DNA from: Microbulbifer sp. SAOS-129_SWC
GTDB lineage: Bacteria > Pseudomonadota > Gammaproteobacteria > Pseudomonadales > Cellvibrionaceae
Direction: 5' to 3'
NCBI RefSeq assembly: GCF_039696035.1
Contig: NZ_CP155567.1
Span: 1,377,501 to 1,441,500 of the forward strand
DNA: 64,000 bases
Under the pieces are notes generated by a model. It saw nothing but the letters and a program-made list of their open reading frames with translations, did no database searches and was not told the origin of the DNA. Shown here in pieces: positions 1 to 64,000 of this stretch. A program made the position numbers and the translations under genes. Every line of letters starts with the position of its first letter. Position 1 is the stretch's first letter.

Positions 1-384
1 CGCGTTGGTGAGGCCGTCGTTGTCGCGGTCGTTGTCGCAGATGTCGCCGATGCCGTCCGCATCGCCGTCGGCCTGGTCGTTGTTGGCTGCCAGTGGGCAG
101 TTGTCGTCGGCGTTGGTCACATCATCGCCGTCTAAATCGCTGTCGCAGGCATCGCCGATACCGTCGCCATCCAGGTCGGCCTGGTTACGATTGGCGTTTC
201 TGGGGCAGTTGTCGCGGTTGTCGCGAATGGTATCGCCATCGCGATCCGCCGGGGCGAGTGAGCTGGATTCGGCTGCGGTGAAGGGATTGGCATTGGCACG
301 GCCGTTGCCGCTGCCTACGTCTGCGGAGCAGGCGCACAACAGCAGCACCAGGGCGGCGAGCAGGGGAGTGGAATAACGGATCAT
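1..384 (-). CDS. Thrombospondin type 3 repeat lipoprotein (3' end outside window)
   Basis: The visible N-terminal 128 residues start at ATG 384, nine bases after a GGAG-type ribosome site. A lipoprotein signal is seen (hydrophobic LLAALVLLL then lipobox LCAC, Cys19), so the protein should be lipid-anchored in the envelope. From about residue 45 the sequence is built of Asp/Asn-rich units such as DRDGDTIRDNRDNCP and DLDGDGIGDACD. These match the calcium-binding thrombospondin type 3 repeat consensus (DxDxDGxxDxxDxC). Such repeats often link an anchor to an OmpA-like or adhesive domain, but the rest of the gene lies beyond position 1, so its function cannot be named. Confidence 0.85.
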   Translation of the reverse strand, partial: MIRYSTPLLAALVLLLCACSADVGSGNGRANANPFTAAESSSLAPADRDGDTIRDNRDNCPRNANRNQADLDGDGIGDACDSDLDGDDVTNADDNCPLAANNDQADGDADGIGDICDNDRDNDGLTNA

Positions 385-812
385 GAACGACAGCTCCAGT
401 GGCTTCTGTTGTGTTATTGGCCGTGGCGCTGGAAGCAGGTTGTTGTTGCGGTGAGGGAACCGCTGCCTGTAATGCATGGACAGGCGCCGGTGCCGCCCGG
501 GAAACGGGAGGCTCCGTGGCAACTTAACTTCCGTGTAGTGCCGGGTTCCGCTGTGGAATGCGTTGGCGGTGGTCGCCGGCTCGCTGTGAACATCACTGTT
601 CTTGAACCTTATCTAATAGAAAGTGAGAACTGTGTCTATCTTTTGGCGCAGCAATGACTGGGTTGTGCCCCGAGCGTCGCCTTAGTTCACCAATCGGCAA
701 TCTGGCCGGGCGAAACCGCCCGCCGTTCCGCCGGTACACTGTCAGTTCCGAAATTGACTAGTCGCGTTGTCGGGGCCCGATTACACTGGCGTCCTTGAAT
801 CAGGAGATCAGT
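385..812. other. Divergent intergenic region, no gene seen
   Basis: This 428-bp stretch separates the divergent lipoprotein and Ada/AlkA genes. Short open frames exist (for example 409-657) but have no ribosome site and no recognisable product. It should hold the promoters of both genes. I could not identify a convincing Ada box or sigma-70 pair by eye. Confidence 0.5.
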
Positions 813-2333
813 GTGCAACTCGACCCGGCTATCTGTTCCAGTGCCCGCCTTGCGCGGGACCACCGCTTCGACGGACGTTTCTTTACCGCGGTGAAGACCA
901 CCGGCATTTTCTGCCGGCCCATCTGTCCGGCGCGGCCGCCGCTGGAGCGCAATGTCACTTACTACGCCACCGCCGCCGAGGCCGTCGACGCCGGGTTTCG
1001 CCCGTGCCTGCGCTGCCGCCCGGACGCGGCGCCCGGCAGCCCGGCCTGGGGCCTAGTCTCGGCAACGGTGCAGAGAGCGCTGCAATTGATGCGCAGCGAA
1101 CGGGAAGCGCAGTCAATCGAACGGCTCGCCGAGCGTCTCGGCGTCAGCAGCCGCTACCTGCGGCGCCTGTTCACCGAGCACCTGGGCGTCAGCCCGCTGG
1201 CGGTGTGGCAGGCGGAGCGCGCCCTGTTTGCGTTCACGCTGCTGCGGGATACCAACCTGCCGATTGCGGCCATTGCCTACGAGTCCGGTTTCAACAGCCT
1301 GCGGCGCTTCAATGGCGTGTTCAGGCAGATCTACCGGCGCACACCCTCGGATGTACGCCGGGAACCGAGGCATGGAGAGCGCGAAGTGCCCGGCGGGGCC
1401 ACAGCCGTGGAATCCCGGCGGACTGCGCGGCTGTACCTGTCTTACCGGCCCCCGTTTCACTGGGCACAGCTATTGGCGTTCTTCCGCGCGCGGGCGCTGG
1501 CCGGGGTGGAGCGGGTCGAAGGCGATGTCTACCTGCGCAGTTTTGCCATCGACGGCATGCGCGGTGTCCTGCGCGTACGCGACGACGCGGCCGGCAATCG
1601 GCTGGTGGTGGATGTGAGCGGCGAGGGTGGGGCGGCGCTGTACCTGCTGAACCAGCGCCTGCGGCGGTTGTTCGACCTGGACGCGGATACCGGTGCGATC
1701 ACCGCGGTGCTCGGCAGCGACCCGCTGCTCGCACAACAGATTGCGCGCAGCCCGGGCGTGCGCCTGCCCGGCGCCTGGGACCCGTTCGAATACGCGCTGC
1801 GCGCGATTCTCGGCCAACAGATCTCCGTGGCTGCCGCCACCACCATTGCCGGGCGCGTTGTGGCCCGCTACGGGCAGACATTTGTCGACGCCGACGGCGC
1901 CGAGCAGCGATTGTTCCCGACCGCCGCGCAACTGGCAGCGGCCGACTTCGAGGGCCTGGGGGTGACCCGGGCGCGCGCGCGGACACTGCGGGAATTTGTG
2001 GCCGCGACCCTCGATGGCCGGGTGAATTTCGCCGAGCCGGACCTGGACAGCTGGTGTACCGCGGTGACGCAACTGCCGGGTATCGGTGACTGGACCGCTC
2101 ACTACATCGCCATGCGCGGGCTCTCGATGCCCGACGCCTTTCCGGCCTCGGACCTCGGCATCCTGCAGGCGCTGGGCGAACACGGGCAGAAAGCGAAACC
2201 CAAACAGGCGCTGGGCGAACACGGGCAGAAAGCGAAACCCAAACAGGCGCTGGCGCGGGCGGAAAGCTGGCGCCCCTGGCGGGCCTACGGCGCGCTGTTA
2301 TTGTGGCAGAGCCTCAAACCGGAGAATGGATAA
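813..2333 (+). CDS. alkA: Ada-type methyltransferase/AraC regulator fused to AlkA DNA-3-methyladenine glycosylase
   Basis: Protein of about 506 residues combining alkylation sensing and base-excision repair. Residues 8-75 form the Ada zinc/methyl-acceptor domain with Cys34, Cys38, Cys65 and Cys68 (GIFCRPIC and FRPCLRC), where the first Cys accepts methyl groups from phosphotriesters. Residues 85-190 are an AraC-type double helix-turn-helix. From about 205 comes an AlkA N-terminal fold, then the HhH-GPD glycosylase domain with LPGIGDWTAHYIAMRG and the catalytic Asp in DAFPASD. The GTG at 813 is chosen because AGGAG lies six bases upstream; a TTG at 795 is possible. It overlaps ogt by one base (TAATG), forming a repair operon. 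A 13-residue unit is duplicated near the C-terminus (2166-2243). Confidence 0.93.
   Translation: MQLDPAICSSARLARDHRFDGRFFTAVKTTGIFCRPICPARPPLERNVTYYATAAEAVDAGFRPCLRCRPDAAPGSPAWGLVSATVQRALQLMRSEREAQSIERLAERLGVSSRYLRRLFTEHLGVSPLAVWQAERALFAFTLLRDTNLPIAAIAYESGFNSLRRFNGVFRQIYRRTPSDVRREPRHGEREVPGGATAVESRRTARLYLSYRPPFHWAQLLAFFRARALAGVERVEGDVYLRSFAIDGMRGVLRVRDDAAGNRLVVDVSGEGGAALYLLNQRLRRLFDLDADTGAITAVLGSDPLLAQQIARSPGVRLPGAWDPFEYALRAILGQQISVAAATTIAGRVVARYGQTFVDADGAEQRLFPTAAQLAAADFEGLGVTRARARTLREFVAATLDGRVNFAEPDLDSWCTAVTQLPGIGDWTAHYIAMRGLSMPDAFPASDLGILQALGEHGQKAKPKQALGEHGQKAKPKQALARAESWRPWRAYGALLLWQSLKPENG
2166..2243 (+). repeat. 39-bp perfect tandem duplication inside the alkA fusion gene
   Basis: Two identical 39-bp units (2166-2204 and 2205-2243) encode QALGEHGQKAKPK twice in frame, followed by a partial third start (caggcgctgg, 2244-2253). 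It sits just after the catalytic Asp region of the glycosylase domain. The exact identity points to a recent slippage event. Confidence 0.97.
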
Positions 2334-2833
2334 TGATCCACTACGAAATCTACTCGACCCGCTTCGGCGATATCGGCATAGCCGCAGACGAGCGCGCGCT
2401 GGTGGCGCTGGAGTTCCAGCGCGAGGATCACGCGCTGCGTATTGCGCCGGAGTGGCAACGCGGCGCCACGGCGCTGACCGACGCCGCGGCGCAGCAATTG
2501 CAGCAGTATTTCGCCGGCGAACGCCGGCAATTTGACCTGCCGCTGGCGCCGCCCGGCACCGATTTCCAGCGCCGCGTCTGGGACGCGCTGCTGCAGATTC
2601 CCTACGGCGAGACCCGCAGCTACCGCGAGCAGGCCGCGGCGCTCGGCAACCTGAAGGCGATCCGCGCGGTGGCCCGCGCCAACGGTGCCAACCCCATCGC
2701 GGTGGTCATCCCCTGCCACCGGGTGATCGGCGCTGACGGCAGCCTGACCGGCTACGCCGGCGGCCTCGATATGAAGGCCCGCCTGCTGACTCTGGAGGGG
2801 GCGCGTTTCGTACAGCAGGCGGAACTGCTGTAA
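2333..2833 (+). CDS. ogt: Methylated-DNA--[protein]-cysteine S-methyltransferase
   Basis: Suicide repair enzyme of 166 residues that moves methyl groups from O6-methylguanine (and O4-methylthymine) in DNA to its own cysteine. The active-site motif IPCHRVIG is present with acceptor Cys128, and the winged-helix DNA-binding part (PYGETRSYREQA, residues about 86-97) precedes it. The start ATG 2333 overlaps the alkA stop and has GGAG at 2321. Coupling to the Ada/AlkA fusion fits a single alkylation-response unit. Length is typical for the Ogt family. Confidence 0.95.
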   Translation: MIHYEIYSTRFGDIGIAADERALVALEFQREDHALRIAPEWQRGATALTDAAAQQLQQYFAGERRQFDLPLAPPGTDFQRRVWDALLQIPYGETRSYREQAAALGNLKAIRAVARANGANPIAVVIPCHRVIGADGSLTGYAGGLDMKARLLTLEGARFVQQAELL

Positions 2834-2903
2834 CCGGCGCTAGCCAGAGCAGCTTCTGACCGGGATAATAGCCGGCTAACCCTGACATCGAGCCGGAGGC
2901 CAA

Positions 2904-3434
2904 ATGCTGTACAAACTGGGCGACCAGCAGCCAATTCTCGACGGCGAGGGACATTACATTGCTCCCGGCGCCCATGTGATTGGCAATGTGCGAATGCTCA
3001 GTCACAGTTCCGTCTGGTTCAATGCGGTGGTGCGCGGTGATTGTGACCGCATCACCATCGGTGAATACAGCAATGTGCAGGACGGCTCGGTGCTACACAC
3101 CGACCCCGGTGTCGAGCTGACCATCGGCACTGGCGTGACCATCGGCCACAAGGTGATGCTGCACGGTTGTACGGTTGGCGACTACAGCCTGATCGGTATC
3201 AATGCCGTGGTGCTGAACGGGGCCAAGATCGGCAAGTGCTGCATCGTCGGCGCTAATGCGCTGGTCACCGAAAATACCGAGATTCCCGACTACTCGCTGG
3301 TGCTGGGCAGCCCCGGCAAGGTGGTCAAAACCCTGGATCCATCCACGTTCGAATTGCTCAAGGCCAGCAGCGATCACTATGCGGCCAACGGCAGGCGCTT
3401 TGCCGACGAACTGGTTCCTATTGAAGCATCGTGA
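2904..3434 (+). CDS. Gamma-class carbonic anhydrase-like hexapeptide-repeat protein (YrdA/PaaY family)
   Basis: A 176-residue left-handed beta-helix protein. Hexapeptide repeats run from about residue 30 to 135 (for example [40 protein letters not shown]). The family's zinc-ligand histidines can be matched at VLHTDPG, TIGHKV and MLHGC. Family members bind zinc and some have carbonic anhydrase activity; others act as thioesterases, so the exact reaction is not certain. Start ATG 2904 follows GGAGG at 2895. Its stop overlaps the start of the DUF1289 gene, suggesting co-transcription. Confidence 0.9.
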
Positions 3435-3661
3435 TGTCCGATAAAGTCGTTGTGGTCGATTGGCCGGCCGCAGAGCCTGTCGAGAAGCCGGTAAAGTCCC
3501 CCTGTGTCTCCGTCTGCGCTTTGAATGCGCAGGATATCTGCGAGGGCTGTTTTCGCAGCGGCAGTGAGATCAGCCGCTGGGGAACAATGAACAATGAACA
3601 GCGCCGGGCGGTCCTGAAAGACTGCCACGAGCGCGCGCGCCGCATGGGCCGCATTCTGTAA
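3434..3661 (+). CDS. DUF1289 small cysteine protein
   Basis: A 75-residue protein with the DUF1289 signature SPCVSVCALNAQDICEGCFR followed by EISRW and a conserved basic C-terminus (RRAVLKDCHERARRMG). The spaced cysteines suggest a metal or Fe-S site, but the family function is not established. ATG 3434 is chosen; a GTG at 3431 would give a four-base GTGA overlap with the upstream gene. Either way it is translationally close to the carbonic anhydrase-like gene. Confidence 0.88.
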   Translation: MSDKVVVVDWPAAEPVEKPVKSPCVSVCALNAQDICEGCFRSGSEISRWGTMNNEQRRAVLKDCHERARRMGRIL

Positions 3662-3677
3662 AAAATCAATTTAACCT

Positions 3678-3718
3678 GCAGGCGCGGCCGGCCGGGCACG
3701 GTCGACGGCCGCGCCTGC
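3678..3718. terminator. GC-rich hairpin between DUF1289 gene and dnaE
   Basis: A 13-bp perfect stem (gcaggcgcggccg at 3678-3690 with its complement at 3706-3718) and a 15-base loop lie 16 bases after the DUF1289 stop. No T-run follows, so intrinsic termination is doubtful; it may be a weak terminator or processing site. Confidence 0.4.
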
Positions 3719-3748
3719 GGGGCCAGTGCGAAAAATCGAATTCAAACA

Positions 3749-6700
3749 ATGACCCAACCCTTCGTCCATTTAAGAGTCCACTCCGAATTCTCCCTGATCG
3801 ACGGCCTGGTGCGCGTCAAGCCGCTGGTGGCGCGCGCGGAAGAACTGCAGATGCCGGCGCTGGCGCTGACCGACCAGACCAACTTTTACGGTCAGATCAA
3901 GTTCTACAAGGCCTGTATGGGCGCCGGGATCAAGCCGGTTACCGGGGCGGATTTCTGGCTCAGTGAGGGCGGTGAAGACAACCCCACGCTGATCACGCTG
4001 TATGCGATGAACGCGGACGGTTACCGCAATATCACCGAGCTGATTTCGCGCGCGTGGATGGAAGGGCAATATCACGGCAACGCCTTTATCCGTCGCGAGT
4101 GGCTGCCGGAGTTTGCGCAGGGCCTGCTGATGTTGTCGGGCGCCAAGTTCGGCGATGTGGGTCGCGCATTGATCGCCGGGCGCCGCGCGCAGGCGCGGGA
4201 GCTGGCCGCGGAGTGGGCAAGGATTTTCCCGGGACGCTATTACCTGGAACTGCAGCGCACCGGTCGCGCCGGCGACGAGGATTACCTGCACGCCGCAGTG
4301 GCGTTGGCGGGCGAGCTGAACCTGCCGGTGGTGGCCACCAACGACGTGCGCTTTATGGAAGAGAGCGAGTTCGAGGCCCACGAAGTGCGTGTGTGTATCC
4401 ACGACGGCCGTGCGCTCGACGATCCGCGCCGCGAGCGCCGCTATTCGCCGCAGCAGTATTTCCGCACCCAGGAGGAAATGACCGAGCTGTTCAGCGATAT
4501 TCCCGAGGCGCTGGCCAATACTGTGGAGATCGCCAAACGCTGCAGCGCGCCGATCCAGCTGGGCAAGTACTTCCTGCCGGAATACCCGATTCCCGAGGGC
4601 ATGACCGAAGGCCAGTTCTTCGAAAAGGTGTCCTTTGAGGGGCTCGAGCGGCGCCTGGCGAAAATCCTCGACGCGTCCGCCCCGGAATACGCCGAGCGCC
4701 GCGCGGTGTATGAAAAGCGCCTGCGCTTCGAGCTGGATATCATCCTGCAGATGGGGTTCCCTGGCTACTTCCTGATCGTGATGGACTTTATCCAGTGGGC
4801 CAAGGACCAGGATATCCCGGTGGGGCCGGGGCGGGGTTCCGGTGCCGGCTCGCTGGTAGCCTATTCGCTGGATATTACCGATCTCGACCCGCTGCAATAC
4901 GACCTGCTGTTCGAACGTTTCCTGAACCCGGAACGGGTGTCGATGCCCGACTTCGACGTCGACTTCTGTATGGAAAAGCGCGACCGGGTGATCGGCTACG
5001 TGGCCGACAACTACGGCCGCAACGCGGTGAGCCAGATCATTACCTTCGGTACCATGGCCGCCAAGGCGGTGGTACGCGATGTGGCGCGGGTACAGGGCAA
5101 GTCCTACGGCCTGGCCGACAAGCTCTCCAAGATGATTCCGCCGGACCCGGGTATGACCCTGGAGAAGGCCTTCGAGCAGGAAGACGTACTGCGCGAATTC
5201 CTCGACAGCGACGAAGAGGGCCAGGAAATCTGGGAGATGGCCCTGCAGCTCGAGGGCGTGGCGCGTAACGTCGGCAAGCACGCCGGCGGCGTGGTAATCG
5301 CACCGACCAAGCTCACCGATTTCGCACCGCTCTACTGTGACGAGGCCGGCCAGGGCCTGGTGACTCAGTTCGACAAGAACGATGTGGAAGACGCGGGCCT
5401 GGTGAAGTTCGACTTCCTCGGCCTGCGTACGCTGACCATCATCGACTGGGCCAAGCATATGGTCGACGAGCAGCGCGCGCGCGAGGGCAAAGAGCCGCTG
5501 GTGATCGAGGCGCTGCCGCTGGACGACCCCGACACCTACGCGATGATCAAGCGCGCCGAGACCACCGCGGTATTCCAGCTGGAATCCCGCGGCATGAAGG
5601 ACCTGATCAAGCGCCTGCAGCCGGACAACCTCGAGGACATGATCGCCCTGGTGGCGCTGTTCCGCCCGGGCCCGCTGCAGTCGGGCATGGTGGACGACTT
5701 CATCAACCGGAAGCACGGCCGCGCCCAGGTGGCCTACCCGGATGCCAAATACCAGCACGAGAAACTGAAGCCGATCCTGGAGCCCACCTACGGGGTAATC
5801 GTGTACCAGGAACAGGTGATGCAGATCGCCCAGGAGCTGGCCGGCTATACCCTCGGCGGCGCCGACATGCTGCGCCGCGCCATGGGTAAGAAGAAGCCCG
5901 AGGAGATGGCCAAGCAGCGCGCGACGTTCGAAGATGGCGCAAAAGCGCAGGGCGTCGATCCGGATCTGGCGATCAAGATCTTCGACCTGGTGGAGAAGTT
6001 CGCCGGCTACGGCTTCAACAAATCGCACTCCGCCGCCTACGCGCTGGTGTCCTACCAGACTGCGTGGCTGAAGGCGCACTACCCGGCACAGTTTATGGCC
6101 GCGACCATGTCCTCGGACATGGACAAGACCGACAAGGTGGTGACGTTTATTGAAGAGTGCCGGGCCATGGGCCTGGACCTGGTGCCGCCGGACGTGAACC
6201 TGGGCAGCTACCAGTTTTCCGTGGATGTGGATAACCGCGTGATCTACGGTCTGGGCGCGATCAAGGGCCTGGGGGAGGGCCCGATCGAGAACATCATCAA
6301 GGTGCGCACCGAGGGCGGTCCCTTTGCCGACCTGTTCGACTTCTGTTCGCGCATCGATCCGCGCAAGGTCAACAAGCGCGCGCTGGAGGCACTGGTGCGC
6401 TCCGGTGCCCTGGACACCATCGGCCCGGATATCCACGGTGCCGACGGCCTGGATTACTCCCGCGCGGTCATGTTCAATGCGCTGGACGAAGCGGTGAAGG
6501 CTGCCGAGCAGCAGGCTGCCAACGCCAGCGCCGGCATGATGGACCTGTTCGGCGAAGTGGTGCCGCAGGCCGCCGACGGCGACGTCTACGCCGAGTTCCG
6601 TCGCACCCGCCCGTGGGGTATCCGCGAGCGCCTTGAGGGGGAGAAGAACACCCTCGGCCTGTACCTGACCGGCCACCCGATCGACGAGTACGAAGAAGAG

Positions 6701-7276
6701 CTCAAGCACCTGGTCAAGGCGCGCATCGCCGACCTGAAACCCGGGCGCGAATCGCAGAAAGTGGCCGGCCTGGTGGTGGCCATGCGGGTGATGAAGACCA
6801 AGCGCGGCGACTCCATGGCCATCGTCACCCTCGACGACCGCAGCGGCCGTATCGAGGCGGCCGTGTTCAGTGAGGCGTTCGGCGAGCACCGCGAGAAACT
6901 GGCCAAAGACGCCATGCTGGTGCTGGATGGCCCCGTAGCCCACGACGACTACAGTGGCGGCCTCAAGATGACCGTCAACGGCGTGTCCACCCTGGACGAA
7001 CTGCGCCAGGGCGCGGTCACCGGCGTGAGCCTGAAGCTCGACAGCACCGCCACTACCCCGGGGCTGGGCAAGCGCCTGGCCGCCTGTCTGCAGGCCTACA
7101 CCGGCGGCCCGGGTAGCAACTGTGCGGTGACCGTGGAGGTAGCCTGCAGTGACGCGCGCGGTGTTTATCGACTGCCGGCGGCGTGGAAAGTAGAGCCAAA
7201 CGACCAGCTGGTGCAGTCGCTGCGGGAGCTGCTCGGGCGCGAGCAGGTCGCACTGAACTACACTGAGCGGCGGTAG
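3749..7276 (+). CDS. dnaE: DNA polymerase III subunit alpha
   Basis: Catalytic subunit of the replicative DNA polymerase, 1175 residues (family usual about 1160-1175). The N-terminal PHP domain begins with [15 protein letters not shown]. The C-family polymerase palm carries [13 protein letters not shown], with Asp401 and Asp403 at the positions known for E. coli, and [16 protein letters not shown] upstream. A clamp-binding-like peptide (GMMDLF) occurs near residue 931, followed by an OB fold around 1000-1080. The ribosome site before ATG 3749 is weak. accA lies downstream as in other gammaproteobacteria. Confidence 0.98.
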
Positions 7277-7532
7277 ACTGTGGCTAGATTGGCCACATCG
7301 CTTGCTCGATAGGCCCGAACGGCAGGCTCGACTAGGCAGTTCTATCTGGTTAAGCTAGCCGACAATTTTCAATGGGCTGCCAATTGGTGACATCTCTGCT
7401 AGGTCGGATGTCCCGGCGCCGCCACCCCGGCCAGTCCCGGAGCGGCGCCAGCGTGGCAAAAGAGGATATTTCGGGTGGCGCGCGGCCGTGTGCTCCCGGC
7501 GATTTCGCAACAGAATTCAAGGCGCGGATTTC

Positions 7533-8489
7533 ATGAATTTCAATTTTCTCGAGTTTGAGCAGCCGATCGCCGAGCTGGAAGGCAAGATCAAAGAGCTGCA
7601 GCATGTTGGCGACGACAACGAACTGAACATCGCCGACGAAGTGGCCCGTCTGCGGGACAAGAGCAAGAAGCTGACTGAGTCGATCTACGCCGACCTGTCC
7701 CCGTGGCAGGTGGTACAGGTGGCGCGCCACCCGCAGCGTCCCTACGCGAAAGACTATATCGAGCGCATGTTCACCGACTGGGACGAGCTGCACGGCGACC
7801 GCCACTTCGGCGACGACAAGGCGATCATCGCCGGTATCGCGCGCCTCGACGGCAAGCCGGTGGCGGTGATCGGCGAGGAGAAGGGCCGCTCGGTGAACGA
7901 CAAGGTGGCACGCAACTTCGGTATGCCCAAGCCTGAGGGCTACCGCAAGGCGCTGCGCGTCATGGAAATGGCCGAGCGCTTCAAGATGCCGGTACTGACC
8001 CTGATCGACACCCCCGGGGCCTATCCGGGCATCGACAGTGAAGAGCGCGGTATCAGTGAGGCGATCGCCCAGAACCTGGCCGTAATGTCGCGCCTGCGCA
8101 CCCCGATCATCTGCACCGTAATCGGCGAGGGCTCCTCCGGCGGCGCACTGGCAATCGGCGTCGGCGACCAGCTGAACATGCTGCAGTACTCCACCTACTT
8201 CGTGATCTCCCCGGAGGGCTGCGCCAATATCATCTGGAAAACCGTGGAAAAGGCGCCGCTGGCCGCCGAGGCCATGGGCGTAACGTCCAGCGTGCTGGAG
8301 GAGCTCGGCATCGTCGACGAGACCATCGATGAGCCGCTTGGCGGCGCCCACCGCGACCCGGACACCATGGCCACCCGCCTGCAGGAACGCCTGACCGCAC
8401 AGCTGGATCAGCTGCGCCACGTGCCGATTGATGAATTGCTGGAGAAGCGCTACCAGCGCCTGATGAGCTACGGCAACGTTGTTTCCTGA
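7533..8489 (+). CDS. accA: Acetyl-CoA carboxylase carboxyltransferase subunit alpha
   Basis: A 318-residue subunit that, with AccD, transfers the carboxyl group from biotin on AccB to acetyl-CoA, giving malonyl-CoA for fatty-acid synthesis. It begins [19 protein letters not shown] and shows the crotonase-type core with [35 protein letters not shown] and [15 protein letters not shown]. Length matches the family (about 318). The region between dnaE and this start is 256 bp. In related genomes tilS often follows directly; here it is about 25.8 kb away. Confidence 0.98.
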
Positions 8490-8518
8490 CGGGATCTGTC
8501 TAGAAACCGGACGATAGT

Positions 8519-8542
8519 GGGGCGAACCCGGGTGTTCGCCCC
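8519..8542. repeat. REP-like palindrome, copy 1
   Basis: The perfect 9-bp arms ggggcgaac / gttcgcccc are separated by six bases, just after accA. A closely similar palindrome lies at 8634-8656 and another at 54665-54685, so this looks like a dispersed repeat. It may also act as a weak terminator for accA, although no T-run follows. Confidence 0.6.
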
Positions 8543-8633
8543 TGCGAAAAACGTTCGCCAAACTGACCTGCGGCCGTGCCCTCCGTGCCACGCCTCGCGC
8601 CGCACTCCCTGAAAGCATGGCAACTATTCAGTA

Positions 8634-8656
8634 GGGGCGAACCTTGCGTTCACCCC
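8634..8656. repeat. REP-like palindrome, copy 2
   Basis: ggggcgaac - five bases - gttcacccc, one mismatch in the stem. It has the same core as 8519-8542 and lies just beyond the 3' end of the convergent DegV-family gene. Confidence 0.55.
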
Positions 8657-8690
8657 GGCTGCAACTCACACCGGACTACCGGTGACCCGT

Positions 8691-9590
8691 TTACTCCTTC
8701 GAAGCCAGCCCCAGCGACACGGTTCCCGGCCCCAGGTTAATACCCCCGGACAGGCTCATGAGCGATTGGTAGACCTTCACTCCGTGCGCCTGCGCCGCCT
8801 TCTGCAACGTTGCAAAACCGGGCGTGTGCGGAAGATCCTTCAGCTGCCCGGCAATACTGACCACTACCATCGGCGCCAGCAGCTGTCCCGCCTCAATGCG
8901 CTCCACCGCGAGGTTGAACAGTGCCTCGGTGCATTTGTCATAGCCGCGCAGGGTATCGGTCACCGTACTGCCGTCGCGGTGCATCGACAGGATCGGGTGC
9001 AGGTCCAGGTGGCGGGCGGCGGTAGCCTTGAGCCAGCTGATGCTGTTCTCGTTTTTGCTACGCGCCCGCTCGCGTACATAGTAGACATCGCGGATGGCCG
9101 CATAGCCATGAATATTGTTACTGAACTCCTGGGCCCGCTCGGCGACCTCGGCAGCCGACAGCCCCTTGCGAATCTGCGTCAGGGTGTACAGCGCGAGCAG
9201 CCCCTGACCGGCAAACAGATTGTGGGAATCCTGGGTGTGCATCGGCACCTCAATGCCGTCGCGCCGCAGCGCCTCGACCGCGGTGCGGGCATTCTGCAGC
9301 GTGGGACTATTGGCGCCGTTAATCGTCTGCACGACGATTTCACGACAGCCGCGGTCCACCTGCGCGCGTAGAATCCTCTCGATTTCCTCACTGGAAGCCG
9401 GACCACTGGTAATCTGGCGCGAACGGTCGACCAGCGACAATGAATAAAAATGCGCCATCTGCGCCGGATTGCGCTGGTCGCCGAAGGTGTCTTTACCCAC
9501 GCTGATACTGTGCGGCAGCACCGGGATCGAGAACTTACGCAGAAACTCATCCGGCAGATCGCAGCCGGAATCGATTACTAACTGAACCAT
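8691..9590 (-). CDS. DegV family fatty-acid-binding protein
   Basis: A 299-residue protein with the DegV fold. The N-terminus VQLVIDSGCDLPDEF matches the family motif (V-DS-DLP), followed by VLPHSISVG and ITSGPASSEE in the lipid-binding cleft, and a second domain from about residue 160. Gram-positive homologues bind fatty acids and feed fatty-acid kinase. The role in proteobacteria is unclear, and no kinase gene is seen nearby. ATG 9590 is chosen because AGGG lies upstream and the longer frame adds only five unconserved residues. It converges with accA. Confidence 0.88.
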   Translation of the reverse strand: MVQLVIDSGCDLPDEFLRKFSIPVLPHSISVGKDTFGDQRNPAQMAHFYSLSLVDRSRQITSGPASSEEIERILRAQVDRGCREIVVQTINGANSPTLQNARTAVEALRRDGIEVPMHTQDSHNLFAGQGLLALYTLTQIRKGLSAAEVAERAQEFSNNIHGYAAIRDVYYVRERARSKNENSISWLKATAARHLDLHPILSMHRDGSTVTDTLRGYDKCTEALFNLAVERIEAGQLLAPMVVVSIAGQLKDLPHTPGFATLQKAAQAHGVKVYQSLMSLSGGINLGPGTVSLGLASKE

Positions 9591-9924
9591 GAAATACCCT
9601 GACACTCCGTCACGTAGATAGCCGGAAATTTATCACTTTGCGCGCCACAGAACCATTGCGCGCCGCGTGTTTTCCATTGCACCGCTGCACACAAATACCA
9701 AGCGGGGAGTGACCAGGTGGAAAAGTAATGTGGGCACTCCTTTCACTGGAAAAATTTCCCATCTTTTGTGGTCTGGGGAAACATTTTCCCGGCTGGCGTA
9801 CCGAAAATAGTGCCAACCTGAGACAGTGGGCTATCTCATTTAATTCGCGCATTGCTCACGAAACACCGGGCGTACCTCGCCCCCGAGAGAGACGCCTCTA
9901 CAGCGGTATTCGTGGGGGTATCAA
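9591..9924. other. Intergenic region between DegV gene and intI, no gene seen
   Basis: 334 bp between the start of the DegV-family gene and the 3' end of the minus-strand integrase. It holds AT-rich runs and a short palindrome (gggaaacattttccc, about 9775-9789) but no convincing gene. It must contain the DegV-gene promoter and the intI transcript end. Confidence 0.5.
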
Positions 9925-10956
9925 TCAGGCTGCGGAGCAGTACGTCGCCCCCGGTTCGGAGATCCCGTGGGGCAACCGGTCGACGGGGCTCAGAACGCCC
10001 TTGCCGCCACGGTTGATCACATGAGTGTAGATTTCCGTAGTGCTGATATCCGCGTGCCCCAATAGCTCCTGAATGGTGCGGAGGTCGTAACCGCTTTCCA
10101 GCAAGTGGGTAGCGAAGCTGTGGCGGAATGCGTGTGCCCGCGCAGGCTTGTTGACCCCGGCCGCAGCAACAGCCGCACGAATCTGCTTCGCCAGCGCCGA
10201 AGCGTGCAGGTGGTGGCGCCGGCAAACCCCCGAGCGCGGGTCCGCGCCGAGCCGGCCGGCAGGAAACAGATACTGCCACGCCAGAGCGCGGCCTGCACTG
10301 GGGTACTTACGTTCCAGTGCATTGGGCAGGTAAACCTCACCGTAGCCCCGCTGCAAATCCTGACGGTGCAGCAAGTCCACAAACTCTATTTGCCGCTGTA
10401 GTGCCGGAATCAGCGCCTGGGGCAGGATCGTCGAGCGATCCTTATTGCCCTTACCCCCGCGCACGAAGAGATTGCCACTGTCAAAGTCCAGATCCTTGAT
10501 CCGCAGTGACAGTAGCTCTGCACAGCGCACTCCGCTGCCATACATCAGTTCCACCATAAGGCGGTAAACGCCGGGCAAGTGCTGCAGTATTGCCTGTATC
10601 TCAGTGCGGCTGTATACCACCGGCAAGCGCCGGTACTCTCTGGCAGGTGAAAACTGTAAATTGGAGATATCGACTTCCAGAAAGCGCTTGTAGAGATAAA
10701 CCAGCGCATTCAGTGCAATGCGCTGAGTATTTACTGCACATTCGCCGTTGATGGCAAGGTGATTCAAGAACGCCTCCACCTCCACTACACCCAGCTCACG
10801 CGGATGGCGGAGCTTGTGAAAGTGGATAAAGCGCTTAATCCAATGCGCATATGTTTGCTCGGTACGATAGGCCAATCCCGCTGCGCGAATATGGCGACGC
10901 AGTTGCACCATGAAGCGCTCGGAATGTGCCGGAATAGAATGGCGGATATCATCCAT
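9925..10956 (-). CDS. intI: Integron integrase (tyrosine recombinase)
   Basis: A 343-residue tyrosine recombinase that inserts and excises cassettes by attI x attC and attC x attC recombination. The catalytic set is seen: Arg144 ([10 protein letters not shown]), Lys near 169, His275 and Arg278 (HAFRH), His301 (LLGHADIS) and Tyr310 (EIYTH). These lie almost exactly at IntI1 spacing (146, 277, 280, 303, 312). The extra IntI patch between the second and third conserved boxes is present ([27 protein letters not shown] region, about 236-262), separating it from XerC/D. ATG 10956 is chosen because GGAGG lies five bases upstream. The gene is intact, so cassette shuffling may be active. Confidence 0.97.
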
Positions 10957-10973
10957 GTCAACCTCCGTGTGCT

Positions 10974-10989
10974 GGATATATATCCAGTT
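10974..10989. promoter_or_regulatory. LexA (SOS) box-like palindrome over the intI promoter
   Basis: CTGGATATATATCCAG is a perfect 16-bp palindrome that satisfies CTG-N10-CAG and differs from the LexA consensus CTG(TA)5CAG only in the two bases next to the CTG/CAG ends. It lies 18-33 bases upstream of the intI start and overlaps the end of the candidate -10. LexA control of intI is established for several other integrons; here it is inferred from the site. Confidence 0.72.
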
Positions 10990-11015
10990 TATGCGCATGC
11001 GACAAACTGTCAATA
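10988..11015 (-). promoter_or_regulatory. Candidate intI promoter
   Basis: On the minus strand TTGACA (11015-11010) is followed after 16 bases by TAAACT (10993-10988), 31 bases from the intI ATG. The -35 is a perfect sigma-70 match and the -10 is 4/6. The LexA-like palindrome begins inside the -10, which fits repression by promoter occlusion. Confidence 0.6.
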
Positions 11016-11274
11016 TCCGAATTCAAGAGCCAGAGCTTCTATCCACACGGAAAAACACGTAACTTGTTGACTTTAAAGGCTTTGAGTTCTGGATAAAAAG
11101 CCAAGGGTGGTTTTCGACGCCACGAGGCTTCGCCTTATATCCGAGTTCGAAAAAAATACAGGTTTCTCTAAGCAGTTGATTTTAATTAGGTTTTACTGAT
11201 GGTGGAAGTGACTTGACTCGGGATATAAGGCCAAATGGATATGAAGCCATTGGCTTTTGAATTAACTGTTATTA
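11016..11274 (+). other. attI recombination region of the integron
   Basis: Sequence between the intI promoter and the first cassette. The crossover is placed at G11268|TT, because the following bases (ttattacggcaacc) are exactly the start of the 393-bp cassette found three more times after attC sites. The region holds an inverted pair, ccttatatccgag (11133-11145) and ctcgggatataagg (11217-11230), which could be integrase-binding sites. A possible weak cassette promoter, TTGACT (11067) - 19 bases - GATAAA (11092), points into the array. No gene is seen. Confidence 0.7.
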
Positions 11275-11661
11275 CGGCAACCAAAATTCTGGTTGGAAAA
11301 TTTAGAAACGCGGAAGTTTTGTGCCGTTTAAGAGCGTTTTCAGCATCGGGTATGTCGCATGGTTCCAGGTTGGCAGTTTCGCTCCTAGAGCCTTCGTTCA
11401 ACAAATGTGGTTCAGCACCTTCAATCCAGTATTGTAGGTGCCGGTAAGAGAATTCACGGGCGGGTAAGTTTTGGTATTCTTTCTCGTCTTAATTGGGCCG
11501 CGGCCCTCCGCTGCGCTGCGGGCAGCGTGCCAGTAGTTCGTGCAAACCGTGCCTTTAATAACTAGGCCAAGCAGCATCGCCCGCGCCCTTCGGGCGCCGG
11601 CTGGACGGCCTACGCGGCGCGCTACGCACGCCAAACGCTCCGGCCGCCGCTGTTGGCAACG
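11269..11661 (+). repeat. Cassette 1: 393-bp gene-less cassette, copy 1
   Basis: First array cassette, from the attI crossover to the attC at 11556-11667. It is identical by eye to copy 2 (12957-13349) and differs at a modest number of positions from copies 3 and 4. No frame with a proper start and ribosome site is seen. Minus-strand frames exist, but one runs through the attC and differences between copies mostly change the encoded residues, which argues against coding. It could carry a promoter, a small RNA or nothing expressed. Confidence 0.9.
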
Positions 11662-11667
11662 TTAAGG
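11556..11667 (+). other. attC site of cassette 1
   Basis: About 112 bp. The R'' side is near taataac (11556), the inner arms include ggccaagcagc ... gctgttggc, and R' is GTTAAGG at 11661. It belongs to the attC family shared by all four 393-bp copies and cassette 13. The R'' core departs from RYYYAAC. Confidence 0.85.
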
Positions 11668-11689
11668 CTGGCGCTCAAGGAATGGAATT

Positions 11690-12022
11690 ATGAGTAAGGA
11701 AAAGTTGATTGCAGGGTGGATGATAATAATTTACTCGGCCTTCATGGTGATTAGTCTACTTTCCGGATTCTCGATGATGTTTGCGCAGTTCGGAGAGGCA
11801 ATCGCTAGTCAGCCTGGTAGTTTTCTTGGTCTCTCGGCAACATTTCTATTACTTTTTACTTTGGTAAACTTCGTCGGAATTTTTGCAGGAATATTGGTCA
11901 TTAAAGACTCTAAATATGCAGTAAATTTGGCACTTCCATTTTCAATAGTCAGTATTCTCAATATTCCTGTGGGCACATTGGTGGGTGGGTTTTATATATG
12001 GCAGAACCTAAGAAAGCCTTAA
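11690..12022 (+). CDS. Cassette 2: small four-helix membrane protein, unknown function
   Basis: A 110-residue hydrophobic protein. About four membrane segments can be seen (residues about 7-30, 45-68, 73-90 and 90-105), in the order MIIIYSAFMVISLLSGF, FLLLFTLVNFVGIFAGILVI and FSIVSILNIPVGTLVGGFY. ATG 11690 is preceded by an AAGGAA-type site. The gene is AT-rich compared with the host genes and ends inside the attC, as cassette genes often do. I do not recognise the family. It follows copy 1 of the 393-bp cassette. Confidence 0.8.
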   Translation: MSKEKLIAGWMIIIYSAFMVISLLSGFSMMFAQFGEAIASQPGSFLGLSATFLLLFTLVNFVGIFAGILVIKDSKYAVNLALPFSIVSILNIPVGTLVGGFYIWQNLRKP

Positions 12023-12109
12023 CAATCACAGGCACGTTGCTACGGCCCTTCGGGCCTCCGCGGGACGGCCTACGCTGCGCTCCGGCCGCCCGTGCTGTGG
12101 ACGTTAAGT
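12017..12109 (+). other. attC site of cassette 2
   Basis: About 93 bp, with R'' ccttaac (first base off consensus), a central hairpin arm cggcccttcgggcc and R' GTTAAGT at 12103-12109. Confidence 0.85.
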
Positions 12110-12110
12110 G

Positions 12111-12527
12111 ATGAAAACGATAATCAATCTTCTGCGAATTTTTCTGATCTTTTGGGCTTCTTCGGCGGTCGCACTCTCTGTTTCATGCCCGTACAGGCAT
12201 GATGGAAATATCGAAGCAGCACCGACGGGAATTTTCAGTGTTGTTCGCATAGCGGAAGAGAAGCGCGGTTTTGATTTTGAAGTGCGTGTTCTTAATAAAT
12301 ACAAGGATCTAGATTTCAAGAGTCTTGCAGTTAGAAGACAGGAAAACGAAAAGATTACTTTTGCAGTCATTCTTGAAACGGTGGAAGAAGAAGGGTCACG
12401 TAAGGCATATTTATTATCAGTTAAGCCTTCAGATATATTTTTGTATGATTTTATAGTCACCTACGGAACTAGTGATGAGGCGTGCCCTAATGACGAAATC
12501 TCCTACCAATTCCCTCTACACACTTAA
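12111..12527 (+). CDS. Cassette 3: secreted protein of unknown function
   Basis: A 138-residue protein with an N-terminal signal peptide (MKTIINLLRIFLIFWASSAVALS, cleavage near residue 21-23) and a hydrophilic remainder with two well-separated cysteines (near 26 and 125) that could pair in the periplasm. No family is recognised. The gene starts only eight bases after the cassette junction, so ribosome binding must use the end of the previous attC; the in-frame GTG at 12108 is an alternative start. It is AT-rich and typical of cassette genes. Confidence 0.78.
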   Translation: MKTIINLLRIFLIFWASSAVALSVSCPYRHDGNIEAAPTGIFSVVRIAEEKRGFDFEVRVLNKYKDLDFKSLAVRRQENEKITFAVILETVEEEGSRKAYLLSVKPSDIFLYDFIVTYGTSDEACPNDEISYQFPLHT

Positions 12528-12611
12528 CAAGCCGCAGCAATCGCTCCCGTTGGTCGCTGGGACAGCCAAAACGCTGCGCTTATTTGTCTGCCCTTGTGCG
12601 GGGCGTTAAGT
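12522..12611 (+). other. attC site of cassette 3
   Basis: 90 bp with R'' ACTTAAC (12522) and R' GTTAAGT (12605). It is very similar to the attC of cassette 18, including the segment ttggtcgctgggacagcc. Confidence 0.88.
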
Positions 12612-12617
12612 GTCCTC

Positions 12618-12908
12618 ATGAAATGTGCAACGTGCCAAGAAGTAAGTAAGTTTAGGCTGGCCACCGAATGCCGATCATATGAGGCATTTGACGAGGCATT
12701 AGAAGCCCTGAATACGCTCTGCTCGGATGGGTCCATGATTCGCCGAAGTCCAGAAAAGTTGTCACACTACTTTGATTGTACCGAGTGCGGTGGCACATGG
12801 GAGATATGGCTGCCGGATCCACCTCTTCCAGGTGGTCTGTCTTGCGAATCCCCAAGAAGCAAGCGTATAGATAAATTAATGAGAAAGTATGCGAGCCCCA
12901 ACACTTAA
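12618..12908 (+). CDS. Cassette 4: small putative zinc-ribbon protein
   Basis: A 96-residue soluble protein with two CxxC pairs, CATC at residues 3-6 and CTEC near 54-57, spaced like a zinc ribbon. A WEIW-containing stretch follows. The fold and function are otherwise unknown. ATG 12618 is chosen because the frame before it reads through the preceding attC. Zinc binding is an inference from the cysteines only. Confidence 0.72.
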   Translation: MKCATCQEVSKFRLATECRSYEAFDEALEALNTLCSDGSMIRRSPEKLSHYFDCTECGGTWEIWLPDPPLPGGLSCESPRSKRIDKLMRKYASPNT

Positions 12909-12962
12909 CAAGCGCGTCAAAAGCGACGCTCGTACCTCGCGCGCTTTACGCGGGCGTTATTA
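12903..12962 (+). other. attC site of cassette 4 (short)
   Basis: Only 60 bp, the shortest in the array: R'' ACTTAAC (12903), the arms aagcgcgtcaa and gcgcgctttacgcg, and R' GTTATTA (12956). Confidence 0.85.
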
Positions 12963-13349
12963 CGGCAACCAAAATTCTGGTTGGAAAATTTAGAAACGCG
13001 GAAGTTTTGTGCCGTTTAAGAGCGTTTTCAGCATCGGGTATGTCGCATGGTTCCAGGTTGGCAGTTTCGCTCCTAGAGCCTTCGTTCAACAAATGTGGTT
13101 CAGCACCTTCAATCCAGTATTGTAGGTGCCGGTAAGAGAATTCACGGGCGGGTAAGTTTTGGTATTCTTTCTCGTCTTAATTGGGCCGCGGCCCTCCGCT
13201 GCGCTGCGGGCAGCGTGCCAGTAGTTCGTGCAAACCGTGCCTTTAATAACTAGGCCAAGCAGCATCGCCCGCGCCCTTCGGGCGCCGGCTGGACGGCCTA
13301 CGCGGCGCGCTACGCACGCCAAACGCTCCGGCCGCCGCTGTTGGCAACG
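12957..13349 (+). repeat. Cassette 5: 393-bp gene-less cassette, copy 2
   Basis: Identical by eye to copy 1 over its full length. Identity between non-adjacent copies indicates recent duplication or re-insertion. Confidence 0.92.
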
Positions 13350-13355
13350 TTATGT
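13244..13355 (+). other. attC site of cassette 5
   Basis: Same 112-bp attC as in cassette 1; R' GTTATGT at 13349-13355. Confidence 0.85.
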
Positions 13356-13362
13356 GTAAGCG

Positions 13363-13686
13363 ATGACAAACGAAGAGTTTATAAACGAGTTCAAAATTCT
13401 TAAGCATCAGTTGATAGAAAGCTACTTCTCCTCAGATACTGATATATCACGAATCAAAGGACTCAAAGATGCCGGGCTCAGTGAAGAGCAAATTGTACTA
13501 GTCCGGAATTTGGCCGGAGAGATCCTGACTGATGCGCTATATACAATTTTATTGGGGCTAGATGGCTGTGCATCCATTGGAGAAAAGCAAACGGAATTCA
13601 AGATTGAAGATGAGGACGGCAATATTCTAGCTGGTGGTGATCTAGAGAGCCTAGCTTGGGAGACCTTCCATGGCTCAAACACATAA
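13363..13686 (+). CDS. Cassette 6: small acidic soluble protein, unknown function
   Basis: A 107-residue acidic protein with helical N-terminal half (NEEFINEFKILKHQLIESY) and a C-terminal part reading QTEFKIEDEDGNILAGGDLE, which looks like a beta-hairpin ending in SLAWETFHG. The composition resembles small immunity-type proteins, but I cannot assign a family. ATG 13363 lies 12 bases after the junction. The stop lies inside the attC R'' box. Confidence 0.75.
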   Translation: MTNEEFINEFKILKHQLIESYFSSDTDISRIKGLKDAGLSEEQIVLVRNLAGEILTDALYTILLGLDGCASIGEKQTEFKIEDEDGNILAGGDLESLAWETFHGSNT

Positions 13687-13797
13687 CAAGGTGCGGCAAC
13701 CGACGGCTTACTTTGTGCACTTTCTGCACGGTCGCTTCACTCCTATTTTCGTGCAAAAAGCACACAAAGTAAGCCGCCGCTGCACACGGCGTTAAGT
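13681..13797 (+). other. attC site of cassette 6
   Basis: 117 bp with R'' ACATAAC (13681) and R' GTTAAGT (13791). It has long arms cttactttgtgc ... cacaaagtaag and belongs to the same family as the attC sites of cassettes 14 and 17. Confidence 0.88.
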
Positions 13798-13806
13798 GTC
13801 CAAAGA

Positions 13807-14124
13807 ATGAAAGTCGTCGATTTTGAAAACTGGGCTTGGTTTTTATTTGAACATGAAGGCCAAATGTATCTAGATGCAAACTGCAACATGAGCGCTTTTG
13901 GCTATACGTATATGATTCAGCTAAACGAAGAAGAGCTTAAATCGTATAAAATCGGCGGCCGAGAGTACCTAAGTAAGCTCGCACATGATATTCATTACAC
14001 TGTTCCAATTGCCAAAAATACAACATCAATTTACAAGGGCCGTGACGTATCGAAGCAGCTTTCTCAGCTTGCATTAGAGGCAGTTGAAGCATGGCGGGAG
14101 GCCGGCAGTGCCAAGAACACTTAA
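13807..14124 (+). CDS. Cassette 7: small soluble protein, unknown function
   Basis: A 105-residue protein beginning MKVVDFENWAWFLFEHEGQM and containing FGYTYMIQLNEEELKSY and a helical C-terminus (SQLALEAVEAWREAG). No membrane segment, signal peptide or known motif is visible. It starts 15 bases after the junction. The AT-rich body suggests a foreign origin. Function not recognised. Confidence 0.75.
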   Translation: MKVVDFENWAWFLFEHEGQMYLDANCNMSAFGYTYMIQLNEEELKSYKIGGREYLSKLAHDIHYTVPIAKNTTSIYKGRDVSKQLSQLALEAVEAWREAGSAKNT

Positions 14125-14262
14125 CAAACGCAAGCAGGATGCTCCGGCCCTTTGGGCCTCCGCGGGACGCCCAACGCTATGCACGTTTTGTGCGGGTCGC
14201 TACGCTCCCAGTTTCGCACAAAACGTGCATAGCATTGGTCGCCCCTGTTGCGGGCGTTATGC
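14119..14262 (+). other. attC site of cassette 7 (long)
   Basis: 144 bp with R'' ACTTAAC (14119) and R' GTTATGC (14256). The inner arms ctatgcacgttttgtgcg and its complement form a long stem. Confidence 0.85.
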
Positions 14263-14682
14263 ATCCGGTAGTTCAGAACGGATTTAGAGGGAAACTAGAT
14301 CGTGAAGAAAAAGCATTTTGAAAATTGGTCCAAGACAAGAGAAAAGGGAAGATCAAAATTTATCCTTATTAATGGATTACTGGCTTGGGGTTTGCCAATG
14401 TTTTTGGTCATGACATTCATAGCTAATAAGCCTGATGACGGGCAGTGGTCGCCAATTTTTATAGCTTTTAGTGCTGTCCTCTGGTCCCTGGGAGGTTTGG
14501 CTTTTGGCTATTTTGTATGGGCGTCAACTGAGCGCTCTTACAAAAAGGAACTCGCAAAGCAGAAAAATGCATAACAAACAGCGGCAGAGCGACAGCCAAC
14601 GCTATGCACCTTTTGTGTTACTCGCTGGCGCTCAAACATTAACACAAAATGCGCTCCACGTTGGCTGCGCCTGCGCTGAGCG
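14257..14682 (+). repeat. Cassette 8: 426-bp membrane-protein cassette, copy 1
   Basis: This complete cassette, including its attC, is identical by eye to cassette 12 (16490-16915). Confidence 0.95.
14302..14574 (+). CDS. Cassette 8: two-helix membrane protein, unknown function (copy 1)
   Basis: A 90-residue protein with a basic N-terminus (MKKKHFENWSKTREKGRSK) and two membrane segments (residues about 22-42 and 51-73), then a basic tail (KKELAKQKNA). This suggests both ends in the cytoplasm. The start is GTG 14302, with tagaggg about 12 bases upstream. No family recognised. The same gene occurs unchanged at 16535-16807. Confidence 0.8.
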   Translation: MKKKHFENWSKTREKGRSKFILINGLLAWGLPMFLVMTFIANKPDDGQWSPIFIAFSAVLWSLGGLAFGYFVWASTERSYKKELAKQKNA

Positions 14683-14688
14683 TTATGC
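14569..14688 (+). other. attC site of cassette 8
   Basis: 120 bp with R'' GCATAAC (14569) and R' GTTATGC (14682); arms gacagccaacg ... cgttggctg. Confidence 0.88.
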
Positions 14689-14703
14689 CAATAAAGGAAG
14701 CAT

Positions 14704-15411
14704 ATGTTCACTCAATCAGTAATTGAAAGCCTTGGCTATTATGTCTATTTCCTACAAGATCCTTTTGATAAAGAGGTTTTTTATATTGGCAAGGGCGTAG
14801 GAAATAGAATATTTGACCATTTAGAGTGCGCAATTACATCTGATTTAGAATCTGAAAAGCTTGATCGCATTAGAGAAATTAATAACAAAGGTGGCCTGGT
14901 TGAGCATTTTATATTGCGTCACGGGCTGACTGAAGATATGTCATTTGAAGTGGAGGCTGCTTTAATTGACTTTGTTGGGATGAAAAACCTTTCGAATTTA
15001 CAATCCGGCCATAATTCATCGGACTATGGGCTAAAAACTGTTGAAGAAATTTCATCTATGTACCAAGCAGAAGAGTTCGCAGCCGAAGATCCGGTCATTT
15101 TGATCAATATTAATAAACTCTATGATCGTAAAATGACCGAAGAAGAACTATACCAAGCAACTCGTAGATCTTGGGTTGTCGGTGAAAGACGGGAGAAGGC
15201 GAAATATGCCATCCCTACATATAGAGGATTGACTCGTGAAGTTTATGAAATTCAAAATTGGGTGAATGTTCCTGAACATGGCCCTAGAAGATTTGAATTC
15301 TCGGGGATTCTTGCTGACGAGGATGTTCGACAAAAATACCGATACAAATCCATTAAAAAACATTTTCCAAAAGGTGCAGCTAATCCTATTAAGTATGTTG
15401 GCCTCGATTAG
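14704..15411 (+). CDS. Cassette 9: GIY-YIG nuclease domain protein (LEM-3-like/COG3680 type)
   Basis: A 235-residue protein with a variant GIY-YIG fold at its N-terminus. YYVYFLQDP (residues 12-20) replaces GIY, and VFYIGKGVGNRIFDH (25-39) carries the YIG and the conserved Arg. A later Glu in FEVEAALIDF (about 82-84) fits the metal-binding Glu. This arrangement matches GIY-YIG proteins related to the LEM-3 nuclease. The C-terminal half is of unknown type. A DNA-cutting role, possibly in defence or repair, is inferred and not shown. AAGGAAG precedes ATG 14704 closely. Largest intact predicted soluble product in the array. Confidence 0.82.
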   Translation: MFTQSVIESLGYYVYFLQDPFDKEVFYIGKGVGNRIFDHLECAITSDLESEKLDRIREINNKGGLVEHFILRHGLTEDMSFEVEAALIDFVGMKNLSNLQSGHNSSDYGLKTVEEISSMYQAEEFAAEDPVILININKLYDRKMTEEELYQATRRSWVVGERREKAKYAIPTYRGLTREVYEIQNWVNVPEHGPRRFEFSGILADEDVRQKYRYKSIKKHFPKGAANPIKYVGLD

Positions 15412-15418
15412 AAAAATG

Positions 15419-15517
15419 GCATAACAAGCGCGTGCACATGACCTTCGGCAACTGTCACCTTTTGTGCATTCGCACAAAAGCTGCCAGTTACCTCGGCCTG
15501 TGACGCGGGCGTTATTA
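15419..15517 (+). other. attC site of cassette 9
   Basis: 99 bp with R'' GCATAAC (15419) and R' GTTATTA (15511), and inner arms ttttgtgc/gcacaaaa. It resembles the attC of cassette 11. Confidence 0.87.
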
Positions 15518-15904
15518 CGGCAACCAAAATTCTGGTTGGAAAATTTAGAAACGCGGAAGTTTTGTGCCGTTTAAGAGCGTTTTCAGTATCGGGTATGTCG
15601 CAAGGTTCCAGGCTGGCAGTTTCGCTCCTAGAGCCTTCGTTCAACAAATGTGGTTCCGCACCTTCAATCCAGTATTGTAGGTGCCGGTAAGAGAATTCAC
15701 GGGCGGGTAAGTTTTGGTATTCTTTCTCGTCTTAATTGGGTTGCGGCCCTCCGCTGCGCTACGGGCAGCGTGCCAGTAGGTCGTGCAAACCGTGCCTTTA
15801 ATAACTAGGCCAAGCAGCATCGCCCGCGCCCTTCGGGCGCCGGCTGGACGGCCTACGCGGCGCGCTACGCACGCCAAGCGCTCCGGCCGCCGCTGTTGGC
15901 AACG
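15512..15904 (+). repeat. Cassette 10: 393-bp gene-less cassette, copy 3
   Basis: Same length as copies 1 and 2 with scattered base changes (for example cagtatcggg for cagcatcggg, and attgggttgcgg for attgggccgcgg). Confidence 0.92.
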
Positions 15905-15910
15905 TTAGGT
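15799..15910 (+). other. attC site of cassette 10
   Basis: Family shared with cassette 1; R' GTTAGGT at 15904-15910. Confidence 0.85.
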
Positions 15911-15928
15911 GCCAAGGAAGAATCTGGA

Positions 15929-16387
15929 ATGAGCGAACCTATATTTAGAAATACACATAATCAAGATCAAGAAATGCTTAAGGCATTCGCTCAAGCATCA
16001 AACACGATTAATGATTTCATTGATCTTGTACAATCCGGTCCTGAAGCCATTTATGCAGCAAAGCTTAGGTTTAGAGATCCTGATTTATCTGAAAAGCTTG
16101 GAGAAGACCGATTTCTATACATCTGGCTATCGAGTGTGTATTTCCATGAAGAAGAAAACTTTCTTTCAGGAGTGTTCTTCGAAGTTCCAGAAGAACTGAC
16201 AAAGTGGCATCAAGTCGATGAGCGACTTGGTTTCGACCCAGAAGATGTATTTGATTGGATGGTAATCGAAAACGGACATGCAAAAGGCGCTTACACGATG
16301 CGAGTAACAAGAGAGCAGCTTGGCTCAGAAAAAGAGAAACAAGAATATGATTCATATGTTGGCATATCATCATATGAGCCAATTTAG
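15929..16387 (+). CDS. Cassette 11: DUF2314-like protein
   Basis: A 152-residue soluble acidic protein. The segment from about residue 60 to 135 matches the DUF2314 pattern: FLYIWLSSVYFHEEENFLSG, then VDERLGFDPEDVFDWMVIEN and GHAKGAYTMRVTRE. Family members are often close to toxin-immunity or secretion-linked genes, but their function is not settled. ATG 15929 has aaggaag upstream; a longer frame from TTG 15896 would read out of the attC and is less likely. Confidence 0.78.
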   Translation: MSEPIFRNTHNQDQEMLKAFAQASNTINDFIDLVQSGPEAIYAAKLRFRDPDLSEKLGEDRFLYIWLSSVYFHEEENFLSGVFFEVPEELTKWHQVDERLGFDPEDVFDWMVIENGHAKGAYTMRVTREQLGSEKEKQEYDSYVGISSYEPI

Positions 16388-16396
16388 CAGGCAAGC

Positions 16397-16495
16397 ACCT
16401 AACAAGCGGCAGCAACGGACTTGGCAAAACTGTCACATTTTGTGCGCTGCACAAAAGCCGCCACTTTTACCAAGCCGCTGTACCGGGCGTTATGC
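16397..16495 (+). other. attC site of cassette 11
   Basis: 99 bp with R'' ACCTAAC (16397) and R' GTTATGC (16489). Confidence 0.87.
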
Positions 16496-16915
16496 ATCCG
16501 GTAGTTCAGAACGGATTTAGAGGGAAACTAGATCGTGAAGAAAAAGCATTTTGAAAATTGGTCCAAGACAAGAGAAAAGGGAAGATCAAAATTTATCCTT
16601 ATTAATGGATTACTGGCTTGGGGTTTGCCAATGTTTTTGGTCATGACATTCATAGCTAATAAGCCTGATGACGGGCAGTGGTCGCCAATTTTTATAGCTT
16701 TTAGTGCTGTCCTCTGGTCCCTGGGAGGTTTGGCTTTTGGCTATTTTGTATGGGCGTCAACTGAGCGCTCTTACAAAAAGGAACTCGCAAAGCAGAAAAA
16801 TGCATAACAAACAGCGGCAGAGCGACAGCCAACGCTATGCACCTTTTGTGTTACTCGCTGGCGCTCAAACATTAACACAAAATGCGCTCCACGTTGGCTG
16901 CGCCTGCGCTGAGCG
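16490..16915 (+). repeat. Cassette 12: 426-bp membrane-protein cassette, copy 2
   Basis: Identical by eye to cassette 8, including the attC, but placed four cassettes further on. Confidence 0.95.
16535..16807 (+). CDS. Cassette 12: two-helix membrane protein, unknown function (copy 2)
   Basis: Identical to the 90-residue product at 14302-14574: basic N-terminus, two membrane segments and a lysine-rich tail, with the same GTG start and upstream gaggg. Having two unchanged copies in one array suggests recent duplication by the integrase, not long-term selection for two genes. Confidence 0.8.
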   Translation: MKKKHFENWSKTREKGRSKFILINGLLAWGLPMFLVMTFIANKPDDGQWSPIFIAFSAVLWSLGGLAFGYFVWASTERSYKKELAKQKNA

Positions 16916-16921
16916 TTAAAA
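16802..16921 (+). other. attC site of cassette 12
   Basis: Same as the attC of cassette 8 apart from the cassette-specific end: R' GTTAAAA at 16915-16921. Confidence 0.87.
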
Positions 16922-16924
16922 ATT

Positions 16925-17149
16925 ATGCTTATGAGTAATGGTAATCTTTTCAAAGCTGTTTGGCGTGGCTGGTTTGCTAGCGTAGGTATTCTGGCGTTCA
17001 TGGCCATCTTACTTGGCTACTTTTTTGGTCCTGATCTACGGAAACCACTAATTCTACTTCTCGCTCTTGTCCCGCTTATAGCTGCACTCCAGGGCGTGGT
17101 TGTGGCAACATTGATATGTGTTGGTGTCAAAGTTTGGCCTTCTAAATAG
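16925..17149 (+). CDS. Cassette 13: two-helix small membrane protein, unknown function
   Basis: A 74-residue protein with two membrane segments (about 16-34 and 40-66: ASVGILAFMAILLGYFFG and LILLLALVPLIAALQGVVVA). The start may be ATG 16925 or ATG 16931; both are within 16 bases of the junction, and no strong ribosome site is seen. It carries the attC type otherwise seen on the 393-bp repeats. No family recognised. Confidence 0.68.
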   Translation: MLMSNGNLFKAVWRGWFASVGILAFMAILLGYFFGPDLRKPLILLLALVPLIAALQGVVVATLICVGVKVWPSK

Positions 17150-17165
17150 CCCATGTGCCAGTCAT

Positions 17166-17277
17166 TTTTAACAAGGCCAAGCAGCATCGCCCGCGCCCTT
17201 CGGGCGCCGGCTGGACGGCCTACGCGGCGCGCTGCGCACGCCAAACGCTCCGGCCGCCGCTGTTGGCAACGTTATAG
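17166..17277 (+). other. attC site of cassette 13
   Basis: 112 bp, nearly identical to the attC of the 393-bp cassettes, with a better R'' (tttaac then aaggccaagc) and R' GTTATAG at 17271. Confidence 0.87.
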
Positions 17278-17289
17278 GTCAGTCCAATA

Positions 17290-17547
17290 ATGAAGTTAAC
17301 TCTAGGTGCTGTGCTGACAATGTCCGTTCTCTTCGGGCTGGTAGTCATATTTTGGCTAGGTGCATTCTCAGCGTCATTCACTAGCAATTTATGCTACTCG
17401 GAAGTAATTAGGCTTATCTCTACAAAGGTCAAAGAGCAAAAGAGTTTGGACAGCGTCGCAGAACTTTCTGAAAAATTGGAAAGACTTCCATTGGCTGGCT
17501 ATGAATCAAGCTGTGAGGAAATAAAGAGTGAGGCGCAAAACCTATAA
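17290..17547 (+). CDS. Cassette 14: small protein with N-terminal membrane anchor
   Basis: An 85-residue protein with one hydrophobic segment at residues about 5-30 (LGAVLTMSVLFGLVVIFWLG), then a charged helical part (IRLISTKVKEQKSLDSVAEL) with cysteines at about 35 and 75. The hydrophobic part may be a membrane anchor or an uncleaved signal. ATG 17290 lies 18 bases after the junction. Function not recognised. Confidence 0.7.
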   Translation: MKLTLGAVLTMSVLFGLVVIFWLGAFSASFTSNLCYSEVIRLISTKVKEQKSLDSVAELSEKLERLPLAGYESSCEEIKSEAQNL

Positions 17548-17685
17548 CAAGGCGAGGCAATTCGTTCCGGCCCTTCGGGCCTCCACCGGACAGCTTACTT
17601 TGTGCACTTTATTCGCAGGTCGCTTCACTCCCATTTTTGCGCATAAAGCGCACAAAGCAAGCTGCCGCTGCTCGCGGCGTTATTA
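17542..17685 (+). other. attC site of cassette 14
   Basis: 144 bp with R'' CTATAAC (17542) and R' GTTATTA (17679). It shares gcttactttgtgcactt with the attC of cassette 6 and also holds a cggcccttcgggcc hairpin. Confidence 0.85.
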
Positions 17686-18072
17686 CGGCAACCAAAATTC
17701 TGGCTGGAAAATTTAGAAGCGCGGAAGCTTTGTGCCGTTTAATAGCGTTTTCAGCATCTGGTTTGTCGCAAGGTTCCAGGTTGGCAGTTTCGCTCCTAGA
17801 GCCTTCGTTCAAAAAATGTGGTTCCGCACCTTCAATCCAGTATTGTAGGCGCCGGTAAGAGAATTCACTGACGGGTAAGGTTTGGTATTCTTCCTCGTCT
17901 TAATTGGGCGGCGGCCCTCCGCTGCGCTACGGGCAGCGTGCCAGTAGGTCGTGCAAACCGTGCCTTTAATAACTAGGCCAAGCAGCATCGCCCGCGCCCT
18001 TCGGGCGCCGGCTGGACGGCCTACGCGGCGCGCTACGCACGCCAAGCGCTCCGGCCGCCGCTGTTGGCAACG
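17680..18072 (+). repeat. Cassette 15: 393-bp gene-less cassette, copy 4
   Basis: The most diverged copy (for example ttctggctgg, gaagcgcggaagc, cactgacgggtaagg), still exactly 393 bp with no length change. Confidence 0.92.
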
Positions 18073-18078
18073 TTATGT
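17967..18078 (+). other. attC site of cassette 15
   Basis: Same family as cassette 1; R' GTTATGT at 18072-18078. Confidence 0.85.
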
Positions 18079-18088
18079 GTAGATCCGA

Positions 18089-18475
18089 ATGGAAATAGCA
18101 ATTTTTTCAATTCCATTGCTCGCAATAGCTAGAAATATCTTTATGCGCTTCTATATGCCTGAAGCGTCGCTAGTGGAGACTGTAGAGAGATTGAACACCC
18201 CCTCTATGAAGAACTCATATACATTGATCTTGTCTATGTCCTGCTTTCTGCTCTCCCCAATCTACATATCTACAGGCTGGTATTGGGCATCTTTCGCTAT
18301 TATTCTTCTCGCGGGCTTAATCTACTTTAGAAAAGCGCCAAGCCAAAAGCTACGTTTCCCTTTCTCGGGCTGCAGGGATTTTGAGGAAATTTATGCTCGG
18401 AGAAAGCGATCTATAGTAGTGATGATCCCAGTAGTTGTGCTCTGGATACTTTCTTGGTCAACCCACTACACATAA
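18089..18475 (+). CDS. Cassette 16: three-to-four-helix membrane protein, unknown function
   Basis: A 128-residue hydrophobic protein with an N-terminal segment (IAIFSIPLLAIARNIFM), a central pair (YTLILSMSCFLLSPIYIS and YWASFAIILLAGLIYF) and a C-terminal segment (SIVVMIPVVVLWILSW), separated by basic loops. No family is recognised. ATG 18089 lies 16 bases after the junction. It follows copy 4 of the 393-bp cassette. Confidence 0.75.
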   Translation: MEIAIFSIPLLAIARNIFMRFYMPEASLVETVERLNTPSMKNSYTLILSMSCFLLSPIYISTGWYWASFAIILLAGLIYFRKAPSQKLRFPFSGCRDFEEIYARRKRSIVVMIPVVVLWILSWSTHYT

Positions 18476-18556
18476 CAAGCGGTTGTAGTCGCCGCGAAAT
18501 ACGCGGCTGGGACGGCTTACGCTACGCTCCAGCCGCCCCTAAACCGAACGTTAACA
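18470..18556 (+). other. attC site of cassette 16
   Basis: 87 bp with R'' ACATAAC (18470) and R' GTTAACA (18550). Confidence 0.87.
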
Positions 18557-18572
18557 GTCAGTGAGTAGTAGC

Positions 18573-18932
18573 ATGATCGAGCGGATAGCTGGCATATATA
18601 AAGGAAGGAATAAGTCTTCAGCGTACAAAGATCTTGTGTTCTCTGTCGCCACTTCACCTGATACCAGCGTAGGTACAAAAGAGCAGACCAAACAGGCTCT
18701 TGAGGTCATCTCTGAAAATTTGAAGGAGCTGGGGTCAAGTAAAGAGAGCATACTCTCGGCACAAGTTTTTATCGCTAAAATGGATGAGAAGGCAGAAATG
18801 GATGAAGCCTGGTGTTCCTGGATTGGGCCAAATCAAGAAAACTGGCCCCAGAGAGCCTGCTTAGGCGTTGAGTTGGAAGGTGCAGTGCTGGTGGAAGTCA
18901 CTGTAGTAGCGGTTAGATCCCCAAACTGTTAA
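18573..18932 (+). CDS. Cassette 17: RidA-like (YjgF/YER057c/UK114) family protein
   Basis: A 119-residue protein with the RidA fold order. GRNKSSAYKDLVFSVATSP at the N-terminus stands for the usual R-S-AV-NGFVF-SGQ. It is followed by KEQTKQALEVISENLKELGSS, VFIAKMDEK, and the C-terminal ACLGVELEGAVLVEVTVVA. RidA enzymes deaminate reactive enamine/imine intermediates using a conserved C-terminal Arg. The expected Arg in this region (QRACLGVEL) is present, so activity is possible. GAG upstream favours ATG 18573; GTG 18561 is an alternative. A RidA paralogue as a mobile cassette is unusual. Confidence 0.82.
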   Translation: MIERIAGIYKGRNKSSAYKDLVFSVATSPDTSVGTKEQTKQALEVISENLKELGSSKESILSAQVFIAKMDEKAEMDEAWCSWIGPNQENWPQRACLGVELEGAVLVEVTVVAVRSPNC

Positions 18933-19043
18933 CAAGGTGCTGCAGCCGACGTCTTACTTAATGCGCCTTTTGCGCAGTCGCTGCGCTCCTATTTTCGCGC
19001 AAAACGCGCATTAAGTAAGCCGCGACTGAGCACGGCGTTATGT
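18927..19043 (+). other. attC site of cassette 17
   Basis: 117 bp with R'' tgttaac (18927, first bases off consensus) and R' GTTATGT (19037). Long arms cttacttaatgcgc/gcgcattaagtaag. Confidence 0.87.
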
Positions 19044-19070
19044 GCTCAATGTCACCAAGGAATACTGACT

Positions 19071-19289
19071 TTGCGTAAAGAGCTTAGAACAAGGATCATT
19101 GAAGTCTGTGATCAAAAAATCGAGAAAAAAGGCTCGGAAGTAGGACTTTCCTTTTATGCGTTTTTTAAGAACAAAAATGATCAACCTGAAGTTCTAATGG
19201 AGGCCGCTCGTTGGTGGATTGAAATACATAAACTAGACCACTTCGAAAAAGCCAGTAAAATTAAAGACATGGTTGAAGCCGGTGTTTAA
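19071..19289 (+). CDS. Cassette 18: small protein, possibly DUF6500
   Basis: A 72-residue soluble protein starting at TTG 19071, with ccaagga about 10 bases upstream. The sequence IIEVCDQKIEKKGSEVGLSF then YAFFKNKND and AARWWIEIHKLDHFEKA resembles, from memory, the small DUF6500 family. That should be confirmed by a profile search. No catalytic motif is evident. Confidence 0.68.
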   Translation: MRKELRTRIIEVCDQKIEKKGSEVGLSFYAFFKNKNDQPEVLMEAARWWIEIHKLDHFEKASKIKDMVEAGV

Positions 19290-19304
19290 CGTTTTCAAAC
19301 GAGC

Positions 19305-19394
19305 ACATAACAAGCCGCGGCAGTCGCTCCCTTTGGTCGCTGGGACAGCCAAAATGCTACGCTTATTTGTCTACCCCTGTACGGGGCATTAAGT
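19305..19394 (+). other. attC site of cassette 18 with mutated crossover
   Basis: 90 bp with R'' ACATAAC (19305). The R' box reads ATTAAGT (19388), where the related attC of cassette 3 has GTTAAGT. The first base, part of the G-T crossover step, is therefore changed to A. Recombination at this site should be strongly reduced, linking cassettes 18 and 19. Confidence 0.8.
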
Positions 19395-19410
19395 TTTAGG
19401 AGATTTGGCT

Positions 19411-19576
19411 TTGGGCGTTAAATTCCGGGCAGTGAGAATAGCAAGCGAAGCAAAGCTGGAAGATATCGCTGAAATCATGCAGCGTGTTCTCGTAAACTTC
19501 TCAAATCCAATAAATTTCTCAAGCGTCTTCTATCGAGATCCGCGTGAAGGCGAAACTATCGCTACGATGGTAGCGT
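19411..19576 (+). pseudogene. Cassette 19 gene, 5' part, interrupted by IS30-family element
   Basis: N-terminal fragment of about 55 codons (from TTG 19411, with AGGAG eight bases upstream) running into the left end of the IS near 19577. The sequence AVRIASEAKLEDIAEIMQRV looks like a normal soluble N-terminus. The 3' part is at 20691-21168 in the same reading register if a multiple of three bases is removed. The gene was probably one coding sequence of about 210 codons. No family recognised. Confidence 0.7.
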
Positions 19577-20690
19577 TCCAAAATAAAGATGCGCGGTTTC
19601 AAGTAATAACTGCAATTTCTTCATGCAGCGAGCAAATCGTCCCGCCGCCCCATAAATAGCTCATTTGGCGATCGTCCACCCCTGGTCGCTCTTGGTCTGC
19701 TGTTCAGGCGGTCCATGACAAACTGAACCTGCTCATCCGATACCGTACTGAAGTCCGTTCCCTTCGGGAAATATTGCCGAATAAGACCATTGGTATTTTC
19801 ATTGATTCCACGCTCCCATGATGCATAGGGATGGGCAAAGTAAATATCCGCCTCCAGTCCTTTCGCGATCTCTTCATGACCGGCAAACTCAAGGCCATTG
19901 TCGAACGTGATTGTTTTGACTTTCTCCTTAAGGTGTACCATATGCGCAACCGCTGCAGCGGCGAGCAAGTCGGCTCTCTTGCCCGTCAGCAACACAATGA
20001 CCGTATACAGCGATTTGCGCTCTACCAGGGTCAATAGCGCACCTTTGCGGCCTTTGCCGATGACTGTATCGCCTTCCCAGTCGCCAATTCGGTTACCCAG
20101 GTCAACAACCTCAGGGCGTTCATCAATACTCACTCTGTTCTTGATCTTGCCGCGTTGATCGTTGCTGCCGTAACGCTTGCGGTAGGGCTTTGACGCTACT
20201 CGCAGATGCGTATACAAATCGCCGCCATGAGCCTTGTCGGCATAGATCAGCTGATAAATTGTCTCATGATGTAAGGAAATACCCGTACACCGTTTCAGAT
20301 AATCTGCTACCTGCTGCGGGCTTAACTCCTGCCGGAGCAGCGTTTCAATCTGATCACGTACCTCGTCCGTCACCTTCCGAGCCTTGTGGGCCCCATACCG
20401 TCTAACATTCGACAGCTTTTGAGCTTGCCCGGGCCGGTACCCTCGTAGCCCTTTGTTGCGACGCAGCTCTCGACAGATCGTAGAGGGATGCCTTTCCAGA
20501 AGTTCGGCAATCTCTATTTGCGAGTGCCCGGCTTTCTTCAGACTATAAATCTGGTATCGTTCGTTCTCGGTCAGCTGGTTGTAGCTCATCAGTGCTTTTC
20601 TCTTGGCGGGGAGAAGCGCCGACTCTACCAGCTGGCCTCTCTCTTACCAATTGCACTTATTATCCGAAACCGCGATGCCTTTTATTTGGA
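19577..20690 (-). mobile_element. IS30-family insertion sequence inside cassette 19
   Basis: About 1.11 kb bounded by long imperfect inverted repeats of about 41-42 bp. The left end reads tccaaaataaagatgcgcgg and on through taataactgcaatt (19577-19617). The right end, read on the minus strand, gives tccaaataaaaggcatcgcgg and on through taataagtgcaatt (20690-20649). The exact terminal bases and target duplication are uncertain by a few positions. It carries one transposase gene reading against the cassettes. Confidence 0.82.
19621..20589 (-). CDS. IS30 family transposase
   Basis: A 322-residue DDE transposase. The N-terminal helix-turn-helix (MSYNQLTENERYQIYSLKKA, then HSQIEIAELLERHPSTICRE) is typical of IS30. 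The catalytic triad fits Asp174 (GDWEGDTVIGKG), Asp230 (ITFDNGLEF) and Glu264 (INENTNGLIRQ). The length matches intact IS30 enzymes and no frameshift is seen, so the element may still be active. It lies antisense to cassette transcription. Confidence 0.95.
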   Translation of the reverse strand: MSYNQLTENERYQIYSLKKAGHSQIEIAELLERHPSTICRELRRNKGLRGYRPGQAQKLSNVRRYGAHKARKVTDEVRDQIETLLRQELSPQQVADYLKRCTGISLHHETIYQLIYADKAHGGDLYTHLRVASKPYRKRYGSNDQRGKIKNRVSIDERPEVVDLGNRIGDWEGDTVIGKGRKGALLTLVERKSLYTVIVLLTGKRADLLAAAAVAHMVHLKEKVKTITFDNGLEFAGHEEIAKGLEADIYFAHPYASWERGINENTNGLIRQYFPKGTDFSTVSDEQVQFVMDRLNSRPRATRGGRSPNELFMGRRDDLLAA

Positions 20691-21168
20691 TCGGCCGGAC
20701 CCCGAGTTGCGCTCTTCCTTTTCGTCTAAAGCTTGGAAGCCTGGTTTCTTGTCTAACGTCTTCTCAAAATTCGGTGGGGCACATGCCGATCAAGACGTAT
20801 CTGATTACCTCAGTCGAATTGTTGCCGTGGCCACGGCAAGACAGCTAAGCACGCGTTTTCATAATGCGACGGCTCATATTGTTTCCGATACTTTCTGTGA
20901 GTGTGGGCACATCACTTTCCAGAATGGGGTTGCCGCCAGCGGAGTGTTAGTCAGCCCAGAAGGCACAGAAAGAAAGGTCTCCATAAATAATGGAAGTATA
21001 GAGACCTCAGAATATTCTGTTGGTTCGGACTACCAGAAATACTTTTTTGAACAATCGAATGTGGATTTAGAAGAATTTTTGGAGTCATTGGAGTATTTGG
21101 GTCGCATCCAGGTCATGGCAAAAAAAGAATTAATTCCGAACGCTCAGTTTAATCTGGAGAAAATGTAA
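20691..21168 (+). pseudogene. Cassette 19 gene, 3' part after the IS element
   Basis: About 158 codons of the interrupted cassette gene, from the right IS end to a TAA inside the attC at 21163. It includes AVATARQLSTRFHNATAHIV and DTFCECGHITFQNGVAASGV, an acidic soluble domain I do not recognise. An apparent longer frame starting at 20488 lies inside the IS and is not its natural start. Confidence 0.72.
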
Positions 21169-21249
21169 CAAGGTATTGAGGTTTGTTTCGGGCCTAAGGC
21201 CCTCCACCGGGCGCCCTTGTCGGGGTGCCGCTGAATAACGGCGTTAGCT
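21163..21249 (+). other. attC site of cassette 19
   Basis: 87 bp with R'' atgtaac (21163, partly off consensus), a hairpin cgggcctaaggccc and R' GTTAGCT (21243). Confidence 0.82.
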
Positions 21250-21267
21250 GCCGAAAGAGGAATTATT

Positions 21268-22083
21268 GTGCATCTCAGATATCTAATAATATGTGTAATT
21301 TTTATTACGCCTTTGGCTCAGGCAGACATTGTATTTCTTGGAGATAAGATAAGAGTTCAACTGTTGGAGCAATGTGGAACTTCATGTTCAGCAGGAAATT
21401 ACAATATAACGACTCCAAAGCTGGACGCAAAGGCGTCAGAAGTAGCCTCTATTGCCAAGGATGCCAGTCATGCAGTCATAGTAGTCGATGCGACGCAAGG
21501 CCCGTTACCTATTGCTAGAGAGCATGTCCTAATAGCGAGGCAAGCTGGTGTACCAAGCTTGTCCATAATGTTCGCAAACGTTTCGGGCTTGAAGGGCATG
21601 GCAGATGCTGGAAAACTTCTCGAATTAGAAGAGGTGGAAGTTCGTGAAGTATTAAATATGTATGAGATGGGAGGGGACAATGCTCAGCTCTTTTATGATA
21701 GCGGCATCAAAGCTCTACCTAACATTAGTGCCAATGCAATAGGTTTAAAGTCTGTGTTATCCAAGATTGAGGCCATTCCTAAACGAAAGATATTTAATGT
21801 TAAATATTTTACTGGCAAGTCTTTAAACACTTATGTCTATCTTTTAACGCCTCAGGAAGCAAAATATACTGAGGCCTTATCCCAAGGTAGCTCTGTCAGC
21901 TTGTGGGTTAATGGGCAATTAACAAAAGGCAAGGTTGCTTCCCGCGGTTTGGCTCCGGGTGACAATGGAAAATTGAAACTTATTCTAGATAAACCGGTAA
22001 AGGCGGCTGAAGGTTCGCGTTACCTATTAGAGAAGAATGGAAAAATTATTGCGGCTGGCGCAGTTGTCAGTGTCAGCAGCTAA
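21268..22083 (+). CDS. Cassette 20: secreted EF-Tu-like protein (domain I and III remnants, no GTP site)
   Basis: A 271-residue protein with a signal peptide (MHLRYLIICVIFITPLAQA, cut after residue 19). Residues about 64-150 resemble the EF-Tu G domain: DASHAVIVVDATQGPLPIAR then EHVLIARQAGVP, ELEEVEVREVLNMYE, GGDNAQ and SGIKALP. Residues about 174-270 resemble EF-Tu domain III, with LAPGDNGKLKLILDKPV and RYLLEKNGKIIAAGAVV matching the EF-Tu PGDN and RFAIREGGRTVGAGVV regions. The P-loop (GHVDHGKT), DxxG and NKxD motifs are missing and domain II is absent, so it should not be a working translation GTPase. Location should be periplasmic or outside the cell. A RBS-like gagg precedes ATG 21268. 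Confidence 0.82.
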   Translation: MHLRYLIICVIFITPLAQADIVFLGDKIRVQLLEQCGTSCSAGNYNITTPKLDAKASEVASIAKDASHAVIVVDATQGPLPIAREHVLIARQAGVPSLSIMFANVSGLKGMADAGKLLELEEVEVREVLNMYEMGGDNAQLFYDSGIKALPNISANAIGLKSVLSKIEAIPKRKIFNVKYFTGKSLNTYVYLLTPQEAKYTEALSQGSSVSLWVNGQLTKGKVASRGLAPGDNGKLKLILDKPVKAAEGSRYLLEKNGKIIAAGAVVSVSS

Positions 22084-22191
22084 CAAGCACAAGCAAGGGG
22101 CCAAACTACGCTCCACCAATTTGCGGCTCGCTTTGCTCACTTTACCGCAAATTGGCTCCACTATGTTTGGCCCCTGTTGTGGGCGTTATGT
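22078..22191 (+). other. attC site of cassette 20
   Basis: 114 bp with R'' agctaac (22078) and R' GTTATGT (22185). Arms aggggccaaact ... tttggcccct and ccaatttgcgg ... ccgcaaattgg. Confidence 0.87.
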
Positions 22192-22215
22192 GTCTTTCAA
22201 CTGGAAGTGCTTACC

Positions 22216-22575
22216 ATGAAAGAATGGCTTGAAAGAGTTGAAAATTCTCTATCTATGGCTCTTGAAGCCGTAGAGAGCGGTGATCAAATACCTAGAGAAA
22301 ACATGTATATGCTTGCTCCTATTTTTTATTCGCAAGTTAATAATATGAATAATGAGCAGTTGTTACAGGAAATGTCAGAGGTAATTGATGAGCAGTTCAA
22401 AGAGGATTGTTCCCATGATGAGAAATCAAAATTCCAGTATAAGTATCACTATGTGTCTTCATATTTGAGTTGTTACGTTGTTTCCGGAAAAATAGATGAG
22501 ATGAAATTCGATATAATAATGGACCATGTAAACGATAAGTTAGATCTTTTTGAAGAAGGCTATGCCCCTTACTAA
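22216..22575 (+). CDS. Cassette 21: small acidic helical protein, unknown function
   Basis: A 119-residue acidic, mostly helical soluble protein (MKEWLERVENSLSMALEAVE at the start; DEMKFDIIMDHVNDKLDLFE near the end). No motif or family recognised. ATG 22216 lies 31 bases after the junction with a ggaag about ten bases upstream. It is the last cassette gene of the array. Confidence 0.75.
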   Translation: MKEWLERVENSLSMALEAVESGDQIPRENMYMLAPIFYSQVNNMNNEQLLQEMSEVIDEQFKEDCSHDEKSKFQYKYHYVSSYLSCYVVSGKIDEMKFDIIMDHVNDKLDLFEEGYAPY

Positions 22576-22578
22576 ACC

Positions 22579-22671
22579 ACATAACAAGCGGCTGTTATCG
22601 CCCCTTCGGGGCTGGGACTGCCTTTCCGATGCTTCGCAGCTCCAAGTCAGCCCCAAAGCCGGGCGTTAGAG
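22579..22671 (+). other. attC site of cassette 21 (last of the array)
   Basis: 93 bp with R'' ACATAAC (22579), a gccccttcggggc hairpin and R' GTTAGAG (22665). No further attC is seen downstream, so the array ends here. Confidence 0.87.
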
Positions 22672-22844
22672 CAAAGCTTGCCCACGTTTAGTAGACGCCA
22701 CGGAGACAAATATCCATTGAAAATCGTGCTCCAATATATCTCGTATCTTTGAGCCTAAAGTCTCTGCACTAAAAAAGTCGGTAGCCAATTTCTTGATTAG
22801 ACTTTAAAGATCAACTGTGTTCATCAGTTGGTAAAAAGTGGAAG

Positions 22845-23393
22845 CTACCAAGAATAGGTGGCGCTGACGCCCGCAAAGTTTTTACCAACAAGCGGCACTA
22901 TGTCTACGCCTCCTTTGCGGGTGGTAAAGTAAAAAGAACTTAATATGCCCACTGCGGCACCGGCAGTTACATCAACTACGTCATGTTTTTTCGCTTTTAC
23001 CCGGCTGTAGGCGACATAGGTTGCGGCCAGATATGCGGGGATTGCTTTGGTAAGTCCATACCTCTTGTGGATAAATGCGGCTCCCTGGAAGGCTGCGGAG
23101 GTATGTCCGGATGGAAATGAGTAATCTCCATTATTGTCGGGGCGCGGCTTGTTGATGGCGTATTTCAAAGTATACGTAACGCCCAGGTTGGTAGCGAAAG
23201 ACTTGTAAAACTGGTTTCGCCCTTCGGCATCCCTGTTAAAGAGTGTCATGGAGTAAGCTGTGGTGGGGATGGCTAGCTGAAGAAGGTCGCCCAGTCTTTC
23301 CCCGTTGCTCTCACTCTTCGCAAAGGCTGGTTGCGAGGCGATAGGCAGTGCCACGCAGCACAGGGCTGCATACCAATAGGTTCTTATTTGCAT
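22845..23393 (-). CDS. PAP2 family phosphatase, secreted/periplasmic
   Basis: A 182-residue acid phosphatase-fold protein with a signal peptide (ALCCVALPIASQPAFA, cut near residue 25). All three PAP2 motifs are present: KYAINKPRPDN, FPSGHTSAAF and SRVKAKKHDVVDVTAG, with the catalytic His in the second and third. Substrates of such proteins are lipid phosphates (undecaprenyl pyrophosphate, phosphatidic acid) or small phosphate esters; which one cannot be told here. ATG 23393 has aggg upstream. It is the first chromosomal gene after the integron. Confidence 0.9.
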   Translation of the reverse strand: MQIRTYWYAALCCVALPIASQPAFAKSESNGERLGDLLQLAIPTTAYSMTLFNRDAEGRNQFYKSFATNLGVTYTLKYAINKPRPDNNGDYSFPSGHTSAAFQGAAFIHKRYGLTKAIPAYLAATYVAYSRVKAKKHDVVDVTAGAAVGILSSFYFTTRKGGVDIVPLVGKNFAGVSATYSW

Positions 23394-24229
23394 TATTCCA
23401 CCCTATGAATCTTTTCTTGTTACTTCTGTTTATGCACGCCGGTGCTCCGCCGGGGCCGTGAGTGCTGTTGGGGCCGCTCGTCGCCGTTCGGCGTCTGTGT
23501 CTTCCGTCGGTGAGGCAAAATCCTCCTACGGCGCAGAAGGCGATGGGAGGCGGGGATCGTAGGACTTTGGCATGACGCGTGAGATCCTGATCTTTCAAAC
23601 AAGCTTGCGGCAGGTCGGATCAAGGATTGGTAAAAGCAAGGTCAAAAATTTGTCAAAACTCGACAGGGAAAACAAAAAAGGCGGATGAGTACTCATGGAA
23701 AGTCGGACGTTGGGCTCGACACGGTGGTGTCCGAATAACCTCCTGGGCGGAAATCACGGTTCCTTTCTCGGCCGATTGCGCCCCCGGAAGTATCGGTTTG
23801 CAGGCGCCATTGGTCGCACATAGCCCTCTATTGCTGTTTATGTGGGGGCGGCGACTAAGTCTTGAGTCTGTCAGTGGGGCCGGGGGGTGAAGCTTGAGTT
23901 GGGATCGCTTCTCAGGTGCTGAGGTGAAGTCAGGTTGTTTTCCGGGGAATTCCGCCGAAAAGTTGGTGGGTTCAGTGCGGTGGTTTTCTGTTCTGTGCTC
24001 CGGCGCTTTTGTAGGTCAAAATTTCGATAGAGACATCTTTACGATTGTCATCTGGCCCTGCCTTTTCGGTTTGACCATCTGGTCATTGTCTGTTTGGTTG
24101 CCCTTTTCGTGTAGGTTCGTAACAAATAAGTCTTTGTGTAACCTCGGGAATTTTGATAGTCTTCGCGCCGCAACCAGCCCGGAATGTTGCTTTAGTGATC
24201 GCCGGTGTTGTGCCCGCAGTGTTATCTGC
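23394..24229. other. Long intergenic region, no convincing gene
   Basis: 836 bp between the PAP2 gene and a weakly supported open frame. Open frames here (for example 23627-23890 and the front of the frame from 23894) lack ribosome sites and recognisable products. Composition is mixed and may represent decayed sequence. Confidence 0.45.
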
Positions 24230-24646
24230 ATGAGTTATCTGCTGGAAGAGATTTTGGAAGCGAACTGCCCCACCTTATCCGCGAGCGAAACCGCTCCGTT
24301 TGCCCCCGCTCTGCGGCGGGTAGAGGTGGTGTTTAGCTTTTTTGCGGTGGCTTTTGTCACTGTGGGCCTGGGCTGTTGGCTGGTGCATTTTGGTCTGAGC
24401 TTTGATGCCGCCGGAATGAGCCTTCAGGGCAACATCGCCCTGAACGTGCTGGCCAGTATGTTGCTGGCCGGTCTGTTGATGTCGAATTTCTTCGTCTGCC
24501 GGCACTTCCAGCAGATCTTCACCTTTTTCAAATCGTTTCGTACAGTTTTCCTGCGTTTTCTGTTCAACGTGGTGTCTCCGACACCCATGCTGTGCAGTAC
24601 GCCGCGTACGGTTCATGGTAGCCGTGCTCCTCCCCTGATCGACTGA
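24230..24646 (+). CDS. Hypothetical two-helix membrane protein
   Basis: A possible 138-residue protein with two hydrophobic segments (about 30-53, FSFFAVAFVTVGLGCWLVHF, and 65-90, ALNVLASMLLAGLLMSNFFV) and a basic C-terminus. ATG 24230 is the first start that avoids an unlikely Cys-rich leader. No clear ribosome site is present and no family is recognised, so it may not be real. It lies upstream of cyoA in the same direction. Confidence 0.4.
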   Translation: MSYLLEEILEANCPTLSASETAPFAPALRRVEVVFSFFAVAFVTVGLGCWLVHFGLSFDAAGMSLQGNIALNVLASMLLAGLLMSNFFVCRHFQQIFTFFKSFRTVFLRFLFNVVSPTPMLCSTPRTVHGSRAPPLID

Positions 24647-24859
24647 AAATGTCGGTCTTTCCCGACCCGTCGTATTGTTGTTCACATTTGCTTGAGTGAC
24701 GAACCCATAGGCGCAACTGCTCTACTGGGAACCTTCTCTTTGCTTGTGGCCAGCGGGCCTGATTGCTTGCAGCTGCGATGTGTCTTCGATGCGTGATTCA
24801 CTCTGCCTTACTTAGCTGAAGGGCAGTCGTTGTAAAACCCTGGAAGAGGATCTCTCCTC

Positions 24860-25795
24860 GTGTTAGTTCGTAGCCTTAGAAAAGCTGCGCTGGCTGCTGC
24901 CGTGTTCGCACTGGCGGGATGTCAGGGTGGTGTACTCGACCCCAAAGGCCAAGTGGGTGTCGATGAGAAGAACCTGATAATAATCTCGACGGTACTGATG
25001 TTGCTGGTGGTGATCCCGGTCATCGTCATGACACTGTACTTCGCCTGGAAATACCGCGAAGGTCGGGAAAACGAAATCTACGCACCCAAGTGGTCGCATT
25101 CCACCAAGATCGAAACGATCGTCTGGCTGGTGCCGGTCGCGATCATTCTGGTCCTGGGTGTGATCACCTGGCGTTCTACCCAGGCGCTGGATCCTTACAA
25201 GCCGTTGGATCACCAGGAGAAGCACCTGACGGTTGAGGTGGTTTCACTCAACTGGAAGTGGCTGTTTATCTACCCGGAGCAGGGCATTGCCTCTGTGAAT
25301 GAGCTGGTGATTCCCACCGACGTGCCGGTGCGCTTCAAGATCACTTCCGAGTCCACCATGAACTCGTTCTTCATTCCGCAGCTGGGTAGCCAGATCTACT
25401 CCATGGCGGGTATGGAGACCAAGCTGCACCTGATCGCCAACGAGCCGGGTACTTACGAAGGCTACTCCGCCAACTATAGCGGCGCGGGCTTTACCGGCAT
25501 GAAGTTCAAGACCGTGGCCACTGACAAGGCCGGTTTCCAGCACTGGATCGATTCGGTCAAGCAGGACACCGACAAACTCGACAGCGCCGCTTACGCGGAG
25601 CTGGTGAAGCCGAGTGAAAATGTTCCGGTGGAGCACTTCGGCGCGGTGAGCGAAACCCTGTTCCACGACATCATGTACAAGTACATGAAGAACTATAACG
25701 ACTGGAATAAGAATTCCCCGAAGGCGGAATCCGAACATTCCATTTCTGAAAACTCAGCTGCTCATCACGATGCAGCGGATGCTGAGAGGAGCTAG
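24860..25795 (+). CDS. cyoA: Cytochrome bo3 ubiquinol oxidase subunit II
   Basis: A 311-residue lipoprotein subunit of the proton-pumping quinol oxidase. The lipobox LAGC (Cys21), two membrane helices (about 38-62 and 82-104), and a periplasmic cupredoxin fold ([20 protein letters not shown], then [15 protein letters not shown]) are seen. The CuA ligand set of cytochrome c oxidases is absent, which supports a quinol oxidase. Start is GTG 24860 with gaagagga upstream. First gene of cyoABCDE. Confidence 0.95.
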
Positions 25796-25803
25796 CAGTT
25801 ACC

Positions 25804-27789
25804 ATGTCTTTGCTCGGTAAATTATCTCTCGATGCCATCCCCTACCACGAGCCCATTATCATGGGCACGTTGGCAGTGGTTGGTATAGCTGGTGTCGCCA
25901 TTGCGATCGCCATCACTCGCGCCAAGCAGTGGGGTGTCCTGTGGAACGACTGGATTACCTCTGTTGACCACAAGCGCCTCGGTGTCATGTACATCCTGCT
26001 GGCACTGATCATGCTGGTGCGCGGCTTCTCCGACGCCATCATGATGCGTACCCAGCTGGCGTTGGCTACCAACGGCCACGAAGGTTACCTGCCACCTGAA
26101 CACTACGACCAGATCTTCACCGCCCACGGTGTGATCATGATCATCTTCATGGCCATGCCATTCATGATCGGTCTGATGAACATCGCCCTGCCGCTGCAAA
26201 TCGGCGCGCGCGATGTGGCGTTCCCGTTCATGAACAACCTGAGCTTCTGGCTGACTGCCGGCGGCGCCGTGCTGATTAACCTGTCTCTCGGTCTGGGTGA
26301 GTTCGCCAAGACCGGGTGGCTGGCGTATCCGCCGCTGTCGGAGCAGTCATTCAGTCCCGGAGTGGGGGTCGATTACTATATCTGGGCGCTACAGATATCC
26401 GGGGTCGGTACTCTGTTGACCGGGGTCAACTTCCTGGTGACCGTATTCAAGATGCGCGCACCGGGCATGAAGCTGATGGATATGCCGATCTTCACCTGGG
26501 CGTGCACCTGGGCGAACGTCCTGATCGTGGCTTCCTTCCCGATCCTGACTGCGGTTCTTGGCCTGCTGGCGCTGGATCGCTACTTCGATTTCCACTTCTT
26601 CACCAACGCAGCTGGCGGCAACGCCATGATGTATATCAACCTGTTCTGGGCCTGGGGTCACCCCGAGGTATACATCCTGATTCTGCCGGCGTTTGGTATT
26701 TTCTCCGACGTGATCTCCACCTTTACCGGCAAGCGCCTGTTCGGCTACAAGTCGATGGTATGGGCCAGCGGTGCGATTTCCATCCTCGGCTTTATCGTGT
26801 GGCTGCACCACTTCTTCACCATGGGTTCCAGTGCCAACGTCAATGCCTTCTTTGGCATCATGACGATGATTATCGCTGTGCCCACCGGCGTGAAGCTGTT
26901 CAACTGGCTGTTCACCATCTATCGCGGCCGACTGCGCCTGACCGTTCCGGTGCTGTGGACCCTGGGCTTTATGGTGACTTTCACCATCGGTGGTATGACC
27001 GGCGTTCTGCTGGCCGTACCGGGTGCTGACTATGTCCTGCACAACAGCCTGTTCCTGATCGCCCACTTCCACAACACCATTATCGGTGGTGCGGTATTCG
27101 GTTACATGGCGGGCTTCGCGTACTGGTTCCCGAAGGCCATGGGCTTCCACCTCAACGAGCGTATCGGCAAGGCCTCCTTCTGGTGCTGGCAGATCGGTTT
27201 CTACGTGGCCTTCATGCCGCTGTACGTACTGGGCTTCCTGGGCATGACCCGTCGCCTGAACCACACCAACAACCCGGACTGGAACATCTGGCTGTACTTC
27301 GCGTGTATCGGTGCGTTCATCATCCTGGTGGGTATCGTGCTGCAGTTTGTCCAGCTGTACCTGGCATTCCGCGATCGCGAGAAGAACCGCGACCTGACCG
27401 GTGACCCGTGGAACGGCCACACTCTGGAGTGGGCTACCGCCTCTCCGCCGCAGTTCTACAACTTCGCCCAGATTCCGCAAGTACGCGATATCGATGCGTT
27501 CACCGATATGAAAGAGCAGGGTATTGCCTACAAGAAACCGGCTAGCTATGCGCCGATTCATATGCCGAAGAACACCGCCAGCGGTGTGCTGATGGCCGCT
27601 GGCGCGACTCTGTTCGGTTTTGCCGCCATCTGGCATATCACTTGGCTGGCCGTAGCGGGCCTGATCGGAACTGTCGTGTTCCTGCTGCTGCGGGCGTATA
27701 ACAACGATGTGGATTACTACGTGCAGCCCGACGAAGTCGAGCGCATTGAATCTCTCCATCTGAATCAAGTTAAGGAGGCCACGGCATGA
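25804..27789 (+). CDS. cyoB: Cytochrome bo3 ubiquinol oxidase subunit I
   Basis: The 661-residue catalytic subunit with about 15 membrane helices. It binds low-spin heme b and the heme o3-CuB site that reduces oxygen. Heme and copper ligands are visible: [31 protein letters not shown] (His-Pro-Glu-Val-Tyr), [10 protein letters not shown] and [16 protein letters not shown]. Length and order match E. coli CyoB (663). Start ATG 25804 lies nine bases after the cyoA stop. Confidence 0.98.
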
Positions 27790-28427
27790 CCACCATGACG
27801 GAGGCTGCGCACCTGGTCGACGATTCCAGAAGCCTGGAAGAGGCGCACGCGCACGATCACGAGCACCACGATACCGGTGGCAACACGGTATTTGGTTTCT
27901 GGATCTACCTGATGACCGACTGCATTCTGTTTGCATCGGTATTCGCAACCTACGCGGTGTTGTTCATGAACACCGCCGGCGGTGTGTCCGGCCGCGATAT
28001 CTTCGAGCTGGATTACGTCGCGATTGAAACTGCTGCGCTGCTGTTCAGTAGTATCACGTACGGCTTTGCGATGATCTCTGCGCACAAGCAGAACAAAAGC
28101 GCCACGCTCGCGTGGCTGCTGGTGACTTTCGCTCTCGGTGCCGTGTTTATCGGTATGGAAGTGAACGAGTTCCACCACCTGGTTGCCGAGGGCAATGGCC
28201 CGTCGCGCAGCGCCTTCCTGTCCTCCTTCTTCACGCTGGTGGGCATGCACGGCATGCACGTGACCGCCGGCCTGATCTGGATGGTGGTGATGATGATCGA
28301 GGTGTTCAAGCGCGGCCTGGGCAGCCAGACTGTCACGCGCCTGAGCTGCCTGAGCCTGTTCTGGCACTTCCTCGACATCGTCTGGATCTGCGTGTTTACC
28401 GTTGTTTACCTGTTGGGAGTAATGTAA
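27786..28427 (+). CDS. cyoC: Cytochrome bo3 ubiquinol oxidase subunit III
   Basis: A 213-residue subunit with five membrane helices (first at about 38-60, [20 protein letters not shown]). It ends [15 protein letters not shown], as is typical for CyoC. It supports the stability of the oxidase and lipid contacts with subunit I. The N-terminal tail is His-rich ([15 protein letters not shown]). ATG 27786 overlaps the cyoB stop by four bases (ATGA), indicating coupled translation. Confidence 0.97.
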
Positions 28428-28804
28428 TGAGCTCACAATCTGTTGCAGCACACGGTGTTGACCACGGGGCGGCACATGATGCCGCCCACAGTGCGGATCA
28501 CGGTGCCGATCACGGCAGCGTCAAATCGTACCTGGTCGGCTTTGTGCTGTCGGTTATCCTGACTGCAATCCCGTTCTGGGCGGCAATGACCGGCTACTTC
28601 CCCAAGTCGACGGCCATTCCGCTGGTATTGATCATGGCGGTAGTGCAGGTGATTGTTCACCTGAAGTACTTCCTGCACCTGAACTTCTCTGAAGAAGGCC
28701 GGGCCAATACCTTTGCTTTCCTGTTTACTGCACTGATCATCGTCATGGTGGTGGGGCTGTCTGTATGGATTATCTACAGCGCCAACGCGATGATGATGCA
28801 CTGA
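28427..28804 (+). CDS. cyoD: Cytochrome bo3 ubiquinol oxidase subunit IV
   Basis: A 125-residue subunit with three membrane helices (about 36-58, 63-83 and 98-120), including [20 protein letters not shown] and [20 protein letters not shown], typical of CyoD. It aids CuB assembly in E. coli. The N-terminus is His-rich ([20 protein letters not shown]). The start overlaps the cyoC stop (TAATG at 28425-28429). Confidence 0.96.
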
Positions 28805-28806
28805 CC

Positions 28807-29700
28807 ATGAACAGCAAGTTCGGACATTATTTCAAGGTCACCAAGCCCGGCATCATTGCCGGGAACCTGATCTCGGTTGCGGGCGGCTTCTTTCTTGCCG
28901 CTCGCGGCGAGATCGACTGGGCACTGTTTTTTGCAACAGTGATTGGCCTGTCGCTGGTGGTGGCTTCCGGTTGCGCGCTGAACAACTGCATCGATCGGGA
29001 TATCGATGCCAAGATGCAGCGCACTCGCAACCGGGTCACGGTGACCGGGGAAATGTCTGTCCGTGCCGCCCTGTGGCACGGCCTGCTGCTGGGTGCGGTG
29101 GGTTTCGGGTTACTGATCGCCTATACCAATGCGGTCACTGTTGCCTTTGCCGCACTCGGTTACGTGGTTTATGTCGGTATTTACAGCCTGTACATGAAGC
29201 GCAATTCCGTATACGGCACTCTCGTCGGCGCGTTGTCTGGCGCTGTACCGCCGGTAGTGGGTTACTGCGCGGTTACCGGCCAGTGTGATGCCGCGGCGCT
29301 GATCCTGCTGCTGATGTTCTGCCTGTGGCAGATGCCGCACTCCTACGCCATTGCGATTTTCCGCTACAAGGATTACGAGGCGGCGGGAATCCCGGTATTG
29401 CCGGTGGCAGAGGGCATCGCCAAGGCCAAGCGCCAGATTGTGCTGTATATCGCTGTGTTCAGCCTGGTAACCGTGCTGTTGCCGCTGAGTGGCTACACCG
29501 GTATGGCCTTTATGGTAGTGGCCTGTGCAACCAGCCTGTGGTGGCTGGTGATGGCGCTGCGCGGTTACCGCCACGGTGTCGATGTCACCGGTTGGGCGCG
29601 CCAGGTGTTCGCCTTCTCGATCGTGACGATCACGGTACTCAGTATCACGATGGCGCTGGACTTCAAAGCCGTTGCGCCGAATCTGCCGGTGCTTGGATAA
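28807..29700 (+). CDS. cyoE: Protoheme IX farnesyltransferase (heme O synthase)
   Basis: A 297-residue UbiA-type prenyltransferase that adds a farnesyl group to heme b to give heme O for the oxidase. The Asp-rich motif [18 protein letters not shown] and the second loop [14 protein letters not shown] are present. About eight membrane helices can be traced. ATG 28807 lies two bases after the cyoD stop. Last gene of the operon. Confidence 0.97.
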
Positions 29701-29727
29701 GGCACCGTTAGAAACTGCTTGTCGAAT

Positions 29728-29760
29728 TTTCCCGGCGGCTGTCGAACAGTCAGTCGCCGG
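29728..29760 (+). terminator. Possible terminator after cyoE
   Basis: Imperfect stem ccggcggctg ... cagtcgccgg with a short loop, followed by ggcctttcctttc, which is only partly T-rich. Confidence 0.4.
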
Positions 29761-29993
29761 GGCCTTTCCTTTCACTACTCCCGGCTTCTTTTGTCTCCCC
29801 TTTGTTGCTGAGCTAATCCTTCAGTGCACATCGACGCGTCGGTTTCGTCGAGGTATCGCCCAGGAATCGGGGGTTTTTCGCTCTCGGTGCCACACTGGCT
29901 GCGCGTTTGAATCAGCCGTGAATATCTTCCCGGGCGGCAATAATGGGCGAGGTGGCGGTCTGCGCTCGCCACCCCTGGTTAGGCCGCGGCCAA

Positions 29994-31430
29994 TCACCCC
30001 TGCATCTGCTCCAGCTCCAGCCCTTTGGTCTCGTGTACCAGATAAATGACGAAGGCGATGGAGAGGATCGCAAACAGCATATAAATACCGTATGCGCCGG
30101 CCAGACCGATGCCGGTCAGCATGATCGGGAAGGTCATGGTGATGGCGAAATTCGCCGCCCACTGGGCCAGGCCGGACACCGCCAGGCCGGAGCCGCGGAT
30201 CTGGTTGGGGAACATCTCACCGAGCATGGCCCACATCGCCGGGCCCCAAGAACCGTTAAAGAAAAACACATAGGCATTGGCGGCCACCAGGGCAAGCAGG
30301 CCCATGCCGTGGGATAGCTGCAGTTTGCCATCGGCATCCAGTGTCGCGGTGGTGAACGCAAAGGCCACCAGCGCCAGCGTGACCGCCATACCAATGGAGC
30401 CGACCAGCAGCAGCGGCTTGCGGCCGATGCGGTCGATCAGGGCGATGGTGATCAGGCAGGCGCCGATACTGACCGCGCCAGAGATGATATTGATCATCAG
30501 TGCATCGGCTTCCGAGAAGCCCACCGCCTGCCACAGCACGGCGCCGTAGTAGAACACCACATTAATTCCCACCAGCTGCTGGAATACGGCGAGCCCAAGG
30601 CCTGTCCAGACAATCTTGCGCAGCCGGCCGTGCCGATCCAGCAGGTCGCGCAGGCGCGGCTTGCGGTCGCCGGCCACGGAGTTGCGAATATCGGCAAGTT
30701 TCTGTTGCACTTGTGCCTCGCCGTACAGCTGGTGCAACACCTGGGTGGCGCGGGAGGTCTGCTTCGACAGCACAAGGTAGCGGGGGCTCTCGGGGATAAA
30801 CAGCAGTGAGACAAAGAACAGTGAGGCCGGGGCGATTTCGATCCAGAACATCCAGCGCCAGGCATCAAAGCCCATCCACCAGCTGTTGACCGCCGAGCCG
30901 GCGACCTGGGCCAGGGCATAGTTGCTGACGAAGGCGGCGAAGAGCCCGGAAATGATGGCGATCTGGTTGATGGTCACCAGGCGCCCGCGCAGAGCAGCCG
31001 GTGCCACTTCACTGATATACGCCGGCGACATGACACTGGCGGCACCCACCGCGAGGCCGCCGAGAATACGGTAGCAGACAAACTCCGCGGAATTGCCGGC
31101 GATGCCGGAACCCCAGGCGCTGATGATAAAAAACACCGCCGATAGCAGCAGCAGCCGCTTGCGCCCCCACAGGTCGGCCAGGCGTCCGGCGAAATAGGCA
31201 CCGACAGCACAGCCGAGCAACATGGAGGCCACATTGAAGCCGGTGCCGGCGGTGTCGGAATTGAATGCCTGTTGCAGGCCGGTCACGGTGCCGTTGATGA
31301 CGCCGCTGTCGAACCCGAACAGGAAGCCGCCGATGGTGGCGACGCCGCAAATCAGAATAACAAAAGCCAGGGAAGCGGAATCCCGCTTTCCGGCTACGAG
31401 GATATCCGCTGAACTCTCAATCGCTTGCAT
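29994..31430 (-). CDS. MFS sugar:H+ symporter (XylE/GLUT-type)
   Basis: A 478-residue transporter with 12 membrane helices. Sugar-porter signatures are seen: GFLFGFDSGVINGT, the loop GRLADLWGRKRLLLL, PAYISEVAPAALRGRLV, FIPESPRYLV, FQQLVGINVVFYYG and the C-terminal VHETKGLELEQM. Substrate is probably a hexose or pentose. The neighbouring periplasmic beta-glucosidase would release glucose, which makes glucose a reasonable guess. ATG 31430 is preferred because GGAAG lies upstream; an in-frame start 13 codons earlier is possible. Confidence 0.93.
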   Translation of the reverse strand: MQAIESSADILVAGKRDSASLAFVILICGVATIGGFLFGFDSGVINGTVTGLQQAFNSDTAGTGFNVASMLLGCAVGAYFAGRLADLWGRKRLLLLSAVFFIISAWGSGIAGNSAEFVCYRILGGLAVGAASVMSPAYISEVAPAALRGRLVTINQIAIISGLFAAFVSNYALAQVAGSAVNSWWMGFDAWRWMFWIEIAPASLFFVSLLFIPESPRYLVLSKQTSRATQVLHQLYGEAQVQQKLADIRNSVAGDRKPRLRDLLDRHGRLRKIVWTGLGLAVFQQLVGINVVFYYGAVLWQAVGFSEADALMINIISGAVSIGACLITIALIDRIGRKPLLLVGSIGMAVTLALVAFAFTTATLDADGKLQLSHGMGLLALVAANAYVFFFNGSWGPAMWAMLGEMFPNQIRGSGLAVSGLAQWAANFAITMTFPIMLTGIGLAGAYGIYMLFAILSIAFVIYLVHETKGLELEQMQG

Positions 31431-31518
31431 AGGTACTTCCCGTATCTGTCGTTTCTTATCGTTGTCCAACCGGGCGCAGGGCCGCGGTAACTTCCGATGC
31501 TAAGACGTTCGGGGCGGC

Positions 31519-31563
31519 GGGATCGTCCTACTTTGTGCTGTAGCGCAAAGTAGGTCGCGATTC
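31519..31563. promoter_or_regulatory. Long imperfect inverted repeat upstream of the sugar transporter
   Basis: The arms cctactttgtgc (31527-31538) and gcgcaaagtagg (31543-31554) pair with one mismatch around a four-base loop, and pairing extends outward through gatcg/cgcgat. It lies in the 225-bp gap between the GH3 gene end and the transporter start. It could be an operator or a terminator without a T-run. Confidence 0.4.
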
Positions 31564-31655
31564 GGGATCCCACTTTGTTGCAGCGACAGTGGAGGGTGGC
31601 AAGGCCGACCGGTATTACCGTTCAGCCGTGCGGGGTAGCGCTGATCCGCGGTCGA

Positions 31656-33941
31656 TCAACGCAGTATGAAAGCCCCTTCGAGGCCGGATTCGGCATCGGG
31701 CGCTATCCACACCTTGAAGTCGCCGGGCTCCGTGACCTGCTGCATGGCGGGATTGTGGAAGCTGAGATCGCCACTGCGCAGGGTAAAGGACACGCGACGG
31801 GATTCGCCCGGCTTCAGGTTCACCCGCTGGAAGCCCTTCAACTCGCGCACCGGGCGGGTGGTGCTGCCCACCAGGTCGCGGGTGTAGAGCTGTACCACTT
31901 CGGTGGCCGGTACATGGCCGGTATTGGCGATGGTGGCCGATACGGTCAGGTTACCGTCCATGGCCATCTCCTTGTGGCTCAGCTGCAGGTCGCGGTAGGT
32001 GAACTGGCTGTAGGTGAGACCGTAGCCGAATGGGAACAGTGGCTTGTGGCCATAGTCCAGCAGGTTCGACGAGTTGCCCGGCTGGTGCTGGAACACCCCC
32101 GGCTTGATGTCGTCGATGCGGGTGTAGTTGTCGTCGGTGGCCGGGCGGCCGGTGGCCATATGGTTGTAGTAGATCGGGATCTGGCCCGCGCCCACCGGCC
32201 AGGACAGCGGCAGGCGGCCGGACGGCGAGGTTTTGCCGTAGAGCACGTCGGCCAGCGCCGGACCGGCCATGGTGCCGGGGTGCCAGGCCATCATGACTGC
32301 ACTGGCCTGTTGCAAGGTGTCGTCGAGCTGCAGCGGGCGGCCGGCCATCAGGATCATGGCGAGCGGTTTGCCGGTTTTGGCCAGTTCCGCTACCAGCGCG
32401 TTCTGGGCGCCGGGCAGGCGGATATCGCCGCGGCTATGGCCCTCGCCGGTAAGGATGGATTCCTCACCGCCCACATACAGGATCACATCGGCCTTGTTGG
32501 CAGTGGCGATGGCTTTGGCAAAGCCGTCGCGGCGCTTGTCGCGGCTGTAGGCGAGGCCGGGGGCGTAGAGCACCTTGTTGTCACCCACCAGCTGGCGCAG
32601 TGCCGGCAGCAGGGTATGCGAGTACTTCTTGTCGCCGTTATAGATCCAGGTGCCCAGCTGTTCGTGGGGCACTTCCGCCAGCGGGCCGATCACGGCCACC
32701 GTCTGGTTTTTGTTCAGTGGCAGCAGCTGCTGGTCATTCTTCAGCAACACGAAAGTTTCTTCGGCGGCCTGCTGCGCTGCGGCAAGGGCATCGCTGGTGC
32801 GGATCATCTTCTCGCGCGCTGTGGCGGTGCGGGCGCGCGGGTAGGGGTGCTCCCACAGGCCCAGGCGCAGCTTGATGCGCAGGATGTTCGCCACCGCGGT
32901 GTCCAGTTGCTGTTGCGAGAATTTGCCTTCCTCGATCAGCAGCGGCAGGTAGCGATCATAGGTATCGGTGTGCATCTCCATATCCACGCCGGCGTTGGCG
33001 GCCAGCTCGGCGGCCTGCTTGGCGTCACGGGCGAAGCCGTGCGGGATCATTTCCATCACCGAGTTCCAGTCGCTGACTACAAAGCCGTCAAATTTCCATT
33101 CGTCGCGCAGAATCTGCCTGGTCAACAGCGGATTGGCGGTACCGGGAACATCGTTCAGGGTGCTGTAGGTGGTCATGACGCTGGCGAGGCCCGCGTCGAT
33201 GGCGGCCTTGAACGGCGGCAGGTAGATATCGCGCAGGGTGCGCTCGGGAATATAGGCGCTGTTGTAATCGCGCCCGCCCTCGGCGGCGCCGTAGCCGGCG
33301 AAGTGCTTGGCGCAGGCGGCGATACTTGCGGGATCGCTCAGGTCGTCACCCTGGAAACCTTCCACCATCGCCGCGCCCAGGGCTGAGGTGAGGTAGGGAT
33401 CTTCGCCCAGGGATTCGGCGATGCGGCCCCAGCGCGGGTCGCGGGCGATGTCGATCATCGGCGCGAAGGTCCAGCGGATACCGTCGGCACTGGCTTCCTG
33501 CGCGGCGACACGCGCGCCGCGGCGTACCAGGTCAGGATTCCAGCTGGCGGCCTGGCCGAGGGGAATCGGAAAGATCGTCTCGTAGCCGTGGATCACATCC
33601 TGGCCGAACAGCAGCGGAATATGCCGGGGACTCTCTTCCACCGCGATGCGTTGTAGCTCTTCGAACGCATTGTCATCGGCCTTGTTGAAGTTCACATTCA
33701 GGAAGCCACCGATTCGGCCCTCGCGGATAGCCTGTTTGACTTTGGGGATGTCTTCGCTGTTGAAGGTGCCCCAGTCGCGCAGCGCCAGCTGGCCGACTTT
33801 TTCGCGAGTGGTCATCTGCGCGAGCAGCTGATCAATGCGCTGCTCGATCCTGTCCTTGCTGTCGGCCGCCAGGGTGGGCGCAGTCAAACACTGCGATACC
33901 AGTACCAGGCCGAGCCCGACTCTTTTTAGGAATGTTGTCAT
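31656..33941 (-). CDS. bglX: Periplasmic glycoside hydrolase family 3 beta-glucosidase
   Basis: A 761-residue exported enzyme (signal peptide MTTFLKRVGLGLVLVSQCLT, cut near residue 26) that cuts terminal glucose or related sugars from beta-glycosides. The GH3 TIM-barrel includes GRIGGFLNVN, FGQDVIHGYETIFPIPL, the KHFAGYG loop and GFVVSDWNSV with nucleophile Asp291. The second domain has GGEESILTGEGHSRGDIRLP. A C-terminal fibronectin-III-like domain follows (about 665-760). Order and length match BglX. ATG 33941 has GAGGG eight bases upstream. It lies upstream of, and in line with, the sugar transporter. Confidence 0.95.
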   Translation of the reverse strand: MTTFLKRVGLGLVLVSQCLTAPTLAADSKDRIEQRIDQLLAQMTTREKVGQLALRDWGTFNSEDIPKVKQAIREGRIGGFLNVNFNKADDNAFEELQRIAVEESPRHIPLLFGQDVIHGYETIFPIPLGQAASWNPDLVRRGARVAAQEASADGIRWTFAPMIDIARDPRWGRIAESLGEDPYLTSALGAAMVEGFQGDDLSDPASIAACAKHFAGYGAAEGGRDYNSAYIPERTLRDIYLPPFKAAIDAGLASVMTTYSTLNDVPGTANPLLTRQILRDEWKFDGFVVSDWNSVMEMIPHGFARDAKQAAELAANAGVDMEMHTDTYDRYLPLLIEEGKFSQQQLDTAVANILRIKLRLGLWEHPYPRARTATAREKMIRTSDALAAAQQAAEETFVLLKNDQQLLPLNKNQTVAVIGPLAEVPHEQLGTWIYNGDKKYSHTLLPALRQLVGDNKVLYAPGLAYSRDKRRDGFAKAIATANKADVILYVGGEESILTGEGHSRGDIRLPGAQNALVAELAKTGKPLAMILMAGRPLQLDDTLQQASAVMMAWHPGTMAGPALADVLYGKTSPSGRLPLSWPVGAGQIPIYYNHMATGRPATDDNYTRIDDIKPGVFQHQPGNSSNLLDYGHKPLFPFGYGLTYSQFTYRDLQLSHKEMAMDGNLTVSATIANTGHVPATEVVQLYTRDLVGSTTRPVRELKGFQRVNLKPGESRRVSFTLRSGDLSFHNPAMQQVTEPGDFKVWIAPDAESGLEGAFILR

Positions 33942-34278
33942 GGGGTGCACCCTCTGAGTTTTCTTTCACCTGCGCTGTGTGATGCGCCGTCGCCGCGACA
34001 CTGCGGCGCTCGCCAATGACACAAGTTAATGTCGCGCTGTTCCGCTGTCGTCCAGATACGCGCCCGCGGCCTGGATCGGGCCGCCGCCGGCAGCGGCGGT
34101 GGTTTGCCAAATTTCCTATGTGATTCAGGGGGTTATCGTTGTCGCCCAAACCGCCCGAAGTGCCAGTTTGAGCCGCGGCGAAGTGGGACGACGATGCACT
34201 GCCTTTTTCTGTGCGGTGCGGGTGGCGGCGGCCGGCTGTCGTATACTGCGACTGGTGAAATCTGCGAACGGGAGCGTC
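33942..34278. other. Divergent intergenic region between GH3 gene and tilS
   Basis: 337 bp holding the promoters of both genes. A GC hairpin (ccgccgc-cggca-gcggcgg, 34081-34099) is visible. No gene is seen; the tilS frame is open upstream of its start but lacks a better start. Confidence 0.5.
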
Positions 34279-35601
34279 ATGGCGAGCGAGCTACCTGAAC
34301 TTGTCGGCAAAGTACTGTCGCGCCACCCCTGCGCGGGGGTGCGCTGGGTCGGCTATTCCGGCGGGCTCGATTCCACCGTGCTGCTGCATCTGCTCACTCG
34401 CATGGGATTGCCGGTGCGTGCACTGCATATCCACCACGGGCTGTCTGCGCATGCCGACCACTGGCAGCGGCACTGCGAAGGGATGGCGGCGCTATTGGGC
34501 GTGCCGATAAAGGTGCGCCGGGTGCAGGTCGAGACCGCCGCTGGCGGCCTGGAGCAGGGCGCGCGGCGGGCCCGCTACCGCGCCTTTGCCGAACAACTGA
34601 CGGATGGCGATCAAATTTTGTTGGCCCAGCATGGCGACGACCAGGTAGAGACCTTCCTGCTGCGATTGCTGCGCGGTGCCGGTGCCCTCGGCCTCGGGGC
34701 CATGGCGGAAAGCCGCCCGCTGCCGCTTGCCGGGGAGGGGCGCGCGACGCTGTTGCGCCCGCTGCTCGGCGCCGGTCGCGCACAGCTGGAGGATTATGCC
34801 CACGCCTGTGGTCTGGATTGGATCGAAGACGAGAGCAACCGCGATACCGCTATCGAGCGCAACTATCTACGTGCACGGGTACTGCCGGCGCTGGCCGAAC
34901 GCTGGCCGGTGCGTGCGCGGGTAGCGCGGGCGGCGGGCAACCTGCGCGAGGCCGCCGAGTTGCTGGGGGATCTGGGCGCAGTGGATCTGGCGGCCTGCCA
35001 GCGGCGGCGTGAGCGCTGGGGCGAGAGCGTGGACCTGGGCGCGCTCGGGCGGCTGCCCGAGCGCCGGCAGAAGAACCTGCTGCGCAGCTGGTTGGCCAGC
35101 TGCGGCGCCGAGATGCCTGCGGCCCAGCAGCTGGATGAGGTGCTGGCGCAGGTGCGCGACGCGGCAGCCGACTCGGTGCCGGCGGTCGCTGTCGGCGGGC
35201 TGGTGGCGCGGCGTTTTCGCGAGCGCCTGTATCTGACCCCGCGGTTGCCGGCGGTAACGGCGAGCGCCGACTGGCGCTGGCGCGGTGACACTATCCTTGC
35301 GCTACCCGGCGGTGGGGCGCTGTCTCCCGGGGCGGACTGGCCGGTTGGCGACTACGTGGTCCGCTTCCGCCGCGGCGGCGAGCGGGCGCACCCGCTGGGA
35401 CGGGGCCATTCCCAGACCCTGAAGAAACTGCTGCAGGAGCATGGGCTGGAACCCTGGCTGCGGGACCGGGTGCCGCTGGTCTATCGAGCCGCGACAACGG
35501 AAACCCCGATTGCGGTCGGGGATCTGTTCCGCTGTGAAGCCGGCCTGCCGGATGCCCTGGCGTGGCGATTTGGCTGGGCCGCGGGTGCGATTTTGGATTG
35601 A
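34279..35601 (+). CDS. tilS: tRNA(Ile)-lysidine synthetase
   Basis: A 440-residue enzyme that joins lysine to C34 of the CAU-anticodon tRNA-Ile2 using ATP, so that it reads AUA. The PP-loop motif SGGLDS (residues 27-32) and the HIHHGLSAHAD region are present, then the middle domain with NYLRARVLPAL, and the C-terminal domain (about 350-440). ATG 34279 is chosen because GGAG lies at 34271. Often adjacent to accA elsewhere, here it starts a block ending at rpoS. Confidence 0.95.
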   Translation: MASELPELVGKVLSRHPCAGVRWVGYSGGLDSTVLLHLLTRMGLPVRALHIHHGLSAHADHWQRHCEGMAALLGVPIKVRRVQVETAAGGLEQGARRARYRAFAEQLTDGDQILLAQHGDDQVETFLLRLLRGAGALGLGAMAESRPLPLAGEGRATLLRPLLGAGRAQLEDYAHACGLDWIEDESNRDTAIERNYLRARVLPALAERWPVRARVARAAGNLREAAELLGDLGAVDLAACQRRRERWGESVDLGALGRLPERRQKNLLRSWLASCGAEMPAAQQLDEVLAQVRDAAADSVPAVAVGGLVARRFRERLYLTPRLPAVTASADWRWRGDTILALPGGGALSPGADWPVGDYVVRFRRGGERAHPLGRGHSQTLKKLLQEHGLEPWLRDRVPLVYRAATTETPIAVGDLFRCEAGLPDALAWRFGWAAGAILD

Positions 35602-35736
35602 GCACAATGGGGCTTTCTGGTAGTCTGGCGTCCCATCTCAAAGGCACCGGGACGGGCAGGAACAGTCTCCAGGGCAGTTCGCTGAAAGTCGGCCCGGGCC
35701 AGCCCCGCATCCCCCGTTTGACGGGTTTTCAACTGA

Positions 35737-38287
<2,551 letters not shown>

Positions 38288-38312
38288 TTTAACGGGCGCC
38301 ACAGAAGCCTGA

Positions 38313-39716
<1,404 letters not shown>

Positions 39717-39721
39717 GGTTT

Positions 39722-39759
39722 GGCCCGATTGCGGCAAAACTTTTTTGCCGCAATCGGCC
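39722..39759 (+). terminator. Hairpin after eno
   Basis: The stem cgattgcggcaa / ttgccgcaatcg, with outer ggcc pairing and a loop of mainly T, lies four bases after the eno stop. No T-run follows the stem, so it may act as a partial terminator or an mRNA-stabilising end. Confidence 0.6.
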
Positions 39760-39856
39760 TGGTAGGACTCCAGGCCGGATGAGAAGGTCCCGCTGCCGTC
39801 GGTGGCGGAGCCGCGATTCCAATGGCTGCTGGGTATGACCCCCGCGTGATTTTTCT

Positions 39857-40162
39857 ATGAAATGGCTGCTGGCAATTCTCACCATCATGCTCCTGGCAAC
39901 CCAATACCGCCTGTGGGTGGGGAAGGGCAGCCTCGCGGAAGTGACACGCCTGAAGCGCGAGCTGACCGAACAGCAGGATAAAAACTCTGCGCTGGAGCGG
40001 CAGAACCGCCAGTTGCTGCGCGAAGTGCGCAGCCTCAAAGTGGGTACCGACGGCGTGGAAGCCAAGGCCCGTTACGACCTGGGCCTGATCAAAAAAGGCG
40101 AAACCCTGTTTATCTTTATGGATCCGGACCAAAAGCGGAGCGCGACCAGCCGTGATCACTGA
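39857..40162 (+). CDS. ftsB: Cell division protein FtsB
   Basis: A 101-residue single-pass inner membrane protein of the divisome (FtsQLB complex). The N-terminal membrane segment (MKWLLAILTIMLLATQYRLW) is followed by a leucine-zipper coiled coil (residues about 28-62) and the conserved ARYDLGLIKKGETLFIF near the end. The stop overlaps the GTG start of ispD, and eno lies upstream, the conserved context for ftsB. Confidence 0.95.
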   Translation: MKWLLAILTIMLLATQYRLWVGKGSLAEVTRLKRELTEQQDKNSALERQNRQLLREVRSLKVGTDGVEAKARYDLGLIKKGETLFIFMDPDQKRSATSRDH

Positions 40163-40868
40163 TTATTGGGTCGTGGTCCCCGCCGCCGGGGCCGGCAAGC
40201 GCATGGGCGCAGACAGGCCCAAACAGTACCTGCCGCTGCTCGGCCGGCCGATGTTGTCGCTGACCCTGCGCAATATCCTCACCTGGCCCGGCCTTGCGGG
40301 CATTGTCGTGGCTGTCGCCGACGACGACAGTGATTTCAATCACCTGGCGGAAGCCGAACACCCAAAAGTGCAACGCGTCACCGGCGGCGCCGAACGCGCC
40401 GATTCGGTCCTCGCCGCGCTGAACTTCCTCGCCACACGTATCCCCGGAGAAACCCCGGTACTGGTGCACGATGCCGCGCGCCCCTGTATCGCGCTCGACG
40501 ATGTCGAGGCGCTGCTGCGGGCCGGCCCGGTGGCGCTGCTGGCGCAGCCCGCCAGCGACACCGTCAAAGCCAGCCGCAAGGAGGGCGAACGCGACCTGGT
40601 GGAGCGCACCCTCGATCGCAGTGGCATCTGGCTGGCACAGACACCGCAGCGCGCGCCGCTGGCACTGCTGCAGGACTGTTTGCGCCGCGCGCTGGAGCGG
40701 CAACTGGCGGTTACCGACGAATCCAGTGCGCTGGAACAGTTTGGCCAGGCACCGCAACTGGTGCCCGGCCGGCGCGACAATATCAAGGTGACCCACCCCT
40801 ACGATATCTACCTGGCGGAAGCGATATTACGCCTGCGCTTCGCGCCCACAGAGGACAACCGATCGTGA
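40152..40868 (+). CDS. ispD: 2-C-methyl-D-erythritol 4-phosphate cytidylyltransferase
   Basis: A 238-residue enzyme of the MEP isoprenoid pathway that makes CDP-methylerythritol. The nucleotide-binding start [35 protein letters not shown] and [10 protein letters not shown] are conserved, with [14 protein letters not shown] at the end. It starts at GTG 40152, overlapping ftsB by 11 bases, and overlaps ispF by four. Confidence 0.97.
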
Positions 40869-41365
40869 GTTTCAGAATCGGCCAGGGCTTTGATGTCCAC
40901 GCCTTTTGTTCGGACAAAGAGGGCCCCGGCGACCACATTGTGCTTGGCGGCGTGAAAATTCCCCACGAGCGCGGCTTGAAAGCCCACTCGGATGGCGACG
41001 TGCTGCTGCACGCGCTGGCGGACGCCGTTCTCGGCGCGCTGGCACTCGGCGATATCGGCCACCATTTCCCCGATACCGATGCCAGCTACGCCGGGGCCGA
41101 CAGCCGCGTGCTGCTGCGCCATGTGGTGGGGCTGGTCGCGGAGCGCGGTTACCGGTTGGTAAACGCTGACTGCACCCTGATTGCGCAGGCGCCCAAGATG
41201 GCACCGCATATCGATACCATGCGCGCGAATATCGCCGCCGACTGTGGCCTGGAAACCGGCGCCGCCAGCGTCAAGGCCACCACTACGGAAAGACTCGGCT
41301 TTACCGGGCGCGGTGAGGGGATCGCCGCCCAGGCCGTGGTATTGCTCGAGCGCGCCAATGACTGA
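40865..41365 (+). CDS. ispF: 2-C-methyl-D-erythritol 2,4-cyclodiphosphate synthase
   Basis: A 166-residue zinc enzyme of the MEP pathway. Motifs: [10 protein letters not shown] with metal-binding Asp and His, [32 protein letters not shown], and [20 protein letters not shown]. Start is GTG 40865, overlapping the ispD stop (GTGA). truD begins inside its last codons. Confidence 0.97.
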
Positions 41366-42335
41366 GTCCAATTCCGCACAGAACTGGTCACTCGACTGGC
41401 CCAGAGCGCTGGGCGGTGCGGCCATCACCGCCGATTTTCGTACCCAGCCGGAAGACTTTGTCGTCTATGAACTGGCTGCGCCGTCAATCACTGACAGCGG
41501 TGAGCACGTCTACTTGCACATCCGCAAACGCGGTGCCAATACCGGCTGGGTGGCGCAGCAGCTGGCACAGCTGGCCGGTGTGCAAACCCGGGATATCGGT
41601 TTTTACGGCCTCAAGGACCGTCACGCGGTGACAACCCAGTGGTTCAGTGTGTGGCTGGGGCAGAAGGCAGCGCCGGACTGGACAGCGCTGAACAGTGGCG
41701 AGGTGGAGCTGCTGCAGCACGGCCGCGGAGCGCGCAAGCTCCGCCGCGGCGAACACGCCGGCAACCGCTTTGCGATCCGGTTGCGCAATGTGCGCGGCGA
41801 CAGCGATGCGGCGCAAGCCGTATTGGCGCAGGTAAGCGGCGGAGTACCCAATTACTTCGGCGAGCAGCGTTTCGGCCGCGACGGCGGCAACCTGGATCTG
41901 GCGCGCCGGCTGGCGGAAGAGGGCGGGCGCTGCCGCCGCAGCGACAAAGCCTTTGCGATGTCGGCCGCGCGCAGCTGGCTGTTCAATCGGGTGCTTGCGG
42001 AGCGCGTGCGCACCGGCCGCTGGCAGCAGCCCCTGGACGGCGAGCCACAAGAAGAGCCCACCGGGCCGCTGTGGGGCCGCGGCCGCAATCCCGCCACGGC
42101 GGCAGTGGCCGAACTGGAGGCCGAGGTACTGGCCGACTGGGCGTCCTGGTGCGATTGGCTGGAACACTGCGGCCTGAGTCAGGAACGGCGGCCACTGGCG
42201 CTGGTGCCGGCGGCATTCAGCCACGAGTGGACGGGGGACGACCTGCGTCTGGAGTTTGCGCTGCCGGGGGGGGGCTTCGCCACCGCGCTGCTGCGCGAGG
42301 TGGCAGAGCTGGTCAACACTTCCGGCGCCACATAG
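41358..42335 (+). CDS. truD: tRNA pseudouridine(13) synthase
   Basis: A 325-residue enzyme that makes pseudouridine 13 in tRNA-Glu. The catalytic Asp lies in [16 protein letters not shown], and the [14 protein letters not shown] and [18 protein letters not shown] regions are conserved. It begins at ATG 41358, overlapping ispF by eight bases. In pseudomonads surE follows; here the next 321 bp contain no gene. Confidence 0.96.
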
Positions 42336-42656
42336 AATCTTGGCTCCGGCCCGGATATTTTGCCGGGCCGGCAATGATCGTGCCCGGTACCGCAGGCCCA
42401 GGGCATTTTGACCGCGTTCAGGAATGCTGATTACACGGCATTTCGCGGTATGAATGGGCGGCGGGAGCGGAGATCTGGCGAGGGTGTGGCCAGCGCCGGG
42501 GGATAACATTTGGCGCCCTGAAAGGCTTCAAAAATTTCAGAAAAAACATAGGGTTACGTTAACTGTGAGCGGCCTGGTGAAGTGTCCGGGCCAGCCGACT
42601 GGCGGAGCATGTGGAATAACAACAATATGGATAACCTGAAACGCGAGGGTCTGGGA
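42336..42656. other. Intergenic region at the usual surE position
   Basis: 321 bp with no surE or remnant that I can recognise. It contains a GC hairpin (42346-42371, ccggcccgg ... ccgggccgg) that may end truD transcription, and presumably the pcm promoter. Confidence 0.6.
42346..42371 (+). terminator. GC hairpin after truD
   Basis: A perfect 9-bp stem with an 8-base loop (atattttg), 11 bases after the truD stop, without a following T-run. Confidence 0.5.
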
Positions 42657-43298
42657 ATGACCTCCCAGCGCACCCGCAATCGCCTGATCCAGCGGTTGCG
42701 GGAAGAGGGCATCAGCAACGAAACCGTACTGGATGTGATGGCATCCACGCCGCGCCACCTGTTTCTGGACGAAGCGCTGGCCGTGCGCGCCTACGAGGAT
42801 ACTTCCCTACCCATCGGCTACGGCCAGACCATTTCCCAGCCCTACATTGTCGCGCGCATGACCGAACTGTTGATGAGCCGCGCCAAGTCCCTGCACCGGG
42901 TGCTGGAAGTGGGCACGGGTTCCGGTTACCAGACAGCGATTCTCGCCGGCCTGGTGGAGCAACTCTACTCGGTGGAGCGCATTGGCCCGCTGCTGGACCA
43001 GGCGCGGCGCCGGCTGCGGGAGCTGGAAATTTTCAATGTGGAGCTGAACCTGAGTAGCGGTGGCTTCGGCTGGGCGGAAAAAGCGCCCTTCGACGCAATT
43101 CTGGCGGCGGCTGCGCCGGCGGCGATTCCCGCCGAGCTGAAGCAGCAACTGGCACCGAACGGTGTACTGGTCATTCCAGTGGGCGGAGACAGCCAGTTCC
43201 TGCATATCGTCACACGGCGCGAGGACAGCGACCGTTTCGACGTGGAGCGTCTGGAAGCCGTGCGCTTCGTGCCCCTGCTCAGCGGGGTGGTCCGATGA
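42657..43298 (+). CDS. pcm: Protein-L-isoaspartate O-methyltransferase
   Basis: A 213-residue SAM-dependent enzyme that repairs isoaspartyl residues in damaged proteins. The sequence ISQPYIVARMTELL and the SAM site VLEVGTGSGYQTAILAGLV are typical. ATG 42657 (MTSQRTRNRLIQRLREEGIS) is chosen because it matches the usual pseudomonad N-terminus and has GAGGG upstream; ATG 42609 and 42627 are alternatives. It overlaps the DUF368 gene start by four bases. Confidence 0.95.
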   Translation: MTSQRTRNRLIQRLREEGISNETVLDVMASTPRHLFLDEALAVRAYEDTSLPIGYGQTISQPYIVARMTELLMSRAKSLHRVLEVGTGSGYQTAILAGLVEQLYSVERIGPLLDQARRRLRELEIFNVELNLSSGGFGWAEKAPFDAILAAAAPAAIPAELKQQLAPNGVLVIPVGGDSQFLHIVTRREDSDRFDVERLEAVRFVPLLSGVVR

Positions 43299-44239
43299 GC
43301 GCGCCACAATTTCTGCGCGGACGCTATTGGGGCGTCGCGCTGCGCGGTATGGCCATGGGCGCCGCAGATGTCGTACCCGGGGTCTCCGGGGGCACCATTG
43401 CCTTTATCACCGGCATCTACCAGGAGTTGCTCGACTCGCTCAGCCGCCTGGGACCGCACTGTATTACGGTGCTGCGCCGCGAGGGCATTGCGGCAACCTG
43501 GCGCTATATCAACGGCAGTTTCCTGCTGGCGCTGTTTAGCGGCATCCTGCTCAGCGTGTTCAGCCTGGCGCGGGTGATCGGCCTGTTGCTGCAAACCTAC
43601 CCGATTCTGGTCTGGTCGTTTTTCTTCGGCCTGATCCTGGCCTCGGCCGTTCCGATCGTCAGACATATTCCGCGCTGGTCGCCGGGAGTGGTGCTGTGCC
43701 TGGCGCTCGGCATTGTCACGGCGATCGCCGTCAGCGAGTTGCGCCCGGCGCAGGTGCCGGCCACACCGCTGACATTGTTTCTCTCCGGCGCGCTGGCCAT
43801 TTGCGCAATGGTGCTGCCGGGGATTTCCGGTGCCTTTATCCTGCTGATGATCGGGATTTATCCGCGCTTGCTGGATGCGGTCCACGACCTGCAGTTCGTC
43901 AATCTCGGCTGTTTTGCCGCCGGTGCCGCCGCCGGCCTGATGCTGTTCAGTCGCCTGCTGTCGTGGCTGATGCATCATTACATCGCGCGCACTCTGGCGT
44001 TTCTGGCCGGTATCCTGCTGGGCAGCCTGAAAATTGTGTGGCCGTGGAAACTGGCGACGGGCACGGTGAGTGGCAGCGACAAACTGGCGCCGCTGTTGTC
44101 CAACTGCCTGCCGTCGGCGTACGAGAATGCCACCGGGCAGCCGGCCCAGTTTGGCTGGGCGCTGTGTGCGGCCGTGGCCGCGGCGGTGCTGGTGCTGGTG
44201 CTCGAATCTCTGGGGAGGCGCCACAAGGTGCACGATTAA
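43295..44239 (+). CDS. DUF368 (PopT-type) polyprenyl-phosphate transporter
   Basis: A 314-residue inner membrane protein with about nine helices. The DUF368 signature GMAMGAADVVPGVSGGTIAF is at the N-terminus, and a second, inverted-repeat-like LPGISGAFILLMIGIY lies near residue 173. Recent work showed DUF368 proteins (PopT) recycle undecaprenyl phosphate across the membrane, together with DedA-type UptA proteins. The same role is inferred here. ATG 43295 overlaps the pcm stop. Its insertion between pcm and nlpD is seen in some relatives only. Confidence 0.88.
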   Translation: MSAPQFLRGRYWGVALRGMAMGAADVVPGVSGGTIAFITGIYQELLDSLSRLGPHCITVLRREGIAATWRYINGSFLLALFSGILLSVFSLARVIGLLLQTYPILVWSFFFGLILASAVPIVRHIPRWSPGVVLCLALGIVTAIAVSELRPAQVPATPLTLFLSGALAICAMVLPGISGAFILLMIGIYPRLLDAVHDLQFVNLGCFAAGAAAGLMLFSRLLSWLMHHYIARTLAFLAGILLGSLKIVWPWKLATGTVSGSDKLAPLLSNCLPSAYENATGQPAQFGWALCAAVAAAVLVLVLESLGRRHKVHD

Positions 44240-44381
44240 GAGGCGCGAAATTCCTGTCGCCGGAATTTACGCTGCCACAGGTCGGAATGACAGCGTTTTC
44301 TAAAGGAAAACGGCGAGTTTCCGCTATATTTTTTTAGACACTTTTCCCATAAATGCGTCGGTGTGATGTAAAAAGAGAATA

Positions 44382-45227
44382 ATGAAATGTCGTCGTTTTC
44401 TACAGTTTGAGCTCTCTATCTGGCGGAATAATTCTCTTTCAGCCGGTAGATCGCCCCTGCGTCTGTTAAATATATTTATCATGGTGGCGGTTCTCCTGTT
44501 CACCGGGGCGTGCTCGAGCAACCGCGCTCCCACCAGTTCCCTGGAACAGCCCCCGAGTCAGCGGATCAGGTTCCACACCGTTAGCCGCGGCGACACCCTG
44601 TATTCCATCGCGTGGCGCTACGGTAGGGATTTTCGCCAATTGGCGGCGATCAATGGAATAGCTCCGCCGTACCAGATATTTCCGGGGCAACATCTGAAGC
44701 TGGTCGGCCGGGCGCTGGCAACGACCTCGCTGGCGGCGCCCAAAAACACCCGCAAGACGCCGCGCCGGGTATCGCACACCGCGACCAAGCCGCGGCCGAA
44801 AGCCGTAAAATCCTTAACATCTTCCAAGCCGCGGAAACCAGCTTCGCGGGTTTCCTCTTCGGGAATTCGCTGGCAGTGGCCGGCACATGGAAAAGTGATC
44901 AGTCGCTTCCAGGCCAAAAACCCGTTGCGCAAGGGTGTTGATATCGCCGGGCAAAAGGGGGAGTCTGTACTCGCAGCGGCCAATGGCACTGTGATCTACG
45001 CGGGCAGCGCGCTGAGAGGTTACGGGAAACTGCTGATCGTTAAGCACAATGACGAGTATTTGAGTGCTTACGCCCACAACCACAAGTTACTTGTGCGTGA
45101 GGGCAGCGAAGTCAAGGCGGGGCAAAGGATAGCGGAATTGGGTTCGAGTGGTACCGACCGCAATAAGCTCCACTTTGAGATTCGTCGCAACGGTCAACCG
45201 GTGGACCCTCTTGCCTATCTGCCATAG
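44382..45227 (+). CDS. nlpD: NlpD-like LysM/LytM lipoprotein
   Basis: A 281-residue lipoprotein likely controlling the amidase AmiC during septum splitting. The signal segment LRLLNIFIMVAVLLFTGACS holds the acylated Cys. A LysM domain (HTVSRGDTLYSIAWRYGRDF, about 65-107) is followed by a basic linker and a LytM domain (about 165-277; KGVDIAGQKGESVLAAANG, HFEIRRNGQPVDPLAYLP). The first metal-binding His is missing (KGVDIA), so the LytM domain should lack hydrolase activity, as in NlpD/EnvC. It lies just upstream of rpoS, the standard position. Confidence 0.92.
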   Translation: MKCRRFLQFELSIWRNNSLSAGRSPLRLLNIFIMVAVLLFTGACSSNRAPTSSLEQPPSQRIRFHTVSRGDTLYSIAWRYGRDFRQLAAINGIAPPYQIFPGQHLKLVGRALATTSLAAPKNTRKTPRRVSHTATKPRPKAVKSLTSSKPRKPASRVSSSGIRWQWPAHGKVISRFQAKNPLRKGVDIAGQKGESVLAAANGTVIYAGSALRGYGKLLIVKHNDEYLSAYAHNHKLLVREGSEVKAGQRIAELGSSGTDRNKLHFEIRRNGQPVDPLAYLP

Positions 45228-45418
45228 TCCGGGTGGAGAGCCACGGGGCACTGCGCATAAAAATGGATTTTTAATTTGTACCACTTGAGGTAGTCACCGG
45301 AGCCGTGACCATCACAAGGTCAGTCGATCCGGCGACTGTTGCACCGACAGCAATCGAACCGGTATGGGTCGAAAACTGTAGTGCGACTGACAATGGCAAA
45401 GTACAAGGAGTTGGGGAA

Positions 45419-46456
45419 ATGGAAGCACAACGGCGAGACCGGGTTGTAGCCGGCCAGGCAGATCTTCCTCCAGAGTTGGCAGTGGATCGTAATGAGAATT
45501 CAGTAAAGAAAGAGGACTCGGTAAAGAGCCGCACGCGGAGAGCGGCTAACAAAAGCTCCGAACCTACCCCCCTCAAGGCACGGGCCCGCAAGCCGGAAAC
45601 TGACGGTTACTTGCAGAAAAACCTCGATGCCACCCAGTTATATCTCAATGAAATCGGTTTCTCCCCGCTGCTGACGGCGGAAGAGGAAGTGTATTACGCA
45701 CGCAAGGCCTTGCGCGGCGATGCAGCGGCGCGAAAGCGCATGATCGAAAGCAACCTGAGACTGGTTGTGAAGATTGCGCGCCGCTATGTGAGCCGCGGCC
45801 TGGCGCTGCTCGACCTGATCGAAGAGGGCAACCTCGGCCTGATCCGGGCGGTGGAAAAGTTCGATCCCGAGCGGGGCTTCCGCTTCTCGACTTACGCCAC
45901 CTGGTGGATCCGGCAGACCATCGAGCGTGCGATCATGAACCAGACGCGCACCATCCGTCTGCCGATCCACGTTGTCAAAGAGCTGAACGTATACCTGCGC
46001 GCCTCGCGCGAGCTGGCGCAGAAACTCGACCATGAGCCCTCCGCGGAGGAGATTGCCCATCTGCTGGAAAAACCGGTGGAGGATGTCGAGCGTATGCTGG
46101 GCCTCAACGAGCGGGTTACGTCGGTAGATACGCCGATAGGCCCCTCGTCGGAAAAAACACTGGTAGACACCATCCCCGACCAGCATGAGTCCGATCCGGC
46201 CTCGCTGCTGCAGGACAGTGACCTGTTCGACAGTATCAACCGCTGGTTGGGCGAGTTGCCCGACAAACAGTGCGAAGTGGTCTCGCGCCGCTTTGGGCTG
46301 CGGGGCTACGAGGCCAGCACCCTGGAGGAAGTCGGGCGCGAAATTGGCCTCACTCGTGAGCGGGTGCGCCAGATCCAGGTGGATGCGCTCAAGCGTCTGC
46401 GCGAGGTGATGGAAAAACAGGGGCTGGATGGTCAATCCCTGTTTGCCAACCTCTAA
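45419..46456 (+). CDS. rpoS: RNA polymerase sigma factor RpoS
   Basis: The 345-residue general stress/stationary-phase sigma factor. Region 1.2 ([20 protein letters not shown]), region 2 ([40 protein letters not shown]), region 3 and region 4 ([20 protein letters not shown]) are intact. ATG 45419 is chosen because AAGGAG lies eight bases upstream and the length then matches the family; an upstream frame extension would add 38 unconserved residues. A promoter inside nlpD is usual but not identified here. Confidence 0.97.
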
Positions 46457-46470
46457 TTTCCGGCAGCGAT

Positions 46471-46509
46471 AAAAAATCCCGGCTGATGTCATCAGCCGGG
46501 ATTTTTTTT
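46471..46509. terminator. Strong bidirectional Rho-independent terminator
   Basis: A-run, stem atcccggctgat / atcagccgggat with a three-base loop (gtc), then eight T. It lies between the convergent rpoS and ydbL-like genes and can stop both strands. Confidence 0.95.
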
Positions 46510-46550
46510 GCCGGGTTATCGCTCGGTGCCGCGGCTTTACTCACCGGCGA

Positions 46551-46877
46551 TTACTTTTTCACCCAGCGCCCGCGGGTGTCCTGGTAGTACTCTCCGGGGG
46601 CGAGCCGCGCTTCCAGTTTTTCGGCGGCGCGTGCGGCAACCTGGGCGATATCGATCTTGTTTTTCTTGGCGATACGCGCGTATACCACCTTGCGCTTGCC
46701 ATTGACTTCGGCCACCAGCTTTTCAAGTTCCGGTGTGCTCTTGTCAACGATAGCGATATAGCCACTGTTGGCTTCTCCCACCAGGCCCTGGCTGCGGGCG
46801 GCGTCCAGGGTGATGGCCAGTGCCGGCAGGGCCAGCGCGAGGCCCAGGCTAAGCAGTAGGGTTTTTGCAAACTTCAT
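46551..46877 (-). CDS. ydbL: YdbL family protein (DUF1318)
   Basis: A 108-residue periplasmic protein with a signal peptide (MKFAKTLLLSLGLALALPAL, cut after ALA near residue 21). The DUF1318 part includes ARSQGLVGEANSGYIAIVDK and VNGKRKVVYARIAKKN. In E. coli YdbL works with YnbE and YdbH; here the three genes are in the same order and direction, supporting the name. Confidence 0.92.
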   Translation of the reverse strand: MKFAKTLLLSLGLALALPALAITLDAARSQGLVGEANSGYIAIVDKSTPELEKLVAEVNGKRKVVYARIAKKNKIDIAQVAARAAEKLEARLAPGEYYQDTRGRWVKK

Positions 46878-46888
46878 CGGTCGCCTCC

Positions 46889-47080
46889 TTAGAAAATGCC
46901 TTCTTTGTCATCAAACTGGTCTTCCAGTTCTTTGTCGACCTTGATGCGTATCTCGTGCTCAATCTTCACATTCAGATTGACAGTAATGGGCTCGGTGGGC
47001 GCCTGAACCGCGATAGTGGGCGTGCAGCCGGCGGCGACAATGGCCGTCAGCAGCAGCGGAAGCAATCGGGTGGTTGTCAT
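46889..47080 (-). CDS. ynbE: YnbE-like lipoprotein
   Basis: A 63-residue lipoprotein: signal MTTTRLLPLLLTAIVAAGC with acylated Cys19, followed by TPTIAVQAPTEPITVNLNVK and a short acidic tail. E. coli YnbE is an outer membrane lipoprotein that forms a beta-strand bridge with YdbH. ATG 47080 is chosen because ggag lies seven bases upstream. It lies 11 bases before ydbL. Confidence 0.9.
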   Translation of the reverse strand: MTTTRLLPLLLTAIVAAGCTPTIAVQAPTEPITVNLNVKIEHEIRIKVDKELEDQFDDKEGIF

Positions 47081-47178
47081 CGGGCGCTCCTTCAACATTA
47101 ACGATAGCTATTCTGAGGGGCACTAGCTTAACCCAATCTGAATAGCGACGGCATCGCCCCGGTCACAATTGCACGGCG

Positions 47179-50082
47179 TCACTTCAGCTGTTTCTCCAGA
47201 GCGTCGGTCAGGTCGCGGCTGGCCTGCAGCGAGCGCAGGGTATCCGGAATGCTGTTTTCCAGGTTCAGGTTGATGATCAGGTCGCGGTCGGCGGACACCG
47301 ACTTGCTGCGTCCCACCAGCTTCAGATCCATCTGCATATCGCCGCTGGGTGGATATTCGATGGTACCGCTGAGTTCCCGGTAATTGTAATCCTCCAGTGC
47401 GCCGGCAATCAGCTTGAGCGACGGGTTGCTCGCCAGCATCTGCGGTGAAAAGGCGCCGTAGTAGCGCAGGCGCCCTCCGGGCGGCCGCGCCGCGACGTGG
47501 CCGCGCTCGACGGTGATTCCGTCTTTGCCGGTAATCAGCGGAATTTGCATGTCCAGGATACCGCTGGCGGCAAAGTTGTTTGCTTGCATGGCCTTGGCCA
47601 GCGCGTGCAGGGAAATGCCTTCCAGTGTGACCAGGCTGCGGCGTTCCTTCCCGGCCAGATTCCAGGTGACGGCTGTGGAAGACAGGCTGCCTTCGAGCAG
47701 CTCTGCGTGGATATCGCCCAGGGTGAGATCCTGTTTTCCATCCAGGGAGAGAGTAAAGCGAACGTTCTTCGCCGGCAGACCCACATCGAGGGTCTCCAGC
47801 TGTACCGGCTGCGGCGCCGGCGTCTGCCAGCGGTTATTGCGGCGCACCAGCGACAAGTGGCCGCGGGTATCGACGGCAAAGCTATCGCCGTAAACGGGGG
47901 CGATCTGGTCGAGGTCCAGCTGCACCGTATCGCGTTCGGCCAGTGGCCAGTGCAGCGCGCCTTGCGCCGACAGGGTGCCGGCGACGATATCCACCGGCAG
48001 CCCCTGTATCGATTGGCTGAGGGGGCTTTCCCGGGTGAATTTCGCCGGCGCCAGCTGGAACTTGCCCGCCCCGCGATCCTGCGCGATGTCCTGCTTCCAG
48101 TTTGTGTGCAGCTGCAGATTGCCGGCGCGCAATGTGCCGTTTACCGTAAGAGAGTCCCCTCCCAGCCGGGCGTCTCCATCGATGTCCAGTTCCGCGCGGT
48201 ATTTTTCCCGGGTGCGCAGTTGCAGGCCATTGGCATGGATAGTAGCGCTGGCGCTGCTGTCGCTGCTACTGAAGCGCAGTGTCTGCAACTGGAAGGCACC
48301 ACCGACTTCGACGGCGTCGGTTTTAACGGTGGCCACGGTACCGTCCAGAGCCGGCGCCGCGCAATGGGCGCCGCCCTGGTTGAGCTGGCAGTGCAACTCC
48401 GCGCCGTGCAGGGCGATATTGTCCGCCGTGGTTGCGGCGGCGTTCGCGTGCGCGATGGACAGGGTTAGCTGTTGCAGTTGCAGATCCTGCCGACCGTCGA
48501 CACCGAGGGTCAGCGACAGATCGGCATCGGCCGATGTTTCGGTCAGCTTCGCGCCGCCCTGCGCCGAGGTCAGCGCCGGCGCCTGTATCTGCGCGTGCAG
48601 ATTGCAGTGGCGCGTGCTGCCCCAGCGGCAGTCGATGGCGGAGAGGGTAGTGTCGATGGTGTTGCCGCGGGTTTCGGCGACGTGCAGCTGCGCGGTTTCT
48701 GCCCGCAGCCGCAGATCCCCGGGCCATTGCGCCGCAGTCAATCCGAGTGGCTTCGGCAGCTGCAGTTTCACCGCGCCGCGCCGCCACGGCGACGCCTTGT
48801 TTTTCGCGGTGTTGTTTTGCGCGGCCGTGTTGATCAGCTCGCCGCTCAGTGTCGCGCCGGGCTCCAGCGTCAAGCTAACGTCGTGCAGGCTGTCGGCGCC
48901 GCCGCGCAGTTGCGGCAGTGTGGCGGCGGCGTGAAAGCGCGCTTTTCCGCCGGGGTTGCGCAGGGCCAGCGGCGCCAGCTGCTGTTGGATCGCCGCACTT
49001 TCCAGCAGAGGCGCGGCGGCGGCAAAATCCAGCTGGCCGCTGGCACTGAGCTGCGCCTGGGCGCCCTTGCTCTCACTTTGCAGGTGGGCCTGGAGCAGTG
49101 CGCTGTCGCTGTCTGTCGCGCGCAGTGCCAGTTCGGCGCTGCCGCGCAGGTCGCGGGGGCGCAGTGGCTGCAGGGATTCGAAGGCAACCACCAGCGGTTC
49201 AACGGTGCGGATCGAGAGCGTGAGCGGAGTGCCTTCGGCGGGAATCGGCAGGGTGGCCCCGTCGCTGAGCAGTTGCAGGGTAAAATCGCGGTACGCTTCC
49301 CGCTGCAGCAGGGCGTCGGGCAGCTGCCCGCGCAGGCGCAGCTGCAGCTCGCCACTGGCGCCGGCCAGGTGCGCGCTCAGTGCGGGCAGCGGCAGCGCCG
49401 CCAGCTGGTCCAGCGATGTGTTGCCGTCCAGATTCACGCGCCAGTGTTCGCCGGCGCGCAGCAGCGTGCCGTTCAGGTTGGCGATGGTGGTCTCGGTATT
49501 TGCCGTCAACACGGCGGACAGCTGCCACCGCGCGCCATCGGGTTTCAGCAGCAGTTGCAAGGCCCTGTCCTGCGCCGATAGCCGCATGGCGATGCTGCGG
49601 TCGGCATCGCGCTTTATGTTGAGCGTGGCGTCGCGCAATTCCTGGCCGTAGTTCAGGTTGTCGATGCGGAACGATTCGGGCAGATAGCGTTGCAGCTGCT
49701 GCAGGCTATCGGACAACCGCAAGGTACCGGTCGCGCCTTCCTCCGCCGCTGGATGCGCCGGCGCAGCCCAGCTGAGGGCGCCGGCGCTCAGCTGGCTGTG
49801 ATTGTCACGGCGCCGGAAAAGCAGGTCGAGGGGGCGTTGCAACTGCAGATCGTGCAGTTGCAGCGTGGCGCCATCGGCGAGTTTCAGCGTCAATTGCTTC
49901 ACTCTGGCCCGACTCGGACTCAGCTCCAGCCCCTGCAGTTCGCGCAGTGGCTGGCCCGGCAGTACGGCGTTGACCAGCAACCCGGCCGCGCGATCGCGAT
50001 CCAGCCACAGCCATAACAAGGCACCGCACAACAGCGCCAGGGTGGCGAGAAAAATGCGGGTTTTGCGTGTCTGGTGCATCAT
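47179..50082 (-). CDS. ydbH: YdbH-like intermembrane phospholipid transport protein
   Basis: A protein of about 967 residues, of the AsmA-like/TamB class. An N-terminal membrane anchor (TRIFLATLALLCGALLWLWL) is followed by a very long beta-rich region and the conserved end LKLIAGALEDYNYRELSGTI then YPPSGDMQMDLKLVGRS. E. coli YdbH, with TamB and YhdP, carries phospholipids to the outer membrane. Adjacent Met codons at 50082 and 50079 are the likely start; no strong ribosome site is seen. It leads the operon with ynbE and ydbL. Confidence 0.9.
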   Translation of the reverse strand: MMHQTRKTRIFLATLALLCGALLWLWLDRDRAAGLLVNAVLPGQPLRELQGLELSPSRARVKQLTLKLADGATLQLHDLQLQRPLDLLFRRRDNHSQLSAGALSWAAPAHPAAEEGATGTLRLSDSLQQLQRYLPESFRIDNLNYGQELRDATLNIKRDADRSIAMRLSAQDRALQLLLKPDGARWQLSAVLTANTETTIANLNGTLLRAGEHWRVNLDGNTSLDQLAALPLPALSAHLAGASGELQLRLRGQLPDALLQREAYRDFTLQLLSDGATLPIPAEGTPLTLSIRTVEPLVVAFESLQPLRPRDLRGSAELALRATDSDSALLQAHLQSESKGAQAQLSASGQLDFAAAAPLLESAAIQQQLAPLALRNPGGKARFHAAATLPQLRGGADSLHDVSLTLEPGATLSGELINTAAQNNTAKNKASPWRRGAVKLQLPKPLGLTAAQWPGDLRLRAETAQLHVAETRGNTIDTTLSAIDCRWGSTRHCNLHAQIQAPALTSAQGGAKLTETSADADLSLTLGVDGRQDLQLQQLTLSIAHANAAATTADNIALHGAELHCQLNQGGAHCAAPALDGTVATVKTDAVEVGGAFQLQTLRFSSSDSSASATIHANGLQLRTREKYRAELDIDGDARLGGDSLTVNGTLRAGNLQLHTNWKQDIAQDRGAGKFQLAPAKFTRESPLSQSIQGLPVDIVAGTLSAQGALHWPLAERDTVQLDLDQIAPVYGDSFAVDTRGHLSLVRRNNRWQTPAPQPVQLETLDVGLPAKNVRFTLSLDGKQDLTLGDIHAELLEGSLSSTAVTWNLAGKERRSLVTLEGISLHALAKAMQANNFAASGILDMQIPLITGKDGITVERGHVAARPPGGRLRYYGAFSPQMLASNPSLKLIAGALEDYNYRELSGTIEYPPSGDMQMDLKLVGRSKSVSADRDLIINLNLENSIPDTLRSLQASRDLTDALEKQLK

Positions 50083-50184
50083 GGGCTGGCTTGCGGTCAA
50101 CGGATAAATGTGGAGACTGGAGACAAATTCCGGCTTCAGTGTAACCGGCCGGGCAAAATAATGAGAAGCCGAGAAGGGGACTTT

Positions 50185-51897
<1,713 letters not shown>

Positions 51898-52006
51898 TCC
51901 ACCCTTGGCACTGCCGCTGAAATCGTTATAGTGGGCCGCTCCGGCCCACGAGTTCCGCCGTTGCGGACCGCCGGCCCCCTCCGAGTGGAACGCATTGGAA
52001 TTTGTT

Positions 52007-54637
52007 ATGAGAGATGCCCAGCCCCGCACCGTTTACCTGAAAGACTATCGGGTGCCCGACTATCTGGTCGACAGCACCCGGTTGCACTTCGAACTGCAGC
52101 CGAAGGCCACGCTGGTCAAATCGCAGCTGCAGGTCCGCCGCAACCCCGAGGCGGGCGAGGGGCTGCCGCCGCTGCAGCTGGACGGCGTGGAGCTGGAGCT
52201 GCTGTCGGTTTCCATCGACGGCGAACTGGTGCCGGCCAGCCGCTACCGGGAGCTTCCCGAGGGGCTGTCGATCCCGGTGGACAAGGCCGAGTTCACGCTG
52301 GAAATCCACAACCGCATCAATCCGGAGGAGAACACCTCCCTGGAGGGGCTGTATCTCTCCAACGGCATGTACTGCACCCAGTGCGAGGCCGAGGGCTTCC
52401 GCAAGATCACTTACTACCCGGATCGCCCGGACGTGATGTCGAAGTTCACCACCACCATTGTGGCGCCGCGCCAGTACCCGGTGCTGCTGTCCAACGGCAA
52501 CGAAATCGAGCGCGCTACCACCGAGGACGGCCGCCAGGTGGTCACCTGGGAGGACCCCTTCGCCAAGCCCGCTTACCTGTTCGCGCTGGTGGCCGGTGAC
52601 CTGCAGCACGTGGAGGACCGCTTCACCACCGCCAGCGGCCGCGAGGTGAAACTGCAGTTATTCACCGAGGCGAAGAATATCGGCAAATGCGAGCACGCCA
52701 TGCGCTCGCTGAAAAAGGCCATGCGCTGGGACGAGGAAGTGTACGGCCGCGAGTACGACCTGGATATCTTTATGGTCGTCGCCGTCGATCACTTCAACAT
52801 GGGCGCGATGGAGAACAAGGGGCTGAATATCTTCAACTCCGCCTGCGTACTGGCGAGCCCGGACACCGCCACCGATGCCAGCTTCCAGCGTATCGAGGCG
52901 ATTGTCGCGCACGAGTATTTTCACAACTGGTCCGGCAACCGTGTCACCTGCCGCGACTGGTTCCAGCTGAGCCTGAAAGAGGGCTTCACCGTTTTCCGCG
53001 ATGCGGAATTTTCCGCGGATATGAACTCCCGTGCGGTCAAGCGTATCGAGGACGTGGCGATGCTGCGCACCGCGCAGTTCGCTGAAGACGCCGGTCCCAT
53101 GGCACACCCGGTGCGCCCGGATTCCTACATGGAAATCTCCAACTTCTACACCCTGACCATCTACGAGAAGGGCGAGGAAGTGGTGCGCATGATCCACACC
53201 CTGCTGGGTGCCGCAGGCTTCCGCAAGGGCAGCGACCTCTATTTCGAGCGCCACGACGGCCAGGCGGTAACCTGCGAGGATTTCGTTAAAGCAATGGAAG
53301 ACGCCAATGGTGTCGACCTGGGCCAGTTCCGCCGCTGGTACAGCCAGGCCGGCACACCGGTATTGAACGTCAGCGACGACTTCGATGCCGCCAGTGGTAC
53401 CTATACCCTGACCGTCAAGCAGTCGTGCCCGGCCACGCCCGGCCAGGAAGAGAAGCTGCCGTTCCATATTCCGTTTGCGCTGGGCCTGCTCGACAGCGAC
53501 GGCAACGACCTGCCGCTGGATGCCGAGGGCAATACGCACAAGGTACTGCAGGTTACCGAAGCCGAGCAGCAATTCCGCTTCGCGGGCCTGCAGGAAAAAC
53601 CGCTGCCGTCGTTGCTGCGCGGTTTCTCCGCGCCGGTGCGGGTGTGTTACGAATACAGTCTGGAGCAGTTGCAGTTCCTGATGCGCTGCGACAGCGACGA
53701 GTTCAACCGCTGGGACGCGAGCCAGCGACTGGCGTTTGCGGCGCTGGAAAAACTGCAGGCGGATTTCCGCAACGGCGACACGCTACAGCTGCCGGCTGCG
53801 GTGATCGAGTCCTACCGCAGCGTGCTGCAAAACCGCGAACTGGATCCCGCCCTGGTGGCGGAAATGCTGGCACTGCCCAGCGCCCAGACCCTGGCTGAAC
53901 AGGCGCAGACCATCGATGCCGAGGCGATCGTTGCCGCACGTGACTTTGCCCGTCGCGAGCTGGCGCTGGCGCTGAAGGACGATCTGCATGCCTGCTACCT
54001 GCGTCTGTGCAACGAACGGGAGTACAGCCCCAGTGCCGCGGATATCGCCGAGCGCAGCCTGAAAAACACCTGCCTCGCCTACCTCGCAGTGACCCAGGCC
54101 GCAGATGCCGTGGCCCTGGCGGAAGCCCAGTTCGCGGCGGCCGCCAACATGACCGACAGCGCCGCGGCGCTGGCGGCGCTGCTCAATCACGCTGCGGACG
54201 ACGTTGCGCAGGCCGCACTGCAGACCTTCTACGACCGCTGGCAGGGCGACACCCAGGTGGTGGAGCTGTGGTTCGGCCTGCAGAGCAGCAGCGCCAGTTG
54301 GGGTACACTGGGCAATGTGCGCGCGCTGATGCAACACCCGGCGTTCGAAATGAAAAACCCGAACAAGGTGCGCGCGGTCATCGGCGGTTTTGCCAATCGC
54401 AATTTCACCCGTTTCCACGACACCGACGGCAGCGGCTTCCAGTTCCTCGCCGAACAGGTGATCGCGCTGGACAAGCTCAACCCGCAGATCGCCGCGCGCC
54501 TGGTCACGCCGATAACCCGCTGGAAAAAGTATATTCCGGAAATGGGAGAGAAGATGCGCGCGGCGCTGCAGTCGGTGATGGACAGTGGCAATCTGTCGCG
54601 GGACCTGTATGAGGTGGTCAGCAAGAGCCTGGTTTAA
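52007..54637 (+). CDS. pepN: Aminopeptidase N
   Basis: An 876-residue M1-family zinc aminopeptidase of the cytoplasm. The zinc site HEYFHNW (His302, Glu303, His306) with the downstream Glu in LKEGFTVFRDAEFS, and the substrate motif GAMENKGLN, are intact. The C-terminal helical domain has NPNKVRAVIGGFA-type sequence and KKYIPEMGEKM. Length equals E. coli PepN (870). ATG 52007 is the only start with conserved sequence directly after it. Confidence 0.97.
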   Translation: MRDAQPRTVYLKDYRVPDYLVDSTRLHFELQPKATLVKSQLQVRRNPEAGEGLPPLQLDGVELELLSVSIDGELVPASRYRELPEGLSIPVDKAEFTLEIHNRINPEENTSLEGLYLSNGMYCTQCEAEGFRKITYYPDRPDVMSKFTTTIVAPRQYPVLLSNGNEIERATTEDGRQVVTWEDPFAKPAYLFALVAGDLQHVEDRFTTASGREVKLQLFTEAKNIGKCEHAMRSLKKAMRWDEEVYGREYDLDIFMVVAVDHFNMGAMENKGLNIFNSACVLASPDTATDASFQRIEAIVAHEYFHNWSGNRVTCRDWFQLSLKEGFTVFRDAEFSADMNSRAVKRIEDVAMLRTAQFAEDAGPMAHPVRPDSYMEISNFYTLTIYEKGEEVVRMIHTLLGAAGFRKGSDLYFERHDGQAVTCEDFVKAMEDANGVDLGQFRRWYSQAGTPVLNVSDDFDAASGTYTLTVKQSCPATPGQEEKLPFHIPFALGLLDSDGNDLPLDAEGNTHKVLQVTEAEQQFRFAGLQEKPLPSLLRGFSAPVRVCYEYSLEQLQFLMRCDSDEFNRWDASQRLAFAALEKLQADFRNGDTLQLPAAVIESYRSVLQNRELDPALVAEMLALPSAQTLAEQAQTIDAEAIVAARDFARRELALALKDDLHACYLRLCNEREYSPSAADIAERSLKNTCLAYLAVTQAADAVALAEAQFAAAANMTDSAAALAALLNHAADDVAQAALQTFYDRWQGDTQVVELWFGLQSSSASWGTLGNVRALMQHPAFEMKNPNKVRAVIGGFANRNFTRFHDTDGSGFQFLAEQVIALDKLNPQIAARLVTPITRWKKYIPEMGEKMRAALQSVMDSGNLSRDLYEVVSKSLV

Positions 54638-54664
54638 GGCGGGATTATGAACCCGGTAGCGGGC

Positions 54665-54685
54665 GGGCGAATCTTGTGTTCGCCC
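54665..54685. repeat. REP-like palindrome, copy 3
   Basis: gggcgaa - seven bases - ttcgccc, between the convergent pepN and sixA-type genes. It has the same core as the palindromes at 8519-8542 and 8634-8656. Confidence 0.55.
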
Positions 54686-54713
54686 TGCTCGCGATTGGAA
54701 CTTTCTCGCTAAC

Positions 54714-55262
54714 CTACAAGATACGACTGCGCCGTTCCTCCCCCAGCCGCGCGAGTTCCAATTTCCCTCCCTCCAGCCGCAGCTCCGTCACCGATGTATA
54801 GTCCGGCCGGAACTGCTGCACCCGGTCGTCGCCGCGTAGATGCGCCACCACCGAATTGATCACCATAAAGTGGCAGAACACGGCAGTGTCCTGCTCGATA
54901 TCGCGCAGGTACTGCAGTGTTGCCCGTCGCCACTCGGCCTGATTCGGCTCGATGCCGCTCCAGCCACTCTGCAGGAAGCTGCGCAGCCAGGTGCCGCGCT
55001 CGTTCAGGGCTATGCCGGCGGGGCTGGGGATTTCAATGACGGCCGGTTCTATATGCAGCGGACTCTGCCACAGGTCCGCCAGCGGTTGTGCCGTCTGCCG
55101 CGCACGCGCCTTGGGGCTGCTGACCAGCTCGAAGCGTTCGGCGTCGGCATAGCGTTCCGCCAACGCGTGCGCCTGCTGGAAACCCAGTTCTGTCAGAGAT
55201 GGGTCTGCGTCAGTCGGGGACTTCGCCGCTTCGCCATGTCGTACCAGTAAAATTTTTGTCAT
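54714..55262 (-). CDS. SixA-type histidine phosphatase
   Basis: A 182-residue member of the histidine phosphatase superfamily. The catalytic LLVRHGEA motif (His9) starts the protein, the second Arg lies in SSPKARARQTA, and the later His is in FCHFMVIN. SixA of E. coli removes phosphate from histidine on phosphotransfer proteins. The substrate here is unknown, and a phosphoglycerate-mutase-like role is possible. It starts three bases after the esterase stop, so the two are co-transcribed. Confidence 0.82.
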   Translation of the reverse strand: MTKILLVRHGEAAKSPTDADPSLTELGFQQAHALAERYADAERFELVSSPKARARQTAQPLADLWQSPLHIEPAVIEIPSPAGIALNERGTWLRSFLQSGWSGIEPNQAEWRRATLQYLRDIEQDTAVFCHFMVINSVVAHLRGDDRVQQFRPDYTSVTELRLEGGKLELARLGEERRSRIL

Positions 55263-55265
55263 CTG

Positions 55266-56879
55266 TCACAAATATCGCTGCAGCCATTCGTGCGGCACAT
55301 GTTGCCACAGCTCGGCCACTTCTGTCGGGTCGAAAGTGCGGGCCTGTGGATGATCGCCGAAACGGCGGCTGTGCCCCTCGCTGAACGCGGGCCAGTCTTC
55401 GCCGGGATCGCCGTGCTCGGCAAAGTGCAGCCACGCTGCGCGCATCGCCTCGCTCAGCGTGTGCGGATCGGTCTCTCCACCGTACAGGTTCTGCACCGAG
55501 TCGTCCCCGTGGGTGCCGAACACATAGCCCAGCTCTACCGCATGGCAGGCGCCAAGCAGTGGCTGTGATGCCAGCGGCTGCGCAAAATGGTAGTGGTAAT
55601 TGCGGCCGCCATGGGCCTGCAGGAAACGCATACCGGGCAGGGTGAAGACCATATCGGTGAGCATCAGGTTCCAGGTGCGGCTCCATGCCGGCCAGGGATC
55701 GGCCACCAGGCTGCGCGCCTTGCGGTGGTAATGGGTCAGCAGCGGGGCGAGGGCGTCGCCGGGCAGCATCCACTCCAGGCGCGCGCGAATCTGATCGTCA
55801 TCGAGGGTGAAACTGTCCGGCGCGGTCGCGCTGAACAGGTTCCACTCGTCAAGATTGTAGCCAAGCATCAGTGGAATATCGGCGGCGTGGCCATTGCGCA
55901 GTACGGCTATCGGCTCAGCGGACAGCAGCTGGCTGTCGAGTACCGGCTTGAACGGCAGCTGGCCCCAGTGCTGCTCCATACGCGGGTCGGACAATACCGC
56001 CAGCTGAGCCTGTAACAGTTCCTGCGTGCTGGCATCCGCGGGATCATCGTTGCCGCGGATGCGCGCCAGGTGCTCGACAAAGCCGCGCGCCAGATCATTG
56101 GCGCGCTCGCGGCTGTGCACGGTGCTGGGGTTGCCGCTCTGTACGATGGCACGCTGGAACAGATCGCGGCTGCGCGGCGCCGCCAGCAGGCTGGTAATAC
56201 ACATGGCGCCGGCGGATTCACCGAACAGGGTGATCTTGTTCGGGTCGCCACCGAAAGCGGCAATATTTTCCCGCACCCACTCCAGCGCGGCGATCTGATC
56301 AAGCAGCCCCTCGTTGCCGGTTGCGGGAATATCGCTGATATCGGCAAGGCGCAGGAAACCGAGGGCGCCGAGGCGGTAATTGAAGGTGACGATAATGGCG
56401 CGGCCACTGGCGGCCAGGTGGCGGCCATTGTAGATCTCCTGGGAACCGGCGCCGAGGTAGAAGGAGCCCCCGTGAATCCACACCATCACCGGCAGCGCGG
56501 TTTTCCCCGGCGCCGCATTCGGCGGGGCGTAAATGTTCAGGTAGAGGCAGTCTTCCCCCTCCGGTTTTTCGCCGTTGGGGCCGACGACGTCGAACAGAAC
56601 GGACGGGTTTTGTGCCGCCGGCATACCAAAGGTGGCGGCATCGCGTGGTGTGTGCCAGCGCGGGTACTTCTGTGGCGGCAGCCAGCGACGCTCGCCAACT
56701 GGTGGGACGGCAAAGGGAATACCGCGAAAGCAGGCGACACCGGTTTCGCTGTCGACCCGGCCGATCAGGGGACCGGCGGGGGCGTCGAAAATGTCGGTGG
56801 GGAGAGTCGGGCTATTGCCGGGGGAATCATGCGGCGCTTTGTGGGGATATGCGCGCGGAGTATTGGCATCGCTGGTCAT
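55266..56879 (-). CDS. Type B carboxylesterase/lipase
   Basis: A 537-residue alpha/beta hydrolase. FRGIPFAVPPVGERRW, the oxyanion-hole motif WIHGGSF and the nucleophile elbow FGESAGAM (Ser222) match the carboxylesterase type B family. A charge-relay His is likely in HAVELGYVFGT. No signal peptide is seen, so it is probably cytoplasmic. Substrate cannot be inferred. ATG 56879 has aaggat upstream. It is followed by sixA-like gene. Confidence 0.92.
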   Translation of the reverse strand: MTSDANTPRAYPHKAPHDSPGNSPTLPTDIFDAPAGPLIGRVDSETGVACFRGIPFAVPPVGERRWLPPQKYPRWHTPRDAATFGMPAAQNPSVLFDVVGPNGEKPEGEDCLYLNIYAPPNAAPGKTALPVMVWIHGGSFYLGAGSQEIYNGRHLAASGRAIIVTFNYRLGALGFLRLADISDIPATGNEGLLDQIAALEWVRENIAAFGGDPNKITLFGESAGAMCITSLLAAPRSRDLFQRAIVQSGNPSTVHSRERANDLARGFVEHLARIRGNDDPADASTQELLQAQLAVLSDPRMEQHWGQLPFKPVLDSQLLSAEPIAVLRNGHAADIPLMLGYNLDEWNLFSATAPDSFTLDDDQIRARLEWMLPGDALAPLLTHYHRKARSLVADPWPAWSRTWNLMLTDMVFTLPGMRFLQAHGGRNYHYHFAQPLASQPLLGACHAVELGYVFGTHGDDSVQNLYGGETDPHTLSEAMRAAWLHFAEHGDPGEDWPAFSEGHSRRFGDHPQARTFDPTEVAELWQHVPHEWLQRYL

Positions 56880-57145
56880 CGGCTTCGATCCTTGCAGTAA
56901 TTTGCCTGTTCCTTGCCGGGGAGACTATTCAGTATAGCCGGCGTTTTTACGGTGCTGAGGCGTCCGGCTGATTGCGGAATAAAGGTCTTCCGAAGTTTTT
57001 TGTGGGGGCGAAACATGCCCGCAGACCCGGGTCATCATCCCGGCACCGGCATGCGCAATTTGCTCGCAGCGGTTCACTGCAGGAGCCACAGTCCACCGAA
57101 AAAACGCTTTCTAGAACAAGCGCAAAAAATAATGCAACTTTCTTC
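56880..57145. other. Intergenic region, no gene seen
   Basis: This stretch between the esterase start and the promoter of the next unit has no convincing open frame. It should hold the minus-strand esterase promoter. Confidence 0.5.
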
Positions 57146-57173
57146 TTGCAAAAGGGCGATGCTCAGATAGTAT
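57146..57173 (+). promoter_or_regulatory. Candidate sigma-70 promoter of a short transcription unit
   Basis: TTGCAA (57146-57151), 16 bases, TAGTAT (57168-57173). Both boxes match 4-5 of 6 consensus bases. Transcription would begin near 57180 and run to the terminator at 57442-57474. Confidence 0.55.
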
Positions 57174-57209
57174 TAACGCCACTACGTCAAGTTTTTTGCA
57201 TTGATACCC

Positions 57210-57386
57210 ATGAACATGTTTGGCAAAACCCTTTCACCGCGATTGCACCGCGCCCAGCAGCATCTGCTGCCGGCCTCCGTGCGCCCGTGGTCCTGTGGTT
57301 GTGCCTGGAATGGCGTCTGCGCAGGCTCGGTCCGTATCGTGACCCGTCTGTATAAGATGCGCCCGGTGATCGCCGTGATCACCTAG
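57210..57386 (+). CDS. Possible 58-residue basic protein, or part of a small RNA
   Basis: An open frame from ATG 57210 encodes a basic peptide beginning MNMFGKTLSPRLHRAQQHLL and ending RLYKMRPVIAVIT. GC-rich codon choice resembles the host genes. No clear ribosome site precedes it (ATG 57201 is another start). It lies alone between a promoter-like sequence and a strong terminator, so the unit may instead be a small RNA of about 300 bases. No family recognised. Confidence 0.45.
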   Translation: MNMFGKTLSPRLHRAQQHLLPASVRPWSCGCAWNGVCAGSVRIVTRLYKMRPVIAVIT

Positions 57387-57441
57387 TTCACCCGAAAGAG
57401 CTGCGAGCGATGGAAGGTGTCAATGCCTTCCCCGCAAAGAA

Positions 57442-57474
57442 AACCCGGAAGGCAGACCTTCCGGGTTTTTTTTT
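57442..57474 (+). terminator. Strong Rho-independent terminator
   Basis: Stem aacccggaagg / ccttccgggtt with a four-base loop (caga) followed by a run of nine T. It ends the short unit that starts near 57180. Confidence 0.95.
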
Positions 57475-57557
57475 ACCGAATTTTTGCCGCTGCCGCCCCG
57501 GTGGTGCGGCCCGATACAAACTAATAAAAACGTATTTATCACAAGGAGAAGCAGGCA

Positions 57558-58802
57558 ATGGACAGGCGGTGGTGGCAGAGGCTGCATGGTTTTCCCCCGT
57601 TAATCTGGATCATTCTGATCGGCAGTTTTTTTGGTCGCGGTACTTTTTTTATGGTGTGGCCATTCCTGGCGATCCTGCTCTATGAAAAGTTTCAGTTGGG
57701 CGCCGCGCAGATCGGGCTGATCCTGAGTGCATCAGCGGTGGGCGCGGCCGTGCTGGGATTTTTTGTCGGCGCTTTGTCGGATCGCTATGGTCGTCGCAAT
57801 GTGCTGCTGGCCGGTACCGGCATCAATACCTTCGCTTTTGCGCTGCTGGCTGTGGCGCAAAGCCTGCCGACGTTTATTGCGGCGATGACGCTGTGTGCCA
57901 TCGGCCGCGCAGTATGGGAACCGCCGGCAAACGCACTGATCGGGGATCTGGTTCCGGATCTTGCGAGCCGTGAACTGGCGCTGCAGTTACGCTATTTTCT
58001 CGTCAACGTGGGCGCCGCGCTGGGGCCAATCATCGGCGTCTGGGCCGGACTCAGCGCGCAGCAGTCGACCTTCGGTCTGACTGCGCTGAGCTACCTGTTG
58101 TTGTGCCTGGGTTTTCTGTGGGGATTCGCATACACCGTCAGTGGCCGCGTGGCGCAACAGGGCCGCGGGCGCGCGACAACACTGGCCAGCACGCTGGCAG
58201 TGCTGCGTAAGGACCACGTGTTCCTGGTGTTGATTGTCGCCAATGTGCTGACAATGTTTATCTACGCGCACATGGATTCCAGCCTGGTGCAGTACCTGAC
58301 CCGGGCGCAGGCGCCGCACCTGGTCCAGCTGATCTCCAGCATGATCCTGGTCAACGCCACTACGATTGTCCTGTTGCAGTTTCCGCTGCTGCAGTTGATG
58401 GGCGGGATCTCCATCAATGGGCGTATCGTCATCGGTCTGGGAATACTCGCGGTGGGGCAGGTGTGGTTTGCGCTCAACCCTGTCGACTGGTTTGCCGGGT
58501 GGATGGGGGCGTCCTTTGTCATCAGCCTGGCGGAGGCGATCCTGTTCCCGACCATGAGTGTGCAGATCGACCGCCTGGCACCGGACCATCTGCGCGGCAG
58601 CTATTTCGGAGCTGCGTCTTTCTATTCTCTGGGTTGGTCGTTGGCCCCGCTGGTGGGTGGAGTGGTGATCCAGTGGTGGAGCGGGCCGGCACTCTACTGG
58701 CTGATGTTCGGCCTGTGCGGGGTGGTGTTTGCCCTCTATCGCTGGACAGCGCAGCTGTCGCGCCCCGAGTGGCCGGAGCCGCACGCGGCGCAATTGCAAT
58801 AA
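57558..58802 (+). CDS. MFS transporter (MdtH/drug-efflux-like)
   Basis: A 414-residue protein with 12 membrane helices. The loop 2-3 motif GALSDRYGRRNVLLAGTGIN is typical of the major facilitator superfamily. The pattern resembles multidrug efflux proteins such as MdtH, but no substrate residues can be named. ATG 57558 has ggagaag upstream. It stands alone between two terminators. Confidence 0.88.
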   Translation: MDRRWWQRLHGFPPLIWIILIGSFFGRGTFFMVWPFLAILLYEKFQLGAAQIGLILSASAVGAAVLGFFVGALSDRYGRRNVLLAGTGINTFAFALLAVAQSLPTFIAAMTLCAIGRAVWEPPANALIGDLVPDLASRELALQLRYFLVNVGAALGPIIGVWAGLSAQQSTFGLTALSYLLLCLGFLWGFAYTVSGRVAQQGRGRATTLASTLAVLRKDHVFLVLIVANVLTMFIYAHMDSSLVQYLTRAQAPHLVQLISSMILVNATTIVLLQFPLLQLMGGISINGRIVIGLGILAVGQVWFALNPVDWFAGWMGASFVISLAEAILFPTMSVQIDRLAPDHLRGSYFGAASFYSLGWSLAPLVGGVVIQWWSGPALYWLMFGLCGVVFALYRWTAQLSRPEWPEPHAAQLQ

Positions 58803-58830
58803 CGCGACACAATCAGTCATCCTTGTTATT

Positions 58831-58853
58831 GGCCCCGATCGGGGCCTTTTTTA
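58831..58853 (+). terminator. Rho-independent terminator after the MFS gene
   Basis: Self-complementary ggccccgatcggggcc followed by six T, 28 bases after the stop. Confidence 0.92.
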
Positions 58854-58966
58854 TGCGCGATTGTCCGCTTGCCGCCGACCAGAAAGCGGCACCCGGCGAG
58901 ACGCCGGGTGCCTGACGAGATCGTTGCAAGAAAATCCGGCGACCCTGCCGGCGGAACACAGCGCCT

Positions 58967-62202
<3,236 letters not shown>

Positions 62203-62304
62203 CCTCACTATCACGGTTGTGAATGATTGAATATTCGCATAATAAACTTCGCTGATCCATAAGCTGGCGCTAGGGTAGAAGGCCAATAGCAGGGGGTATT
62301 CCCA

Positions 62305-62976
62305 GTGGCTGAGTTCTATGCCGTGCGCCACGGCCAGGCGTCATTTGGCGCCGCCGATTACGACAAGTTATCCGAGCTGGGTTGGCGCCAGGCGCGCTGG
62401 CTCGGCGAGCACTGGCGCGATGCCGGGATGCAGTTCGACCGCATCCTGTGTGGCGATCTGCGGCGCCACCGGGAGACGGCCAATGGTATCTGTGCGGGGC
62501 TGGATCTGGATTCGTCCCGGGTGGAGCTGCTGCCGCAACTGAATGAATTCGATTTTCACGGCGTCATGCGCAGCTACGGCGAGCGCGAGCCGCACGCCGT
62601 TCCGGCCGCGGATGCCGGCCGTTCCGACTACTACCGCTTCTTGAAAAAGGCCATGCTGGCCTGGTCTGCCGGGGAGATAAGCCCGGCGGAGAGCTGGCGG
62701 GAATTCGAGCGGCGTATTGACGAGGCATTGGCGGTGGTTGGCGCCGGCCCGAGGGGCAGCAGGGCGCTGGTGGTCAGCTCTGGCGGCGCTATCGCGATGA
62801 TGGTGCGCCGTGTGCTCGACGCCCACGCGGACACGGTGACCAAGCTGAATATGCAGATCAAGAATACCGCGGTAAGCCAGTTCTTTGCCGGTGCCGGCGG
62901 CATCAGTTTGCACAGCTTCAATCATGTGCCGCATCTGGAGCTCCGCGAGCGCCAGGACTTTATTACTTACAGTTAG
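62305..62976 (+). CDS. Histidine phosphatase family protein
   Basis: A 223-residue member of the phosphoglycerate mutase-like superfamily: [10 protein letters not shown] (catalytic His8), [10 protein letters not shown] (second Arg), and [12 protein letters not shown], where the usual late catalytic His (normally SHGG) is replaced by Ser (SSGG). The missing His could reduce or change activity. The protein often sits next to acyl-CoA dehydrogenase genes. Start is GTG 62305 with aggggg upstream. The next gene starts 27 bases after its stop. Confidence 0.88.
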
Positions 62977-63002
62977 CAGATTGTGGAAAAGGTGAGCGAA
63001 CA

Positions 63003-64000
63003 GTGGATTTTGAATATTCCGATAACGTGAAGCGACTGCTGGAGCGCCTGCAGCAATTTATGCACGAGCAGGTATACCCGGCCGAGGAGACCTTTCACCA
63101 GCAATTGCAGCAAGACCGCTGGGGCGAGCCGCCGGTGCTGGCGGAACTGAAAATCAAGGCGCGGGAGGCCGGGCTGTGGAACCTGTTTATGCCCGACCCG
63201 CGCTTCGGTGCCGGCCTGACAAACCTTGAATACGCACCGCTCGCCGAAGAGATGGGCAAGGTGCTGTTCTCGTCGGAAATCTTCAACTGCAGCGCGCCGG
63301 ATACCGGCAATATGGAAGTGCTGGCCCAATACGGTAGCCCGCAGCAGCAGGAACAGTGGCTGCAACCGCTGCTGACCGGTGAGATCCGCTCCGCCTTCGC
63401 CATGACCGAGCCGAAGGTGGCATCGTCGGACGCGACCAATATCGAGACCTCGATCGTGCGCGATGGCGATGACTACATCATCAATGGCCACAAGTTCTAT
63501 ATCAGCGGCCTGATGAACGAGCGCTGCAAAATTCTGATCGTGATGGGCAAGACCGACCCGGACAATCCCAATCGCCACCAACAGCAATCGCAGATACTGG
63601 TACCGACGGAGACTGCGGGCGTCAACATCGTCCGCCCGATGACCGTATTCGGTTACGACGACGCACCGGAAGGCCACGCCGAAGTGATCTTCGACAATGT
63701 GCGGGTGCCGGCTGCCAACCTGATTGTCGGCGAGGGCCGCGGTTTCGAGATCGCCCAGGGGCGTCTCGGCCCGGGCCGCATTCACCACTGCATGCGCCTG
63801 ATCGGCCAGGCCCAGCGCGCCCTCGAGGCGATGGCGAAACGCGCGGAACAGCGTGTGGTATTCGGGCGGCCGATGAGTAAACAGGGCTCGGTGCGCGAAG
63901 ATATCGCCAAGTCCGCCTGTGAGATCGAACAGGCGCGCCTGCTCACGCTGAAGGCGGCCGACCAGATGGACCGCTACGGTAACAAGGCGGCCAGGGACCT
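63003..64000 (+). CDS. Acyl-CoA dehydrogenase (3' end outside window)
   Basis: The first 332 codons of an acyl-CoA dehydrogenase, which oxidises acyl-CoA with FAD. Seen are the N-terminal helical domain ([20 protein letters not shown]), the FAD/substrate motif [28 protein letters not shown], and [20 protein letters not shown] starting the C-terminal helical domain. The pattern resembles the ACAD10/11-like group. Start is GTG 63003; ggtgag lies upstream. It runs open to the window end and probably forms an operon with the histidine phosphatase gene. Confidence 0.93.

Follow-up and report, generated by a model that had tools for sequence, protein, structure and literature searches.

A Probable EF-Tu-Derived Pseudo-GTPase with a Predicted Export Signal and no Domain II, Encoded on a Mobile Integron Cassette

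Introduction

Few proteins are as conserved and constrained as EF-Tu, and how it comes to be found outside cells despite lacking a signal sequence is a matter of debate (PMC6822514). An integron cassette whose gene appears to specify an exported EF-Tu-like product raises the question of whether such a protein is an EF-Tu relative at all and, if so, what it could be doing once the machinery of translation has been left behind. Such a cassette lies in the window analyzed here, a stretch of 64,000 nucleotides from Microbulbifer sp. SAOS-129_SWC. The earlier note on this DNA had proposed a secreted, EF-Tu-like cassette protein lacking the GTP-binding motifs and domain II, and had speculated that it might serve as a decoy, an adhesin or a toxin/immunity factor.

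Results

The open frame previously taken to be EF-Tu-like is present at the reported position and is intact (Table 1). Its product, termed pseudo-EF-Tu here, matches the EF-Tu model TIGR00485 in two stretches (E 3.1e-21; 75.6 bits, not reaching the cut-off of 522.4) as well as the PDB EF-Tu 4zv4_A (E 2.8e-20), with aa 65-170 aligned to domain I and aa 228-269 to domain III. The Pfam scores for GTP_EFTU (24.8 bits, cut-off 26.5) and GTP_EFTU_D3 (19.0, cut-off 27) both fall under their thresholds, as is expected for a diverged homologue. The TIGR00485 and 4zv4_A matches put the relationship to EF-Tu far past what chance would give. Two ordinary tuf genes, with open frames of 401 aa, lie elsewhere in the genome. 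The homologous gene at locus L001 has AAAGAGGAA ahead of its GTG start.

Table 1. Positions in the window of the pseudo-EF-Tu gene, its parts and the integron elements around it.
Feature	Position	Strand	Basis or remark
Cassette with the pseudo-EF-Tu gene	21243..22191	+	from boundary GTTAGCT (21243-21249) to attC R' (22185-22191)
Probable ribosome-binding site AGAGGA, ahead of the GTG start	21256..21261	+	sequence
CDS of pseudo-EF-Tu, exported (predicted), without domain II	21268..22083	+	271 aa, GTG start, frame intact
Sec signal peptide, predicted (aa 1-19, last residues AQA)	21268..21324	+	hydrophobic N-terminus; low pLDDT
P-loop remnant LGDKIR	21337..21354	+	EF-Tu G18 and D21 kept, K24 replaced by R (column table)
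Cys36-x3-Cys40, the sole two cysteines past the signal peptide	21373..21387	+	sequence
Helix C (aa 82-93), REHxxxARQ, equivalent to EF-Tu 114-125	21511..21546	+	AlphaFold2 model, column table
Helix D (aa 114-131), equivalent to EF-Tu 142-159, best-kept segment	21607..21660	+	AlphaFold2 model, column table
EF-Tu domain III barrel (aa 181-270), immediately after domain I	21808..22077	+	AlphaFold2 model
attC of the pseudo-EF-Tu cassette	22078..22191	+	bottom strand folds at -27.9 kcal/mol (z -4.6)
Integron integrase	9973..10911	-	TIGR02249, 422.6 bits

Structure prediction, which the earlier note had suggested as a check, yields an AlphaFold2 model with the folds of EF-Tu domains I and III. The assignment of the recognizable segments to these two domains therefore stands, but domain I consists of more than the two segments initially seen, most of its fold being retained in the model, including strand 1 and the P-loop remnant LGDxxR. 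The reported absence of domain II is borne out, both by the model, from which it is missing, and by an alignment that is 95% gap over EF-Tu residues 209-295. The packing of the two domains resembles that of the GTP state, which is not diagnostic, since AlphaFold2 places a true EF-Tu in that state too.

The residues kept and lost were counted in a column table of 43 exported proteins (16 of a cassette type, 19 of a middle type and 8 of a lipoprotein type), 67 EF-Tus and the genome's own EF-Tu, with retention taken as the mean share of EF-Tu-conserved residues kept over the 43 exported members. Retention is low throughout the nucleotide motifs (P-loop 0.29, switch I 0.11, switch II (DCPG) 0.06, NKxD 0.05, SAL 0.20), such that the described loss of the P-loop, DxxG (DCPGH) and NKxD motifs is confirmed and extends to switch I and SAL. 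It is 0.01 in domain II, which is mostly gaps, and 0.09-0.41 in the stretches of domain III. Helix D (0.77) and the helix C region (0.64) are the best kept, and although the members were found through shared sequence words, a procedure that somewhat favours well-kept stretches, this bias does not account for the losses. The same order, with helix D first and helix C next, holds within the cassette, middle and lipoprotein sub-clades taken singly (16, 19 and 8 rows). The EF-Tu residues R116, E117, H118, R123, Q124, E152, R154 and Y160 are kept in at least 40 of the 43 members, as are Y309, L311, E315, G371 and R373; the distance between Q124 and R373 has been used for tracking the interface of EF-Tu domains I and III (PMC6950810). 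Other residues are particular to the family (EF-Tu numbering): Asp106 (43/43), Asp172 (41/43) and an Arg in place of Lys24 (38/43). In the region of the former pocket pseudo-EF-Tu has Asp26, which is kept from EF-Tu, and the family-particular Arg29, Asp74 and Asp144; by alignment, these four correspond to the EF-Tu P-loop, the end of strand 4 and the residue preceding SAL.

The signal peptide of the earlier note corresponds to a hydrophobic N-terminal segment that is present in pseudo-EF-Tu, on the evidence of hydropathy. A hydrophobic 10-mer ahead of strand 1 is found in 50/51 proteins of the cassette type, in 32/35 of the middle type and in all 8 of the lipoprotein type, and in none of 68 EF-Tus, with the export call for the family made from hydropathy only. 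A lipobox-like pattern occurs in 5/51 cassette-type and 1/35 middle-type proteins; the lipoprotein type was named by eye from its lipobox, and its own count of 8/8 holds by construction. One lipoprotein-type protein (P0179, Pirellulales) has, after its lipobox and ahead of the part related to pseudo-EF-Tu, an acyl-carrier-like PP-binding domain. The cassette clade combines its hydrophobic segment with a fixed pair of cysteines, exactly two being counted from strand 1 onward in 44/51 proteins, while 33/35 middle-type proteins have none, the lipoprotein type has 1 to 4 and EF-Tus 0 to 6. A cysteine count that is even and constant, as in the cassette type, would fit an oxidising compartment.

With regard to mobility, the assignment of the gene to an integron cassette is upheld by an attC of its own (z -4.6; only 1 of 200 shuffles folds as well) and by an integrase of the TIGR02249 type within the array. 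The R'' sequence AGCTAAC (22078-22084) is the exact complement, over 7/7 positions, of the GTTAGCT that lies 25 nt upstream of the start codon, and the gene is therefore one whole cassette. For the preceding cassette, whose attC lies at 21163-21248, folding is not better than that of shuffled sequences (z -0.5). In 40 kb of control DNA the initial attC script likewise reported sites, 5 on one strand and 4 on the other; counting was therefore restricted to sites that follow the stop codon directly and show R''/R' agreement. Of the 11 sequences put through the script, four (the window, L001, L002 and L004) gave a scored site and three of these have the 7/7 agreement, the two besides the window being L002 in Alcanivorax limicola (26 nt upstream of the start) and L004 in a Betaproteobacteria MAG (22 nt upstream). 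The R''/R' test found no R' ahead of the gene in L001, which is cassette-like by eye, as is L003, which is not one of the four with a scored site. There was no scored attC downstream of the gene in L005, L009 and the Pseudomonas copies L006, L007, L008 and L010. Three of ten carrier genomes (L003, L004 and L009) have an integron integrase above the cut-off.

The array has several other features. A 300-nt unit occurs in four copies (11260-11559, 12948-13247, 15503-15802 and 17671-17970; 93-100% identical to the reference), each followed by a near-identical 114-nt attC-like unit; the first three copies have no ORF of 80 aa or more, and the unit appears to be a repeated, non-coding cassette. A cassette with a 90-aa ORF is duplicated (14241-14540 and 16474-16773, 99% identical across 300 nt). 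The cassette at 14704-15411 (+) encodes a GIY-YIG protein matching PD-T4-3 (PADLOC E 1.1e-53; Pfam LEM-3-like GIY-YIG 4e-17). The product of the cassette at 18561-18932 is of the Ribonuc_L-PSP (RidA-like) kind (Pfam 6.4e-14) and matches PD-T4-2_B weakly (E 0.0021). Within the array, just upstream of the pseudo-EF-Tu cassette, a transposase gene (19621-20589 (-); HTH_38, rve), presumably IS30-like, seems to interrupt a cassette. The same genome has, outside the window, a second integron integrase (G000:C1:1228225-1229166), 69% identical to the first. Among the pseudo-EF-Tu loci examined no recurrent neighbour gene was seen, and of ten neighbour genes compared with PADLOC eight had no match, one matched many AAA-ATPase models and one, the gene that follows the cassette in Alcanivorax limicola (L002 8970-10586), matched DitA (E 1.7e-67).

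A search of 5.8 billion proteins returned 51 of the cassette type, including the Microbulbifer protein, at 34-100% identity and none with a domain II annotation; the alignment of this type holds the Microbulbifer protein and 45 of the 50 others (P0006, P0009, P0013, P0035 and P0051 were left out). A search with the L009 protein (Thermodesulfobacteriota) gave 538 matches, and among the 120 listed at least 43, L009 included, have the pseudo-EF-Tu build (P0052-P0092, P0094 and P0105; 22 sequences from this search were inspected), the rest having an EF-Tu domain annotation except P0153 (224 aa), which is unassigned. With P0092 as the query there were 1182 matches among 8000 candidates scored, and among the 120 listed at least 14 besides the query share the build (P0088 and P0172-P0184), three of them with the source names Tepidisphaerales, Pirellulales and Planctomycetota. 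In all, more than 100 listed protein clusters, some of them fragments, have this build. The computations show EF-Tu ancestry and fold, nucleotide motifs and a domain II that have been lost, and a wider family of the same construction. Because the model and the homologues both agree with an EF-Tu relative, neither a different fold nor a clearly different family assignment, the contrary outcomes named in the earlier note, was encountered. The features by which we propose the family are a signal-like N-terminus or lipobox, the lack of domain II, Asp106 and Asp172 (EF-Tu numbering) and the kept helices C and D, all of which were found.

A tree of 54 chosen rows, built by a quick method on 284 of 639 columns, sets 17 EF-Tus apart from 37 exported proteins (SH-aLRT 100), with support of 97, 95 and 83 for the cassette, middle and lipoprotein sub-clades; given the long branches, a single origin of the exported proteins is likely, not proven. 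Pseudo-EF-Tu is under purifying selection. The frame is open in all ten fetched loci, and dN/dS is 0.11 between Microbulbifer and L001, 0.16 between L004 and L005, 0.20-0.33 in nine further pairs with dS below 2.5 and 0.48 in the closest pair, L007/L010, with 33 of the 45 pairs past the dS limit of 2.5.

The family is also rare. At E 1e-35 the phylum scan (run at 1e-15) found a carrier in 1 of 398 genomes, the Microbulbifer genome itself (4e-100; next match 1e-31), and further scans found 1/120 in the taxonomic family of Microbulbifer, 1/345 in the phylum of L009, 1/298 in the genus of L008 and 2/300 in the order of L005, every carrier being a genome already known to have the gene; misses are possible, since at most 6 (phylum), 20 (family), 7 (L009 phylum) or 8 (genus, order) candidates were scored per genome. 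Scanning 84,980 species, each represented by a single genome, for a pattern gave 10 loci, and with pseudo-EF-Tu as query there was no match on plasmids and none among viral contigs. Among the open-licence PMC papers listed by searches directed at the exported pseudo-EF-Tu family there was no visible description of it, and the family has apparently not been described before.

Discussion

The analysis supports a mobile, exported, GTPase-dead relative of EF-Tu that has dispensed with domain II. As to what it does, we favour the view that it is an exported pseudo-GTPase acting as a non-enzymatic binding protein, a view that in our estimation has an even chance of being correct. The protein has lost domain II and what it needs for the nucleotide, and has kept, under selection, one face that docks proteins. 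The protein would be translocated by Sec, Cys36 and Cys40 would form a disulfide, and the body would consist of domain I docked on domain III with no need for a nucleotide. From the topology, the vacated pocket may be closed by the conserved Asp26, Arg29, Asp74 and Asp144. In EF-Tu, helix D (144-156) is the docking site of EF-Ts and L7/L12 (PMC5770553, PMC5574714), and the preserved face of helices C and D may in the same manner bind an extracytoplasmic partner. The purpose could be an accessory one suited to a cassette, in stress or defence, which is a guess. It should be noted that helices C and D could also have been retained for stability alone. Also counting against this view are the finding of members through shared words, the absence of a recurrent neighbour gene from the loci examined, and the dN/dS values of 0.48 in the closest pair and 0.20-0.33 in nine others.

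A more specific proposal, tenable if on balance unlikely, is that of an extracytoplasmic decoy, which would capture an incoming EF-Tu-targeting toxin, antibiotic or phage factor by means of helices C and D and the domain I-III surface. The docking-face residues of EF-Tu are indeed kept where catalysis is lost, the gene travels in mobile cassettes, the same array holds the cassette matching the anti-phage PD-T4-3 model (E 1.1e-53) and DitA is matched next to the L002 copy (E 1.7e-67). The last two are a lead by neighbourhood only, however, and integron neighbours are weak evidence; pseudo-EF-Tu itself matches none of the PADLOC families at E 0.1 (a library of systems described or candidate in 2023). 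Furthermore, the mapped EF-Tu-directed agents act on EF-Tu in the cytoplasm. The mapping took in CdiA-CT NC101, Lit, Doc and kirromycin, with CdiA-CT EC869, 96.154, Kp342 and Tse6 outside it, and argues against the decoy role suggested earlier, in that the sites of all four agents are missing or altered. Switch I, which we take to be where Lit cuts, is not kept, nor is Thr382, the presumed target of Doc, position 382 being V, I, L or P in 40/43 members with Thr absent from the residues shown. Of what we take to be the kirromycin-pocket positions, 124 (40/43) and 160 (42/43) are kept and 120 is Leu in 25/43, while 316 is Gly in 5/43 (all of the middle type) and 378 is Glu in 1/43. Position 375, where A375T is a resistance change (PMC5485169, PMC8625390), is Ala in 3/43, all of the lipoprotein type. 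The full elfamycin pocket (120, 124, 160, 316, 375, 378) is thus not kept by the family, positions 316, 375 and 378 being absent or changed in most members. Last, the site of CdiA-CT NC101 is domain II (PMC9086364), which pseudo-EF-Tu lacks.

It is also unlikely, in our judgment, that the nucleotide site has been rebuilt as a ligand or metal site composed of Asp26, Arg29, Asp74 and Asp144. The four are near-invariant, three are particular to the family, and by alignment they stand at the P-loop, the end of strand 4 and ahead of SAL; Asp26, however, is an EF-Tu residue and not new in the family, the set may be no more than salt bridges that fill an empty pocket, and no enzyme motif was recognised. 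A broader conjecture, which we hold quite doubtful, would make the exported proteins an ancient, multi-phylum, nucleotide-free family in which the EF-Ts and L7/L12 face has become a surface for capture outside the cytoplasm; integrons would have spread it to serve in immunity or competition, directed at some agent by which EF-Tu is recognised.

A surface adhesin or moonlighting factor is improbable. EF-Tu does occur on surfaces, where it attaches to host molecules although it has no signal sequence (PMC6822514), and the family has a signal-like N-terminus; however, the named carriers look mostly environmental or plant-associated, nothing resembling a signal for outer-membrane anchoring was seen in proteins of the cassette type, and the analysis turned up no sign of host binding, adhesion or toxicity. 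That pseudo-EF-Tu has a divergent pocket and continues to hydrolyse GTP or bind a nucleotide is highly improbable, for although the general G-domain fold is retained along with the P-loop residues Gly18 and Asp21, Lys24 is Arg in most members, Thr25 is lost, DCPGH, NKxD and SAL are largely gone, and free GTP is scarce outside the cytoplasm. A decaying remnant or spurious ORF, for which the loss of motifs might speak, can scarcely be credited given the many clusters of the same build, the lowest dN/dS of 0.11, the fixed cysteine pair and the open frames of the fetched loci.

Comparison with known systems

A natural EF-Tu paralogue that is cut down, has lost the GTPase motifs and has a predicted export signal suggests that selection can act on the core of EF-Tu for a role beyond the cytoplasm and apart from translation, and it offers a clean system for asking which surface of EF-Tu serves that job. 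To our knowledge, the exported pseudo-EF-Tus are the first such family. With EF-Tu itself (TIGR00485) pseudo-EF-Tu shares the fold of domain I, helices C and D included, the domain III barrel and the REHxxxxRQ and ELLELxExExREL segments, and differs from it in the missing GTP motifs and domain II and in its predicted export. Surface-exposed EF-Tu is likewise an EF-Tu protein beyond the cytoplasm, as pseudo-EF-Tu is predicted to be, but it is the ordinary factor of translation, which has no signal sequence (PMC6822514). Pseudo-EF-Tu, by comparison, is encoded by a separate gene, has a signal-like N-terminus and is devoid of the translation parts. Pseudo-GTPases have the GTPase fold without nucleotide binding and serve as binding scaffolds, and the likeness extends to each of these properties in the reading favoured here; we know of none that combines descent from EF-Tu, the lack of domain II and export. 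Engineered EF-Tu without domain 2 has domains I and III directly joined in a similar manner, but that construct is artificial and retains the GTPase motifs, whereas pseudo-EF-Tu is natural and has lost them.
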